Assembly (NCBI GenBank): GCA_026713105.1
Contig: JAPOPC010000036.1
Coordinates: 1 to 62,602 of the forward strand
Source of the DNA: Acidimicrobiaceae bacterium
GTDB taxonomy: Bacteria; Actinomycetota; Acidimicrobiia; Acidimicrobiales; Poriferisodalaceae
Length of the DNA: 62,602 nucleotides
Direction of reading: 5' to 3'
Position numbers and translations under genes: made by a program. Shown in pieces: positions 1 through 62,602 of this stretch. Within the stretch, counting starts at the first letter, position 1, and each line of letters begins with the position of its first letter. The notes under the pieces were generated by a model. It saw nothing but the letters and a program-made list of their open reading frames with translations. It had not been told where the DNA came from and did no database searches.

Positions 1-60
1 CGGCCCCAGCGCGAAGGGCCCCAGCGCGAAGGAGCACAGCGCGAACGGCCGCAGCACGAA
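1..60 (+). repeat. 15-bp tandem repeat, about 4 copies, in frame within rnd
   Basis: Four consecutive 15-bp units of the form cggccccagcgcgaa, with a few substitutions in units 3 and 4, occupy the first 60 bases. Because 15 is a multiple of 3 they encode a pentapeptide repeat (RPQRE/GPQRE/GAQRE/RPQHE) just before the RNase D fold. More copies may lie upstream of the window. Confidence 0.8.
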
Positions 61-1227
61 TGGATCGACTCCCAGGCTGCGCTTGAGACTCTCGTTACCG
101 ATCTGGTAACCGCCGACTGCATTGCCGTGGACACCGAATTCCACAGAGAGCGCAGCTACCGCCCCCAGCTAGCACTGGTCCAGATCGCATTCGACGACCG
201 GGTCGCGCTCGTGGATCCCACGACGACTGACGTTGCCGTCCTGCGTACCGCCCTCGATGCCGACATCTTGGTCGTGATGCATGCATGCGCCCAGGACATC
301 GAGGTGCTGTCCCAGGAGTGCGGCGCCATACCGTCGAGGCTCTTCGACACCCAGGTGGCCGCCGGTTTTCTGGGAATGAGCACACCGTCGCTGGCGGCGC
401 TGGTCGACCGCCTCCTCGGCGTGCGTCTGAGTAAGGGTGATCGGTTGACGGACTGGTTCGAGCGGCCGTTGCGAGCAGCCCAGCAGCGTTATGCGGCAGA
501 CGATGCGGCGTACCTCATCCAGCTGTACGACGAGCTTCGCACCCGCTTGAGGGCACTGAACCGGTGGCAATGGGCGCTGGACGAGTGCGAGCAGTGGCGC
601 AGGCCCCCTGGACCGCCCCCGGATCCGTCCCAAGCTTGGACCCGCATCAAGGGAGCGCGCCAATTGCGCGGGCCGCAGCGGGCGGTGGCGTACCGGCTGG
701 CCGCATGGCGGGAGCGAACCGCCAGCGAGCGGGACATCCCTGTGCGCTTCGTGCTGTCGGACATGGCACTGCTGGCGATCGCGCAGCGGCGCCCTTCCAG
801 CGTCAGCGAGTTGCAGGGATTGCGGGGCGTGGACGGCAACCAGCTCCGCGGAAGGGCGGGCGATCGGGTCATCGCCGAGGTTGCGAGAGGTCTCGACATG
901 GCATCGGGCGACATCCCGTCGGGCGCGCTGTCGGCGGGACCCAACGTGGACGCGGCACTGCAGCCGGCAGTTCCTCTCGTCGGCGCCTGGGTGGACGAGG
1001 TGGCTCGTGGTGAGGGCATCGATCGCAGCTTGTTGGCGACCCGTTCCGACATAGCGGCATTGCTCGCCGGCGACCCCGCATCCCGGCTGAGCACCGGCTG
1101 GCGGGCCGAAGTGGTAGGCGACGGCATCAGGTCGTTGCTGGCGGGGGAGGCCGCTCTGGCCTTCGATCCAGCATTGGGACTGCAGCTCGAGCCGCGTCCC
1201 CGCAGGGGGCCTGAGCACTGCGAATGA
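1..1227 (+). CDS. rnd: Ribonuclease D (5' end outside window)
   Basis: A 3'-5' exoribonuclease of the DEDD family that trims structured RNAs such as tRNA precursors. The exonuclease domain shows motif I (VDTEF), motif II (MHACAQDIEVL) and motif III (YAADDAAYLIQL), followed by a region consistent with an HRDC nucleic-acid binding domain (around VRFVLSDMALLAIAQRRP). The frame is open to base 1, and the residues before VDTEF (WIDSQAALETLVTDL) are typical RNase D N-terminus, so the GTG at 127 lies inside the gene and the true start is upstream of the window. The first 20 visible codons are a low-complexity PQREG-type repeat. Family assignment is firm; the start is unknown. Confidence 0.88.
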   Translation, partial: RPQREGPQREGAQRERPQHEWIDSQAALETLVTDLVTADCIAVDTEFHRERSYRPQLALVQIAFDDRVALVDPTTTDVAVLRTALDADILVVMHACAQDIEVLSQECGAIPSRLFDTQVAAGFLGMSTPSLAALVDRLLGVRLSKGDRLTDWFERPLRAAQQRYAADDAAYLIQLYDELRTRLRALNRWQWALDECEQWRRPPGPPPDPSQAWTRIKGARQLRGPQRAVAYRLAAWRERTASERDIPVRFVLSDMALLAIAQRRPSSVSELQGLRGVDGNQLRGRAGDRVIAEVARGLDMASGDIPSGALSAGPNVDAALQPAVPLVGAWVDEVARGEGIDRSLLATRSDIAALLAGDPASRLSTGWRAEVVGDGIRSLLAGEAALAFDPALGLQLEPRPRRGPEHCE

Positions 1228-1360
1228 CACGCAGCGTTGCGCCTCGGGCGGTAGGGTGGCAGGGCACTTCGTAGAGCACAGGTGCCTTATCCTGCGCGGA
1301 TACAGGCACGTCCGGATGCAGGCAAGCGAAGCCTCGCAGTCGAGCACGAGGAGCCAGCCG

Positions 1361-1639
1361 GTGAAGAAGGGTCGACATCGCCGCTACGAGGAGGCTCGCA
1401 AGTTTCAGCGGGCCACAGCGGAGCGTTTCACCATCGAGGACTACGACTTCGATAACTCGGATCGATTCGGCGTCGAGTTCGACGACGAGGATTCGGATCC
1501 CGATGATCAGTACGGGCACCTGGCCGACAAGTACGACGACGACTACTCCGATCTCGAGGCCAAGTACGCCGATTTCGACGGTGACGCCGACGCTGACTCG
1601 GACGCGAACTCGGAGGCGTCCCAGCGCGAGAGCGCCTGA
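1361..1639 (+). CDS. Small acidic hypothetical protein
   Basis: A 92-residue protein if the GTG at 1361 is the start; an ATG at 1256 in the same frame would give 127 residues. I prefer 1361 because the sequence begins there with a conserved-looking basic head (KKGRHRRYEEARKF) and gaggag lies a few bases upstream. The second half is extremely acidic, rich in DD, DS and DA pairs, and looks disordered. No domain is recognised and no function is proposed. It follows rnd by about 130 bp on the same strand and is followed by a convergent gene. Confidence 0.5.
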   Translation: MKKGRHRRYEEARKFQRATAERFTIEDYDFDNSDRFGVEFDDEDSDPDDQYGHLADKYDDDYSDLEAKYADFDGDADADSDANSEASQRESA

Positions 1640-1675
1640 GAGTCCCAGACGACTCAGCAGCGAGGCTGAGGCGGT

Positions 1676-2437
1676 TCAATCGCGTCGTCGAACAGCGGGA
1701 TGCGGCAGCAATCGCGCAGAGGCGGCGCGCTCATCGAGTTCGGAGCACAACTCGGCATAGATCTCGGGTCCGCAGATGGCTGTCAGTTCGTCGCGTAGCG
1801 CTGTGAAGACGCGCTGGCTGCCGACGTGCGCGTTCGCCGACGACGTGCACCACCAGGAGACGTCGGTGTCGGGTCCTCCCCAGTCGCGCAGCTCCCATTC
1901 CCGCACCATCGTGTAGACGTGGCCCGTGACGGTCTCGTGGTCCTCGCGGCGGATCGGCGCCTGCCAGCAGATCTCGGGCTTGGTGTCCATCGGCCGCCGA
2001 CCGGTGCGCTCGGCCAGTACGTGGAAGGCACAACCCGCGCCGGCGGGGTAATCGGCCCGGTTCGCGAACACGCAGGCTCCGTCCACGACCCGAGTTCGCC
2101 ACCAGCCCTCGCCGTCTTGCCACAACGCCTCTGCAGAAGCGCGGTAGTGCTGCCAGATCTCGGCGTCCAGTTCGGCGATCATCGAACGGATGTGGGCGAG
2201 GTCGTCGTCGCCGTTGAGGTATGCGCCGTGGCTGCAGCAGCCCAATGCCAGCTCGGGGGCCGGTTCGGTGTCGATTCCCGGGCAGCCAGCGCCATAGATG
2301 CATGTCCAGGCGCTGGTGAGAAATGTCACATCGAACAGCCACGTGCGATGCTCGTGCGGGTCCTCCAGCGAGAGCCATTCCCGTGCGTCATCCCCGGGGC
2401 TCCAGTCATCGACGCTCACACCGATATCAGAAGCCAT
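1676..2437 (-). CDS. Conserved Cys-rich actinobacterial protein (Rv2226-like)
   Basis: A 253-residue cytoplasmic protein resembling a conserved actinobacterial family of unknown function (Rv2226-like, from memory). Two cysteine clusters near the N-terminus (WTCIYGAGCPGI and LGCCSHGAYL) and later cysteines (GACVFANR, GAGCAFH) suggest a bound metal or FeS centre, but no activity is claimed. The frame extends back to 2671, but the ATG at 2437 is the better start: the product then begins MASDIGVSVDD, and a TAGGCT hexamer lies 8 bp upstream, the spacing seen for other leaderless genes here. It is divergent from glcD. Confidence 0.68.
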   Translation of the reverse strand: MASDIGVSVDDWSPGDDAREWLSLEDPHEHRTWLFDVTFLTSAWTCIYGAGCPGIDTEPAPELALGCCSHGAYLNGDDDLAHIRSMIAELDAEIWQHYRASAEALWQDGEGWWRTRVVDGACVFANRADYPAGAGCAFHVLAERTGRRPMDTKPEICWQAPIRREDHETVTGHVYTMVREWELRDWGGPDTDVSWWCTSSANAHVGSQRVFTALRDELTAICGPEIYAELCSELDERAASARLLPHPAVRRRD

Positions 2438-2445
2438 CCGCGGCG

Positions 2446-2451
2446 AGCCTA
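2446..2451 (-). promoter_or_regulatory. TAGGCT -10 element, near-leaderless
   Basis: TAGGCT on the minus strand ends 8 bp before the ATG at 2437. It fits TANNNT, the actinobacterial -10 consensus, and sets that ATG as start. Confidence 0.5.
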
Positions 2452-2576
2452 CGAGGCCGAGCTCGCGAGGCCGGGGCCCGAGCGGCCCGTGAGCCTGTAT
2501 CCCAGAGGAATTGCGAACAAGAGCGGGCAACATCAAGGTGGCCGATTTGCCAAGTCGATCTGAAGCACCTGTGGGG

Positions 2577-2582
2577 TACGGT
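2577..2582 (+). promoter_or_regulatory. TACGGT -10 element, leaderless, for glcD
   Basis: TACGGT is followed by exactly 6 bp and then the GTG at 2589, so transcription would begin at the start codon. No -35 box is apparent. Confidence 0.55.
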
Positions 2583-2588
2583 CGCGCT

Positions 2589-4037
2589 GTGGTTCCTGAG
2601 GCTGATACCGCTGCAGATGCGGCCCTGCTTGGCGACCTGCGCGGTGTTGTCGGCGACCGGGCACGCGACAACGACTTCGAGCGGGGCTTGTACAGCCGTG
2701 ACGGCTCGATCGAGGGCAGTTTGCCCGCGATCGTGTGCCTGCCCGAGACTGCCGCCGAAGTCGCGGAGATCGTGGGCGTGTGCCGGCGTCACAGCCGGCC
2801 GTTCCTGGCCCGTGGCTCGGGAACCGGCTTGGCCGGGGGTGCAGTGCCGGTCGGCAGGCCGGTCGTGGTCGCCACGGCGAAGATGGATCGCATCATCGAG
2901 GTCGACGTCGACAATCGCGTCGCCTGGGTCGAGCCCGGGGTGCTGAACCTCGATCTGTCGCGAGCATTGACGCCGCTGGGGTTCCACTTTGCCCCTGATC
3001 CCTCGAGCCAGCAGGTGTGCTCGCTCGGCGGGAACATCGCCAACAACTCCGGGGGACCGCACTGCCTCGCCTACGGCGTCACGACGGCGCACATCGCCGC
3101 ACTTGAGGTGGTGCTTCCCTCCGGCGAGACCACCATGTTGGGCGGGGTGGACGCAGAGCCGCCTGGACTCGACTTGCGCGGGCTCTTCGTGGGCTCCGAG
3201 GGCACGATGGGCATCGCCACGAAGGCAGCGGTGCGTCTCACGCCGAACGCGCCATCAGTCCGGACGCTGCTGCTCGACTTCGACGATGTCAGCGAGGGCT
3301 CGGCCGCCGTCAGCGCCATCATCGCCGCGGGGCTGGTGCCGTCCGCGCTGGAGATGATGGACCAGCGCGCCATCGAGATCGTGGAGGCGTTTGCCCACGC
3401 CGGCTACCCGACCGAGGCCGCAGCGGTGCTGCTGGTCGAACTCGACGGTCTGCCCGGCGGTGTCTCCGCAGGCGTGGAGATCATTCGCGAGGTCGCAGAG
3501 CAGTACCACGCCGGCCACGTGCGAGTCGCAGCCGACGACGCGGAGCGAGCCCTGCTGTGGAAGGGCCGAAAGAACGCATTCGGCGCGGTGGCGCGGATCA
3601 AGCCCGACTACTACCTGCATGACACGGTGGTGCCCCGCTCGCGGCTGACCGAAGTGCTCGATCAGGTGTACCGGATCGCAGACGCCTACGACCTGATCGC
3701 GGTCAATGTGTTCCACGCAGGCGACGGGAACCTGCACCCGATCCTGGCGTTCGACCGGCGCGAACCCGGTGTCGACGAGCGAGTGAAGGCCGCAGGCCGC
3801 GACATCGTCGCTGCATCCATCGCAGCGGGCGGCGTGCTCAGCGGCGAGCACGGGATCGGCTTGGAGAAGCGGGACTACATGGGGATGCTGTTCAGCGCCC
3901 ACGACATGTACACACAGGATCTGGTGCGCGAGACCTTCGATCCTGACGGGTTCGCCAATCCGCTGAAGGTGATCCCGTCGGGTTCGCGCTGCAGCGATTC
4001 TTTCCACCAGCACGTGCCTGAAGGTGCTTGGGTGTGA
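2589..4037 (+). CDS. glcD: FAD-linked oxidase, glycolate oxidase subunit GlcD-like
   Basis: The flavin subunit of a glycolate/D-lactate-type 2-hydroxyacid dehydrogenase, oxidising the hydroxyacid to the oxoacid with FAD. The PCMH-type FAD domain is seen at PFLARGSGTGLAGG and SLGGNIANNSGG; the C-terminal FAD-oxidase domain shows NVFHAGDGNLHP and GEHGIG. The frame is open back to a TTG at 2511, but the GTG at 2589 has a -10 hexamer exactly 6 bp upstream and gives the usual length (482 aa). It is the first of three overlapping genes with glcE and glcF, so the three subunits are probably translated together. The exact substrate cannot be read from sequence; glycolate and D-lactate are both possible. 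Confidence 0.87.
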   Translation: MVPEADTAADAALLGDLRGVVGDRARDNDFERGLYSRDGSIEGSLPAIVCLPETAAEVAEIVGVCRRHSRPFLARGSGTGLAGGAVPVGRPVVVATAKMDRIIEVDVDNRVAWVEPGVLNLDLSRALTPLGFHFAPDPSSQQVCSLGGNIANNSGGPHCLAYGVTTAHIAALEVVLPSGETTMLGGVDAEPPGLDLRGLFVGSEGTMGIATKAAVRLTPNAPSVRTLLLDFDDVSEGSAAVSAIIAAGLVPSALEMMDQRAIEIVEAFAHAGYPTEAAAVLLVELDGLPGGVSAGVEIIREVAEQYHAGHVRVAADDAERALLWKGRKNAFGAVARIKPDYYLHDTVVPRSRLTEVLDQVYRIADAYDLIAVNVFHAGDGNLHPILAFDRREPGVDERVKAAGRDIVAASIAAGGVLSGEHGIGLEKRDYMGMLFSAHDMYTQDLVRETFDPDGFANPLKVIPSGSRCSDSFHQHVPEGAWV

Positions 4038-5026
4038 GTTCGCAGTCCAGCAGCGCCGGAGCGCCGCCGGCGATGAGTTCGGGCACTGGCCCCGCTGAAG
4101 TCAGCGCCAGTCTCGCCGCGCGGATAGATCCCGCCGTCACCGAATTCGCCCGCGAGGTCGGCGCCAGCGATCCGATCACGGTGGTGGGCACGCGCACCCA
4201 TTGGCACGTCGGCGGTGAACTGGCCGCGGGGACGCGTGAGATCCGGGCGCCTGCCGGTGTGTGGGAACACGAACCGTCGGAGATGACGGTGCGGTGCGGC
4301 GCGGCCACATCCGTCGGCGAGCTGAGCGCGCACCTGGCGCAAACCGGCCAGATGATCCCTCTCGACCCTGCCGACGATGCGGCGACCGTCGGTGGAGTGC
4401 TGGCGTGCGGGTTCAGCGGACACCGCAGGCTCCGCTACGGGCATGTGCGCGATCTCGTGCTGCAGACGCGCCACGTCGACGCCACCGGCAAAGTCGTCAC
4501 GGCCGGCGGCCCGACGGTGAAGAACGTCTCGGGCTACGACCTGCCCCGCCTGTTGGTGGGATCGCTGGGCACGCTCGGCCTGCTGGCTGAGGTGATTCTG
4601 CGAACCCTGCCCGTGCCGCCAGCCGCGCAGTGGCTTCACGGCGACGGCGATCCGTTCGCAGCGTTCGACCTGCTGTACCGGCCGAGCAGCGTCCTGTGGG
4701 ATGGCACGCAAGCCTGGATCCTGTTGGAGGGCGATCCGTCCGACGTCGCCGCCGAGGCCGCGAGGGTCGAACCTCTGGGCTTTGGCCCCACAACGGACGC
4801 GCCGCATGTGCCCGCGACAGGGCGTGAATCGATGCGACCCTCGGACCTGCGAACGCTCGCCGGCACCGGGGGCGGATGGCTGGCAGAAGTGGGCGTTGGC
4901 CTGGTGCATCGAGTCGAACCGGTCGATGCGGGACCGGTCGCACCGGCCAACGCAGCCTTGATGACCGAGCTGAAACAGAGACTGGATCCTGCCGGCCGGC
5001 TGAATCCGGGCAGGAGTGCATGGTGA
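4034..5026 (+). CDS. glcE: FAD-binding subunit GlcE-like
   Basis: Second flavin-domain subunit of the glycolate oxidase-type complex, 330 aa. FAD-binding segments are visible at ADDAATVGGVLACGFSGH and TVKNVSGYDLPRLLVGSLG, both typical of GlcE. The likely start is the GTG at 4034, which overlaps the glcD stop as GTGA, the standard coupling arrangement; a TTG at 4028 is possible. It ends overlapping the glcF start. A short, divergent C-terminal half is normal for GlcE. Confidence 0.85.
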   Translation: MSSQSSSAGAPPAMSSGTGPAEVSASLAARIDPAVTEFAREVGASDPITVVGTRTHWHVGGELAAGTREIRAPAGVWEHEPSEMTVRCGAATSVGELSAHLAQTGQMIPLDPADDAATVGGVLACGFSGHRRLRYGHVRDLVLQTRHVDATGKVVTAGGPTVKNVSGYDLPRLLVGSLGTLGLLAEVILRTLPVPPAAQWLHGDGDPFAAFDLLYRPSSVLWDGTQAWILLEGDPSDVAAEAARVEPLGFGPTTDAPHVPATGRESMRPSDLRTLAGTGGGWLAEVGVGLVHRVEPVDAGPVAPANAALMTELKQRLDPAGRLNPGRSAW

Positions 5027-6330
5027 GTCCCGTGGCCCAGACGTCGACTTCTGCTGGCACCTTCGCGCTTCAGCTCGAGATCGACAGCGACACGCTGGCT
5101 TCGTGCGTCGCCTGCGGGATGTGCCTGCCGCACTGCCCCACCTACCGGGTCACAGGGGAGGAGTCGGCGTCGCCGCGGGGGCGCATTGCCCTGATGCGCG
5201 ACGTCGCCGAGCGGGGCGAGGCCGACGCTGCGTTCGTGGAGTTCATGGACGCCTGCATCCAGTGCCGCGGCTGCGAGACGGCCTGTCCTGCGGGCGTGCA
5301 GTACGGGCACATGATGGAGGTCACCCGCGAGGCGCTTGCATCACAGACCCACTACCAGCCGCGGCTGCGGCGGCTGGCTTACCGGGCGCTGGGCATGCCC
5401 CGCTTGCTTGGGGCGGGTTCACGCCTGCTGGCGCTCGCTCAGCGACTCGGCGTACTGGGTGCCGCGCGCTTGCTCAGCCGGATCGGGCGGTTTCGCTCGC
5501 TGGGCACCGCAGTCGGAGCACTGCCCCGGGTGCCCCTGCGACAGCGCCGTTTGGTCCCCAGCGGCAACGATGTGTGGCTGTTCACAGGCTGTGTCATGGA
5601 CGCATGGATGCGCGATACCCACCGGGCGGTGCAATCGGTCATCGAGGCGACCGGCGCCGGTGTGGCGCTGCCGCCGCCACGAGCTGCATGCTGCGGCTCG
5701 TTGCACACCCATGCCGGGCTGGGCACCGACGCTCGCCGCCTGGCGCGCAGGGTGATCGCTGCGCTGCCAGGCGATGCCCCGATTCTCGTCGACTCAGCCG
5801 GCTGCGGAGCAGCCATGAAGGAATACGGCCACCTGCTCGGCACCCCCGAAGCGCACCGATTCGCCGAGCGAGTGCACGACGTTCATGAGTGGCTGGCTGC
5901 GCGGGTCGACCTATTGCCCGCCGGTGCCCCGATCGCGCTGGATATCGGCGGCCCAGTCACCGGCGGCCCAGTCACCGGCGATGCGGCGCAGCGACCACGC
6001 GTCGCGGTGCAAGACCCCTGCCATCTCCGCCATGTGCAACAGGCGCACCTGCCGGTGCGCGCCGTGCTTGACCGCTACGTGGACGTGGTCGAGCTCGACG
6101 ACGACGGATTGTGCTGTGGCGCAGGCGGCGCGTACTCCCAGCAGCACCCCGACATTGCCAACGCCGTCCGCGAGCGCAAGGTTGCCGCCATCGAGCGCTC
6201 CGGCGCGGGCGTCGTGGCCAGCGCCAACCCGGGCTGTTCGCTGCACTTGCGTGCTGCTGGGCTCGACGCGCGCCATCCGCTTGAGATCGTGGCAGAACAC
6301 CTGTCCGGCGACGGGGGCGCAGGCGTGTGA
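5020..6330 (+). CDS. glcF: Iron-sulfur subunit GlcF-like
   Basis: Electron-transfer subunit of the glycolate oxidase-type complex, 436 aa. Two 4Fe-4S motifs lie near the N-terminus (CVACGMCLPHCP and CIQCRGCETACP), followed by two CCG domains (ACCGSLHTHAG and LCCGAGGAYS) of the heterodisulfide-reductase kind. A run of frame before 5020 has no family likeness, so the start is ATG 5020 or the adjacent GTG 5023, which overlaps the glcE stop; caggag precedes both. Between the CCG domains an exact 15-bp duplication (5946-5975) encodes GGPVTGGPVTG, a small in-frame expansion. Confidence 0.87.
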   Translation: MVSPVAQTSTSAGTFALQLEIDSDTLASCVACGMCLPHCPTYRVTGEESASPRGRIALMRDVAERGEADAAFVEFMDACIQCRGCETACPAGVQYGHMMEVTREALASQTHYQPRLRRLAYRALGMPRLLGAGSRLLALAQRLGVLGAARLLSRIGRFRSLGTAVGALPRVPLRQRRLVPSGNDVWLFTGCVMDAWMRDTHRAVQSVIEATGAGVALPPPRAACCGSLHTHAGLGTDARRLARRVIAALPGDAPILVDSAGCGAAMKEYGHLLGTPEAHRFAERVHDVHEWLAARVDLLPAGAPIALDIGGPVTGGPVTGDAAQRPRVAVQDPCHLRHVQQAHLPVRAVLDRYVDVVELDDDGLCCGAGGAYSQQHPDIANAVRERKVAAIERSGAGVVASANPGCSLHLRAAGLDARHPLEIVAEHLSGDGGAGV

Positions 6331-6376
6331 ACGACGAACTGATGGGCCGCGTTCGCGTCGAGCGGAGCCGGTGCGC

Positions 6377-6598
6377 GTGAACGACGAAATCAACCAGATA
6401 GCGGACCGTCTCGACGACACCGCCGAACAGCTCGCTGAGCTGTCCATCGAGCTGCTGCAGGGCGCACTCGCAGATGCCGACACGTCCGACGCGCGCTCCA
6501 GGCTTGAGCGCAGCGTTACCCGCGCCCGCCGTGCCACGATCAAAGCAGCGGCCATCTTGCGCGAGTCAACGGGCGCGTCGGATCCGTACGACGACTAG
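6377..6598 (+). CDS. Small helical protein downstream of glcF
   Basis: A 73-residue protein predicted to be almost all helix (EINQIADRLDDTAEQLAEL, then RLERSVTRARRATIKAAAI), ending in an acidic tail. No family is recognised. It starts 46 bp after glcF on the same strand, so it may be the fourth gene of the operon. GTG 6377 is chosen; GTG 6371 is two codons upstream. The 12 bases gtgaacgacgaa at its start also occur at 6327, where they run into the glcF stop, suggesting a short local duplication. Confidence 0.55.
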   Translation: MNDEINQIADRLDDTAEQLAELSIELLQGALADADTSDARSRLERSVTRARRATIKAAAILRESTGASDPYDD

Positions 6599-6622
6599 CG
6601 GTGGGCGGGCGCAGTCGGCTGC

Positions 6623-7234
6623 TCAATAGCCAGCCGAGATGCGGTAGAGCTCGCCGATGAGGTCGTCGTACTGGCCGATCGCCAGGGCCACGGCGTATGC
6701 CGCTCCGACGCTGGCACCAGCAATGGCGAACGGCAGCCGGTCCAGCAGCCTGCCGACGGCGGGCACTGCGTACGGCGCGACCGCAATGAGCAGCAAGGGG
6801 AGCAGGACGCCTGCCATGTACAGGCCCATGAGCGCGAGCGTCCGAGGGCCGTCGGTCGCGGCATTGTTGAGGATGTCGCCGAGGTGCTCACCGACGCAGG
6901 GTCGCCACAGCCAGCCCGCGAGCGCTCCGCCCACGAGGCCCGCGCCGGTGGCGAGCGGCGAGGAATGACCCGGCGCCCGCCATGCAGCCACATAGGTCGC
7001 TGCCGCGACGAAGCCGGCAATAACGACGGCTGCACCCTGGGCCGAAACCCACCAATGCCCGGCCGCTTGTGCCCATGCCATGAATGCAGCGCCCGCGATG
7101 TAGTACAGCGCCACGGTGAGCCGTGCTTTGCGGGCCACGAGCACGAGCGCCAGCCCCGGCACCAGGGCGGTGAGCGTGCACGCCCACGTGATGACGCTGA
7201 TGCCCTCAGTGAGGGTGTCGACGAGCGTGCTCAC
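6623..7234 (-). CDS. CcdA/DsbD-like membrane electron carrier
   Basis: A 203-residue integral membrane protein with about six hydrophobic helices, resembling the CcdA core that carries reducing power across the membrane to thioredoxin-like proteins. The two expected cysteines are visible, one in the first helix (WACTLTALVPG) and one in a WRPCVGEHLGDIL motif. The start is GTG 7234. It lies 17 bp downstream of a thioredoxin-fold gene on the same strand, its expected partner. Divergence from classical CcdA is considerable. Confidence 0.72.
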   Translation of the reverse strand: MSTLVDTLTEGISVITWACTLTALVPGLALVLVARKARLTVALYYIAGAAFMAWAQAAGHWWVSAQGAAVVIAGFVAAATYVAAWRAPGHSSPLATGAGLVGGALAGWLWRPCVGEHLGDILNNAATDGPRTLALMGLYMAGVLLPLLLIAVAPYAVPAVGRLLDRLPFAIAGASVGAAYAVALAIGQYDDLIGELYRISAGY

Positions 7235-7251
7235 GGCGGGCGGCTTGCCGA

Positions 7252-7962
7252 TCAGGTCTCAGCGAGAAGCCGATCGACAATTTGGTACAGCTCGCGGTAC
7301 TTGCGCGGACTGTCACCCCGGCGGTCGAAGCGGATCTGGTTGTCGCTGTCGATCACGTAGACACGAGGCCAGTAACCGGTGGGGCCTTCCTGCCAGACGT
7401 GGAAGTTGTACTTCTGGGTGTCGAGCGCGATCGGCCACGTGACGCCGAGTTTGGCGGCGGCATCAATGATGTTGTCCACGTCGGCCTCGTAGGCGAACTC
7501 TGGAGCGTGGACGCCGACAATCTCGACTCCGTGGTCGCCGAAGTCCGCGTACAGCTCACCGAGTGCATCCAAGGTGTTCTTGCAGTTCCGGCAGCCGAAC
7601 GTCCAAAACTGCACCACGGTGATCTCGTTGTTCGCGCGGATCTCTTCCAACGAGGTGGCCTCGGTGTTCAACCAACCATCGAGCCTGCTGAGGGTGAACG
7701 CAGTCCCCAGCACCGGGATGGGTTCAAGTGCCTCGGTTGTCGTGGTGGTCGTCGGGGCGGCAGTCGCTGAAGGCTCGGCTGTTGCTGCTGCGGACGTCGA
7801 CGGTGTCTCGCTCGGCGCAGGCTGCGGTGCGGCCGTCGGCGTGCTCGCAGCCTCAGCGACAACCGGATCGTCGTCAGGTCCGCTGACGGCGGTCCAGACA
7901 ATGAGGGCTATGCCCACAGTCAAGACGCCGACCGCGACCGAGCGCGAAAGAGAAGATTTCAT
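7252..7962 (-). CDS. TlpA-like thioredoxin-fold protein, membrane anchored
   Basis: A 236-residue extracytoplasmic thiol protein. It has an N-terminal membrane anchor (VGVLTVGIALIVWTAV), a long Ala/Thr/Pro linker, then a thioredoxin fold with the active site FGCRNCKN and the later QEGPTGYWPRVYVID segment carrying the cis-proline region. The next gene encodes a CcdA-like protein that would keep the CRNC pair reduced. The role may be cytochrome c maturation or general disulfide reduction; the substrate is unknown. A TACGCT hexamer lies 9 bp upstream of the ATG. Confidence 0.78.
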   Translation of the reverse strand: MKSSLSRSVAVGVLTVGIALIVWTAVSGPDDDPVVAEAASTPTAAPQPAPSETPSTSAAATAEPSATAAPTTTTTTEALEPIPVLGTAFTLSRLDGWLNTEATSLEEIRANNEITVVQFWTFGCRNCKNTLDALGELYADFGDHGVEIVGVHAPEFAYEADVDNIIDAAAKLGVTWPIALDTQKYNFHVWQEGPTGYWPRVYVIDSDNQIRFDRRGDSPRKYRELYQIVDRLLAET

Positions 7963-7971
7963 CTCAAACGC

Positions 7972-7977
7972 AGCGTA
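7972..7977 (-). promoter_or_regulatory. TACGCT -10 element for the thioredoxin gene
   Basis: TACGCT on the minus strand, 9 bp before the ATG at 7962, predicting a 5' leader of only a few bases for the tlpA-ccdA pair. Confidence 0.45.
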
Positions 7978-7997
7978 CGTCCCGCCTGTGCGGCTCC

Positions 7998-16540: not shown

Positions 16541-17725
16541 TCAGCGGGCGAGCAGGTGGCGGTAAACGGCCGCCGCGCGTTCCAGCTCAGAGATGTCGAC
16601 CCATTCGATGGCTTGGTGAGCTTGATCGATGGAACCCGGGCCGAACACCACAATCTGGTCGGCGACCTCGCCGTAGCGCAGTGCATTCGTGCCGAAGTCG
16701 GCAACGGCGGGGCTGTGGCCTGACATTTCCGCCAGGGCGGCGACGAGATCGCTGCCGGGCGCTTGGAAGAACGCGTTGCTGCCGAACCCGTTCGCCAGTT
16801 GGACCTTGACGCGCGCCGGCAGGGCTGCGGCGCGAATCAGCTCAGTGAGGCGGGTGGACTCTTGTTCGTAGTCCTCCCTGTCGGCGATGCGTCGCCCGAC
16901 GTACAGCTCGCAATGGTCCGGCACGATGTTGCGTGCCCGCCCGCCGCTCATCTCGTTGACCGACACGGTGCCGGCGCCGAGTGCGCCGACCTCGTGCTGG
17001 CTCGCGAGCCGTTCCTGCTCGGCATCGATCGCTGCGACGATTCGTGCGCCAGCTGACAGTGCATTGATGCCGAGGTGGGGTTTGGAGGAGTGCGCCGCAC
17101 GCCCTTCGACCTCGACTTCGAGGCCGAGGCCGCCCTTGTGGCCGTACACCGGTGCGCACATGGTGGGTTCGGCGACCACGATCTGCTCGCGGCGTTCGTT
17201 GCGTTCGAGCAGCCGGTCGCGGTACGCCGAGGCGCCCGCCAGACCGCCGCCCTCCTCGGAGATGGTGCCGACCAGCTCGACGGTGCACATCGGCCGGCGA
17301 CCCCCAGCAGCCATCTCGCCGAGCACGGCAAGCACTACGGCCAGAGTCGCCTTGGTATCGACCGATCCCCGCCCCCAGACGCGCTCTTCGCTGATGCGGC
17401 CGTCGAAGGGGTCGCCCTCCATGTGCTCGACGCCGACCGTGTCGAGGTGCACATCCACCGCAAGCATGCGTTCGGTCTGGCCGGCGAACAGGGCGTACAC
17501 ATTGGGACGTCCCGGCTCGATCTCGTCCAGCTCGACCTCGGCGCCCAGCGCCGCTGCTCGCTCCGCGACCCAGTTGGCCATGTCGGCCTCGGCGACCGTG
17601 CCCGATCGTGGGCCATGGTGCATCGGGTTGACACTGGGGATGCGCACCATCTCGCTCAGCAGCTCGGCGATGGACTGGCCGGTTGCTGTGCCGCCAGTGG
17701 TGCCTGTCGCTGTGCCGTCGCTCAT
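16541..17725 (-). CDS. M20-family metallopeptidase, ArgE/DapE type
   Basis: A zinc hydrolase of the ArgE/DapE/ACY1 group that cleaves N-acyl or succinyl amino acids or small peptides; 394 aa. The dinuclear metal ligands are visible in order: DVHLDTV, GRGSVDTKA, SEEGGG and VVAEPT. The dimerisation insert includes AHSSKPHLGINA. ATG 17725 has a good ribosome site (gaggtg, about 6 bp upstream). It is divergent from argG; a link to arginine synthesis (acetylornithine deacetylase) is attractive but not provable here. Confidence 0.82.
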   Translation of the reverse strand: MSDGTATGTTGGTATGQSIAELLSEMVRIPSVNPMHHGPRSGTVAEADMANWVAERAAALGAEVELDEIEPGRPNVYALFAGQTERMLAVDVHLDTVGVEHMEGDPFDGRISEERVWGRGSVDTKATLAVVLAVLGEMAAGGRRPMCTVELVGTISEEGGGLAGASAYRDRLLERNERREQIVVAEPTMCAPVYGHKGGLGLEVEVEGRAAHSSKPHLGINALSAGARIVAAIDAEQERLASQHEVGALGAGTVSVNEMSGGRARNIVPDHCELYVGRRIADREDYEQESTRLTELIRAAALPARVKVQLANGFGSNAFFQAPGSDLVAALAEMSGHSPAVADFGTNALRYGEVADQIVVFGPGSIDQAHQAIEWVDISELERAAAVYRHLLAR

Positions 17726-17745
17726 GAGTCACCTCTTCGTGGCGG

Positions 17746-17751
17746 AGCGTA
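17746..17751 (-). promoter_or_regulatory. TACGCT -10 element for the M20 gene
   Basis: TACGCT on the minus strand, 20 bp upstream of ATG 17725, leaving a short leader that contains the gaggtg ribosome site. Confidence 0.4.
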
Positions 17752-17835
17752 CGCGCAGCACAGTGGCGGTGCCGCGAATGAGGGCTTGCCATCTGGCGAA
17801 CCCAGTGAACGGCGCAGATCGCCGACATTGCGTGA

Positions 17836-19323
<1,488 letters not shown>

Positions 19324-19326
19324 GCT

Positions 19327-19361
19327 GCCGCGCCGTGGCGGCTATATCGGGCTTCAGCCCG
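19327..19361. terminator. Convergent terminator between argG and icd
   Basis: Two short hairpins lie between the convergent stops: gccgc/gcggc, and cgggct-tc-agcccg at 19348-19361, the latter overlapping the icd stop. There is no U-run, as is common in GC-rich actinobacteria. Confidence 0.4.
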
Positions 19362-21645
19362 CCGAGCCGGTGCGAAAACGGTCGAGGATGTCGTTGAACG
19401 TGGGGCTCGGCCGCATGGCAGCCTCAGCCAGCGCGGGGTCGGGCAGGTAGTAGCCGCCGAGCTCAACCGGATCGCCCTGGCAGTCCACCATCTCGGCGAC
19501 GATCTGCTGCTCGTTGCCAGCGAGAGCCGCGGCGAGCGGCGCGAACTGCTCGGCCAGCTCGGCGTCGGTGCCCTGGTTGGCCATCTGGTCAGCCCAGTGC
19601 TTCGCGAGGTGGAAGTGGCTGGCGCGGTTGTCGGGCTCGTTCACCCGGCGGCTGGGCGCACGGCCTTCCGCAAGCCACGTGCCGATGGCTGCATCGAGCG
19701 TGTCAGCCAGCAGCTGCGCGGCGGGGTTCTCGGCAATCCGGGCGAGGTGCTCGAGCGACACCGCGAGTGCAAGGAACTCTCCCAGGCTGTCCCAGCGCAA
19801 GTGGTTCTCGGCCACCATCTGCTGGACGTGCTTGGGTGCCGAGCCACCGGCCCCCGTCTCGAAGAGCCCGCCGCCGGCCATGAGCGGCACAACCGAGAGC
19901 ATCTTGGCCGAGGTGCCCAGCTCGAGGATCGGGAACAGGTCGGTGTTGTAGTCGCGCAGGACGTTGCCGGTGACGGAGATGGTGTCGAGTCCGCGGCGGA
20001 TGCGCTCCAGCGAGAAACGGCAGGCATCCGCCGGTGCCAGCGTGCGTAGGTCGAGCTCGCCGATCGAGGCGTCGGTGCCCTGCCGCTCGGCCAGTCGGGC
20101 ACCGACCTTGCCGATGAGCTGCGCGTCGTGGGGCCGGTCTGCGTCGAGCCAGAAGACCACAGCCGCCCCGGTGAGCTGCCCGCGCTCGATGGCCAGATCC
20201 ACCCAATTGGAGATCGCTGCGTTCTTGGTGGTGCACATCCGCCAGATGTCGCCGGCTTCGACCTCCTGGCTCATGAGCACTTCGCCGGATTCGGACACGA
20301 CCCGCATGGTTCCTGCGACATCGACCTCGTAGGTCTTGTCGTGGCTGCCGTACTCCTCGGCCTTCTGGGCCATGAGGCCGACATTGGGCACCGAGCCCAT
20401 CGTCGTGGGGTCGTAGGCACCGTTGGCACGGCAGTCGTCGATCACGGCTTGGAACACGCTGGCGTAGCTCGAATCGGGGATGACCGCCTTGGTGTCCTGC
20501 TGGTCGCCCTGGGCATTCCACATCTGGCCGGAGGCTCGGATCATGGCCGGCATGGACGCGTCCACGATGACGTCGCTGGGCACATGCAAGTTGGTGATGC
20601 CGCGATCGGAGTCGACCATGGCCAGCCCGGGCCGCTCATCGAGCGTCGCAGCGATGTCGGCCTTGACAGCGTCGCGCACCTCGGCGGGCAGCGATTCGAC
20701 GGCGGCCAACACATTGGCCCAGCCATCGTTGGGATCGGCGCCTGCATCGGCCAGCACCTCGCCGTGCCGATCGAACACCGGCGCAAAGAACGCCCGCACA
20801 GCGTGACCGAACACGATCGGGTCCGAGACCTTCATCATTGTGGCCTTGAGGTGCAGCGAGAACAGCACCCCGCTCGAACGGGCATCTTCGATCTGAGCGT
20901 CAAGGAACTCGCGCAATGCGGCAACCGACATGAAGGTGGAGTCAGCCACCTCGCCTGCATCCACCGGCACTTTGCGCATCAGCCGCACGTTGCCCTCGCT
21001 GTCGACGTGCTCGATGCTCAGCGAACCGGCTTCCCCCACCGTGACCGACTGCTCGTTGGAGCGGAAGTCGCCGCCGGACATCGTCGCCACATGGGTGCGA
21101 CTCTGCGGCGACCAAGCTCCCATCGAGTGGGGGTACTGCCGGGCGTATTCCTTGACAGCGCGGGGAGCGCGACGGTCAGAGTTGCCCTCGCGCAGCACCG
21201 GGTTCACCGCCGAGCCCTTCACGCGGTCGTAGCGCTCCCGGATCTCCTGCTCGGAAGCATCGGCGGGGTCGTCGGGGTAGTCGGGCACCGCATAACCCGC
21301 TGCTTGCAGCTCGGCGATGGTGTCCTTGATCTGGGGGACCGATGCGGAGATGTTCGGCAGCTTGATGATGTTGGCGTCACGATCCTGGGTCCACTCGCCG
21401 AGCTCGGCCAGTGCATCGCCCCTGCGTTGGTGGGGCTCGAGCGTGTCGGCAAAGACCGCGATGATCCGGCCGGCGAGCGAGATGTCGCGCGTCTCGACCT
21501 CGACACCTGCAGCATCGGTGAACGCCGTGATGATCGGCAACAGCGAGTAGGTCGCCAGCGCTGGCGCCTCGTCGGTGTGGGTGTAGACGATCTTCGAGCC
21601 GGTGCTGTCAGAGCTCGTGTTGGGGGGCGAGGAGGTCATCGTCAT
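19354..21645 (-). CDS. icd: Monomeric NADP-dependent isocitrate dehydrogenase
   Basis: Oxidatively decarboxylates isocitrate to 2-oxoglutarate with NADP in the TCA cycle. The 763-aa length and sequence match the single-chain bacterial type rather than the common homodimer: [20 protein letters not shown] at the N-terminus, [51 protein letters not shown] and [21 protein letters not shown] 21645 and ATG 21639 (third codon) are both possible starts. TAGCGT lies 9 bp upstream. Monomeric enzymes are common in actinobacteria. Confidence 0.95.
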
Positions 21646-21654
21646 AGCGATTCG

Positions 21655-21660
21655 ACGCTA
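21655..21660 (-). promoter_or_regulatory. TAGCGT -10 element for icd
   Basis: TAGCGT on the minus strand, 9 bp before ATG 21645 and 15 bp before ATG 21639. Confidence 0.35.
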
Positions 21661-21725
21661 CCGCCCGCCGGCGGCTCGCCGCCTGAGGGTCATCGGCAGC
21701 TCGGTGCGCAGCAGGTGCGAGCGGC

Positions 21726-23246
21726 TCAGCCGGCGGCGTGCGCAGCAGCGGAGCTTCCCGCCAGACGGCCGAACACTGCGCCTGCGGAGAGACCCGATCC
21801 GCCTGGGTAGTTGCCGTAGAACAGGCCGCCGACCAGCTCGCCCGCCGCATACAAGCCCTCGATCGGTTGCAGATCGGTGTCCATCACGCACCCGGTCTCA
21901 TCGATGCGCAGGCCGCCGAACGTGAACGTCAGCCCGCACGTGACCCGGTAGGCAGCAAACGGCGGCGTTTCTATCGGCATCGCCCAGTTGGTCTTGTCGG
22001 GGCTGAGGCCGGAGGTGCGGCGGCCATCGAGCACGTTGGGGTCGAACGCGACGGTACGGTCGACCGCTGCGTTGAATTCGGCGATGGTCGCCAGCGCGCC
22101 CTCGGTGTGCACGTCGTCCATTCGAGCGCAGAGCTCTTCGATGCTGTCGGCGGTGACCTTGGTGACCTGCCGGATGCGGTATTCGTCGCGCAGCAGGTGA
22201 TCAGTGTTGGCATCGAACACTTGCCAAGCCGAGTGACCGGGCTGGGCCAGGATCTCGCGGCCGTAGCGGGCGTAGGTGTAGTTGCGGAAGTCGGCGCCTT
22301 CGTCCAGGAAACGCTTGCCATCCTGGTTCAGCACGATTGCGAACGGGTAGCTGTGCTTCTGGAAGCCGTCGCCGACAGCGAGGTCGCCGAACTCCGGGGC
22401 GTTGTAGTCCCAGGCGACCGCGTGGGCGCCGCTCCAGTTGCCATAGGGCATGGCGCCGATGTCGAGCGCCATGGCGATGCCGTCGCCGGTGTTGAAGCGG
22501 GTGCCGCGTACCTTGGCCAGGTCCCAGCCGGGACCGAGGTATCGGGTTCTCCACTCGGCGTTGGCCTGGAAGCCGCCGGCCGCCAGCACCACCGCATCGC
22601 ACTCGACGTCGGTGACGCGGCCCTCGCGACGCACGCGAACGCCCCGGATTGCGCCACGGTCGTCGGTCAGCAGCGAGCGCCCTGCTGCTTCGTGCCACAA
22701 GTCGATGCCGTTCCGAGCCAGCGCCGCCCGCAGGGACTCCACGAGACCCTCGCCGCCGCCGACGGATTCCACGGTGAGGCCACCCCAGAACGTGAAGCGA
22801 CCGTCCACCTTGAAGGCTTGACGGCCCCAGATCGGTGCGAATCGCACGCCGTGGCTTGCCATCCACAGCAAGGTGTCCTTGCTGCGTGTGACGAGCGTGT
22901 CTGCCAGCTCGGGATCGCACCGGTAGTCGGTGATCCGGCCGAGATCGGCGTAGAACTCCTCTTCGGTGTAGGTGCCAAAGTCGGTCATCTCGACCTCGGT
23001 GTCGGTGAGGTCGGGCATCAACGCCCGCAAGTCCTCGACGCCGTCGTAGGCGAAGCGGATTGCACCGGCAGTGAAGCGGCTGTTCCCGCCGGCTTCGGCC
23101 TCGGGCGCCCGCTCGAGAACAAGCACCCGTGCGCCGCCTTCGTGTGCGGCCAGCGCAGCGCACATGGCCGCGTTGCCCGCTCCTATGACCACCACGTCGA
23201 AGTGCTGCGAGTGCTGAGGCGGCGGCGCGCTCGGAGGCTGATTCAC
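21726..23246 (-). CDS. FAD-dependent dehydrogenase, tricarballylate dehydrogenase (TcuA)-like
   Basis: A flavoprotein of the fumarate reductase/succinate dehydrogenase family, 506 aa. The FAD dinucleotide fold is at VVVIGAGNAAMCAALAAHEG, with EAGGNSRFTAGAIR, a catalytic-domain segment GLTFTFGGLRIDETG and the C-terminal FAD segment GLYAAGELVGGLFYGNYPGG. It most resembles TcuA, which oxidises tricarballylate to cis-aconitate, but substrate assignment within the family is uncertain. GTG 23246 is preferred to GTG 23267 because TAGGCT lies 8 bp upstream of it. No tcuB or tcuC neighbour is seen. Confidence 0.78.
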   Translation of the reverse strand: MNQPPSAPPPQHSQHFDVVVIGAGNAAMCAALAAHEGGARVLVLERAPEAEAGGNSRFTAGAIRFAYDGVEDLRALMPDLTDTEVEMTDFGTYTEEEFYADLGRITDYRCDPELADTLVTRSKDTLLWMASHGVRFAPIWGRQAFKVDGRFTFWGGLTVESVGGGEGLVESLRAALARNGIDLWHEAAGRSLLTDDRGAIRGVRVRREGRVTDVECDAVVLAAGGFQANAEWRTRYLGPGWDLAKVRGTRFNTGDGIAMALDIGAMPYGNWSGAHAVAWDYNAPEFGDLAVGDGFQKHSYPFAIVLNQDGKRFLDEGADFRNYTYARYGREILAQPGHSAWQVFDANTDHLLRDEYRIRQVTKVTADSIEELCARMDDVHTEGALATIAEFNAAVDRTVAFDPNVLDGRRTSGLSPDKTNWAMPIETPPFAAYRVTCGLTFTFGGLRIDETGCVMDTDLQPIEGLYAAGELVGGLFYGNYPGGSGLSAGAVFGRLAGSSAAAHAAG

Positions 23247-23254
23247 GCCGGGCG

Positions 23255-23260
23255 AGCCTA
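23255..23260 (-). promoter_or_regulatory. TAGGCT -10 element for the TcuA-like gene
   Basis: TAGGCT on the minus strand, 8 bp before GTG 23246, the same arrangement as at 2446. Confidence 0.4.
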
Positions 23261-23320
23261 TGTGCACCCTCGCTGCGGTGCCGCACGGCGACCAGGCGGG
23301 AAGCCGGTCGGTGCGCGACG

Positions 23321-23326
23321 TACGCT
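23321..23326 (+). promoter_or_regulatory. TACGCT -10 element, leaderless
   Basis: TACGCT, exactly 6 bp, then ATG 23333. No Shine-Dalgarno sequence is present. Confidence 0.55.
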
Positions 23327-23332
23327 GCCGCG

Positions 23333-24472
23333 ATGAGCGAAGAGCAGACGACGACCGACACCGGCGAGCCCGTGGTCATCGACCACGAACGCCTGGCCGG
23401 CTTCATTGCCGAGATCTTCCGTCACACTGCGTGCTCGGATGCCGAATCCGAGCGCATCGGCCGCAGCCTTGTGGGCGCCAACCTCGCCGGACACGACAGC
23501 CACGGCGTGATCCGCTCAGCGTTGTATGTCGATCTGCTGGCCAACGGCGTTCAGCTCGCCGACCAGGAACTCAAGGTGCTGATCGACTCTGGAGCGCTGG
23601 TGCTCGTGGACGGTCAGTACGGCATGGGCCAGACCGTCGGTCCTGCTGCGGTGGCGATGGGCATCGAGCGCTGCAAGGAGCTGGGCGTAGCGGTCATGGG
23701 GCTGCGCAATGCCGGGCACCTCGGTCGGATCGGCGAGTACGCCGAGATGGCTGCCGCACAGGGGCTCGTCTCGGTGCACTTCGTGAACGTCGCCAACAGC
23801 CGGCTGGTAGCTCCGTTCGGTGCCAAGGCGCGGCGGATGGGCACCAACCCGTGTGCATACGGAGCCCCGGTCGCCGGTCGCCGGCCCGTCATCCATGACT
23901 TCGCCACGTCGGTGGTGGCCGAGGGCAAGGCGATGGTCGCGCTGCACGGCGGCCCGGCCGTGCCGGAGAACGCGCTGGTGTCAGGCGACGGCGAGATCAC
24001 CGGCGACCCGCGGGTGCTGTACACGTTCGCAGAAGGCCAGCGGCCCAATTCGATGGACGGCCCCGGTGCCTTGCGGGCGATGGGGGAGCACAAGGGCTCG
24101 GGCATCTCGGTGATGTGTGAGCTGCTGGCCGGTGCGCTGACCGGCACAGGCACAGCGGGCCCGCGTCGGATTCGTTTTGCGAACGGCATGCTCTCGGTGT
24201 ACGTCGACCCGGCCCAGGTCGATGCCGCAGTCGGCGAGACTGACGACGGCTACAACGGGATCGCGGCGGATTATCTCGACTGGTTCTACGACGCGGCGCC
24301 AATCGACCCCGACCAGGCGGTGAAGCTGCCCGGCGACGTCGAGCACGAGCGTCGTCAGCACCGCATGGCCAACGGCATCACGCTGCCCGCCGAGACGTGG
24401 GAGAGCATCTGCAGCGGCGCCAGGGCCGCCGGAGTGCCCGAGTCGACCATCACCGCCGCGAGCGGCGGCTAG
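23333..24472 (+). CDS. Ldh-family malate/L-lactate/ureidoglycolate-type dehydrogenase
   Basis: An NAD(P)-dependent 2-hydroxyacid or imine oxidoreductase of the Ldh_2 family, which has an unusual nucleotide-binding fold; 379 aa. Family segments are NLAGHDSHGVIRS, MGLRNAGHLGRIGEYAE, TNPCAYGAPV and GEHKGSGISVMCELLAGALT. Substrates in this family range from malate and lactate to sulfolactate and ureidoglycolate, so the reaction is left open. The start is fixed by a leaderless promoter. It is divergent from the TcuA-like gene. Confidence 0.82.
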   Translation: MSEEQTTTDTGEPVVIDHERLAGFIAEIFRHTACSDAESERIGRSLVGANLAGHDSHGVIRSALYVDLLANGVQLADQELKVLIDSGALVLVDGQYGMGQTVGPAAVAMGIERCKELGVAVMGLRNAGHLGRIGEYAEMAAAQGLVSVHFVNVANSRLVAPFGAKARRMGTNPCAYGAPVAGRRPVIHDFATSVVAEGKAMVALHGGPAVPENALVSGDGEITGDPRVLYTFAEGQRPNSMDGPGALRAMGEHKGSGISVMCELLAGALTGTGTAGPRRIRFANGMLSVYVDPAQVDAAVGETDDGYNGIAADYLDWFYDAAPIDPDQAVKLPGDVEHERRQHRMANGITLPAETWESICSGARAAGVPESTITAASGG

Positions 24473-24480
24473 TCACGGGT

Positions 24481-24496
24481 CCGGCGGCGATGCCGG
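24481..24496. terminator. Possible small hairpin between convergent genes
   Basis: ccggc-ggcgat-gccgg forms a 5-bp stem between the stops of the Ldh-family gene and the TauD-like gene. It is weak and has no U-run. Confidence 0.25.
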
Positions 24497-24506
24497 CGTT
24501 GCGGCG

Positions 24507-25364
24507 CTACTCGTCGAGTGTGGGGCCTTGGCCCTGCACGCGGGTCTGGCGCATGTAGCGGCGCCAGCGGTCGGCGTCGTAGCCGGCACCGCGGTGCAGC
24601 ATGCAGCGGTTGTCGTAGATGACGGTGTCGCCCGGGCTCCAGCGATGCGAGTACACGTCTTGGGGCCGGGTGGCGCCGGCGTTCAGCTCGTCGATCAGCC
24701 GCCGGCTCTCGATGCCGTGCCACCCGACAATGGACCGGGCGTGAGATCCGACGTAGTAGTTCTTCAATCCGTTGTTGGGATTGGTGCGCACGAGCCGGTG
24801 GGGGATCGGCGGCAGCGATGCTGCGTGGTTGAAGTCGACCGGGGCCACCTGGGTGCGGCTGAACACGTAGTCGTGCAGCACCTGGAGGTCGTCGATCTCG
24901 GCTCGGCGTGACGTGTCGAGCCGCTCGTAGGCGGCTCGCTGGCTGGCGTACTCGGTCTCGCCGCCCTCGCCGGGCACCTCGTAGGCATGCAGGATCGACA
25001 CGAACGACGGCACGAGCCGGAACGACGAGTCCGAATGCCAGAGGTTGTTGCCCTTCTGGTTGCGGGTCAGCGGATCCGATTCGTCTCGCTTGGTGTCAGC
25101 GTCGATCACGTTGCCGATCGTGCCGAAGTACACGACCTTGCCGGTCTTGCCGAACACGACGTGATTGGGCTCGGGCTCGCCGAGCAGTTCGGTAAGTGCG
25201 AGCTGTGCCTCGTCGGACATGTCCTGGCCCGGGAGATGCAGCAGCGAGTAGGTGTCGATCGCGTCGACCAAGGCCGCTCTCGCCTCGCTGTCGAGCGGCC
25301 TCGACAGGTCTATTCCTGTGATCCTGGCTCCGAAGTCTGCATGGATCGGGTCGATGGTCAGCAT
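24507..25364 (-). CDS. TauD/TfdA-family 2-oxoglutarate dioxygenase
   Basis: A non-haem iron, 2-oxoglutarate-dependent dioxygenase, 285 aa. The iron ligands are the HSD of NNLWHSDSSFR and the distal His in CMLHRGAGYDADRW; the 2-oxoglutarate-binding Arg is probably in RRYMRQTRV. The N-terminus (GARITGIDLSRPL) is typical of TfdA/TauD. It starts 24 bp after the stop of the FadJ-like gene, so the two are probably cotranscribed, suggesting hydroxylation of an acid or acyl compound before beta-oxidation. Taurine is not specifically indicated. Confidence 0.84.
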   Translation of the reverse strand: MLTIDPIHADFGARITGIDLSRPLDSEARAALVDAIDTYSLLHLPGQDMSDEAQLALTELLGEPEPNHVVFGKTGKVVYFGTIGNVIDADTKRDESDPLTRNQKGNNLWHSDSSFRLVPSFVSILHAYEVPGEGGETEYASQRAAYERLDTSRRAEIDDLQVLHDYVFSRTQVAPVDFNHAASLPPIPHRLVRTNPNNGLKNYYVGSHARSIVGWHGIESRRLIDELNAGATRPQDVYSHRWSPGDTVIYDNRCMLHRGAGYDADRWRRYMRQTRVQGQGPTLDE

Positions 25365-25388
25365 CGGTTCAGCCCCAATTCTCAGGTC

Positions 25389-27503
<2,115 letters not shown>

Positions 27504-27510
27504 GGGCCGC

Positions 27511-27516
27511 AGCGTA
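27511..27516 (-). promoter_or_regulatory. TACGCT -10 element, leaderless, for the FadJ-like gene
   Basis: TACGCT on the minus strand, then 7 bp, then ATG 27503. Confidence 0.5.
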
Positions 27517-27537
27517 GGCCGCTGCGGCCGCGCGCCC

Positions 27538-27771
27538 CTACTCGATTGACAGACCGTTCAGGGCATCCGCACATTCGGTGTTCAGCGCGTCGTGGGCCTC
27601 ATCGAGACACGCCTGCGATGATGCCCAAGACGTCTCGCCTTCCGCTGCATCGGCGCCGATTGCAGCGAGGTTGCCTTCCGTGATGCCGTCGGCATTACCT
27701 CCAAGACTTCGGCTGCCGTCCCCACGGCTGCCCCGTGAAACGCTGGCCTCCGCATCCCAAAGTCGCTTCAT
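27538..27771 (-). CDS. Small hypothetical protein, last of the small-gene run
   Basis: A 77-residue product with no recognised family. The second half (ASSQACLDEAHDALNTECAD) has two cysteines in a helical stretch. Its ATG overlaps the stop of the preceding gene as ATGA, good evidence for translational coupling rather than chance. No signal peptide is seen. The Gly/Ser-rich first part is low complexity. Confidence 0.42.
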   Translation of the reverse strand: MKRLWDAEASVSRGSRGDGSRSLGGNADGITEGNLAAIGADAAEGETSWASSQACLDEAHDALNTECADALNGLSIE

Positions 27772-28217
27772 GGGTCCCCGTCAATCTCGGTGGGTGGCCG
27801 CCCAGCATCGAACGCATCCAAGCCGTCAGACATCGCACGCTCAAGAGCCGCGGAAACGACGGCATCGGTAGCACCCGCGGCGTCAGTGTCATGGTGGGCC
27901 TCAAACCAGTCGTCCGCGGCCTGCAAATACCTTTCGGCGTAGGCCGCGCGCCAGATCATTTCGACACATTCCTGACACCACCTATCGGGCCATTCTCTCG
28001 TTGTCTCGGGCGTCGTGGTCGTCGTCGTGGATGTGGTCGCCGTGGCGTGCGCTGGTTGCGCTGTCGTCGTGGCCGTCGTCTGGCAGGCCGCGAGCAGCGC
28101 CAGTCTCGCGGGGCCGTCACCGCCATTCGGAGCAGTCGTCTCGAGGGCCGAGACCGCAGGCTCGGCTGCAGCCCGTCTCTGAGTGGGCAGACGTTGCTCA
28201 GCCGAATGCGCTGGCAA
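27768..28217 (-). CDS. Thr-rich hypothetical protein with lipobox-like motif
   Basis: A 149-residue product. LALLAAC followed by a long Thr/Ala linker (TTTTTTPETT) looks like a lipoprotein cleavage site and spacer, then comes a helical domain with a Cys pair (DRWCQECVEMIW). The hydrophobic stretch before the Cys is too short for a good signal peptide, and the stretch before it is not signal-like, so the N-terminus may be wrong or disturbed. It overlaps the upstream gene by 20 bp and the downstream one by 4 bp. Confidence 0.45.
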   Translation of the reverse strand: MPAHSAEQRLPTQRRAAAEPAVSALETTAPNGGDGPARLALLAACQTTATTTAQPAHATATTSTTTTTTPETTREWPDRWCQECVEMIWRAAYAERYLQAADDWFEAHHDTDAAGATDAVVSAALERAMSDGLDAFDAGRPPTEIDGDP

Positions 28218-28500
28218 TCACGACGATGACGCCGACGATCAAGCCTGCCCAACCTGCGAGCGTGAGCGAACTCACCCAGCGAGGCACAACGCCAGTGCCC
28301 GCAGTCGCGTGAGTCGCTGCCTTAGACCTGAAAATGTCTGATCCGTGGTGCTGTCGTATCCGATTCGACGTGATCCGGCCGCCAGTGCACATAGCGACCA
28401 TCCCGAGAACGGCTATGACGACGCCTGCTGTCATGCCGGACCAAGCTAACCGGCTCAGCACTGCCACCAAGTAGGCAGGTCGCCGCTCTCCTTCGCCCAT
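28198..28500 (-). CDS. Small two-helix membrane protein
   Basis: A 100-residue protein with two clear membrane helices (SGMTAGVVIAVLGMVAMCTG and AGWAGLIVGVIVVIASAFG) joined by a polar loop of about 35 residues. No family is recognised. ATG 28500 lies inside the 3' end of the upstream lipoprotein frame, overlapping by 46 bp. It is part of a same-strand run of small overlapping genes. Confidence 0.5.
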   Translation of the reverse strand: MGEGERRPAYLVAVLSRLAWSGMTAGVVIAVLGMVAMCTGGRITSNRIRQHHGSDIFRSKAATHATAGTGVVPRWVSSLTLAGWAGLIVGVIVVIASAFG

Positions 28501-28905
28501 CGGCAGCCTTCCCGAATGTCAAAGACCGTGTTATATGTCTCGGCTGCCTCGGCTGCCTCCAACAGCATTGCGTGAGTCTCGCGAAGTTCGCCGTCTTTGC
28601 TGTTGTCGGCCACGGCTGCGTCGCAGACAGTGAGGGCATGAGCCATCGCTCGGCGCCAACGCTCGTCGGCTTCGACGAATGCGGAATAGAGCTGCTGATG
28701 CCTGCGAGTGGGCGCGATGCCGTCCATCATCCCTTCCGCAGCGTTGTAGGCATTGTCAGACGCTCGGCTCGCCTCGGCTCGCCTCGACAACGATGTCCCC
28801 AGCTTCTAGGCATCGTCGCTTCTGCTGAGCCTGCGCGGGACTGAGAGCGCTGAGAGTGCAACCCGCGGCCATGAGCACGACTGCGAGCCAAGCAATGGCT
28901 CTCAT
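28455..28905 (-). pseudogene. Lipoprotein gene split by a duplicated 10-bp unit
   Basis: The first frame starts at ATG 28905 with a clear lipoprotein signal (MRAIAWLAVVLMAAGC) and stops at 28756. A second frame, ending at 28455, carries a helical domain with no start of its own except an internal TTG. The two join at a 10-bp tandem duplication (28763-28786). Removing one copy fuses the frames into a continuous 146-residue lipoprotein passing through EASRASDNAYNAAEG. The helical domain has Cys residues in ALTVCDAAV, REGCRWAKE and a terminal WWQC. Whether this is reversible phase variation, a fixed mutation or sequence error cannot be told. Function unknown. Confidence 0.6.
28763..28786. repeat. 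10-bp tandem repeat, 2.4 copies
   Basis: ctcggctcgc occurs twice head to tail and is followed by ctcg. The unit length is not a multiple of 3, so gain or loss of a copy switches the reading frame of the lipoprotein gene. Confidence 0.85.
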
Positions 28906-29015
28906 TGCCGTCTGCGCTTCCACCACTCGCCAACCGTGCTCACGGCCCCGACGACGCCAATAGGCATGATGCCGAAGACCATGCCTCGCCACCCTCTCCA
29001 CGGCCCCCAAACCAC
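28902..29015 (-). CDS. Possible 37-residue membrane peptide
   Basis: A short frame in the same run, beginning at GTG 29015 or TTG 29021. It encodes a Trp/Gly-rich head (WGPWRGWRG), one hydrophobic stretch (MVFGIMPIGVVGAVSTVG) and a basic end (EWWKRRRQ), consistent with a single-span peptide. Its TGA overlaps the lipoprotein ATG as ATGA, which favours a real gene. No convincing ribosome site is seen. Confidence 0.3.
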   Translation of the reverse strand: MVWGPWRGWRGMVFGIMPIGVVGAVSTVGEWWKRRRQ

Positions 29016-29046
29016 TCCCAAAGACTCTCAGTCAGTCGGCCATGCT

Positions 29047-29241
29047 CTATGCCTGTGGCGGCGTGAATCGGCGGTAGTCGGCGCCTTCCGTACGCCGTCG
29101 GCGGCGTGTATCCCATGCGCCCCATATCAGCACCACGCCGAGAATGCCAGGGAAGACGATCAGCCCAGTGACGGCCCACAGCACTGCCGCCGCAATGCAC
29201 CAGATGGCCGCGGCAGTCAACAGCCAGCGTCGTAGAGTCAT
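29047..29241 (-). CDS. Small membrane protein, first of the small-gene run
   Basis: A 64-residue protein with two hydrophobic segments (LLTAAAIWCIAAAVLWAVTG and IVFPGILGVVLIWGAW) and a basic C-terminus (DTRRRRRTEG). No family is recognised. ATG 29241 is preceded by TAGCGT and exactly 6 bp, a leaderless promoter, which makes it the natural first gene of the run of small genes down to 27538. Confidence 0.55.
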   Translation of the reverse strand: MTLRRWLLTAAAIWCIAAAVLWAVTGLIVFPGILGVVLIWGAWDTRRRRRTEGADYRRFTPPQA

Positions 29242-29247
29242 GCGCGC

Positions 29248-29253
29248 ACGCTA
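29248..29253 (-). promoter_or_regulatory. TAGCGT -10 element, leaderless, for the small-gene run
   Basis: TAGCGT on the minus strand, exactly 6 bp, then ATG 29241. Confidence 0.5.
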
Positions 29254-29365
29254 GTCACCAGGCGCGAAGGCCAATACATGACAGTACGCAACGCCGGCGC
29301 CGCAATTTCGAGTCGCATGAGCTGCAGGGGGGCAAATTCTCCCCGATGCGGCCGAGGTCCGGCGA

Positions 29366-29371
29366 TACGCT
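29366..29371 (+). promoter_or_regulatory. TACGCT -10 element upstream of ilvE
   Basis: TACGCT places a transcript start near 29378 and so a leader of about 45 nt before GTG 29424. The leader holds a hairpin, gggctc-agcag-gagccc (29383-29399), and the ribosome site ggag at 29415. The hairpin could affect translation but does not resemble a classical leader-peptide attenuator. Confidence 0.4.
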
Positions 29372-29423
29372 GCGAATGTCTTGGGCTCAGCAGGAGCCCC
29401 GAGCAGCATCGAATGGAGTGACG

Positions 29424-30449
29424 GTGACCGAGAAGCCCGACCCGTTCACGGTCCCGTTCGGGACCATCTTCTGCGACTGGATGACAACGGCGCGAGCCGA
29501 CGACGGGCCGTATGTATACGGCGGAGCCGCAGAGCCGTTCGGCGACTTCTCGATCAGCCCTGCTGCCCACGTGCTCCATTACGGCAGCGCTATTTTCGAA
29601 GGGCTGAAGGCGCACCGCCAAGTTGACGGGTCGTTGGCGATCTTCCGGTTGGACCGCCATGTGGACCGCATGGTGTCCAGCGCAGAACGGCTCCGGCTGC
29701 CGTCCATCGACGGCGACGTCCTGCATCAGATGTGCGTCGACGCTGTCGAAGCGAACTCAGGCGAGGTGCCCGACCCGCCTGGATCGCTGTACATCCGACC
29801 GACGCTCATCGGCACCGAGCCCGACATCGGCGCAGCGGCTCGCCCGACCCGCAGCGCGCTGCTGTACGTCGTCAACTGCCCGGTCGGCGACTACTTCAAA
29901 GGCGGGGTCCGGCCGCTGACCTTGCTGGTGGAGACCGAGATTCCCCGCACCGTCCCGCAGTTCGGAATGGTGAAATGCGGCGGCAACTACGCCATGGCGC
30001 TCGCACCCACGCTTGACGCCATGGCCGGCAACGAGGCCATCGATCAGATGCTCTTCGCCACCGGCGGTGACATCACCGAGACAGGGGCTTCCAACTTCTT
30101 CCTGGTCGACGACGAGCGGGTCGTGACCCGTCATCTCGATGAGTCGTTTCTCCACGGCGTCACCCGAGCGTCAGTGATCGAGCTCGCCGCATCGTTGGGT
30201 TACGAGGTCGAAGAGCGCTCGATCGACCCCGACGAGCTAGTGGACTGGGCGGAGCGAGGAGAGGCGTTTCTGTCGGGGACGGCCGCCGTGCTCGCGCCGG
30301 TCGGCACGATCCTGTACGAAGGCAAGACGCTCACCGTCGGCGACGGGCAGCCAGGGTCCAACACGATGCGGCTGCGCCAGGCGCTGGTCGACATCCAGAT
30401 CGGCGCTGCGCCTGATCCGTTCGGCTGGCGCACTCCCGTCAAGGGCTGA
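29424..30449 (+). CDS. ilvE: Branched-chain amino acid aminotransferase
   Basis: PLP enzyme of fold type IV interconverting valine, leucine and isoleucine with their oxoacids; 341 aa. The catalytic lysine is in FGMVKCGGNYA. Other family segments are VLHYGSAIFEGLKAHR, SLYIRPTLIGTE, DITETGASNFFLV and HGVTRASVIELA. GTG 29424, with ggag 5 bp upstream, is preferred; the frame is open back to 29346. The HD-domain gene follows after 5 bp, suggesting cotranscription. Confidence 0.9.
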   Translation: MTEKPDPFTVPFGTIFCDWMTTARADDGPYVYGGAAEPFGDFSISPAAHVLHYGSAIFEGLKAHRQVDGSLAIFRLDRHVDRMVSSAERLRLPSIDGDVLHQMCVDAVEANSGEVPDPPGSLYIRPTLIGTEPDIGAAARPTRSALLYVVNCPVGDYFKGGVRPLTLLVETEIPRTVPQFGMVKCGGNYAMALAPTLDAMAGNEAIDQMLFATGGDITETGASNFFLVDDERVVTRHLDESFLHGVTRASVIELAASLGYEVEERSIDPDELVDWAERGEAFLSGTAAVLAPVGTILYEGKTLTVGDGQPGSNTMRLRQALVDIQIGAAPDPFGWRTPVKG

Positions 30450-30454
30450 AAGCC

Positions 30455-31048
30455 ATGGGCAGCCAAGACGACGACCGCATCGTCTCTTGGACTGCGATGG
30501 AGCACGGGACGGCCGACGACTACGAATTCTTGGACCGCCAGCATTATGCGCACGCCCGAACCGGATTAGTCGACAACCTGCTCGACATCTTGAGGTGCTT
30601 GCGCGGTCCCACGCTGGGCTACCAGATCGACCGCTATGACCATTCCCTGCAGTCGGCGACCCGGGCCCTGCGCAACGGCGAATCGACCGACCTCGTGGCT
30701 GCGGCCCTGCTGCACGACATCGGTGACGCATTTGCGCCCGAGAATCACAGCGCCGCTGCCGCCGCAGTCCTGCAGCCCTACGTCGACGAGCGGACCCACT
30801 GGGTAGTCGCGCATCACGGACTCTTTCAGGGCTATTACTACTTCCACCACCTCGGCGGCGACCGCAACGCCCGTGAGCGGTACCGGGAGTCTCCGCATTA
30901 CGACGCCTGCCTGGATTTCTGCGAGAACTACGACCAGAACTGCTTCGACCCGAACTACCCCAACCTGGCCGCGGAGGACTTCCGTCCCCTGCTCGAAGAG
31001 GTATTCAGCCGCCCCTCACAAGTCCCCGCCACCGCGCCGCTGCGCTGA
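30455..31048 (+). CDS. HD-domain protein (predicted phosphohydrolase, COG4341-like)
   Basis: A 197-residue HD-superfamily protein. Metal ligands are in YDHSLQSATRAL, LLHDIGDAFAPENH and VAHHGLF. The tail (YDQNCFDPNYPNLAAEDF) is shared with predicted HD phosphohydrolases; the same superfamily branch includes mixed-valent diiron oxygenases of the PhnZ/MIOX kind, so oxygenase chemistry is an alternative. It is probably cotranscribed with ilvE. Substrate unknown. Confidence 0.75.
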   Translation: MGSQDDDRIVSWTAMEHGTADDYEFLDRQHYAHARTGLVDNLLDILRCLRGPTLGYQIDRYDHSLQSATRALRNGESTDLVAAALLHDIGDAFAPENHSAAAAAVLQPYVDERTHWVVAHHGLFQGYYYFHHLGGDRNARERYRESPHYDACLDFCENYDQNCFDPNYPNLAAEDFRPLLEEVFSRPSQVPATAPLR

Positions 31049-31093
31049 ACCCGCGCCGCGGCGCATCGCCGGGTGCGGTGATGCCGGTCCGCG

Positions 31094-31483
31094 TCACCAG
31101 AGAGTGGCGACAGGGAATTCCTCGAACGCCCGGTCCCTCGTGACGAGCGTCAACGACTCGATCTCGGCTTGCGCTGCCAGCATCCGGTCGAACGGATCCT
31201 TGTGCGCGGCCTCGTAGCTGCCAGCCCTGAGTGCCTGCTCGTGTATGACGGGAAGGTGCAGAAAGCCGTCTGCGGTTACTGATGCGCCGAAATGGGGAAC
31301 GAGCCCGCTGAATTCGCCGAGTCGGCCCATTCTTGACTTGGTCGCCATCTCCCATGCGCTCACCGCGCTCGCGAACACATGAGCATCTGGATCGGAGATC
31401 GCATCGCGAGCGACTGGTGAGAGCGATGGATGATCGGTCCACCACCACAGCAGCGCAGGTGTGTCGAGCAAGAGGTCGTTCAT
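31094..31483 (-). CDS. vapC: PIN-domain toxin, VapC type
   Basis: A 129-residue PIN-domain RNase, the toxin half of a type II toxin-antitoxin pair. Acidic active-site residues are seen in LLLDTPALLWW, SAVSAWEMATKS, KDPFDRMLAAQA and LVTRDRAFEEF. The ATG overlaps the antitoxin stop by 4 bp (31480-31483). Likely targets are tRNA or rRNA, not defined by sequence. Confidence 0.88.
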   Translation of the reverse strand: MNDLLLDTPALLWWWTDHPSLSPVARDAISDPDAHVFASAVSAWEMATKSRMGRLGEFSGLVPHFGASVTADGFLHLPVIHEQALRAGSYEAAHKDPFDRMLAAQAEIESLTLVTRDRAFEEFPVATLW

Positions 31484-31722
31484 TCACCCTCCCACAAAGC
31501 GAGTTCATCGTCTGGCAAGGGGTCGAAGAACTCGGGCGGGATCTTCAGCCCGCGGAATCTACCCGGCATCCGTCGAGTCGCCGCCGGCACGTACGGCACC
31601 AGACGGGCGCAGGGCTTACCTGCCCGCGCAATCACGATCTCCTCGCCCGCCTCAACCCGGCTGAGGAGCTTCGACAGGTGCGTCTTCGCCTCATGTACAT
31701 TCACGAAAGATGAAGATTCCAT
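31480..31722 (-). CDS. vapB: Phd/YefM-type antitoxin
   Basis: An 80-residue antitoxin. The N-terminal DNA-binding half is seen at VNVHEAKTHLSKLLSRVEAG and EEIVIARAGKPCARLVPY; the C-terminal half (FRGLKIPPEFFDPLPDDELA) would wrap and inhibit VapC. ATG 31722 overlaps a perfect TATAAT on the minus strand (31721-31726); if that is the real -10, translation would start at the internal GTG 31704. A palindrome 50 bp upstream is the probable operator. Confidence 0.85.
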   Translation of the reverse strand: MESSSFVNVHEAKTHLSKLLSRVEAGEEIVIARAGKPCARLVPYVPAATRRMPGRFRGLKIPPEFFDPLPDDELALWEGE

Positions 31723-31771
31723 TATATTTCAGCCTTTGCAAGTTATTTTCGTCACGCCGATGAGACCAAAC

Positions 31772-31792
31772 TTAGTCTAGTGACTAGACTAA
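31772..31792. promoter_or_regulatory. 21-bp perfect palindrome, probable VapBC operator
   Basis: Arms TTAGTCTAG (31772-31780) and CTAGACTAA (31784-31792) are perfect inverted copies around a 3-bp centre. The site lies 50 bp upstream of the antitoxin start in a markedly AT-rich patch. This is the size and place expected of a toxin-antitoxin autoregulatory site. Confidence 0.6.
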
Positions 31793-31865
31793 TACGGATA
31801 AGCAACGGTTGATCCACGCACCAGGCACACGAACAGGACGCGTCGCACCCTTCGGACCGATCTGC

Positions 31866-31957
31866 ATTCCCGCAACGCGCTATGGACGACTCCCAGAACG
31901 CACTGTAAACCATTCCCGAAACGCGCTATAAATGATTCCCGAAACGCGCTATTGTTG
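31866..31957. repeat. 23-bp tandem repeat array, 4 units plus a degenerate fifth
   Basis: Units begin at 31866, 31889, 31912 and 31935, each 23 bp, with core attcccgaaacgcgctat. Units 3 and 4 match over 18 bases; units 1 and 2 differ at a few positions. A fifth, eroded unit begins at 31958. There are no spacers, so this is not CRISPR. The last unit contains TATTGT (31950-31955), the likely -10 of the ATPase gene, so a protein bound to the array would block or recruit polymerase. Confidence 0.85.
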
Positions 31958-31990
31958 ACTCGCAACGTGCCGGGCGAGGAATTCAGCGAA

Positions 31991-33271
31991 ATGCCGGAAC
32001 TACACGCGAAGCTCACCATGCCTGGCTACTTGCCGCGCGTCGCCGACTTCCAGATCGAGGCAGCTCTTCGGCGGCGTGGCGCGGTGCTGATCGAAGGCGC
32101 TAGGGGTTGTGGCAAGACGTGGACGGGTCGCAACCATGCCCGGAGCGAAGCCAGATTCGATGTCGAGGCCATGCGCCTGCTCGCCGCGGCCGACCCGGCC
32201 TCGGCATTAGCCGGTGACGTCCCGCGCCTGTTAGATGAGTGGCAGAACGCCCCAGGTATCTGGAACCCAGTCCGGCGCGAGTGCGACGACAGGGCACAGC
32301 CGGGGCAGTTCATCTTGACGGGCTCGGCCAACCCCACCGATGATCTCACGCGGCACACCGGAACCGGCCGTGTGGGTCGGGTCGTGATGAGAACCATGTC
32401 GCTCTACGAGTCGGGAGCCTCTGGGGGCACAATCTCCCTGCGCGGGCTCTTCAATGGTGAGCAGCAGTCGTCACTGCCGACTCCCGGCGTCGCGCTGAGC
32501 GACATTGTGCGGCACCTTGTCACTGGCGGCTGGCCTGGCAGCCTCTCGTTGGACCATGAGAACGCTCGTCTGTCGGTCGGTGACTACATCGACGAGATCA
32601 CGCGAGTGGATGTCCCACAAGCGAGCGGTGTCCAGCACAACCCGGCAGCGGTGCAACGACTGTTGCGCTCACTGGCGCGAAATGTGGCCACTGAGGCCCG
32701 TGAGTCGAAACTGGCGGCGGAAATGGACGGTGAGACGCTCGGCCGGAGCACCGTTGGGGCGTATCTGGATGCACTGCGGCGCATCTTCGTAGTGGAGGAT
32801 CAGCCCGCATGGTCGGTGACACTGCGGTCTCGGGCATCGTTGCGCAAGCAGGCGAAGCGGCACTTCGTCGACCCATCTCTGGCGGCCTTCCTGCTGCGCG
32901 CCTCGCCGCAACGGTTGCTGGCAGATCCTGAGACGCTCGGTCTGCTCTTCGAATCGATGGTTGTCAGGGACCTGCGCGTGTACAGCGCACCGCTGGGCGC
33001 CGAGATCTTTCACTACCGGGACGACACTGGCTTGGAGATCGATGCAGTCATCGAGCGCCAAGATGGCGCTTGGATTGCTGCGGAGGTGAAGCTGAGTCCC
33101 GCGGCCGAGGTTGTGGACCGCGCCGCGGTCTCACTGCTGCGGCTGCGGGACAAGATCGCGGCACGCCGCGCTCAAGACATGGTCGGCCTGATGGTGGTGA
33201 CGTCGGTCGGCGCCGCGTACCGCCGGCCCGACGGTGTGCACGTAGTTCCCATCATCCAGCTCGGTCCGTAG
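31991..33271 (+). CDS. DUF4143-type ATPase (copy 1)
   Basis: A 426-residue protein with an N-terminal AAA-type ATPase domain and a C-terminal DUF4143 region. Walker A is IEGARGCGKTW; Walker B is LLDEWQNAP; a sensor-like ILTGSANPT follows. The C-terminus has GLEIDAVIERQDGAW then AAEVKLS, a D...ExK pattern like PD-(D/E)XK nucleases. ATG 31991 has gagga 10 bp upstream; GTG 31967 and TTG 31952 are other choices. A 23-bp repeat array lies over its promoter. The cellular role of this family is not established; a DNA-related or defence role is inference. A paralogue lies at 47.1 kb. Confidence 0.82.
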   Translation: MPELHAKLTMPGYLPRVADFQIEAALRRRGAVLIEGARGCGKTWTGRNHARSEARFDVEAMRLLAAADPASALAGDVPRLLDEWQNAPGIWNPVRRECDDRAQPGQFILTGSANPTDDLTRHTGTGRVGRVVMRTMSLYESGASGGTISLRGLFNGEQQSSLPTPGVALSDIVRHLVTGGWPGSLSLDHENARLSVGDYIDEITRVDVPQASGVQHNPAAVQRLLRSLARNVATEARESKLAAEMDGETLGRSTVGAYLDALRRIFVVEDQPAWSVTLRSRASLRKQAKRHFVDPSLAAFLLRASPQRLLADPETLGLLFESMVVRDLRVYSAPLGAEIFHYRDDTGLEIDAVIERQDGAWIAAEVKLSPAAEVVDRAAVSLLRLRDKIAARRAQDMVGLMVVTSVGAAYRRPDGVHVVPIIQLGP

Positions 33272-33294
33272 TGTCCCGGTGGGGGCTGGGTGTC

Positions 33295-33381
33295 GAGCAC
33301 GACTTCCTCGCCTCCGTCAACACGCCTGAGCAGCTTCGAGAAATGCGTCTTGGCTGCATGAACGTTGACCACTTCAGTCAT
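33295..33381 (-). pseudogene. Truncated Phd-type antitoxin
   Basis: ATG 33381 with a good ribosome site (gaaggg) opens a frame whose first 29 residues (TEVVNVHAAKTHFSKLLRRV and GGEEVVL) closely match the intact antitoxin at 31480. Likeness stops at about 33295 and the frame then runs on antisense into the 3' end of the ATPase gene as far as 33172. The toxin-binding half is gone and no toxin gene remains. The breakpoint is within about 25 bp of the ATPase stop, suggesting the ATPase module arrived here by insertion or recombination. Confidence 0.65.
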
Positions 33382-33451
33382 TGACTGCCCTTCCCTGTCG
33401 AGTCGCGTCGCTGTTGAGTTTCCAGTCTGGAGGACCAGGCGGTTCTCAGTC

Positions 33452-36109
33452 TTACGCCAGGCGCGGCGACATCGGCGGGCTGACCACCGTGGCATTCCCA
33501 ACGTGGGCATAGCGGCCCGGCGTGCACGTGAGGATGATCACTTGGCAGTGTTCGCTGGCACTGTTGATCGCGGCACCCATGCCTCGTAATCGGGATGGAT
33601 CGCTCCAGCCGAGAGCGTCGTCAAGGATCACCGGCGCGCCGCTGCCGTCGGGGCTGACGATCGACGCACAGGCCAATCGAGCGATGATTCCCAGCTGCTC
33701 TTGTGCACCGGTGCTGAGCTGGTTCACGCCAAGTGTGATGCCGCCGAGCGTGCGGCGCGAAACTGCCAGCGCATCGTTCACGTCGACCGCGAATGAGGTG
33801 TCGTAGACGATGCGCCCGTACTGCTCGATGCGTTGCTTGAACGGCGCGATGTACCGCTGACGTGCTTCGCTACGCCGGCGCTCGAAAACCTGGTGAAGCA
33901 GCCTCGCGGCCTCCGCCCTGTCCCGGAGGCTGCGGTCCTGTGCGATGCAACGATCCCGGTTGCTGCAGGCGGCGTCGAGCTGGGCGCCGAGACCCTTCTC
34001 GCCTCGAAGATCGAGGCTGATCTGCAGGGCTCTCAGGTCGTCACGGTTTTTCGACAACGCTGCCCTTGCCCGTTCCAATGCTTGCCCAGCATTAGACAGT
34101 CGGTCGCGCAACGAGCCGATGTCGAGTTTCTTTAGCTGCCTCCGAGAGGCGTCTCGGTCGGTTCGAGCTGCCCGCTCCGTCTCTTGCGCCGCGGCGACAC
34201 GCTGACCGAGCACTGCGTCGGCGAGCTGTGCCCTGGCAGTCTCCAGCTTTTGCGTTGCGCTCGCGGTGGCTGTGTCGGCGGCCGCGATAGTTGCTGTCAA
34301 GGCGGCGTGGTCGATTTCTTCCCTATGCAGTGCCTTTTGCGCGCTTTCGAGAATTGTCACGGCGGAGTCAAGAGCTGATTTCGCGCGTTTCAGTTCGTCC
34401 CGCAGGTCGAGCGCAGCTCGAAGCGCAGTGTCGTGGTCGGGCGGCAGGGCAACGTCAGCAGTGCGCTCGTTCGGGTAGGCGGCGACTCGCGCAGAGAGCC
34501 GTTCGGCCTTGCTGGCCAGATCATCAACGGTCAAGTCGTCGAGGTCGCGTTCGATGTCGTCGCGCGCTCGGCCGAGCTTGCGCGAGGCGGCATCACGGCG
34601 CTCAAGTGCGTCGCGGGCTTCGGCGAGATTGGCCACTCCGACCTCGTCACAGAGCATGCGCAACGCTGCTTCGGCTTCGACACGCTTGCTGCTGAGTTGG
34701 CGTGACTCGTTCCCAGCGGTCACGGTGATCTTCAGCGAATCTGGGACGACAATCTCGGCAGAATCGACGACGTCGGTGACCTGCTCGTCGCCCTCTCGCA
34801 TATGCAGGGCAACACCGTCGACGATGACTTCGACATCACTCAGGCCGGTGGTCACGACCGTCGCCGAGCCAGCGTCTGCCGCAGCCTGTGCCTCGATGAC
34901 GGCCTGCTGGGCGGCTTCAATCTGTGTGACGTCTTCGCTGTCGAGTTGTACAGATTCGATGACGGCGTTGGCGGCGTCGAGTCGCTCTTGCGCTGCTGCG
35001 ACACGCTCGTGACGCGCTCTGAGGTGCCTGGCTTCGATGATCTGTCGCAGGTGCTCACTGTCACGGTCTGCCAGCGCGCTTGCCCGCTGGATCTGGTCGA
35101 AGTATTCCCGTGCTGTCCGGTGAGCAGCCTCAGCCTCGTCGTAGTGCCGTTGGGCTGCGGCTAAAGCCGGCGCGGCTTTCTCGGCCCGGGCCCTGAGCTC
35201 GGCTGCTTCTTGCCGATATCGCGCGTCCTCGTTGACGAGGTCTGTCCGTGCTTCATGGTCGGCCCGTGCACGCGCCGCCTCGGTCTTCAGCCGCTCCAAC
35301 TCAGATTCAAGCTGGCTGAGCTCGCCCTCGACCTCCTCGGCTGCGTCTACCTGCCGCTGGCACTCGTCTCGGGCCTCTTCGGCTTGGAGCACGAGCTGCT
35401 GCAGGCGTTCCGTGTCCGAGGCCAGTCGCGTTGCCCGCTCGGCGTCTGCTTCGACTTCAGCAAGCTGCTGGGTCAACGACGCCACATCGGCCTCAGCCTC
35501 GGCCACGCTTCTTTGCGAGTCGGAAAGGATTGTCTTGCGCTTGCCCTTCGGCGTCCAGTAGATGTCGCGTTCGGCGGTGATCGCCTGCCAGATCCCGTCG
35601 TGACTGTCGCTGTCGCCGACGGCTCCTGCGGCGGTGTCCAGCGCAGCGCCGAGATCGGTGTCGACGAAAGAAGGCAACGCCAACTCGGTTCCTTGTCGGA
35701 CTTGGAGTGCCCGAAGCAAGCCGGTGTCAAGAGTCTCTGACAGGATCGACTGCACGCGTTCGTGGGCTTCATCGCCGGTGAGTTGTTCGCGTCGTGGCGC
35801 GGAGATGTCGAGTGTGGTCATGCCTCTGCGCCCCCACCGCTTGGCGAAGACGAACCGGTACGGCCCAGTTGAGATTTCGGCCTCGACTTCGGGATCGGCG
35901 TCACGATGTACGGGTCTGACCGCCTTGACGCGTCGATCACCAGAACGGTCCTTGAAGCGTTCGTCGAGGAGCAAGTCGAGCGCCTCGACGAGGCTGGTCT
36001 TGCCAGCCTCGTTGTCGCCTTCGATCACGGTGACTCCGCACTCGTCGAACGTCACTTCGGCAAGATCGACGCCTCTGTAGTTCGTGAGCGTGATGCGCTG
36101 AATCCTCAT
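33452..36109 (-). CDS. SbcC/YhaN-like coiled-coil ATPase
   Basis: An SMC/Rad50-type ATPase, 885 aa. Walker A is EGDNEAGKTSLVEAL near residue 35; long heptad-rich coiled coils follow on each side of a central globular part (around SDVEVIVDGVALHMREG); the signature LSTGAQEQLGIIARLA and Walker B PVILDDALGWSD are near the C-terminus. The ATG overlaps the stop of the upstream phosphoesterase gene, so the two form an Mre11-Rad50-like nuclease complex, probably acting on DNA ends or protein-blocked DNA. It is shorter than typical SbcC and closer in layout to YhaN. Confidence 0.85.
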   Translation of the reverse strand: MRIQRITLTNYRGVDLAEVTFDECGVTVIEGDNEAGKTSLVEALDLLLDERFKDRSGDRRVKAVRPVHRDADPEVEAEISTGPYRFVFAKRWGRRGMTTLDISAPRREQLTGDEAHERVQSILSETLDTGLLRALQVRQGTELALPSFVDTDLGAALDTAAGAVGDSDSHDGIWQAITAERDIYWTPKGKRKTILSDSQRSVAEAEADVASLTQQLAEVEADAERATRLASDTERLQQLVLQAEEARDECQRQVDAAEEVEGELSQLESELERLKTEAARARADHEARTDLVNEDARYRQEAAELRARAEKAAPALAAAQRHYDEAEAAHRTAREYFDQIQRASALADRDSEHLRQIIEARHLRARHERVAAAQERLDAANAVIESVQLDSEDVTQIEAAQQAVIEAQAAADAGSATVVTTGLSDVEVIVDGVALHMREGDEQVTDVVDSAEIVVPDSLKITVTAGNESRQLSSKRVEAEAALRMLCDEVGVANLAEARDALERRDAASRKLGRARDDIERDLDDLTVDDLASKAERLSARVAAYPNERTADVALPPDHDTALRAALDLRDELKRAKSALDSAVTILESAQKALHREEIDHAALTATIAAADTATASATQKLETARAQLADAVLGQRVAAAQETERAARTDRDASRRQLKKLDIGSLRDRLSNAGQALERARAALSKNRDDLRALQISLDLRGEKGLGAQLDAACSNRDRCIAQDRSLRDRAEAARLLHQVFERRRSEARQRYIAPFKQRIEQYGRIVYDTSFAVDVNDALAVSRRTLGGITLGVNQLSTGAQEQLGIIARLACASIVSPDGSGAPVILDDALGWSDPSRLRGMGAAINSASEHCQVIILTCTPGRYAHVGNATVVSPPMSPRLA

Positions 36110-37239
36110 TGTGCGGACCTCGTCAGGCGATGCAGCAGCGCAGTCGCGTTCTGGGCCCGGACTGCTTCCGCGGGGTCGGATGACTGGGCTAGTTCACGCA
36201 AGTCGCCCAGTGCGTCGTTCGCGAAGCCCGCAAGCCCAAGCGTGGAAATCTCGGCGTCGTCGGGGACGACAACTAGATCCGATCTTCGTTCCCACGTCTC
36301 GAGAGCCGCAAGCGAGTCGGCGAAGTGATCGAGCAAGCGGTCGAGGCGCTCCTTTTGATCGAGCGAGACCGAGCCGACGAGTGACAGCTTGACGACAGTC
36401 CGCTGCTTGTCTTCGAGTGCGTCGAGCCACTGTTGCAATGAGTCGATATCTGTATCCGACGAGAGATGACACTGGTGCTGTCGGAAACGCCATTTGCCTA
36501 CGCTGCGTGGCGCGACCTCGATTCGTCCCGGCTCGAGTTCAACCACGAGGACATTTCCTGGATCTTCCTCGCGGTAGTCGGTTGGCTCGGGCGCACCTGA
36601 GTACCAGACACGACCAGTCGTGCCCTCGTTGGTCGTGGAGTGGCGATCGCCGAGCGCGACATAGTGGACTTCGTCTGCCTCAATACGCGCCTCCAATCGC
36701 TCCAGCGAAATGAGGGCAGGATCAGATGCGTCGGGTGAACGATTGTCGAGTGCGCCGTGGCCGACGATGATGCGAAGCGCGGCAGGCGGCGCAGCGGCTG
36801 CGCACGCCTGATCTACCAAGTCTTGAAGTGGGCGTTTGGAGGTCCATGGCGCACCAACCAACTCGATGCCGTCAGCTACCGGCAGCGGCTCAGAATCCTC
36901 CAACACGACAACATTCGGCAGTCTGCGTTCGCGAAACGTATTTGAGCGGAAGATCGAGGCGGCATCCAACGGATCGTGATTTCCAGGCACGAGGTAGAAA
37001 GTCACCTCCGGCGTGGCGGCCATCGCATCGAGGGCGCGGGCGAGCACTTGGCGGTCGATCTGGTTCGACTCGAAGACGTCGCCGGATACGACGACGAAAT
37101 CACATTCCTCGTCGACTGCTAGCTGGCCGATGTTGCCAACGGCGTCGATCCGCGCCTGGCTGAACCTCGACTGGGCTTCGCCGTCGAGAAAGTGACGTGT
37201 CATCCCGAGCTGCCAGTCGGCCGTGTGAATGAACTTCAT
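36106..37239 (-). CDS. SbcD/YhaO-like metallophosphoesterase nuclease
   Basis: An Mre11-family calcineurin-like phosphoesterase, 377 aa. Metal and catalytic motifs in order: HTADWQLGM, VVSGDVFE, LVPGNHDP, IVGHGALDN and VALGDRHST. The first motif has Gln where the classical DxH has His. The C-terminal part would contact the SbcC-like partner encoded by the overlapping next gene. TACCGT lies 8 bp before ATG 37239. Confidence 0.85.
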   Translation of the reverse strand: MKFIHTADWQLGMTRHFLDGEAQSRFSQARIDAVGNIGQLAVDEECDFVVVSGDVFESNQIDRQVLARALDAMAATPEVTFYLVPGNHDPLDAASIFRSNTFRERRLPNVVVLEDSEPLPVADGIELVGAPWTSKRPLQDLVDQACAAAAPPAALRIIVGHGALDNRSPDASDPALISLERLEARIEADEVHYVALGDRHSTTNEGTTGRVWYSGAPEPTDYREEDPGNVLVVELEPGRIEVAPRSVGKWRFRQHQCHLSSDTDIDSLQQWLDALEDKQRTVVKLSLVGSVSLDQKERLDRLLDHFADSLAALETWERRSDLVVVPDDAEISTLGLAGFANDALGDLRELAQSSDPAEAVRAQNATALLHRLTRSAQ

Positions 37240-37247
37240 GGCGCGAG

Positions 37248-37253
37248 ACGGTA
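37248..37253 (-). promoter_or_regulatory. TACCGT -10 element for the SbcDC-like pair
   Basis: TACCGT on the minus strand, 8 bp upstream of ATG 37239. Confidence 0.4.
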
Positions 37254-37343
37254 GCGAGGGGACGTCACAGGCTCTTGCTGGTTTTCTGGCGGGCTGAATT
37301 CAAGTGCGTCTTGTGGCCCGATCAGGATTGTCCTCGGCGGAAT

Positions 37344-37370
37344 CAAGGCTGCGGTAAGCACGCAGCCTTG
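37344..37370. terminator. Perfect 10-bp hairpin downstream of the MOSC gene
   Basis: caaggctgcg and cgcagccttg are perfect inverted copies around a 7-base loop, 30 bp past the stop of the minus-strand MOSC gene. There is no U-run, but this is the strongest stem in the gap and a likely intrinsic terminator. Confidence 0.6.
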
Positions 37371-37400
37371 GACGGTGCCTGATGTCGTCGGTTCGGGAGT

Positions 37401-38003
37401 TCAGAGGCGGCTGACCGAGTCGCCGACTCGGACGGTGCCGGGCTGGATGACTCGGCAGTTGACGCCGCGCAGGCGAAGGCTGCTTCCTTCGCCGGTGTTG
37501 ACGAAGCGGAGGGCTTCGCGGCCGAAGCGGGCTGCGAACTTGGCGCAGCCGGTATGGGGTTCGACGGCGACCTCCACCACGGCAGTGCCGATCGACAACT
37601 GTGTGCCTGCGGGCAGTGCTTCGTGGCCTATGTCGAGGTCGGCGTAGATCTGGTCGCCCGCCAGCGGCCAGCGATCAATCGGACCGATGACCGCTTCGGC
37701 CGCGCGCGAGTTCATGATCGTGATCTGCTTGTTGGGATGCGGGCCTCCGTCGGCCGACAGCGACGTCCCGCGCTGGTTCCACGTGTCGCCTTCGATGCCC
37801 TCGGCATCGTTGATGCGGGCCGCGTTCAGCACTTCTCGCCGGTCTTCGGCAGGTCGCCGGACGATGAGCTGGATCGTCCCGGTGCCGGCGGGCGCTTCGC
37901 GAATGCGGGGCAGGGCAGCCTCGAGCTCGGCTGCGCTGCGGTGCCGCGCTTCGTCAGCGTCGCTATGCGTTGTGGCGGTGCCGGTCTCAGCTGAAGCGCT
38001 CAT
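37401..38003 (-). CDS. MOSC domain protein
   Basis: A 200-residue MOSC-domain protein, related to the C-terminus of molybdenum cofactor sulfurase and to YiiM/YuaD-type proteins that handle sulfur or N-hydroxylated substrates with molybdenum cofactor. Family segments are EGDTWNQRG, VEPHTGCAKFAARFG, with the conserved Cys, and LRGVNCRVI. A 40-residue acidic N-terminal extension has no family likeness. A ribosome site (gaggga) precedes ATG 38003. It is not near the molybdopterin enzyme at 56 kb. Confidence 0.78.
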   Translation of the reverse strand: MSASAETGTATTHSDADEARHRSAAELEAALPRIREAPAGTGTIQLIVRRPAEDRREVLNAARINDAEGIEGDTWNQRGTSLSADGGPHPNKQITIMNSRAAEAVIGPIDRWPLAGDQIYADLDIGHEALPAGTQLSIGTAVVEVAVEPHTGCAKFAARFGREALRFVNTGEGSSLRLRGVNCRVIQPGTVRVGDSVSRL

Positions 38004-38063
38004 GTCTGCATTCCCTCGCGTCGGGTCGTCGTCGGCGATGGCAATCGCGGTTGCCGTCGAGGA

Positions 38064-41000
38064 TTATTGCGCCGGATCAGTCTCGGACGAAATGAATTCG
38101 AGCTGCAGGTCGCGCGCCGCCGCCTCGGGGCTGCGATCGGCCGGGTTGCCGTAACCGCCGCCGCCCGGAAATTCCACGATCAAGCGGCGACCGCCGGGAA
38201 TCACCGAACGGCCCTTCGAGCGCACCTGCGAGCCGTCGTCGAGCGACAGACGGCCCAGCGCTCCTGGGCCACCGCCATGGCGGCCGCGGGCGGGGAAGAT
38301 CGTCCGCTCGTATGTCGCACTGATCGAGAAATCCCGCTCTTGGCGGTTCTCGAGCTCGATGACCTGGCCGAGCCCACCCCGGTACCGGCCGGCGCCGCCC
38401 GAATCGGTGCGGAACTCCTTGCGCCAGAACACCAGCGGCGAGCCAATCTCGTTCACCTCGACGGGCATGTTGCGCACCCCGCTCGGAAAGGCCGTCGCTG
38501 ACAGCCCGTCCGCCTGCGGGCGGGCACCCGCGCCGCCGGAATGGAAGCTCATGAGGATGAACCGTTCGAGCTTGTCTTGAACGGACTCGTCGCCCGAACT
38601 CCCGACGGATGTCTTGGAGTGATTGGTAGTGGCGACTCCGGTGTCCGGCTGCCACATGCCCGTTCCGAGCAGATTCCACAGCGACGACGTGCCCTCGGCG
38701 GGCACACGTTCGGGCACCACCTGGCTCAAGCAGCCGAACACGGCATCGGGGAGCAACTGGCCCATCACGTGCCGCACGTTCACGGCGGCGGGATGAGGGG
38801 CATTGAGAATGCAGCCCTCGGGCGCAAGCACCCGGACCGCATCGAGTGAGCCCGTGTTGTTCGGGATGTCGGGACCGATGATGCAACGCACCCCGAACGA
38901 CGTATAGGCATCTGTGTAGGCCATCGGCACGTTGATGCCCCAGCTCGATTGGGGTCCAGTTCCTGCGAAGTCGACCTCAATGCCGTCCTTGGTGACCGTC
39001 AGGGCGCACACGATGTCGATCGGCTCCTCGATGCCGTCGACCCGCATCGTCGAGCTCCAGGTTCCGCTCGGCAGCTCGCCGATGGCGTCGAGCATGGCCC
39101 GGTGCGACGACGAGATGATGTGACTGGCCAGTTCATCCAGATCGGCCATGGCGTACTCGTCCATCATCGTGACCAGACGCGCAGCGCCGGTCTCATTGCA
39201 AGCAGCCAATGAGTGGATATCACCGATGACCTGGACCGGGTCTCGCACGTTGGCCTCGATGATCGCCACCACGTTCGGATCGAACACGCCGTCGGTGGCG
39301 AACTTCAGGATCGGCAGGTACAGGCCCTCGTGGTACACCTCTTTGGAGTCGGTGGTGAAACCGGCTCCGCCGATGTCGACGACATGGCTGGTGCAGGCGA
39401 ACAGCGCAACCAGCTCGCCCCGCAGGAACGCCGGCGTGACCACCACGATGTCGAACAGGTGGCCGGTGCCCTTCCACGGATCGTTGGTGAGGAAGATGTC
39501 GCCGGGGCGCATCTGCGAAGCGGGGAAGCGGTCCAGGAAGTGCAGCACCGAGTACGCCATGGAGTTCACATGGCCCGGTGTGCCGGTCACCGATTGGGCG
39601 AGCATCCGCCCCTGCGGATCGAAGATGCCAGCGGACAGGTCGCCGGCCTCGCGGGTCGACGTGCTGAAGGCTGCTCGCACCAGCGCCCGCGCCTGCTCTT
39701 CCGTCACCGAGATAAGGCGGTTCCACTGCACGCCGAGCCGAACCGCATCGAGCTCGGCCTCGACATGGCTCGCACCCGTCGATCCGGTCTCCATGTCGGC
39801 GATCTGGCGGGCACCGCTGGGTGCCGTGCCGCCGGTGAGCCGCAGATGCCCGCCCGCCATGACCATGGCCACGCCTCCGGGAGGCACCACCGTCGTCGTC
39901 TGGTCTTCGGTGATCAGCGCGGGGCCGACGAGCCACGCGCCCTCGCTCAGGGAATCGCGCTCGAACACTGCGTGGGCGACTGCCCGCCCAGTGGCGGTGT
40001 CGGTCACGAGCGTGGTCGTGGGGGAGTGGACCGGCTCGTCGGCGACATGGGGGTGCAGCGGGGCGACTTCGGGCCCCGGAGTGCGGACCTCGAGCAGCCA
40101 GCTGAGCACCTCGATCTCGAGATTGCCGATGTGGCGCGTATAGAGCTGCTGGTAGGCCTTCGTGAACGCAGTGCGAAGCTGGCTGCGCACCTCGCCATCG
40201 CTCGGGCTGTCGAGGTCGTCGTGCAGCAGCGCTGCCGCGTCAATCTCGACGGTGATCTCGTGACCCTGACCGCGGTAGCGCATGAGGGCGCGTACGTGTG
40301 TGGCGGTCTGTGCGTCGGGAGCCGCAGCGTGGACGATTGCGTTGGCTTCCCCAGACATCTCGCCGAGGAGTTCGGCCAAGTTCGCCGCTGTCAGCTCGCT
40401 CACGCGGGCGTGGCGAGTCCGCACCGACTCATGGGATACCGGCGCTCTCAAGAAACCGATGGCCGATCCCACGCCGGCCCCCGCAGGCACCACGATGTCG
40501 TCGATGCCGAGCTTGGCCGCTACCCGGGCGGCGTGCAGCGGTGCCGCGCCGCCGAACGCGATCAGCGTGCCGCGGCTGATATCGCTGCCCTGGTCGGCCG
40601 CGTGGACGCGTCCGGCATTCGACATGTTCTCGTCGACGACCTCGGAAATGCCGATGGCAGAAACGGTCGTCTGGAGGCCTGACGGTTCCGCCAACGAGGT
40701 GGTGACAGCCTTGGCGGCGGCATCGATATCGAAGGTCATCGTCCCGCCGGCGAATCGCTCCGGCAGCAGTCTGCCCAGCACCGCGTCGGCGTCGGTCACC
40801 GTGGGCTCGACGCCGCCGCGCCCATAGGCAGCGGGCCCTGGCTCGGAGCCGGCGCTGGCCGGCCCGACGCTGATGCGCCCGAGCGCATCCAGGCTGGCGA
40901 TCGAACCGCCACCGGCACCGATCTCGACCATCTCGATCACCGGCAGTCGCAACGGGAGCCCGCTGCCCGCCAGGAAGCGGTACTCGCGGCCCACCTCGAA

Positions 41001-41939
41001 TTCCCGGTTCGTACGGGGATGGCCACCCTCGACGATGCACAGCTTGGCGGTCGTGCCGCCCATGTCGAAGCTGAGGGCCCGTTCACAGTCGAGGCCGCGG
41101 GCGATCTGCGACGCCAGCAATGCGCCGCCCGCAGGGCCGCTCTCGATCAGCCGGACAGGGAACCGCAACGCCTCGCCAAGCGTGCCGAGCCCGCCGCCGG
41201 AGGTCATGAGAAACACTTCGCAGCCCAAGCCCAGGGCCGCCAACCGCGCGTCCAGATCGGTCAGATAGCGCCGCATGAGCGGTGCGATGTAGGCATTCGC
41301 ACACGCAGTGGAGAATCGCTCGTACTCGCGGATCTCGGGACAAACCTCGCTGGACAGGGTGACGGTCGCCCCAGGCCAGCAATCGGCCAGGATCTCGGCG
41401 GTGCGCTCCTCGTGTCGGGCATCGAGGTACGAGTGCAGGAAGCCGACGGCAACGCTGGTGACACCATCGGCCGCCAGCGAAGACGCAGCGGCCCGCACGG
41501 CGCCTTCGTCCAACGGCATCAACACCGTGCCATCGGCGGAGAGTCGCTCTGGAATGCCGATGCGCCGGTTGCGCGGCACAAGCGGCTCCGGCCGGCGCAT
41601 GTACAAGTCGTATTGCTCGAACCGGTTCTCGTGCGCCATCTCGACCGAGTCGCGGATGCCTTGGGTGGTGAGCAACGCAGTGCGGGCGCCGCGACGCTCG
41701 ATGAGGGCGTTCGTGGCGAGCGTCGTGCCGTGGATGAACACCTCCACCTCGCCCGGAGCAACGTTTGCCTCGCTCAGGACGCTGCGGACGCCGTCGAGCA
41801 CCCCATCGGCGGGCGCGTCAGCGGTAGTGAGCACCTTGGTGGTGTGAAGGACCGGAGCGCCGCCGCCGACCACCTCCAGTGCGATGTCGGTGAAGGTGCC
41901 GCCGATGTCGGCCGCAAGCCGGGCGCGTGGGCCTGTCAT
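38064..41939 (-). CDS. Hydantoinase A/B (5-oxoprolinase-type) fusion
   Basis: An ATP-dependent amidohydrolase of the hydantoinase/oxoprolinase group with both subunits fused, 1291 aa. The HyuA half has the actin-like ATPase start (ADIGGTFTDIALE), VFIHGTTLATNALIERRGA and ALSFDMGGTTAKLCIVEGG. The HyuB half begins near residue 740 (RLGVQWNRLISVTEEQARAL) and includes RPGDIFLTNDPWKGTGHL and the C-terminal Gly-rich EFPGGGGYGNP. The layout and length resemble eukaryotic 5-oxoprolinase, but bacterial fusions act on varied cyclic amides, so the substrate is open. ATG 41939 has a leaderless promoter. Confidence 0.88.
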   Translation of the reverse strand: MTGPRARLAADIGGTFTDIALEVVGGGAPVLHTTKVLTTADAPADGVLDGVRSVLSEANVAPGEVEVFIHGTTLATNALIERRGARTALLTTQGIRDSVEMAHENRFEQYDLYMRRPEPLVPRNRRIGIPERLSADGTVLMPLDEGAVRAAASSLAADGVTSVAVGFLHSYLDARHEERTAEILADCWPGATVTLSSEVCPEIREYERFSTACANAYIAPLMRRYLTDLDARLAALGLGCEVFLMTSGGGLGTLGEALRFPVRLIESGPAGGALLASQIARGLDCERALSFDMGGTTAKLCIVEGGHPRTNREFEVGREYRFLAGSGLPLRLPVIEMVEIGAGGGSIASLDALGRISVGPASAGSEPGPAAYGRGGVEPTVTDADAVLGRLLPERFAGGTMTFDIDAAAKAVTTSLAEPSGLQTTVSAIGISEVVDENMSNAGRVHAADQGSDISRGTLIAFGGAAPLHAARVAAKLGIDDIVVPAGAGVGSAIGFLRAPVSHESVRTRHARVSELTAANLAELLGEMSGEANAIVHAAAPDAQTATHVRALMRYRGQGHEITVEIDAAALLHDDLDSPSDGEVRSQLRTAFTKAYQQLYTRHIGNLEIEVLSWLLEVRTPGPEVAPLHPHVADEPVHSPTTTLVTDTATGRAVAHAVFERDSLSEGAWLVGPALITEDQTTTVVPPGGVAMVMAGGHLRLTGGTAPSGARQIADMETGSTGASHVEAELDAVRLGVQWNRLISVTEEQARALVRAAFSTSTREAGDLSAGIFDPQGRMLAQSVTGTPGHVNSMAYSVLHFLDRFPASQMRPGDIFLTNDPWKGTGHLFDIVVVTPAFLRGELVALFACTSHVVDIGGAGFTTDSKEVYHEGLYLPILKFATDGVFDPNVVAIIEANVRDPVQVIGDIHSLAACNETGAARLVTMMDEYAMADLDELASHIISSSHRAMLDAIGELPSGTWSSTMRVDGIEEPIDIVCALTVTKDGIEVDFAGTGPQSSWGINVPMAYTDAYTSFGVRCIIGPDIPNNTGSLDAVRVLAPEGCILNAPHPAAVNVRHVMGQLLPDAVFGCLSQVVPERVPAEGTSSLWNLLGTGMWQPDTGVATTNHSKTSVGSSGDESVQDKLERFILMSFHSGGAGARPQADGLSATAFPSGVRNMPVEVNEIGSPLVFWRKEFRTDSGGAGRYRGGLGQVIELENRQERDFSISATYERTIFPARGRHGGGPGALGRLSLDDGSQVRSKGRSVIPGGRRLIVEFPGGGGYGNPADRSPEAAARDLQLEFISSETDPAQ

Positions 41940-41945
41940 CGGCCC

Positions 41946-41951
41946 AGCGTA
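41946..41951 (-). promoter_or_regulatory. TACGCT -10 element, leaderless, for the HyuAB gene
   Basis: TACGCT on the minus strand, exactly 6 bp, then ATG 41939. It is divergent from the ribH promoter 28 bp away. Confidence 0.55.
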
Positions 41952-41979
41952 GGCGCGTCGCCGTCGCCAACTGCGGGGG

Positions 41980-41985
41980 TACCGT
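41980..41985 (+). promoter_or_regulatory. TACCGT -10 element, leaderless, for ribH
   Basis: TACCGT, exactly 6 bp, then GTG 41992. Confidence 0.55.
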
Positions 41986-41991
41986 GCAGGC

Positions 41992-42498
41992 GTGGCAAGC
42001 GGCGATCAGCGGTCCGGCAGGCCGCCTCCGGGCTCCGGTGAGGGCCTTCGTGTCGGCATCGTGCGAGCAACATGGAATCCCGACATCGTGGACCGGCTCG
42101 CAGCAGGCACCCAGCGGGGACTGGAAGAGCTCGGCGTCACCGAAACGACCGAAGTCACGGTGCCCGGCTGCTTCGAGATTCCCATGGCCGCGCAGGTGCT
42201 GGCTCGCAGTGGACAAGTGGATGCGATCGTCACCATCGGGGCGGTCATCCGCGGCGAGACCACGCACTACGAACTGGTCAGCGAGGGAGCTGCACAAGGC
42301 GTCATGGCCATACAGCTGGCCACCGGCATCCCGATCGGGCTCGGGCTCGTGACCGTCGAGAACGAAGTGCAGGCCATCGCCCGCAGCGAAGGCCCAGGAG
42401 GCCACAACGTCGGCGAAGACGCGGCCTACGTCGCCGTCACGATGGCCCTACTCGCCCGCGATTTCCCAGGACCCAACGCCAAGAAACAGATGCCATAG
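41992..42498 (+). CDS. ribH: 6,7-dimethyl-8-ribityllumazine synthase
   Basis: Penultimate enzyme of riboflavin synthesis, condensing the ribityl pyrimidine with dihydroxybutanone phosphate; 168 aa. Family segments are GIVRATWNPDIVDRLAAG, VTVPGCFEIPMAAQVLARSG, GAVIRGETTHYELVSEGAA with the active-site His, and ENEVQAIARS. GTG 41992 is the start. No other rib gene is adjacent, which is unusual. Ribityl pyrimidine metabolism also feeds FO and F420 synthesis, made by FbiC in this window. Confidence 0.9.
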   Translation: MASGDQRSGRPPPGSGEGLRVGIVRATWNPDIVDRLAAGTQRGLEELGVTETTEVTVPGCFEIPMAAQVLARSGQVDAIVTIGAVIRGETTHYELVSEGAAQGVMAIQLATGIPIGLGLVTVENEVQAIARSEGPGGHNVGEDAAYVAVTMALLARDFPGPNAKKQMP

Positions 42499-42662
42499 CG
42501 GCGGAGGCGGCAGGAGACTCTGCGACGTTGCGACCTGCCGGATCGCGGGAGCAGAGGGTTCTGCCGCCTCCGCCGCGGGCGCACCCACCCGCGCGCTTCC
42601 CGACGAACACTGTGCGGTCCCGGGCGTGCCGGATGTTCTGCCGCCTCCGCCGCGGGCGCACC
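42498..42662. repeat. GC-rich repeat and hairpin element between ribH and the quinone oxidoreductase gene
   Basis: An exact 28-bp direct repeat occurs at 42558-42585 and 42635-42662 (beginning gttctgccgcctccgccg). The bases just after ribH (42498-42513, gcggcggaggcggcag) are the exact reverse complement of part of both copies (42561-42576 and 42638-42653), so the RNA can form one of two alternative 16-bp stems. It lies between convergent stops. It may be a bidirectional terminator or a REP-like dispersed element. Confidence 0.65.
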
Positions 42663-42676
42663 TATCAGCGCGCCCC

Positions 42677-43666
42677 CTAAGAAGGGTCAGGACGCATACG
42701 CACAAGCACCTTGCCGACGGCCTCACGCTCATCCAGCAGCCGGTATGCCTCTGCCGCCTCTTCGAAGGGAAGCACTTGGCCGATCGGCGGTCGCACAGCC
42801 CCCGTGGCGATCATGTCGAGCAGCCGTTCATGGATGCGGGCCGGGATCGTCGGATCAGCGTAAACGGCCTCGCCCCAGGCGGCGCCCACGATGCTCACGT
42901 TGCGCAACAGCAACCGGTTGACCTTGACCGTCGGGATCTCGCCCGCAGCGAAGCCCACCACGACAAGCCGACCGAAGCGTGCCAGCGCGCGGATGCCGTC
43001 GAGGAAACGATCCCCGCCGACCGGGTCGTAGGTCATGTCGACGCCTCGGCCGCCGGTGAGCTCGAGCACTTCGTCCTTCCAAGTGTCGCTGATGAGCACG
43101 ATGTGATCGGCGCCGGCTGCGCGAGCAATCTCACCCTTCGCCTCGGTGGACACCAATCCGATGATCGGACCAGCGCCGACTCCCTTCGCCACCTGGATAC
43201 CCGATGTGCCCACGCCGCCTGATGCTCCCAGCACCAGCACCGATTCGCCCTCGCGCAAGCCAGCCCGGTCGATCATGCAGAACACGGCCGTCTGGTAGTT
43301 CATGACCAGTGCAGCGCCCTCTTCGAACGACAGCTCGTCGGGCAGTGCGAACAGGTCTCGGGGCGCCGACGCCACCACCTCTGCGAGGCAGCCGTTCGAC
43401 CAGACGCAGACGCGGTCACCGGCTGCGAAGCCGGAGTCGTCGGGTGCAGTGCGCACCACGCCCGCGGCCTCGATTCCAGGCCGGAACGGCGGGTCGGGGC
43501 GGAACTGGTAGAGCCCTTGGCTCTGCAGCAGGTCGGGGAATGACACCCCGCCGCACACGATGTCGACAATGACCGATGCACGGTCGGGCTCGGCGACCGG
43601 TTCGGGAGCGTCGACAACAGCAACGCCGGCGGGGCCTGTCAGGGACTGCACTTCCAATGCACGCAT
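42677..43666 (-). CDS. NADPH:quinone oxidoreductase-type MDR enzyme
   Basis: A zinc-free medium-chain dehydrogenase/reductase of the quinone oxidoreductase group, 329 aa. The nucleotide fold is at VLVLGASGGVGTSGIQVAKG, with GVSFPDLLQSQGLYQFRP near the N-terminus and AARAAGADHIVL-like IARAAGADHIVLIS later. ATG 43666 matches family N-termini; the frame extends six codons further. It reduces quinones, enones or acyl groups; the substrate is unknown. Confidence 0.85.
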   Translation of the reverse strand: MRALEVQSLTGPAGVAVVDAPEPVAEPDRASVIVDIVCGGVSFPDLLQSQGLYQFRPDPPFRPGIEAAGVVRTAPDDSGFAAGDRVCVWSNGCLAEVVASAPRDLFALPDELSFEEGAALVMNYQTAVFCMIDRAGLREGESVLVLGASGGVGTSGIQVAKGVGAGPIIGLVSTEAKGEIARAAGADHIVLISDTWKDEVLELTGGRGVDMTYDPVGGDRFLDGIRALARFGRLVVVGFAAGEIPTVKVNRLLLRNVSIVGAAWGEAVYADPTIPARIHERLLDMIATGAVRPPIGQVLPFEEAAEAYRLLDEREAVGKVLVRMRPDPS

Positions 43667-43746
43667 GGCGACACGATTGCACAACCGGTGCGGGCGAGCA
43701 CATGCGCGCTGGCATCGCGGCTCGGGACCCGATGTGAGGCCGCTGG

Positions 43747-43752
43747 TACTGT
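43747..43752 (+). promoter_or_regulatory. TACTGT -10 element for the amidohydrolase gene
   Basis: TACTGT predicts a transcript start near 43759 and a leader of about 50 nt, which carries the ribosome site ggagaga before ATG 43809. Confidence 0.35.
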
Positions 43753-43808
43753 TGGCCGCGAGACGTTGACGAGGCGCGCCAGCGCACCAAGGGACGCAGG
43801 AGAGAGCG

Positions 43809-44951
43809 ATGCGGTACTACTCGTGTGACTCGCACGTGGTCGAAGCAGCCGAGATCTATGCGGGGCTGACCGACCGATTCGGCGAACGGGCACCGTTCAT
43901 CAGCAAGGACTACAACGACAAGCCGGGTACCTGGCTCGTTCTCCCGGGCGGCATCCGCCCGGTGCCGGTGGGTCGGCTGGGCATCGCGGGCGCCAGCCTG
44001 TCCGACCCCGCCACCCACGCCCGCATCGAACAGGGCTACGACGGCTTCAATCCCGGCGTGATGGATCCGACGGCGCGGCTCGACGAGCAGACCCAGGACG
44101 GGATCGTGGGAGAGGTCATGTATCCCAGCCTGTCGATGTTCACCTTTGCAATTCCCGACGACGAAGTGCGTGACGCCGCCTTCCGGAACCACAACGACTG
44201 GGTGCTCGACTACTGCTCGGTGGATCGCAACCGGCTCATCGGCGTCGGCTGCCTGCCGCTGCCCGACGTCGAGCGAGCCATTGCCGAGATCGACCGCTCG
44301 GCCGAACTCGGTGTGCGCGGCTTTGCCATTCCCGCCCATGTCGACCCCGCCAAGCCGTACTGCCATCCCGACTTCGACCCGTTCTGGGCCCGCGCCCAGG
44401 AATTCGGCGTGCCGCTCACCATGCACATCTTCACGGGATCCAGCCTCGAGGGCGGGATGCCCGAACACTGGGGCACTCCGGGCGGCCACCTCAAGGGCTA
44501 CACGCTGGCCCATACGACGATTGCCAACACGATCATCGATCTCATCTGCGGTGGCGTCGTTGAGCGCTTCCCCAACTTGCGCTTCGTGTGTGCCGAGTAC
44601 GAGACCGGCTGGGTAGGCCACTTCAAGCAGCGCCTCGACCACGCGGCGTACCGCACGCCGTGGGAGGTGTCCGACGAGCTCACCATGAAGCCGTCGGAGT
44701 ACTTCGACCGGAACTTCTGGGTCACCTTCGAGGACGATGTCGAAGGCGTTGCGACGCGGCATTCGATTGGCGTCAGCAACCTGCTGTGGGGCAACGACTA
44801 CCCGCACCACGACTCGATCTGGCCGAACTCGCGGCCGATCCTCGATGACATTCTCTCGGGCGTTCCCGACGACGAGCGGGAACAGATGGTCTGGAACAAC
44901 GTCCTCGAGCTCTACAACCTCGACCCCGACAGCCTTCCCGCAGCCGCCTGA
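43809..44951 (+). CDS. Amidohydrolase-family metal-dependent hydrolase (ACMSD-like)
   Basis: A TIM-barrel hydrolase or decarboxylase of the amidohydrolase 2 family, 380 aa. Metal-binding segments are YYSCDSHVVE near the N-terminus, VPLTMHIFTGSS, and the C-terminal GNDYPHHDSIWPNSR with the catalytic Asp. CAEYETGWVGHFKQRLD is typical of the family. It has a strong ribosome site (ggagaga). Members hydrolyse or decarboxylate aromatic and carboxylic substrates; no specific one is indicated. An alpha/beta hydrolase gene follows on the opposite strand. Confidence 0.85.
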   Translation: MRYYSCDSHVVEAAEIYAGLTDRFGERAPFISKDYNDKPGTWLVLPGGIRPVPVGRLGIAGASLSDPATHARIEQGYDGFNPGVMDPTARLDEQTQDGIVGEVMYPSLSMFTFAIPDDEVRDAAFRNHNDWVLDYCSVDRNRLIGVGCLPLPDVERAIAEIDRSAELGVRGFAIPAHVDPAKPYCHPDFDPFWARAQEFGVPLTMHIFTGSSLEGGMPEHWGTPGGHLKGYTLAHTTIANTIIDLICGGVVERFPNLRFVCAEYETGWVGHFKQRLDHAAYRTPWEVSDELTMKPSEYFDRNFWVTFEDDVEGVATRHSIGVSNLLWGNDYPHHDSIWPNSRPILDDILSGVPDDEREQMVWNNVLELYNLDPDSLPAAA

Positions 44952-44976
44952 GGCGCAGTTACCAACGAGCTCGCGG

Positions 44977-45828
44977 CTAGGCCGCGGCGAGCGGCTCCAG
45001 GTGGGCGCGGATGGACTGGGCGACCAGCTCGCCGTTCTCCATCGGGCCGAAGTGGCTGAGCTCGGAGAACGCCTCGAGGCGTCCGTTGCCGAGCGATTCG
45101 GCTATGGGTTGCGCGACGCGGGGCGGGATCTCGTTCCACTGTGCGTAGGCATCGCCGCGAGCAATCACGACGGGGCAGGTCACGGCACCGAAGTCGTCGA
45201 AATCCATGGGAACACCGGACTCGTAGATGCGCGCCTCGGTGTCGCCTGAGCACGACAGCCGCACTGCGTCGTCGCCCGAGGGATACGTGCCGATCTCGAC
45301 GTACGCCCGAACCGCCTCTGGCTCGCAATGCGAGAACGGCGGCTTGGACATGAAGCGCTCGTACGCCTCGTCGACGGTTGCGAAGCGGATCCGGCGTCGC
45401 CTCGATGCCACCACGAGTTCGTGATCGGAGTCGGGCATCGGGAAGCCATCGGGCACCAGAACCGGCTCGTAGAGGTACATGCCCCGGTAGGTGCCCGGCT
45501 GCCGGAGCTCGGCATGCAGCAAGCTGGCTGCTCCCAGCGAATGGCCGACTGCCAGCATCGGCTCGCCTCCCAGGGCGTTCACGGCGGCCAGTACTTCGTC
45601 GGTGAACCGGGATCGCTCGACCGACATGTCGTCATGCTGGGGGCGCGAGGCGCCGTGGCCCCGAAAGTCGAGGCCCCAGCACTGGAACGTGTCGCTCAGG
45701 TGAGGCACCACGGTTGTCCACATGCCGGCGTTGAGGCCGTTGCCGTGCGTCATGAGCAGCGGCACGCCGTGCCCGCCGAGGTCGTGGAGTACGGCGTGCT
45801 CGCCGTCGGAGGTGGTCAGGCGCATCAT
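44977..45828 (-). CDS. Alpha/beta hydrolase (paralogue of the 59.7-kb gene)
   Basis: A 283-residue serine hydrolase: oxyanion segment MTHGNGLNAGMW, nucleophile elbow AVGHSLGAAS, and a C-terminal His probably in LSHFGPM. It shares a distinctive layout with the hydrolase at 59705 (GMYLYEPVLVP here, GRMYGYEPVVW there; both have a YERFMSKPPF/FERFASRPPF cap segment). The two are paralogues of one subfamily. Substrate unknown. Confidence 0.82.
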   Translation of the reverse strand: MMRLTTSDGEHAVLHDLGGHGVPLLMTHGNGLNAGMWTTVVPHLSDTFQCWGLDFRGHGASRPQHDDMSVERSRFTDEVLAAVNALGGEPMLAVGHSLGAASLLHAELRQPGTYRGMYLYEPVLVPDGFPMPDSDHELVVASRRRRIRFATVDEAYERFMSKPPFSHCEPEAVRAYVEIGTYPSGDDAVRLSCSGDTEARIYESGVPMDFDDFGAVTCPVVIARGDAYAQWNEIPPRVAQPIAESLGNGRLEAFSELSHFGPMENGELVAQSIRAHLEPLAAA

Positions 45829-45911
45829 CGCCGCAGCACGTTAGTGCAGCACTGCGCTGCGCTCAGAGGTCCACCCGGCGTGAGACGCGTTGTTGCGGGC
45901 AGACTGGCGCC

Positions 45912-46634
45912 ATGGCGAACTTCACACACGACTCTGCAGACATCCACTACGACGAGCACGGCTCGGGATTTCCCCTCCTGCTCATCGCTCCCGGCGGCAT
46001 GCGGTCCGCGGCATCGTTCTGGGAACAGACGCCGTGGAATCCCGTAACCCAACTGGCTGACCGCTACCGGGTCATCGCGATGGACCAGCGCAATGCCGGC
46101 CGCTCAACCGGCCCGATCTCGGGCACGGATGGCTGGGCGACCTACACAGCAGACCAGCTTGCGCTCATGGATCATCTCGGCTGCGAGCAGTTCCACGTGG
46201 CAGGCATGTGCATCGGCGGCCCCTACATCATGGGGCTCATTCAGGCAGCGCCCGAACGGGTTGCAAGCGCGACGCTGTTCCAGACCATCGGGCTCGACGA
46301 GAACCGTCACGCCTTCTACGACATGTTCGACGACTGGGCAAATGCGATTCGCGACGCTCATCCCGAGGTTGACGACGCCGCCTGGAATCAGTTCCGCTCG
46401 AACATGTACGACGGCGACAATTTCCTGTTCAACGTGGACCGCGACTTCGTCGCAACGGTCCAGACGCCGCTCTTGGTGCTGCTCGGCGGCGATCTGTACC
46501 ACCCCGAGTCGTCGTCGCGGATCGTCCACGAGGCGGCGCCGAACTCGACCCTGATCGAAGACTGGATGGACGGCGACGCCCGCAGCGCAGCGATGGATCA
46601 ATTCGCTGCCTTCCTCGCTGCACACACTCCTTGA
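45912..46634 (+). CDS. Alpha/beta hydrolase with Cys in the nucleophile elbow
   Basis: A 240-residue alpha/beta hydrolase. The nucleophile elbow reads VAGMCIGGPYIMG, with Cys in place of Ser, as in dienelactone hydrolases and the lipase-like box of PHA synthases; the protein is much too short to be PhaC. Other core segments are LLIAPGGMRSAASFWE and RVIAMDQRNAGRSTGP. CAGACT lies 6 bp before ATG 45912, so it may be leaderless. Substrate unknown. Confidence 0.8.
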   Translation: MANFTHDSADIHYDEHGSGFPLLLIAPGGMRSAASFWEQTPWNPVTQLADRYRVIAMDQRNAGRSTGPISGTDGWATYTADQLALMDHLGCEQFHVAGMCIGGPYIMGLIQAAPERVASATLFQTIGLDENRHAFYDMFDDWANAIRDAHPEVDDAAWNQFRSNMYDGDNFLFNVDRDFVATVQTPLLVLLGGDLYHPESSSRIVHEAAPNSTLIEDWMDGDARSAAMDQFAAFLAAHTP

Positions 46635-46711
46635 CCGATAGGCGCAGCAACACGGCAATGCTGCTGTTGTAGGCTCGCCAACGGAGGCCTCGAACTTCGA
46701 AGGGCAGCGAT

Positions 46712-46966
46712 GTGAACCGTCGGAAGCAATCTCGATTCGGTCGTATCAGGGCTGAGATGGGTTCGTTCTTCTCGAGGGTCTCTCGCAAGAACTCGCGGCG
46801 TCAGCCGCATCCGTTCGAGGAGGCCGCCCGGACCATCAAGGAGGCCTCCCACGTCGCTCGAGGGACAGGGACGGGCCCCGCGCATCGTTCGAGTCCCGTC
46901 GATCGGGGTATCGAGCAAATCGCGGCCGACGGCTACAAGCTGGACGAGGGTTCGCATCGCGGCTGA
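46712..46966 (+). CDS. Small basic hypothetical protein
   Basis: An 84-residue Arg/Lys-rich protein (NRRKQSRFGRIRAEMG, FFSRVSRKNSRRQPHP) with no recognised domain. GTG 46712 has a ribosome site (aaggg, 7 bp upstream), which supports it. It stands alone between a hydrolase and the second ATPase. The basic character would suit nucleic-acid contact, but this is speculation. The long frame opposite (46836-47879) appears to be a shadow. Confidence 0.42.
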   Translation: MNRRKQSRFGRIRAEMGSFFSRVSRKNSRRQPHPFEEAARTIKEASHVARGTGTGPAHRSSPVDRGIEQIAADGYKLDEGSHRG

Positions 46967-47048
46967 GCCGATGGGTGCATCTCGACGCTGCCGCGCAGGG
47001 TGGTGAACCGCTGTCTGGTGCTATGTCATCTTGCCAGGCGATGCTGCG

Positions 47049-47094
47049 TGGAATCACTAGTACGAGACGCGTGAAATCACTAGCCAGGGCCGCG
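47049..47094. repeat. 23-bp tandem repeat, 2 units plus eroded flanks, upstream of ATPase copy 2
   Basis: Units at 47049-47071 and 47072-47094 begin tggaatcactag and tgaaatcactag and end in cgcg. A third, eroded unit appears to follow at 47095-47119, ending ggccgcg. The period equals that of the array at 31866, and the gacgcg boundary resembles the gaaacgcg core there, though the remaining bases differ. Confidence 0.65.
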
Positions 47095-47125
47095 CTAAAG
47101 CACGAACTCGACGGCCGCGACGCAA

Positions 47126-47131
47126 TAGGCT
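47126..47131 (+). promoter_or_regulatory. TAGGCT -10 element for ATPase copy 2
   Basis: TAGGCT, 7 bp, then ATG 47139: a leaderless start immediately downstream of the 23-bp repeats. Confidence 0.5.
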
Positions 47132-47138
47132 CAGCACG

Positions 47139-48368
47139 ATGCGCAGCTATGTGCACCGCTTGACAGATCCACTGATCGAACAACTGCTCGCCGACCTGTC
47201 CGCAGTATTGGTCGTGGGCGCACGCGCCACCGGCAAGACCACTACGGCGCTTCAGCATGCCGCTTCGTCTGTTCGTTTGGATCACGATGCTCAAGCAGCC
47301 GCGTTTCGCGCTGACCCTGATGCCGCACTGGCGGGTCTGGCCGAACCCGTCCTGCTCGACGAGTGGCAGGCCGTGCCCGCTGTGCTGGGCGCAGTCAAGC
47401 GAGCCGTGGATTCCGACCCGCGGCCGGGACGCTTCATTGTCACCGGTTCGGTGCGTTCGAATTCGGACGGCGGCATGTGGCCAGGCACTGGGCGGCTCGT
47501 GACAGTCGACATGCACCCGTTGACCGTGTCGGAGCAGCTGGGCACTTTGACGATGCCTCTGGTCGATCGCGTGGTCGCCGGTGCGCCGCTGATACCGGCC
47601 GATCCTGCCCCGGACCTGCGGGGCTACGTTGCCTTGGCACTGAGAGGCGGCTTTCCAGAAGCTGCGCTGGCCGCATCCGACAGCACGCGGCAGCGTTGGC
47701 TGCGTTCCTATCTCCGGTATGTCGCCGAGCGCGATGCGCCTGCGTTGGAAGCCGGCCGCGACCCGGTGAAGCTGACGCGCTTCATCGAGGCGTATGCGCT
47801 CAACTCTGCGGGGATGGCGACCGACTCCACGCTCTTCGGGGCCGCCGACATCAGCCGCGATACCGGCGTCGCATACCATCGGCTTCTGTCCGACCTGCGG
47901 ATTGTGGCTGATCTGCCCGCATGGGCATCGAATCGGCTCTCACGGCTGGTAAAGGCGCCGAAGCGGTTCTTCGTGGACTCTGCTCTCGTGGCTGCATCGG
48001 CCGGAGTCTCCGCTCCAGCGGTCATGTCGGATGGAAATCTGCTCGGACGTCTCATCGAGACCTTTGCGGTGGCGCAGCTTCGAGCCGAGTCGGCCGTCAG
48101 CGACCTGTTCCCGCGTCTGCACCATCTACGTGAGGCTCAGGGTCGGCGCGAGATCGATGTCATAGCGGAGCTTGCCGACAGGCGCATCGTCGCTATCGAG
48201 ATCAAGTCTGCTGCGGCGGTGTCCCGGTCTGACGCTCGACATCTGCTCTGGCTCAAGGAGAGCGCCGGCGACCGCTTTGCGGGCGGAGTTGTTCTGCACA
48301 CGGGTCCCCGGACTTACGAACTCGGCCAAGGAATCACGGCCGCGCCGATCAGCACGTTGTGGGCGTGA
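47139..48368 (+). CDS. DUF4143-type ATPase (copy 2)
   Basis: A 409-residue ATPase of the same family as the protein at 31991. Walker A is VVGARATGKTTT, Walker B VLLDEWQAVP, and the sensor-like segment FIVTGSVRSN. The DUF4143 region ends in QGRREIDVIAELADRRIVAI followed by EIKS, again a D...ExK nuclease-like pattern. Sequence likeness to copy 1 is clear in motifs but low overall, so this is an old paralogue or separate acquisition, not a recent duplication. It stands as a single gene with its own repeat-bearing promoter. Confidence 0.83.
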   Translation: MRSYVHRLTDPLIEQLLADLSAVLVVGARATGKTTTALQHAASSVRLDHDAQAAAFRADPDAALAGLAEPVLLDEWQAVPAVLGAVKRAVDSDPRPGRFIVTGSVRSNSDGGMWPGTGRLVTVDMHPLTVSEQLGTLTMPLVDRVVAGAPLIPADPAPDLRGYVALALRGGFPEAALAASDSTRQRWLRSYLRYVAERDAPALEAGRDPVKLTRFIEAYALNSAGMATDSTLFGAADISRDTGVAYHRLLSDLRIVADLPAWASNRLSRLVKAPKRFFVDSALVAASAGVSAPAVMSDGNLLGRLIETFAVAQLRAESAVSDLFPRLHHLREAQGRREIDVIAELADRRIVAIEIKSAAAVSRSDARHLLWLKESAGDRFAGGVVLHTGPRTYELGQGITAAPISTLWA

Positions 48369-48383
48369 GATCGACTCAGTCAG

Positions 48384-48389
48384 TACTGT
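48384..48389 (+). promoter_or_regulatory. TACTGT -10 element, leaderless, for the SDR gene
   Basis: TACTGT, exactly 6 bp, then ATG 48396. Confidence 0.55.
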
Positions 48390-48395
48390 ACGCGC

Positions 48396-49214
48396 ATGGC
48401 GCACTCAGAGAATGCTGAGGACATGACCACCCGCTTGGACGGCAAGGTGGCTGTGGTCACCGGAGCGAGCCGGGGTATCGGTGAAGCCAGCGCCCGGGCG
48501 ATGGACGCGGCGGGGGCGCAGGTGGTGCTGACCGGTCGGACGACCTCGGACCTCGACCGTGTCGCGTCCGAGCTAGCTCATGACCCGGTGGTGTTGACGT
48601 CCGATCTGGCTCCCGCAGGAGCCGGCACCGACTTGGCTCGGCGCATCCTGAGCGAGGTGGACGGCGTCGATGTGCTGGTCAACAATGCCGGTATTCCCAT
48701 GAGACGCACACCGGCGCAGCTCTCTGAGGCCGATTTCGACCTGGTGTTCTCGATCAACGTGAGGTCGTTGGTGATGCTGAGCATCGGCTTGGCCCCGTCC
48801 ATGATCGCTCGTGGTGGCGGCTCGGTTGTCAACATCAGTTCGGTGGCCGGCGTGCACGGTCCGCTCGGCCGTGTCGCCTACGCCGGCACCAAGGGCGCCG
48901 TCGACGCCATGACGCGTTCGCTCGCCGCGGATTGGGGACCCGACGGGATCCGGGTGAACTCGATCGCACCGGGTCTGATCGCGACGGCTATCTGGGAAGA
49001 AGCCCGCAACAACGTGCCGGGCCTGATCGACGACCTTGCAGGACAAATCGCGCTCAAGCGCTGGGGCTACGGAGACGACATCGCCGACGTCGTGCTGTTC
49101 TTCGCTTCGGATGCATCCCGCTACGTCACTGGCGAAACGCTCGTGGTGGACGGCGGCATGGCGCGTGTATCGGCCTCCAGCGCCCCGCCTGCACTGCCTG
49201 AGCTCGAAGACTGA
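48396..49214 (+). CDS. Short-chain dehydrogenase/reductase
   Basis: A classical NAD(P)-dependent SDR, 272 aa. Cofactor motif VAVVTGASRGIGEASARAM, the NNAG motif in VDVLVNNAGIP, catalytic Ser in VVNISSVAGVHG, and YAGTKGAVDAM for the Tyr-x-x-x-Lys pair. GRTTSDLDRV after the first strand hints at NADP preference. The leaderless promoter fixes ATG 48396. Substrate unknown. Confidence 0.88.
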   Translation: MAHSENAEDMTTRLDGKVAVVTGASRGIGEASARAMDAAGAQVVLTGRTTSDLDRVASELAHDPVVLTSDLAPAGAGTDLARRILSEVDGVDVLVNNAGIPMRRTPAQLSEADFDLVFSINVRSLVMLSIGLAPSMIARGGGSVVNISSVAGVHGPLGRVAYAGTKGAVDAMTRSLAADWGPDGIRVNSIAPGLIATAIWEEARNNVPGLIDDLAGQIALKRWGYGDDIADVVLFFASDASRYVTGETLVVDGGMARVSASSAPPALPELED

Positions 49215-49230
49215 TCTGTGCCCTGACGCG

Positions 49231-49264
49231 CAGAGGGCGCCGGACCGCAGTCCGGCACCCTCTG
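49231..49264. terminator. Strong bidirectional hairpin between SDR and proX
   Basis: cagagggcgccggac (49231-49245) and gtccggcaccctctg (49250-49264) pair over 15 positions with one mismatch around a 4-base loop. It sits between two convergent stops, so it probably terminates both genes. Confidence 0.72.
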
Positions 49265-49314
49265 GCGTGCGCCTGAGCCGTCAGCCCGCAGGGGCGACGG
49301 CTGCGTTCATTCGG

Positions 49315-50496
49315 CTACGCAGCGGCGCGTGCTGCGTCGAGCCAGGCGTCGACCGTGGCCCGGTTGTTGGCAATCCAGTCAGTAGCCAGATCGGTCGGAG
49401 AAGCGCCCTCACCTTGCTCGACATTGGCTAGCGACACCTCGATCACCGACAGCTTCACTGTTTCGAGCAGGGAAGCCGCCGCCGGGTTGGCAGCGAGGAA
49501 GTCGTTGTTGGCTGTGACGAGGATGTCAGCAGCGATCCAGCCGATCTTGCACTGGCCGCTCTCCTGGTCGGCTGCTGACGGGCACTGATCGGGACCGATG
49601 GCTGCGAAGCCGCCAGTGCCGTCTTCGCCGCGCTGGTTGTGCTCGGTGCCGCCTTCCTGATCAGCCGGGTTGGAGTCGTCGAGAATGTCGTTGACACCCA
49701 TCCAGTAGACGTTGTCGCCTGGCCGCAACTCGGTGATGTACGCCGACGGGGTCCACGTGTAGGCCACCATCGGCACGCCCTCATTCGCGGCGTCAACGGC
49801 TTGAGCGAACATTGCGTCGTACCCGGCGATGGTCTGCTGGATGTTGTCCCAGCCGCTGAATGCGATCTGGTTGGTGATGATGTTGTCGCATGTCCACGAC
49901 TCGGGGCAGCCGAAGATGTCCGCGATGCCGTTGCCCGGCACCGGGTCGGTCGCATCGAACGCTGCGAGAGCGTCGGCGTTGTCGTTCAGTTGGTCCATGG
50001 TGTAGACGCCGTACTCATCCGCGAACGACTTGGTCACGAGGAAGCCCTGCAGGCCGCCGGCGATCATCTCCTCGCCGACGATGCTGAGGTGGTCGCCGAC
50101 GAGCGAGCCGTCAGGCAATTCACCTGCCAGCCACGCGAGGTGGCCCGGGTACCAGCTGTTGGCCCAGAAGTCCATCTGACCCTCAGCCATGGCGATGTAG
50201 CCATTGTTCGGCCCGAGCTCGAGTTCGGCTGGGTCGCTCACCGTGTAGCCGAGCTCCTGCAGCAGCTGCCGGTAGAGCTCCGCCTGGAAGTAGCCGGTGC
50301 TCCAGTCGGCACGGCCCATCGTGACGCTGACACCTTCACCAGGCGTCATCGACATCTCTTCTTCGACCATGGCTTCGGTGGTGGCGGCGGGCGCCTCGGT
50401 TTCTGCTGTGGCATCGTCGTCACCGCCGCATGCTGCGGCGAACAGAGCGAAGGCCGCTAGTAACAGCAGCAGTTTGGTCAATCGTTTCGTTCTCAT
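49315..50496 (-). CDS. proX: Glycine betaine/proline-type substrate-binding lipoprotein
   Basis: Extracytoplasmic binding protein of an OpuA/ProU-type osmoprotectant ABC importer, 393 aa. It has a lipoprotein signal (KLLLLLAAFALFAAACGG), an acidic spacer, then an OpuAC-type domain (TMGRADWSTGYFQAEL, ELGPNNGYIAMAEGQMDFWA, NSWYPGHLAWLAG). Trp-rich segments suit a cation-pi cage for quaternary amines. ATG 50496 has a good ribosome site (ggagg). It lies 192 bp after proW on the same strand; that gap holds the ribosome site and a palindrome (cggcgcgccg) but no gene. Confidence 0.86.
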   Translation of the reverse strand: MRTKRLTKLLLLLAAFALFAAACGGDDDATAETEAPAATTEAMVEEEMSMTPGEGVSVTMGRADWSTGYFQAELYRQLLQELGYTVSDPAELELGPNNGYIAMAEGQMDFWANSWYPGHLAWLAGELPDGSLVGDHLSIVGEEMIAGGLQGFLVTKSFADEYGVYTMDQLNDNADALAAFDATDPVPGNGIADIFGCPESWTCDNIITNQIAFSGWDNIQQTIAGYDAMFAQAVDAANEGVPMVAYTWTPSAYITELRPGDNVYWMGVNDILDDSNPADQEGGTEHNQRGEDGTGGFAAIGPDQCPSAADQESGQCKIGWIAADILVTANNDFLAANPAAASLLETVKLSVIEVSLANVEQGEGASPTDLATDWIANNRATVDAWLDAARAAA

Positions 50497-50688
50497 TTCG
50501 GAGATCCTCCCTGATCTGCGACTGATTGCGTCACGCGGCGCGCCGTATTGCGGCCACGCATGTGCGGCGCCGTTCGCCCGGCTCGACGAGGGCTCCTTGG
50601 GTGGCAGCGTAGTCGGGGTCCATGCGCGCCCCAAAACTCTAGACCGCGCATACATGTTCGGAGAACTGTGCACATCCCGGTCCGATGT

Positions 50689-53337
50689 TCAGCCCGAGTT
50701 GGCAGGTATGTCCCCGTAGACCTTGTTCCGCTCGAATTCGGACAGGGTTCCGCGGGACGTCGCGAATATGGTCACACCGGCGGTGAGGACGAACACCGAG
50801 CCGACACCGGAAACGAAGTTGGTGTCGGCAACGCGCACGATGGTGACGATCCACGAAATCGACACGACTGCGATGCCGAGCCCTACGCCAGCCACGAGCG
50901 TGCTCCAGCGATAACGGAATGTCTCGTCGATACCGAGCAATCCGATGGCCGGGATAGACAGCGCGAGCGCAGCCGCGCCCGCGATCAGCATCCAGATACC
51001 GAGGCCAGCACCTTCGGATTCGAAGCCGTCGTGGATGACGTCGCCGGTGCGTTTCGCCGTCGCGATGGTGCTGGCGATGTCCGCAGAGGCCGCGGTCTCG
51101 TCCTTTTGGGCGTCGCTTTCCTTCTTGCGCCATTCCCGTTCGAGTTCGACATCGCCTGCGGCGGCCGCTTCCTCGGCGGCCGCCCTGGCAACGGTCACTC
51201 GTTTCGCCGCGTCCTCGCCAAAGCTCCGGATCGCGTCGATCTCTGCCTGGAGCTCGTCGTCGATGACGGACTCGGTGCGGGTGTCGAAGCTCCACCCTGA
51301 GTAGCCGCCCATCACCAGCAGCAACACCGAGAACAGACCGCCGAGCAAGCGCCCCCAGCCGACGTTGGCGGGCAAGGGCCGACGTGCGCTCATCGGCGCA
51401 CGCCACACCCAGACGCATGCGCTGGCGGTCGCGACGAGCGCGCCGATGAGACAAAGATAGATTCCGACGCCGACGCTGAAGAGCCCCAGTTCCTGGACTC
51501 TGTCGGGGGGTCTGGCCCCTAAGTACGCGGCAGACGTGACGAGTGAGGCGAGCGAGAACACCACGGCGCCATGCGCAGACATCCAGCGAGATCCCTGCCC
51601 CGGCCGAGACAGTGTGTTGAGGGCGGCGAGCAACGCTGCGGCCATCATCAACGCGATGAAGATGCCGAACCACGAACCGCCCGACGCCGAGATGCCGTTG
51701 AAGCTGTGGGAGTTGTACGTCACGGTGCCGTCGCAGATCAAGTCGGTCCCGCCGGGGGCCAGCGGGTCGAGCGATCGCAGCTCGATCCAGTCGCCGGAGC
51801 ACTCTTGGGTCCGCAAGTCGACATCGGCGCTGCGGGCGTATGCCGAAACCAAGCCGGCATCGGCGTTCCACGGCAGCAGAAGCGCAACCAGAGCGAGGAG
51901 CGAGCCCAGCGCAGTGACCATCACTGCAGTCCGCTCGCCGCTTCCCGCCGCCACGTAAGCCTCGTCTGGCTCCTCGGATTCAGGTTCGGGAGTTGCTCCT
52001 GCCGAACCCGCAGCTTCGGCTTCGATCAGCAGTTTCTCCGGAGTCCTACGATTCCTCCATGCGTGAGTAATGCGGCTCAGCAGGTTCCCGGACTCGCCTG
52101 CCTCGGGTTGGCTCAGCCGGTCGAGCACAACCGCAACCAGGAAGAATGCGAGGCCGCAGGAGCCGGCCTGGGCGAGGTCGAGGTTCGAGATGGCCTGGAA
52201 GAGGCAGCGTCCGAGGCCGCCTGCGCCCATGATGGCTGCGATGCCGAGCATCGAGATCGCCAGCAGCAGCGTTTGGTTCAGGCCCGTCATGATCGCGGGG
52301 CGCGCCAGCGGCAGCTGTACATCTGTGAGGACACGCCACTCCGGCGCGCCGTAGGCACGGGACGCTTCCACCACGTCTTCGGGTACCTGCCTGATGCCGA
52401 GGTTCGTCAGCCGGATCAAGGGCGGCAGAGCGAACGTCATCGTGACCATCGTCGCCGAGACAAAGCCGACGCCGAAGAAGAAGATGAACGGCAGCATGTA
52501 CACGAACGAGTGGACGACTTGCATCGCGTCGAGAACGGGCCGTACCACCTTCCAAGCGCCATCGACCCGTCCGCAGAGCACGCCGATCGGTATCCCGATG
52601 ATCACGCAGAGCAACACGGCGACGCCGATGAAGCCGATCGTCAGTGCGGTTTCTCGCCACAGCTGCTCGCCGAGCAGGCCGCAGATCATCAAGCCGAGGA
52701 ACGACAGGAGTCCGACCTGGAAGTTCCTCACCAGCCAGCCCAGCAGGAATACAGCGATGCACACCGTCAGCCACGACATCTGCAGCAGCCACTGGTCGAC
52801 GATGATGTTCAGGAGCTTGGCGAAAGGCCACTCGATGAGTTCGAGTGTGGATTTCATGTTGTTGTCCACCCAGAAGACGACTTGCTCGACCCAGTCGCCG
52901 ACGGGGATGCCCCAGTTGTCCAGCACTGTGTTCTGCCGGACTTGTGCGACGACCCCCGACGTACAGTCGATGAGTCCCCCTTCGCTGTCGACGATGGCGT
53001 CGCGGCATTCGATCCGCTCCCCGTCGACCGTGTACGGGTGGGTGCCTGAGGCAATGAGCGTCTCAGAGCGCAAGCGGTACCAACCGACGGCAACGAGGCC
53101 GACGAGACCGCCCGCTGCGAGCCCGTACCGGCGCCCGATGGCGCCGCCGAACAGCAGCAGCGCAGGAATGATGAAGATCGCCAGCAGGAAGGCCCATTCG
53201 ATGCCGGTTGTGAGCCAATCGGCGAGGCGGTCGCCGGCTTCGGGACTTGTGACGGTGTCGAGGAAGCCGTCGAGAAAATGGCCGCTCTCGTCGGCCGCGG
53301 GGCCATCGGCTTGTGCAAACAATGCGGTGGTGCTCAC
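50689..53337 (-). CDS. proW: ABC transporter permease ProW-like with large C-terminal membrane extension
   Basis: Permease of the osmoprotectant importer, 882 aa, more than twice the usual size. Residues about 180-430 are the normal permease (TALTIGFIGVAVLLCVIIGI, the EAA-like VVEASRAYGAPEWRVLTDVQ, LGIAAIMGAGGLG). The N-terminus adds helices and a periplasmic-type loop with cysteines (ECRDAIVDSEGGLIDCTSG). From about residue 460 a further 420 residues carry extra membrane helices, a Cys-containing outer loop (TQECSGDWIELRSLD) and a charged coiled-coil (AEEAAAAGDVELEREWRKK). It overlaps the proV stop by 4 bp. The extension is not recognised. Confidence 0.82.
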   Translation of the reverse strand: MSTTALFAQADGPAADESGHFLDGFLDTVTSPEAGDRLADWLTTGIEWAFLLAIFIIPALLLFGGAIGRRYGLAAGGLVGLVAVGWYRLRSETLIASGTHPYTVDGERIECRDAIVDSEGGLIDCTSGVVAQVRQNTVLDNWGIPVGDWVEQVVFWVDNNMKSTLELIEWPFAKLLNIIVDQWLLQMSWLTVCIAVFLLGWLVRNFQVGLLSFLGLMICGLLGEQLWRETALTIGFIGVAVLLCVIIGIPIGVLCGRVDGAWKVVRPVLDAMQVVHSFVYMLPFIFFFGVGFVSATMVTMTFALPPLIRLTNLGIRQVPEDVVEASRAYGAPEWRVLTDVQLPLARPAIMTGLNQTLLLAISMLGIAAIMGAGGLGRCLFQAISNLDLAQAGSCGLAFFLVAVVLDRLSQPEAGESGNLLSRITHAWRNRRTPEKLLIEAEAAGSAGATPEPESEEPDEAYVAAGSGERTAVMVTALGSLLALVALLLPWNADAGLVSAYARSADVDLRTQECSGDWIELRSLDPLAPGGTDLICDGTVTYNSHSFNGISASGGSWFGIFIALMMAAALLAALNTLSRPGQGSRWMSAHGAVVFSLASLVTSAAYLGARPPDRVQELGLFSVGVGIYLCLIGALVATASACVWVWRAPMSARRPLPANVGWGRLLGGLFSVLLLVMGGYSGWSFDTRTESVIDDELQAEIDAIRSFGEDAAKRVTVARAAAEEAAAAGDVELEREWRKKESDAQKDETAASADIASTIATAKRTGDVIHDGFESEGAGLGIWMLIAGAAALALSIPAIGLLGIDETFRYRWSTLVAGVGLGIAVVSISWIVTIVRVADTNFVSGVGSVFVLTAGVTIFATSRGTLSEFERNKVYGDIPANSG

Positions 53338-54578
53338 ATGAACACCTCCCGCTCGAAGCCGTCTATGAGCTGCTCAACCCTGCCCATTTCCTCCATGATG
53401 AGACGGGGATCCAGATTGCCGACGAGCGTGCCGTCGTCGTCGACGACCGCAATTGAGAGGCCACGTCCGGCTGCCGCGTAGAGCTCATTCAACGTGGCAT
53501 CCGGGCTGCATTTGTCGAAATCGGAGCGCAGCGCCTTCTTGAGGTCGTTGCTGCCCATGCCGCGTGCGCGCAAGCCGTCGGCTGCCGTCAGCAGTGAGAC
53601 CGGCTTGCCTGACGAATCGCAACAGAAGCGGCCGGCGATGTCCTGACAGAGGGTGAGTGCATCGCTGAGCGAGATGTCGGACGGGATCGGTCTCGGCTGG
53701 GACATGACCTCGTGTGCCTTGATCACACGCCCTTGATCGACATCCTGAACGAATTCGGCCACGTAGCCGGTCGCCGGTTCAGTGAGGATCTCCTCAGGGG
53801 TGCCGATCTGCACAACGGCACCGTCTTTCATGATGCAGACCCGGTCGCCGATGCGCAGCGCTTCGTTGAGGTCGTGCGTGATGAACAGGATCGTCTTATG
53901 AACCTCGTCTTGGATCTCCATCATCTCGTCCTGCATCTGACGCCTGATGAGGGGATCGAGCGCGCTGAACGCCTCGTCCATGAGCAGGATGTCGGGGTCT
54001 GAGGCGAGCGCCCGCGCCAGGCCGACGCGCTGCTGCATGCCGCCTGAGAGCTGAGCCGGCCGATGCTCGGCGAATGTGGCGAGGCCCACCAGCGAGAGCG
54101 CCCGCATCGCTGCTTCGTTCCGGTCCGAACGGTCGACCTTTTGCACCTTGAGGCCGTAGCCAACGTTGTCGATGACGCTTCGGTGCGGGAACAGGGCGAA
54201 GTGCTGGAAGACCATGCCCATCTTCTCCCGTCGAAACTCCTGCAGGTCCGTGCCGTCGAGCTTTTGGACATCGACACCGTCCACGATCACCTCGCCGTGG
54301 GTCACGTCGTGCAGCTTGTTCACCGTCCGGATGGCGGTCGACTTTCCAGAGCCGGACAGGCCCATCACGACGAAGATCTCGCCCCGATGGACCGAGAAGC
54401 TCACGTCGGTCAGCCCGACCACGTGACCCGAGAGCCGCTGCACATCGTTCTTGGGAACGCCCGAACGGGCCAACTCGAAGGCGCGGCCTCTCGGTTGCGG
54501 TCCGAAGATCTTGTACACCTCGCTCAGGCGGATGATCTCGTCGCCGTCGGCGGTGCCGTTGGCCGCGTCATCGCTCAT
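53334..54578 (-). CDS. proV: Glycine betaine/proline-type ABC ATPase with CBS region
   Basis: Energising ATPase of the importer, 414 aa. Walker A is GLSGSGKST, Q-loop MVFQHFALFPH, signature LSGGMQQRVGLARAL, Walker B DILLMDEAFSALD and H-loop FITHDLNEAL. The C-terminal 130 residues are CBS-like (VDDDGTLVGNLDP), the element that senses ionic strength in OpuA. It is the first gene of proV-proW-proX. ATG 54578 has a strong ribosome site (aggggg). A palindrome lies in the leader. Confidence 0.92.
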   Translation of the reverse strand: MSDDAANGTADGDEIIRLSEVYKIFGPQPRGRAFELARSGVPKNDVQRLSGHVVGLTDVSFSVHRGEIFVVMGLSGSGKSTAIRTVNKLHDVTHGEVIVDGVDVQKLDGTDLQEFRREKMGMVFQHFALFPHRSVIDNVGYGLKVQKVDRSDRNEAAMRALSLVGLATFAEHRPAQLSGGMQQRVGLARALASDPDILLMDEAFSALDPLIRRQMQDEMMEIQDEVHKTILFITHDLNEALRIGDRVCIMKDGAVVQIGTPEEILTEPATGYVAEFVQDVDQGRVIKAHEVMSQPRPIPSDISLSDALTLCQDIAGRFCCDSSGKPVSLLTAADGLRARGMGSNDLKKALRSDFDKCSPDATLNELYAAAGRGLSIAVVDDDGTLVGNLDPRLIMEEMGRVEQLIDGFEREVFM

Positions 54579-54586
54579 ATATCCCC

Positions 54587-54610
54587 CTGGACTCGTCCAG
54601 TGTCACGATA
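54587..54610 (-). promoter_or_regulatory. proV promoter (TATCGT) with palindrome at the transcript start
   Basis: TATCGT on the minus strand (54605-54610) places the start near 54598. The palindrome ctggac-tc-gtccag (54587-54600) covers that start, so it could be an operator or a hairpin just before the aggggg ribosome site. Confidence 0.42.
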
Positions 54611-54721
54611 GGCGCGTTGCGCGCGCCGGTCGGTAACCCGCGCGCGGGTGACATGTCGGGAATGTGCCGGACCCAGTCGCGCTGCACGGTGCCTCGATTC
54701 GGTGGGGACCTGCGAGAATGT

Positions 54722-56035
54722 ATGGCTGTGACGCGCTTGGGGTTCCTGCTGGACAGCGGCGCGTGCATCGGCTGCCACGCGTGCACGGTGGCATGCAAGA
54801 GCGAGCATGACGTGCCGCTCGGCGTCAACCGGACGTGGGTGAATTACGTCGAGACCGGCGAGTTTCCCCAGACGCAGCGGCACTTCGCCGTGATGCGCTG
54901 CAACCACTGCGACGATGCCCCCTGCATCGAGATCTGCCCGACCGGTGCGCTGTTTCGGGCCTCCAACGGCGTCGTGGACTTCGACGATTCTCGCTGCATC
55001 GGCTGCAAGGGCTGCATGAACGCATGCCCGTACGACGCCCTGTACATCTCGCCGGCGACCGGAACTGCGCACAAATGCAACTTTTGCCAGCACCGGCTGG
55101 AAGTCGGCCTGGAGCCGTCATGCGTGAGCGTGTGCCCGACGCGAGCCATCACGGTGGTCGATCACGACAACCCCGATGATGCGGCCGCCGTTCGAATCCA
55201 ACGCGAGGAGCTGCCGGTGCGGGCGCCCGAGCGTCGCACCCTCCCGAAGGTGCACTACGCGGGCACGGTGCCCGAGGCCTTGGATCCGCTGGCCCGCCCC
55301 GTGGCCGACGACGGGCTGATCTGGGCCGATTGGACCGGCAGCGCAGCCTGGCCGGCCACGTCGAGCCCTGCGCCGGCCGCACGCACCGCCTACACGGTGG
55401 CCCATGACGAGCCTTGGGGCGCCAAGGTGGCCGGCTACATGGTCACCAAGGGTGTGGCCGCAGGTGTGATGCTGTGGGCTGCCGCTGCTGCGCTGCTGGG
55501 CTGGGACGACCGTGCTGCGGTCGCCACTGGTCCAGCCGTGATCGCCCTGGTCGCGCTGGCGGTGACGGGTGTCTTGCTCATCGCAGATCTGAAGCGGCCC
55601 GAGCGCTTCTGGTACCTGTTCGCCAAGGGACGGCTTCGCAGCTGGATCACCGCAGGTGCGTGGGTGATCATGGCCGACGCTGCTTTGGTGACGCTGTGGG
55701 GCATCGCAGGCCTCTGGGGGGGTTCTGCCTGGTTTGTGGTGCTGATCGGCCCGACGGTGTTGTTCTCGCTGATGACCGCTGCCTATACCGCGTTGTTGCT
55801 GCGCCAGTGCCGGGGACGCGTGATGTGGGCGGACCGCCCCGTTCTTGCGCTCATCGGCCGGCTGGTCGGCGAAGCCGTGCTGGGAGGCGGCGCGGTGTGG
55901 GGAGCCTTCCTGGCCGTGAGGGCAAACGCGGCGATCTTCGCCTGGGTCCCGGTGGTCGCTGCGGGAGTCCTGGCATGGCTGTGGCGTCACGACCGGGAAT
56001 TCCTGCGGGCGGCCCAGGCGGTACCGCTGTCGTGA
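54722..56035 (+). CDS. Four-cluster ferredoxin fused to NrfD/DmsC-type membrane anchor
   Basis: The electron-transfer and membrane subunits of a molybdopterin oxidoreductase in one chain, 437 aa. The N-terminal 170 residues have four 4Fe-4S motifs: CIGCHACTVAC, CNHCDDAPCIEIC, CIGCKGCMNAC and CNFC followed by CVSVC. After a Pro/Ala linker come about six membrane helices (GVAAGVMLWAAAAALLG, VIALVALAVTGVLLIADL and WVIMADAALVTLWGIAGLW among them), as in NrfD/DmsC/PsrC quinone-reacting anchors. These are normally two genes. ATG 54722 or GTG 54728 is the start. The catalytic subunit gene follows with a GTGA overlap. Confidence 0.85.
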   Translation: MAVTRLGFLLDSGACIGCHACTVACKSEHDVPLGVNRTWVNYVETGEFPQTQRHFAVMRCNHCDDAPCIEICPTGALFRASNGVVDFDDSRCIGCKGCMNACPYDALYISPATGTAHKCNFCQHRLEVGLEPSCVSVCPTRAITVVDHDNPDDAAAVRIQREELPVRAPERRTLPKVHYAGTVPEALDPLARPVADDGLIWADWTGSAAWPATSSPAPAARTAYTVAHDEPWGAKVAGYMVTKGVAAGVMLWAAAAALLGWDDRAAVATGPAVIALVALAVTGVLLIADLKRPERFWYLFAKGRLRSWITAGAWVIMADAALVTLWGIAGLWGGSAWFVVLIGPTVLFSLMTAAYTALLLRQCRGRVMWADRPVLALIGRLVGEAVLGGGAVWGAFLAVRANAAIFAWVPVVAAGVLAWLWRHDREFLRAAQAVPLS

Positions 56036-58923
56036 CGGCCTCAGAGCAGACGGGAGCGGGCGTGCAGCCTGGAGCAACGGGATTGTCGGCTGCGCCACCG
56101 CACGCGCAGTGGCATCACTGGACTGAGCTCGACGCCGCCTCGTGGCCCGAGCGCAAGGAACGCAACTACACGCTGGTGCCCACGACCTGCTTCAACTGCG
56201 AAGCGGCGTGCGGCCTGGTCGCCTACATCGACCGCGACACCGATGAAGTCGTTCGTTTCGAAGGGAACCCCGAACACCCTGCATCCCGGGGACGCAATTG
56301 CGCGAAGGGTCCCGCCACCATCAACCAGGTTCATGACACCGAGCGCATCCTGTACCCGCTGCGCCGGACGGGCGAGCGCGGCGGGGGCGGATGGGAACGG
56401 GTGAGCTGGGACGAGGCGCTGGCCGAGATCGCTGCCCGCATCAGAGCGGCCATCGTCGAGGACCGCCGCGACGAGATCATGTACCACGTCGGCCGACCGG
56501 GCGAGGACGGGTACACCGAGCGTGTGCTGGTTGCGTGGGGCATCGATGGGCACAACAGCCACACCAACGTCTGCTCCTCCAGCGCCCGGGTGGGCTACGC
56601 GACCTGGATGGGGCATGACCGGCCCTCCTCAGACTTCGCCAATGCCGAGGTCATCTTTCTGATCTCGAGCCACCTCGAGGCGGGGCACTACTTCAACCCG
56701 CACGCCCAGCGCATCATCGAGGGCCAGCAACGGGGGGCGAAGGTCATCTGTGTCGACCCGAGGCTGTCCAATACCGGCGCCAAGGCCGACCACTGGCTGC
56801 CGGCGTGGCCCGGCACCGAACCGGTCCTGCTGCTGAGCCTGACCCACCTCTTGCTCGAAGCCGGTACGTGGGACCGCGCCTTCGTTCATCGCTGGACGAA
56901 TTGGCAGACCTACCTGGCCCAGACCCGACCTGACCTGCCGCCGACGTTCGAGTCGGTCGAGGTGGCCCTGCGCGACGCGTATGCGGAATACACCCCCGAG
57001 CGGGCAGCAGAGCTGTGCGGGGTGGACGCGGACGAACTGCGCGAGATCGCGCGCTCCATTGGTGGGGCGCACGGCCGTTTCGCTTCCCATAACTGGCGTG
57101 CCGCGGGGGCTGGCAATTTGGGCGGCTGGCAAACCGCCCGCTGCCTCTTCTTGCTCAATGTGCTCACCGGGTCGGTGGGCACGGTGGGGGGCACGACGGG
57201 CGCGGGCTGGCACAAGATGAAGCCGGCGCCGCCGCTGCGTCCGCCGCCGGTCCAGCACTGGAACGAGATGTCGTGGCCGCGTGAGTACCCGCTCAGCCAC
57301 CACGAGATGTCGATCCTGCTTCCGCACTTCCTGCGAGAAGGCAGGGGCAAACTCGACACGTACTTCACGCGCGTCTACAACCCGGTGTGGACGAACCCTG
57401 ACGGGTTCAGCTGGCTGGAGGCGCTGAGCGACCCCGAGCGGGTCGGCTGTCACGTTGCACTGACGCCGACGTGGTCGGAGACAGCCTGGTTCGCCGACTT
57501 CGTGCTGCCGATGGGTGTCGGCTCCGAACGCCACGACCTGGCGTCGTTTGAGACCCACGCAGGCCAATGGCTGGGCTTCCGTCAGCCGGTCATGCGCCGG
57601 TATGCGGAACTGCGCGGCCGCGAACTCGGCCCCGACACTCGTACTCACGAGTTCAATCCGGGCGAGGTCTGGGAGGAGAACGAGTTTTGGATCGACCTGT
57701 CGTGGCGGATCGATCCCGATGGCTCGCTCGGCATCCGCCAGTGGTTCGAGAGCCCGTCGCGGCCAGGCGAGCCCATCAGCATCGACGAGTACTACGAAGC
57801 GATCTTCACCGACGAGGTACCGGGCTTGGCCGACGACGCTGCGGCTGCGGGCCAGTCGCCGCTCGAGTTCATGCGCGATCGCGGGGCCTACGCCGTGCGA
57901 GGCGATCCCTACGGTCACCACGAGCGCGTCGTGCAGCCACCGCAGCTGACCGGCACCGCGCTCGGCGATGACGCGGTCTACCGGCCGGTGCGCGACTCGG
58001 TCCGTGGCGCTGCCATGTCGTTGCCCCCGCTCGGGGACGGTTCAGTGGCGGTGCAGGTCGCGGGAGCGGCCCGTCAAGGGTTCCCGACGCCGTCGCGCAA
58101 GCTCGAGCTGTACTCCACGACGTTGGCCGAGTGGGGCTGGCCCGAGCACGCGACACCTGGCTGGATTCCCAGCCACGTGCACTGGCAGCGGTTGGATCTT
58201 GCCGGCGACGAGCGGATTCTGGTGCCGACGTTCCGCATTCCGACACTCATCCACACCAGGTCGGCGAACGCCAAGTGGCTGGCAGAGATCAGCCACCGCC
58301 ATCCTTTGTGGATCCACCCCTCAGATGCCGAAGCGCTCGGCATCGAAATGGGAGGCCTCGTGCGGATCAGCACCCGCATCGGCCATTTCGTGATCTCGGC
58401 ATGGCGCACCGAGGGCATTCGCCCAGGTGTTGTGGCGGCCTCGCACCACATGGGCCGTTGGCGGCTCGACCCCGCAACCAAGCCTGAGGCTGAGCCCCAA
58501 GCAAGAGGTCGTGCTGATGACGCCCGACCCAGGTCGTGGGCCGGTGGTCCCGCAGAAATCCAGCGGGACGGCACGGTGTGGAAACTCCGGCGCACCGGGT
58601 CGATGTCGCCGTTCGATTCTGACGATCCCGATTCTGAGCGGGTGTGGTGGAACGACACGGGCGTGCACCAGAACTTGACGTTCTCGGTGCAGCCTGACCC
58701 GATTTCGGGCATGCAGTGCTGGCATCAGCGGGTGCGTGTGGGACCCGCCGAACCCGGTGATCGTTATGGGGACGTCGTGGTCGACACCCAGCGCGCCCGG
58801 GCCGCATACGAGGAGTGGCTGGCGATGACACGACCGGCGCCCGGCCCCGGCGGGCTCCGCCGCCCGAAATGGCTGGCGCGCCCGATGAAGCCTCACGCAG
58901 ACGCCTACCGCCTCGATTCCTGA
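56032..58923 (+). CDS. Molybdopterin oxidoreductase, catalytic subunit
   Basis: A DMSO reductase-superfamily enzyme with bis-MGD cofactor, 963 aa. An N-terminal 4Fe-4S site is at CFNCEAACGLV and GRNCAKG; the Mo-ligand region is probably NVCSSSARVGYATWMG, suggesting a Cys ligand as in polysulfide/thiosulfate or sulfite-type enzymes. The C-terminal MGD domain has LWIHPSDAEALGIEMGG and GVVAASHHMGRW. No twin-Arg signal is seen, so it likely faces the cytoplasm. GTG 56032 overlaps the upstream stop; the frame open before it is inside that gene. With its fused FeS/NrfD partner it resembles a SoeABC/PsrABC complex; the substrate is not settled. Confidence 0.87.
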   Translation: MTASEQTGAGVQPGATGLSAAPPHAQWHHWTELDAASWPERKERNYTLVPTTCFNCEAACGLVAYIDRDTDEVVRFEGNPEHPASRGRNCAKGPATINQVHDTERILYPLRRTGERGGGGWERVSWDEALAEIAARIRAAIVEDRRDEIMYHVGRPGEDGYTERVLVAWGIDGHNSHTNVCSSSARVGYATWMGHDRPSSDFANAEVIFLISSHLEAGHYFNPHAQRIIEGQQRGAKVICVDPRLSNTGAKADHWLPAWPGTEPVLLLSLTHLLLEAGTWDRAFVHRWTNWQTYLAQTRPDLPPTFESVEVALRDAYAEYTPERAAELCGVDADELREIARSIGGAHGRFASHNWRAAGAGNLGGWQTARCLFLLNVLTGSVGTVGGTTGAGWHKMKPAPPLRPPPVQHWNEMSWPREYPLSHHEMSILLPHFLREGRGKLDTYFTRVYNPVWTNPDGFSWLEALSDPERVGCHVALTPTWSETAWFADFVLPMGVGSERHDLASFETHAGQWLGFRQPVMRRYAELRGRELGPDTRTHEFNPGEVWEENEFWIDLSWRIDPDGSLGIRQWFESPSRPGEPISIDEYYEAIFTDEVPGLADDAAAAGQSPLEFMRDRGAYAVRGDPYGHHERVVQPPQLTGTALGDDAVYRPVRDSVRGAAMSLPPLGDGSVAVQVAGAARQGFPTPSRKLELYSTTLAEWGWPEHATPGWIPSHVHWQRLDLAGDERILVPTFRIPTLIHTRSANAKWLAEISHRHPLWIHPSDAEALGIEMGGLVRISTRIGHFVISAWRTEGIRPGVVAASHHMGRWRLDPATKPEAEPQARGRADDARPRSWAGGPAEIQRDGTVWKLRRTGSMSPFDSDDPDSERVWWNDTGVHQNLTFSVQPDPISGMQCWHQRVRVGPAEPGDRYGDVVVDTQRARAAYEEWLAMTRPAPGPGGLRRPKWLARPMKPHADAYRLDS

Positions 58924-58934
58924 GCCGGATGGTT

Positions 58935-59687
58935 CTAGCTGGGCTTGTGTGCCTTGCGGGAACCGGCCTCCCAATCCTCCATCTCGGGCGCATCGGTGAC
59001 GGTGCCCAGCACGTTGAGCTGCGGTGCCTCGCGCAGTGATCGCTTCAGTTCGGCGAAACCGGGGAAGCGGGCCAGCTCGATGACCGCGTTCCACAACGGC
59101 ACCGCTTGCTCGTCCGATGGGACTCGTGAGATCACCGGTCCGAAGAAGGACAATCCGTCGGGCGGTTCGAACGTGATGATCGGTGTGCCCACGTCACGCC
59201 CGGTGCGGCTCAGGGCGAGCTCGGTTTCCGCCTCGATTTCGGCATCCCAGGAGTCGTCGTCGACTGCGAGCGCATACTCGGTGGGCAGTCCGGCGGTGGC
59301 CAGCGCTCCAGCGGTGTGCTCCGCGGTGCCGATGCGGTCTCGCAAGCCTGATCCCTTCGGCATCTCCCAGTAGTGCTGACCCATCGCGTCGTACAGCGGC
59401 CCCATGACGTTGCGGCCGAGATCCGCTCGTACTTTGGCGGCGACCCGCAGCATCCGCAGCCCGGCGGTGTGCCCCTGCTCATACCCGGCCGGGAAGTCTT
59501 TGGCATAGTCCCGGTCCTTGTTCAGGACGCGCAGCGAGATGAAGCGCCAGTCCACCGTGTAGCCGGTCTGGGCAACCACCTTTTCGACCCAGCGCGACGT
59601 GATCCATGCAAACGGGCACACCGGGTCCCAGAAGAACTCGAGATCGGGTGGTGTGTCAGCATCCGTTCCGGTGTCTGTAGTACTCAT
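58935..59687 (-). CDS. DsbA-family protein (mycothiol-dependent nitroreductase Rv2466c-like)
   Basis: A 250-residue DsbA-fold protein: LEFFWDPVCPFAWITSRWV at the N-terminus, a helical insert, then VGTPIITFEPP with the cis-Pro. The active site is CPFA, so the second Cys of the usual CPWC of Rv2466c is missing, implying a one-cysteine or non-redox mechanism. ATG 59687 fits the fold; the frame extends upstream but overlaps a divergent gene. The gap to that gene is only 17 bp. Confidence 0.8.
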   Translation of the reverse strand: MSTTDTGTDADTPPDLEFFWDPVCPFAWITSRWVEKVVAQTGYTVDWRFISLRVLNKDRDYAKDFPAGYEQGHTAGLRMLRVAAKVRADLGRNVMGPLYDAMGQHYWEMPKGSGLRDRIGTAEHTAGALATAGLPTEYALAVDDDSWDAEIEAETELALSRTGRDVGTPIITFEPPDGLSFFGPVISRVPSDEQAVPLWNAVIELARFPGFAELKRSLREAPQLNVLGTVTDAPEMEDWEAGSRKAHKPS

Positions 59688-59704
59688 GCGCGCATGGCTA
59701 GCAC

Positions 59705-60619
59705 ATGCGCCCCACAGCCATGAGTGGTCCTGCCGGTGGCGTGCCGGCGCCCGAGATGGTCGAAGTGGCCGACGGAGTCGAGCTCGCACTGCACTGCCTG
59801 GGCGGCGATGGGCCGCCGCTGCTGTTCGTGCATGCCACGGGTTTCAACGGCCGAACCTACGGACCGCTGACGAGCCGCCTGACCGAGCACTTCACCGTCT
59901 GGGCGCCTGACCTTCGCGCCCACGGCTGGAGTCCGCCGCCCGTTGATCGGGACTTCTTGTGGACGACGCTGGCAGCCGACTTGCTGGGGATCGTCGACCA
60001 CTTGGGGATCGCCCACGGGGAGTTGGACTGTGTCGGCCATTCGATCGGCGCGGCGACTCTGCTGCTGGCCGACACGCTGCGGCCCGGCACCATCGGGCGC
60101 ATGTACGGCTACGAGCCGGTCGTGTGGCGTCTCGAAGATCAATTCGGCCCGGGTGAGAACCCGTTGATCGCTCTCACCACGAAGCGCCGGGAGGAGTTCG
60201 CCTCACGGGGCGAAGCCTTCGAGCGATTCGCCTCCCGCCCGCCCTTCGGCGGCGTGCGGGCCGATGCGCTGGCGAGCTATCTCGCAAACGGATTCGAAGA
60301 CCTGCCCGATGGCTCTGTGCGGCTGCGCTGCCGCGCCGCGGACGAGGCAGCGACCTACGACGGCGAATGGGTCTCGACCACTGCTCGCCTGGAGGGCAGC
60401 GCTACTCCGGTGGTCATCGGCAAGGGCCTGGAGATGACCTTTGAGGACATCGGCGTGCCGGCGCACGAGGCTCTGCCCAACTCGAAGCTGATCACGTATC
60501 ACGGGCTGGGGCACTTCGGGCCCTTCGAGGCGCCTGACGTGATCGCCTCTGACGCGCTGGCGACCGTGCTCGGTCACGAACCCGCAGGCACGCACTCCGA
60601 GACGAACTCCACCAAGTAG
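59705..60619 (+). CDS. Alpha/beta hydrolase (paralogue of the 45-kb gene)
   Basis: A 304-residue serine hydrolase with HATGFNGRTYGPL, nucleophile elbow CVGHSIGAATLLL, and catalytic His probably in GLGHFGPF. It shares its cap layout with the hydrolase at 44977. ATG 59705 is used; ATG 59720 is also possible, and no clear promoter hexamer decides. Its 3' end overlaps the next, convergent gene by 46 bp. Substrate unknown. Confidence 0.8.
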   Translation: MRPTAMSGPAGGVPAPEMVEVADGVELALHCLGGDGPPLLFVHATGFNGRTYGPLTSRLTEHFTVWAPDLRAHGWSPPPVDRDFLWTTLAADLLGIVDHLGIAHGELDCVGHSIGAATLLLADTLRPGTIGRMYGYEPVVWRLEDQFGPGENPLIALTTKRREEFASRGEAFERFASRPPFGGVRADALASYLANGFEDLPDGSVRLRCRAADEAATYDGEWVSTTARLEGSATPVVIGKGLEMTFEDIGVPAHEALPNSKLITYHGLGHFGPFEAPDVIASDALATVLGHEPAGTHSETNSTK

Positions 60620-61434
60620 TCGGCGATCCGCTCGGGCTGGTCGCGATGAGCGACATGGCCGCAGTCGGCCAGCATGTGGCCCCTGGCATCAGGCGCTGAG
60701 CGGACGATTGTGGACACCTGCGCCTCGGTGCCGTACTGGTCGCCCTCGCCCTGAAGCACCAGGACCGGGCAGGCGATGCGCTCGATCAGCGGCCGGATGT
60801 CCCAGTCGCGAAACTGCGGGGTCAGCCAGACGTCTCGCCAGCGTTCGAATGCGAGGCGCGGATGGTCGTGGTGGCGGGCGAGCCCGGAGATGACCGGCTC
60901 GCGCTGGCTGTCGATGGCACGAATGCCATCGATGCAGACGTCCTCGATGAATGAGTGCGGCGCGATCACGGCCACGCCGAGCGGCACGACTGATTCCAGT
61001 CCCGCTGCTATCAGCGAGATGGATGCTCCGTCGCTGTGCCCGATGAGCACGGGCGAGCGGATACCGAGTTCGTGGAGCACTGCGGGCAGCACTTCGGTGG
61101 CCTCGCGCTCCATGAAGCCGTCGCTGTAGGTCTCGGGCACCGGGTCTGAGCGTCCGTAGCCGCTGCGGTCGTAGGCGATGACGTCGAGCCCACATCGGCG
61201 CGCCAGCACTTCGGGCAGTTCCCGCCATTGGGTGATGCTGCCGAGGCCCTCGTGCAACATCACGATCACGGGGCTTGCGCTGCCGTGTCGGTGCCCGGTG
61301 CCGGTGCCTCCAGGAGAGATCTTGCGGTATGCGATGCCGACGGCGTCGAGCTGCACGTGACCGTCCACGGTGACCAGCTCGTCGATCACGTTGCCATCCG
61401 GCGTGGGGGAGATGCCCAATGGTTCCCAAGGCAC
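60574..61434 (-). CDS. Alpha/beta hydrolase
   Basis: A 286-residue serine hydrolase: oxyanion segment VMLHEGLGSITQWRELP, nucleophile elbow LIGHSDGASISL, acid in LVLQGEGDQYG and His in ADCGHVAHRDQP. This is closest to lipase/esterase-type and haloperoxidase-like hydrolases. The start is uncertain: GTG 61434 and GTG 61389 are both reasonable, and the frame is open to 61635 inside the upstream gene. It follows the esterase gene by about 40 bp on the same strand and is probably cotranscribed with it. Confidence 0.78.
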   Translation of the reverse strand: MPWEPLGISPTPDGNVIDELVTVDGHVQLDAVGIAYRKISPGGTGTGHRHGSASPVIVMLHEGLGSITQWRELPEVLARRCGLDVIAYDRSGYGRSDPVPETYSDGFMEREATEVLPAVLHELGIRSPVLIGHSDGASISLIAAGLESVVPLGVAVIAPHSFIEDVCIDGIRAIDSQREPVISGLARHHDHPRLAFERWRDVWLTPQFRDWDIRPLIERIACPVLVLQGEGDQYGTEAQVSTIVRSAPDARGHMLADCGHVAHRDQPERIADYLVEFVSECVPAGS

Positions 61435-61471
61435 TGGTTCGTCATTCGCGCAGTGCCCCGCGGCCAGCCGC

Positions 61472-62602
61472 TCAGCCCCAGGCGCGTGCAACAGCGCGGG
61501 GCAGCTCTTCGATCCATTGGATGAGGTCGTGGCCGCAGACGCGCTCGGTCCAGTCGTGCGGCGATTTTGCGAAGTGCAGCCATGCTGCCCACGCCTCGGT
61601 GGCCTGGTGGAAACCGCCCTCGAGAGTGCCGGCACACAGGTGCACGAACGGAGCTTCGGCGGCGTTCCAGTTCATCTGCTCGTTCGGCGGCATGCCGGTG
61701 GAATACGCCATGGCGTGACCGAACTTGTCGCGGTGCATGTGACCGACGGCGAGAGCGTGACCTCCGCCGTCGGATGCGCCGAATACGCCGCGCTGGCTGC
61801 GGTCGCCCGAAACGCCGAAGGACTGCTCAGCCCATGCGGTCAGCTCTTCGACGAAGAAGCGCTGGTGGCGGTCGAAACGGTCGTTGTCGAAGCCCGGCAG
61901 GTACTCCATGGCCCGTTCATTCCCATAGCCACCCATCGGCGCGGAGTGCGCGGCGACCAGCACGAAGCGGGGCACCGTTTCGTTGGTGATGCCGGCGTCG
62001 AGCCGGCGGATGTACGGGCCGATCATGCCGCCGTCAGTGGCATACAGCACTGGCAAGGGCTCTGCGTGGGAGTGCTGAGGCGGCAGGTACACCGTCACCT
62101 TGCGCTTCGAGCGAAGTGACGTGCTGTCGACGGTGTGCTCCTGGATTTCCCCGCGCAGCTCGTCGTCGGGGTGCGAGGGCAATTCGGCGGGTGCCTCGGG
62201 CCCGCGGAACCGGTGCGGCACCGGGCCGCGCTGGCCGCCCAGCAGGCTCCCGGCGTCGTCGAGCGGCCAGAAGCCATAGCCGATCACCGCTTCAGGCAGA
62301 CGCTCGATGCGCACGCTGAGCGCCCACAGGTCGTTGCGAGTCCCGTCGCTGGCCCCGTCGCCGTTGTCGCCGCCGACCCGCCACATCGGCAGCTCGATGA
62401 CCGGGCCGGGCAGCACGCCGGCGGCCTCGCTGCGGCGGGGGGGGGGGGGGGCGGGGCGGCGCACCCCCCCCCCGGCCCGGGGCGCCCCGCGGGCGGCATC
62501 GCGGCGGGGGGGGAAGGGGAGCGCGCCGCCGTCACCCCAGCAGCCGGCAGGGTCCGCCTCGAGCCGCTCTTCGAGGAATGCAGGGCTCGGATCACGCCAG
62601 AC
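61472..62602 (-). CDS. Enterochelin esterase-like hydrolase, 5' end cut and frame disturbed
   Basis: An esterase of the Fes/feruloyl esterase (PF00756-like) type. The catalytic domain has VTVYLPPQHSHAEPLPVLY, LYATDGGMIGPY, and nucleophile elbow GVFGASDGGGHAL. The frame opens at 62464 inside a run of Gs. Upstream, in another frame to the window edge, is a matching N-terminal carbohydrate-module-like segment (VWRDPSPAFLEERLEADPAG). The two parts belong to one gene, broken by base-count error or mutation in homopolymers at 62437-62513. The true start is outside the window. Substrate unknown. Confidence 0.72.
   Translation of the reverse strand, partial: VWRDPSPAFLEERLEADPAGCWGDGGALPFPPRRDAARGAPRAGGGVRRPAPPPPRRSEAAGVLPGPVIELPMWRVGGDNGDGASDGTRNDLWALSVRIERLPEAVIGYGFWPLDDAGSLLGGQRGPVPHRFRGPEAPAELPSHPDDELRGEIQEHTVDSTSLRSKRKVTVYLPPQHSHAEPLPVLYATDGGMIGPYIRRLDAGITNETVPRFVLVAAHSAPMGGYGNERAMEYLPGFDNDRFDRHQRFFVEELTAWAEQSFGVSGDRSQRGVFGASDGGGHALAVGHMHRDKFGHAMAYSTGMPPNEQMNWNAAEAPFVHLCAGTLEGGFHQATEAWAAWLHFAKSPHDWTERVCGHDLIQWIEELPRAVARAWG
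62437..62513. other. Homopolymer runs, probable sequence error
   Basis: A run of 15 G (62437-62451), a run of 10 C (62464-62473) and a run of 8 G (62506-62513) lie within 80 bp, unlike anything else in the window. They interrupt a coding frame, as expected of poor-quality sequence close to a contig end. Confidence 0.7.

Follow-up and report, generated by a model that had tools for sequence, protein, structure and literature searches.

Private 23-bp repeat arrays precede DUF4143-family ATPase genes and are predicted to be read by the proteins that these genes encode

The window, by which we mean the whole stretch of 62,602 nucleotides that was analysed, contains two genes for DUF4143 ATPases, each with an array of 23-bp period directly ahead of it. 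The features that concern us are the following.

31866–31888, plus strand: array unit 1, a 23-bp direct unit
31889–31911, plus strand: array unit 2, a 23-bp direct unit, the most diverged of the four
31912–31934, plus strand: array unit 3, a 23-bp direct unit
31935–31957, plus strand: array unit 4, 23 bp, with the −10-like hexamer TATTGT (31950–31955) inside it and no −35 by consensus
31991–33271, plus strand: AAA_14/DUF4143 ATPase gene, 426 aa from ATG 31991 (Pfam; PADLOC PDC-S01 match)
32096–32119, plus strand: Walker A, GARGCGKT, residues 36–43 (K42 in 152/152 array-bearing genes)
32228–32242, plus strand: Walker B, LLDEW, residues 80–84 (D82 and E83 each in 151/152 array-bearing genes)
32642–32866, plus strand: predicted winged helix-turn-helix, residues 218–292 (AlphaFold2 model, mean pLDDT 93.4; the covariation peak)
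32744–32782, plus strand: predicted recognition helix, residues 252–264 (AlphaFold2 model)
32858–33268, plus strand: PD-(D/E)XK-like C-terminal domain, residues 290–426 (E349, D351, E365, K367)
33023–33028, plus strand: predicted base-reading loop, residues 345–346 (loop covariation)
47046–47114, plus strand: second array, 23-bp period; its units lie at 47046 and 47069, with a degenerate third at 47092
47139–48368, plus strand: second DUF4143 ATPase gene, 409 aa (PDC-S01 profile PDLC04790, E 3.4e-105)

The first-pass annotation had described four exact 23-bp units before the first ATPase gene, and all four were 23 bp long when re-measured. TRF reported 31866–31952 with a period of 23, 3.8 copies and a score of 104, the highest of 45 rows for the window. 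Units 3 and 4 match the 18-bp core quoted in that annotation exactly, unit 1 has a single mismatch to it and unit 2 has five; with up to three mismatches allowed, the core was confined to the first array within the 3.96-Mb assembly (117 contigs) and recovered three of the four units. A scan of the entire window for 23-bp self-similarity found two segments scoring at least 9, the first array (27.0) and 47046–47083 (12.5). Both directly precede DUF4143 genes, and they share the period while differing in sequence. Across 296 genomes of the class, the exact tandem pattern of the first array occurred in the window only (1/296); the same search found none in viral contigs and no match in plasmid DNA. 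The sequence of the array is thus private and its architecture is not, and the exact search taken alone would have suggested a singleton. One earlier idea had to be given up, namely that the period puts bound protein on a single face of the helix: with 10.5 bp to a turn, 23 bp corresponds to 2.19 turns, so that each unit is rotated by about 69 degrees and the units do not lie strictly on one face.

The product of the first gene matched the Pfam families DUF4143 (E 1.2e-33; 116.6 bits, cut-off 28.1) and AAA_14 (E 3e-11; 43.8 bits, cut-off 27), and the PADLOC profile PDLC04790 for PDC-S01 (E 2.4e-70, residues 7–422), the latter judged by E-value and not by PADLOC's own cut-offs. Profile searches of NCBIfam and PHROGs returned no match for this protein, and a sequence search of solved structures gave matches limited to the P-loop region. 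As a start codon, ATG 31991 is in better agreement with the nearest homologues than is TTG 31952, a codon inside the array. The name Candidatus Poriferisodalis is attached to a homologue with 90% identity, and Acidimicrobiia labels are found on several close named loci, which makes an acidimicrobial symbiont the likely source. The P-loop and the D...ExK nuclease-like C terminus recognized previously were borne out, with Walker A, Walker B and the E..D...ExK residues all present and nearly invariant; among array-bearing genes the nuclease-like residues are conserved in 150/150 (E349), 149/150 (D351), 149/149 (E365) and 148/149 (K367). Modelled alone (pLDDT 92.4), the C-terminal domain resembled McrC best (E 7.5e-4), and Card1, EndoMS and AgeI more weakly. 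By its modelled fold and its residues it qualifies as a member of the PD-(D/E)XK superfamily and is a candidate nuclease.

The surroundings of the array hold several further elements. On the minus strand at 31094–31722, adjoining the array, are genes for a PIN-domain toxin and a Phd/YefM-type antitoxin, and a palindrome, TTAGTCTAGTGACTAGACTAA, lies upstream of this pair at 31772–31792. The stretch with the toxin/antitoxin pair aligns in one congener (L006) and is mostly missing in another (L007). Right behind the ATPase gene, a short antitoxin-like remnant occupies 33290–33383 on the minus strand (PF02604, E 0.0021, below the cut-off). It is followed at 33452–37239, also on the minus strand, by a gene for an AAA/SMC-like ATPase beside one for a calcineurin-like phosphoesterase, which is SbcCD-like by layout. 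Two congeners carry the window ATPase gene at the same place in the chromosome, with both flanks aligning; recent transfer as a mobile cassette is therefore unsupported.

The second DUF4143 protein is 34% identical to the first over the latter's residues 6–421, and the two are part of a larger set. The window's own assembly contains 18 DUF4143 genes, of which 15 have a 23-bp array (score ≥8) and three do not. For 13 of these 15 arrays at least one left-out unit scored best in its own promoter when compared with the 17 others, and we regard these arrays as private. Between genes, repeat similarity wanes below about 60–70% protein identity; where kept, it is on the same strand.

Recurrence was assessed by searching GTDB genomes with a diverse alignment of the family and taking the best 80 named loci of at least 581 confirmed. 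Seven of the 80 had no usable gene start or too little upstream DNA, leaving 73 for a lag test. Self-similarity at lag 23 exceeded the dinucleotide-shuffle threshold in 58 of the 73, archaeal loci included (15 were without it), and at lag 46 in 48; lags outside 22–24 and 45–47 did so in at most three. Control regions 1.3 kb upstream (68 loci) and inside the gene (73 loci) gave no excess at lag 23. Downstream, with runs of N excluded, 4/71 loci were above threshold: in L183 the signal is the array of a second DUF4143 gene, in L140 and L182 it is the gene's own array again, and in L137 it is unrelated. The tandem DUF4143 genes of L183 (Actinomyces bovis; 2491 and 4032) each have a near-perfect array, and the two sequences are different.

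Larger sets gave a similar picture. Among 81 upstream regions (75 named loci and six viral), the best lag was 23 or 46 in 62 and 22 or 44 in seven more. It was 23 or 46 in 131 of 173 genes from a set of 177 non-identical ones (the remaining four had less than 120 bp upstream), and in 51 of 85 new genes less than 70% identical to those 177. When 258 genes were reduced to 65 representatives at 50% identity, 36 were over the score threshold at 23, compared with a median of 0 and a maximum of 4 at unrelated lags. Array-bearing genes carry labels that include Chloroflexi, Gemmatimonadetes, Nitrospirales, Prevotella, Spirochaetaceae and two archaeal bins; many loci are metagenome bins, so single organism labels may be wrong. 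One contig labelled as a Klebsiella pneumoniae MAG (L165) has an array-bearing gene 45% identical to that of the window, and its label may reflect mis-binning. These counts come from samples weighted towards the window's own subfamily. The earlier annotation had asked whether homologues possess upstream repeats, and most of those examined do. At the level of sequence, the array is widespread in the DUF4143 family, with a conserved period and orientation and a sequence specific to each gene.

Some subgroups depart from this spacing. A 22-bp period is preferred or reached (shuffle P ≤0.01) by five of six tested alphaproteobacterial and Marinobacter plasmid copies and by four of the five viral ones. 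The period is 23 bp in a Sulfitobacter copy, and in one viral copy (L199) 22 and 23 fit alike. Within the phylum of the window, four copies have a 32-bp period, and the two that were checked have PDLC04786 as best profile. Several distant copies have no clear period. PDC-S01 copies with 22-bp or 32-bp spacing are represented by L106–L109, L112, L194, L195 and L198, and by L093 and L096–L098. The residue-to-base code described next is claimed for the 23-bp arrays and not for copies with 22-bp, 32-bp or no period.

Covariation between protein residues and repeat bases was examined in genes with a lag-23 score of at least 9, which comprised 110 of the 177 training genes and 42 of the 85 held-out genes. 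The repeat sequence covaries with residues 251–253, where the predicted recognition helix begins, and with the C-terminal loop 345–346, and the pairing is chemically sensible: R or K at 252 goes with G, and D or E at 253 with C. On the 42 held-out arrays, the information gain for residue 253 with column 10, 345 with column 1 and 346 with column 0 was reached by 0 of 2000 permutations. The corresponding numbers were 6 for 252 with column 9, 10 for 251 with column 11, 29 for 283 with column 2 and 190 for 253 with column 11.

Individual rules were evaluated in the same held-out set by Fisher's test, each against all other residues at the position. R, K or H at 252 accompanied G9 in 17/22 genes (5/20 for others, P 0.0009). 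At 253, T, S or A went with T10 in 12/19 (3/21, P 0.002) and D, E or N with C10 in 6/11 (5/29, P 0.03). In the loop, K345 was paired with G1 in 3/3 (13/39, P 0.05), N345 with T1 in 4/4 (8/38, P 0.004), D, N, S, Y or Q at 346 with C0 in 14/22 (6/20, P 0.03), and T or A at 346 with T0 in 5/6 (7/36, P 0.005). R283 accompanied G2 in 17/31 (3/11, P 0.11), and K or H at 251 was found with C11 in 0/1 (11/40). Held-out genes were less than 70% identical to training genes and only exact duplicates were removed among themselves; relatedness is partly controlled for in these values. Pair tests within held-out genes favoured the rule at residue 252 by 10 to 0 with seven ties (P 0.001); none at other residues fell below P 0.05. 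The main covariation rules thus held on the 42 held-out arrays. The first window gene obeys them at 252 (G), 345 (C) and 346 (T) and not at 253, and the second is an exception, with R252 facing A at column 9.

These data bear on the earlier proposal that the repeats are bound by the gene's own product or by a partner and serve to control the gene. Because paralogue repeats differ within one assembly and covary with the protein's own residues, it is the product that is favoured as binder. As predicted from covariation and its hold-out, the ATPase very likely reads its own array.

What binding would accomplish is suggested by where the arrays lie. They end a median of 43 bp ahead of the start region, and −10-like hexamers occur near their 3' end in 49/110 training genes (21.1 expected) and, more weakly, in 14/42 held-out genes (9.1 expected). 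For the first window array, the annotation had placed the repeats over a −10 hexamer: TATTGT is where it was said to be, but a sigma-70 consensus scan found no −35/−10 pair there, so the promoter at this array is a putative one. Direct repeats before a protein's own gene are as expected for an autorepressor, with overlap of the promoter partly supported. A bound array would hinder RNA polymerase, and repression of the gene's own promoter is accordingly the likeliest outcome, one that rests on the position of the array. We assign a probability of about 0.78 to the reading that the units are head-to-tail sites for the adjacent ATPase, that its winged helix and nuclease-like loop read the array, and that it most likely represses its own promoter. 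One protomer would occupy each unit, head to tail every 2.19 turns, with the recognition helix over unit columns 9–11 and the wing and C-terminal loop over columns 0–3, on either side of an A-rich core. Binding would overlap the promoter and keep the gene low, and a signal of infection or stress, relayed by the ATPase, might release it. Since each paralogue would have its own address, the many copies of one genome would be insulated from each other.

The alternative that survives best, itself unlikely, is that the protein binds its own array chiefly as a recombination, homing or self-marking site for the nuclease-like domain and not as an operator. The nuclease-like residues are conserved and the predicted reading loop 345–346 adjoins them. 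Moreover, two loci have an array-gene-array arrangement with a direct repeat, the own array recurring just behind the gene on the same strand. In L182 (Slackia equolifaciens, 2300–4080) the repeat is 110 bp (94.5%) and includes pre-array sequence, and in L140 (an Oscillospiraceae bin, 1080–2760) it is 59 bp (96.6%); integration at the array and decayed tandem duplication are both possible there. However, a strong copy of the own array behind the gene was present in only 2/106 genes, with one marginal third, and the unchanged chromosomal position of the window gene in two congeners also argues against mobility of this kind.

Two further alternatives are both very improbable. Arrays sit where promoters are expected, and a host transcription factor could bind them instead of the ATPase, as the partner allowed for in the annotation; yet a single shared factor could hardly read 15 arrays so different in one assembly, 13 of them private, and would leave the covariation with the ATPase's own residues unaccounted for. 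The repeats might instead function at the RNA level, as part of a transcribed leader to which the protein binds, since their distance from the start region would let some be transcribed, but the training-set concentration of −10-like hexamers near the array 3' end speaks against this, as does the pairing of R/K with G and D/E with C, a pattern characteristic of proteins that read DNA through the major groove. Slippage leading to neutral tandem duplication is the least credible: short tandem repeats often arise and some arrays are near-perfect (L183), but one exact period recurs across many lineages while sequences differ, the control regions 1.3 kb upstream and within the gene lack the excess, and the repeats covary with the protein. 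These results already speak against slippage as a full account.

Self-reading by the ATPase has partial counterparts among known systems. Plasmid iterons are head-to-tail repeats of about 20 bp that are read by a winged-helix protein encoded next to them and serve replication; the arrays described here are alike in the head-to-tail repeats and the adjacent reader, whereas the Pfam content of the window protein is AAA_14/DUF4143 only. The archaeal ATPases SSO1545 (2fna) and PABY2304 (2qen), followed by NLR/CED-4 proteins, are 12–17% identical to it in alignments that end before the nuclease-like domain. We know of no private arrays for any of these ATPases. IniR, a mycobacterial SSO1545-like signal-transduction ATPase regulator, binds a promoter, as proposed here, but it induces another operon and has a separate C-terminal DNA-binding domain, and the available account describes no nuclease-like domain (PMC5760070). 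The nearest mechanism that we found described is that of RptR, which, in the portion of the report available, represses its own defence-island promoter through three direct repeats overlapping the −10 box (PMC12255303). RptR is a small homodimer and a separate regulator, with 9-bp repeats that contain a 6-bp palindrome (PMC12255303), whereas in the present family the reader would be the candidate effector itself, and the 23-bp units are asymmetric and specific in sequence to each gene.

PDC-S01, whose profile the window gene matches, is presented as a single-gene ATPase fused to a PD-(D/E)XK domain; among defence types of prokaryotes it is ranked fourth by frequency, and most PDCs still await validation; the available text describes no repeat array or DNA target (PMC12988326). 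Among individual loci in rumen genomes it is reported to rank first in frequency (PMC13356809). The window gene is accordingly a phage-defence candidate, its anti-phage function being a database label. Our search of open-licence PMC literature, which includes no bioRxiv preprints, turned up no description of such arrays for DUF4143/PDC-S01 genes. According to one account, an AAA_14/DUF4143 gene of Thermus thermophilus rose 6.6-fold with plasmid DNA in a strain with Argonaute and not in a strain without it (PMC4406477); this establishes inducibility for a gene of this type and nothing beyond that.

A broader and more tentative proposal is that PDC-S01/DUF4143 genes could be one-gene, self-addressed defence switches, each with a private 23-bp array over its own promoter that the ATPase-nuclease would read by a decodable code, letting many copies share one cell free of cross-talk, in which infection would break the array-bound assembly and both free and arm the protein. 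The DUF4143/PDC-S01 family gains a likely DNA target that is private to each gene and can be read from sequence, and the function of DUF4143 proteins becomes a question for gel shifts and promoter fusions. The residue-to-base code can be disrupted and then restored experimentally. If it is correct, a single genome would contain many orthogonal protein-operator pairs.
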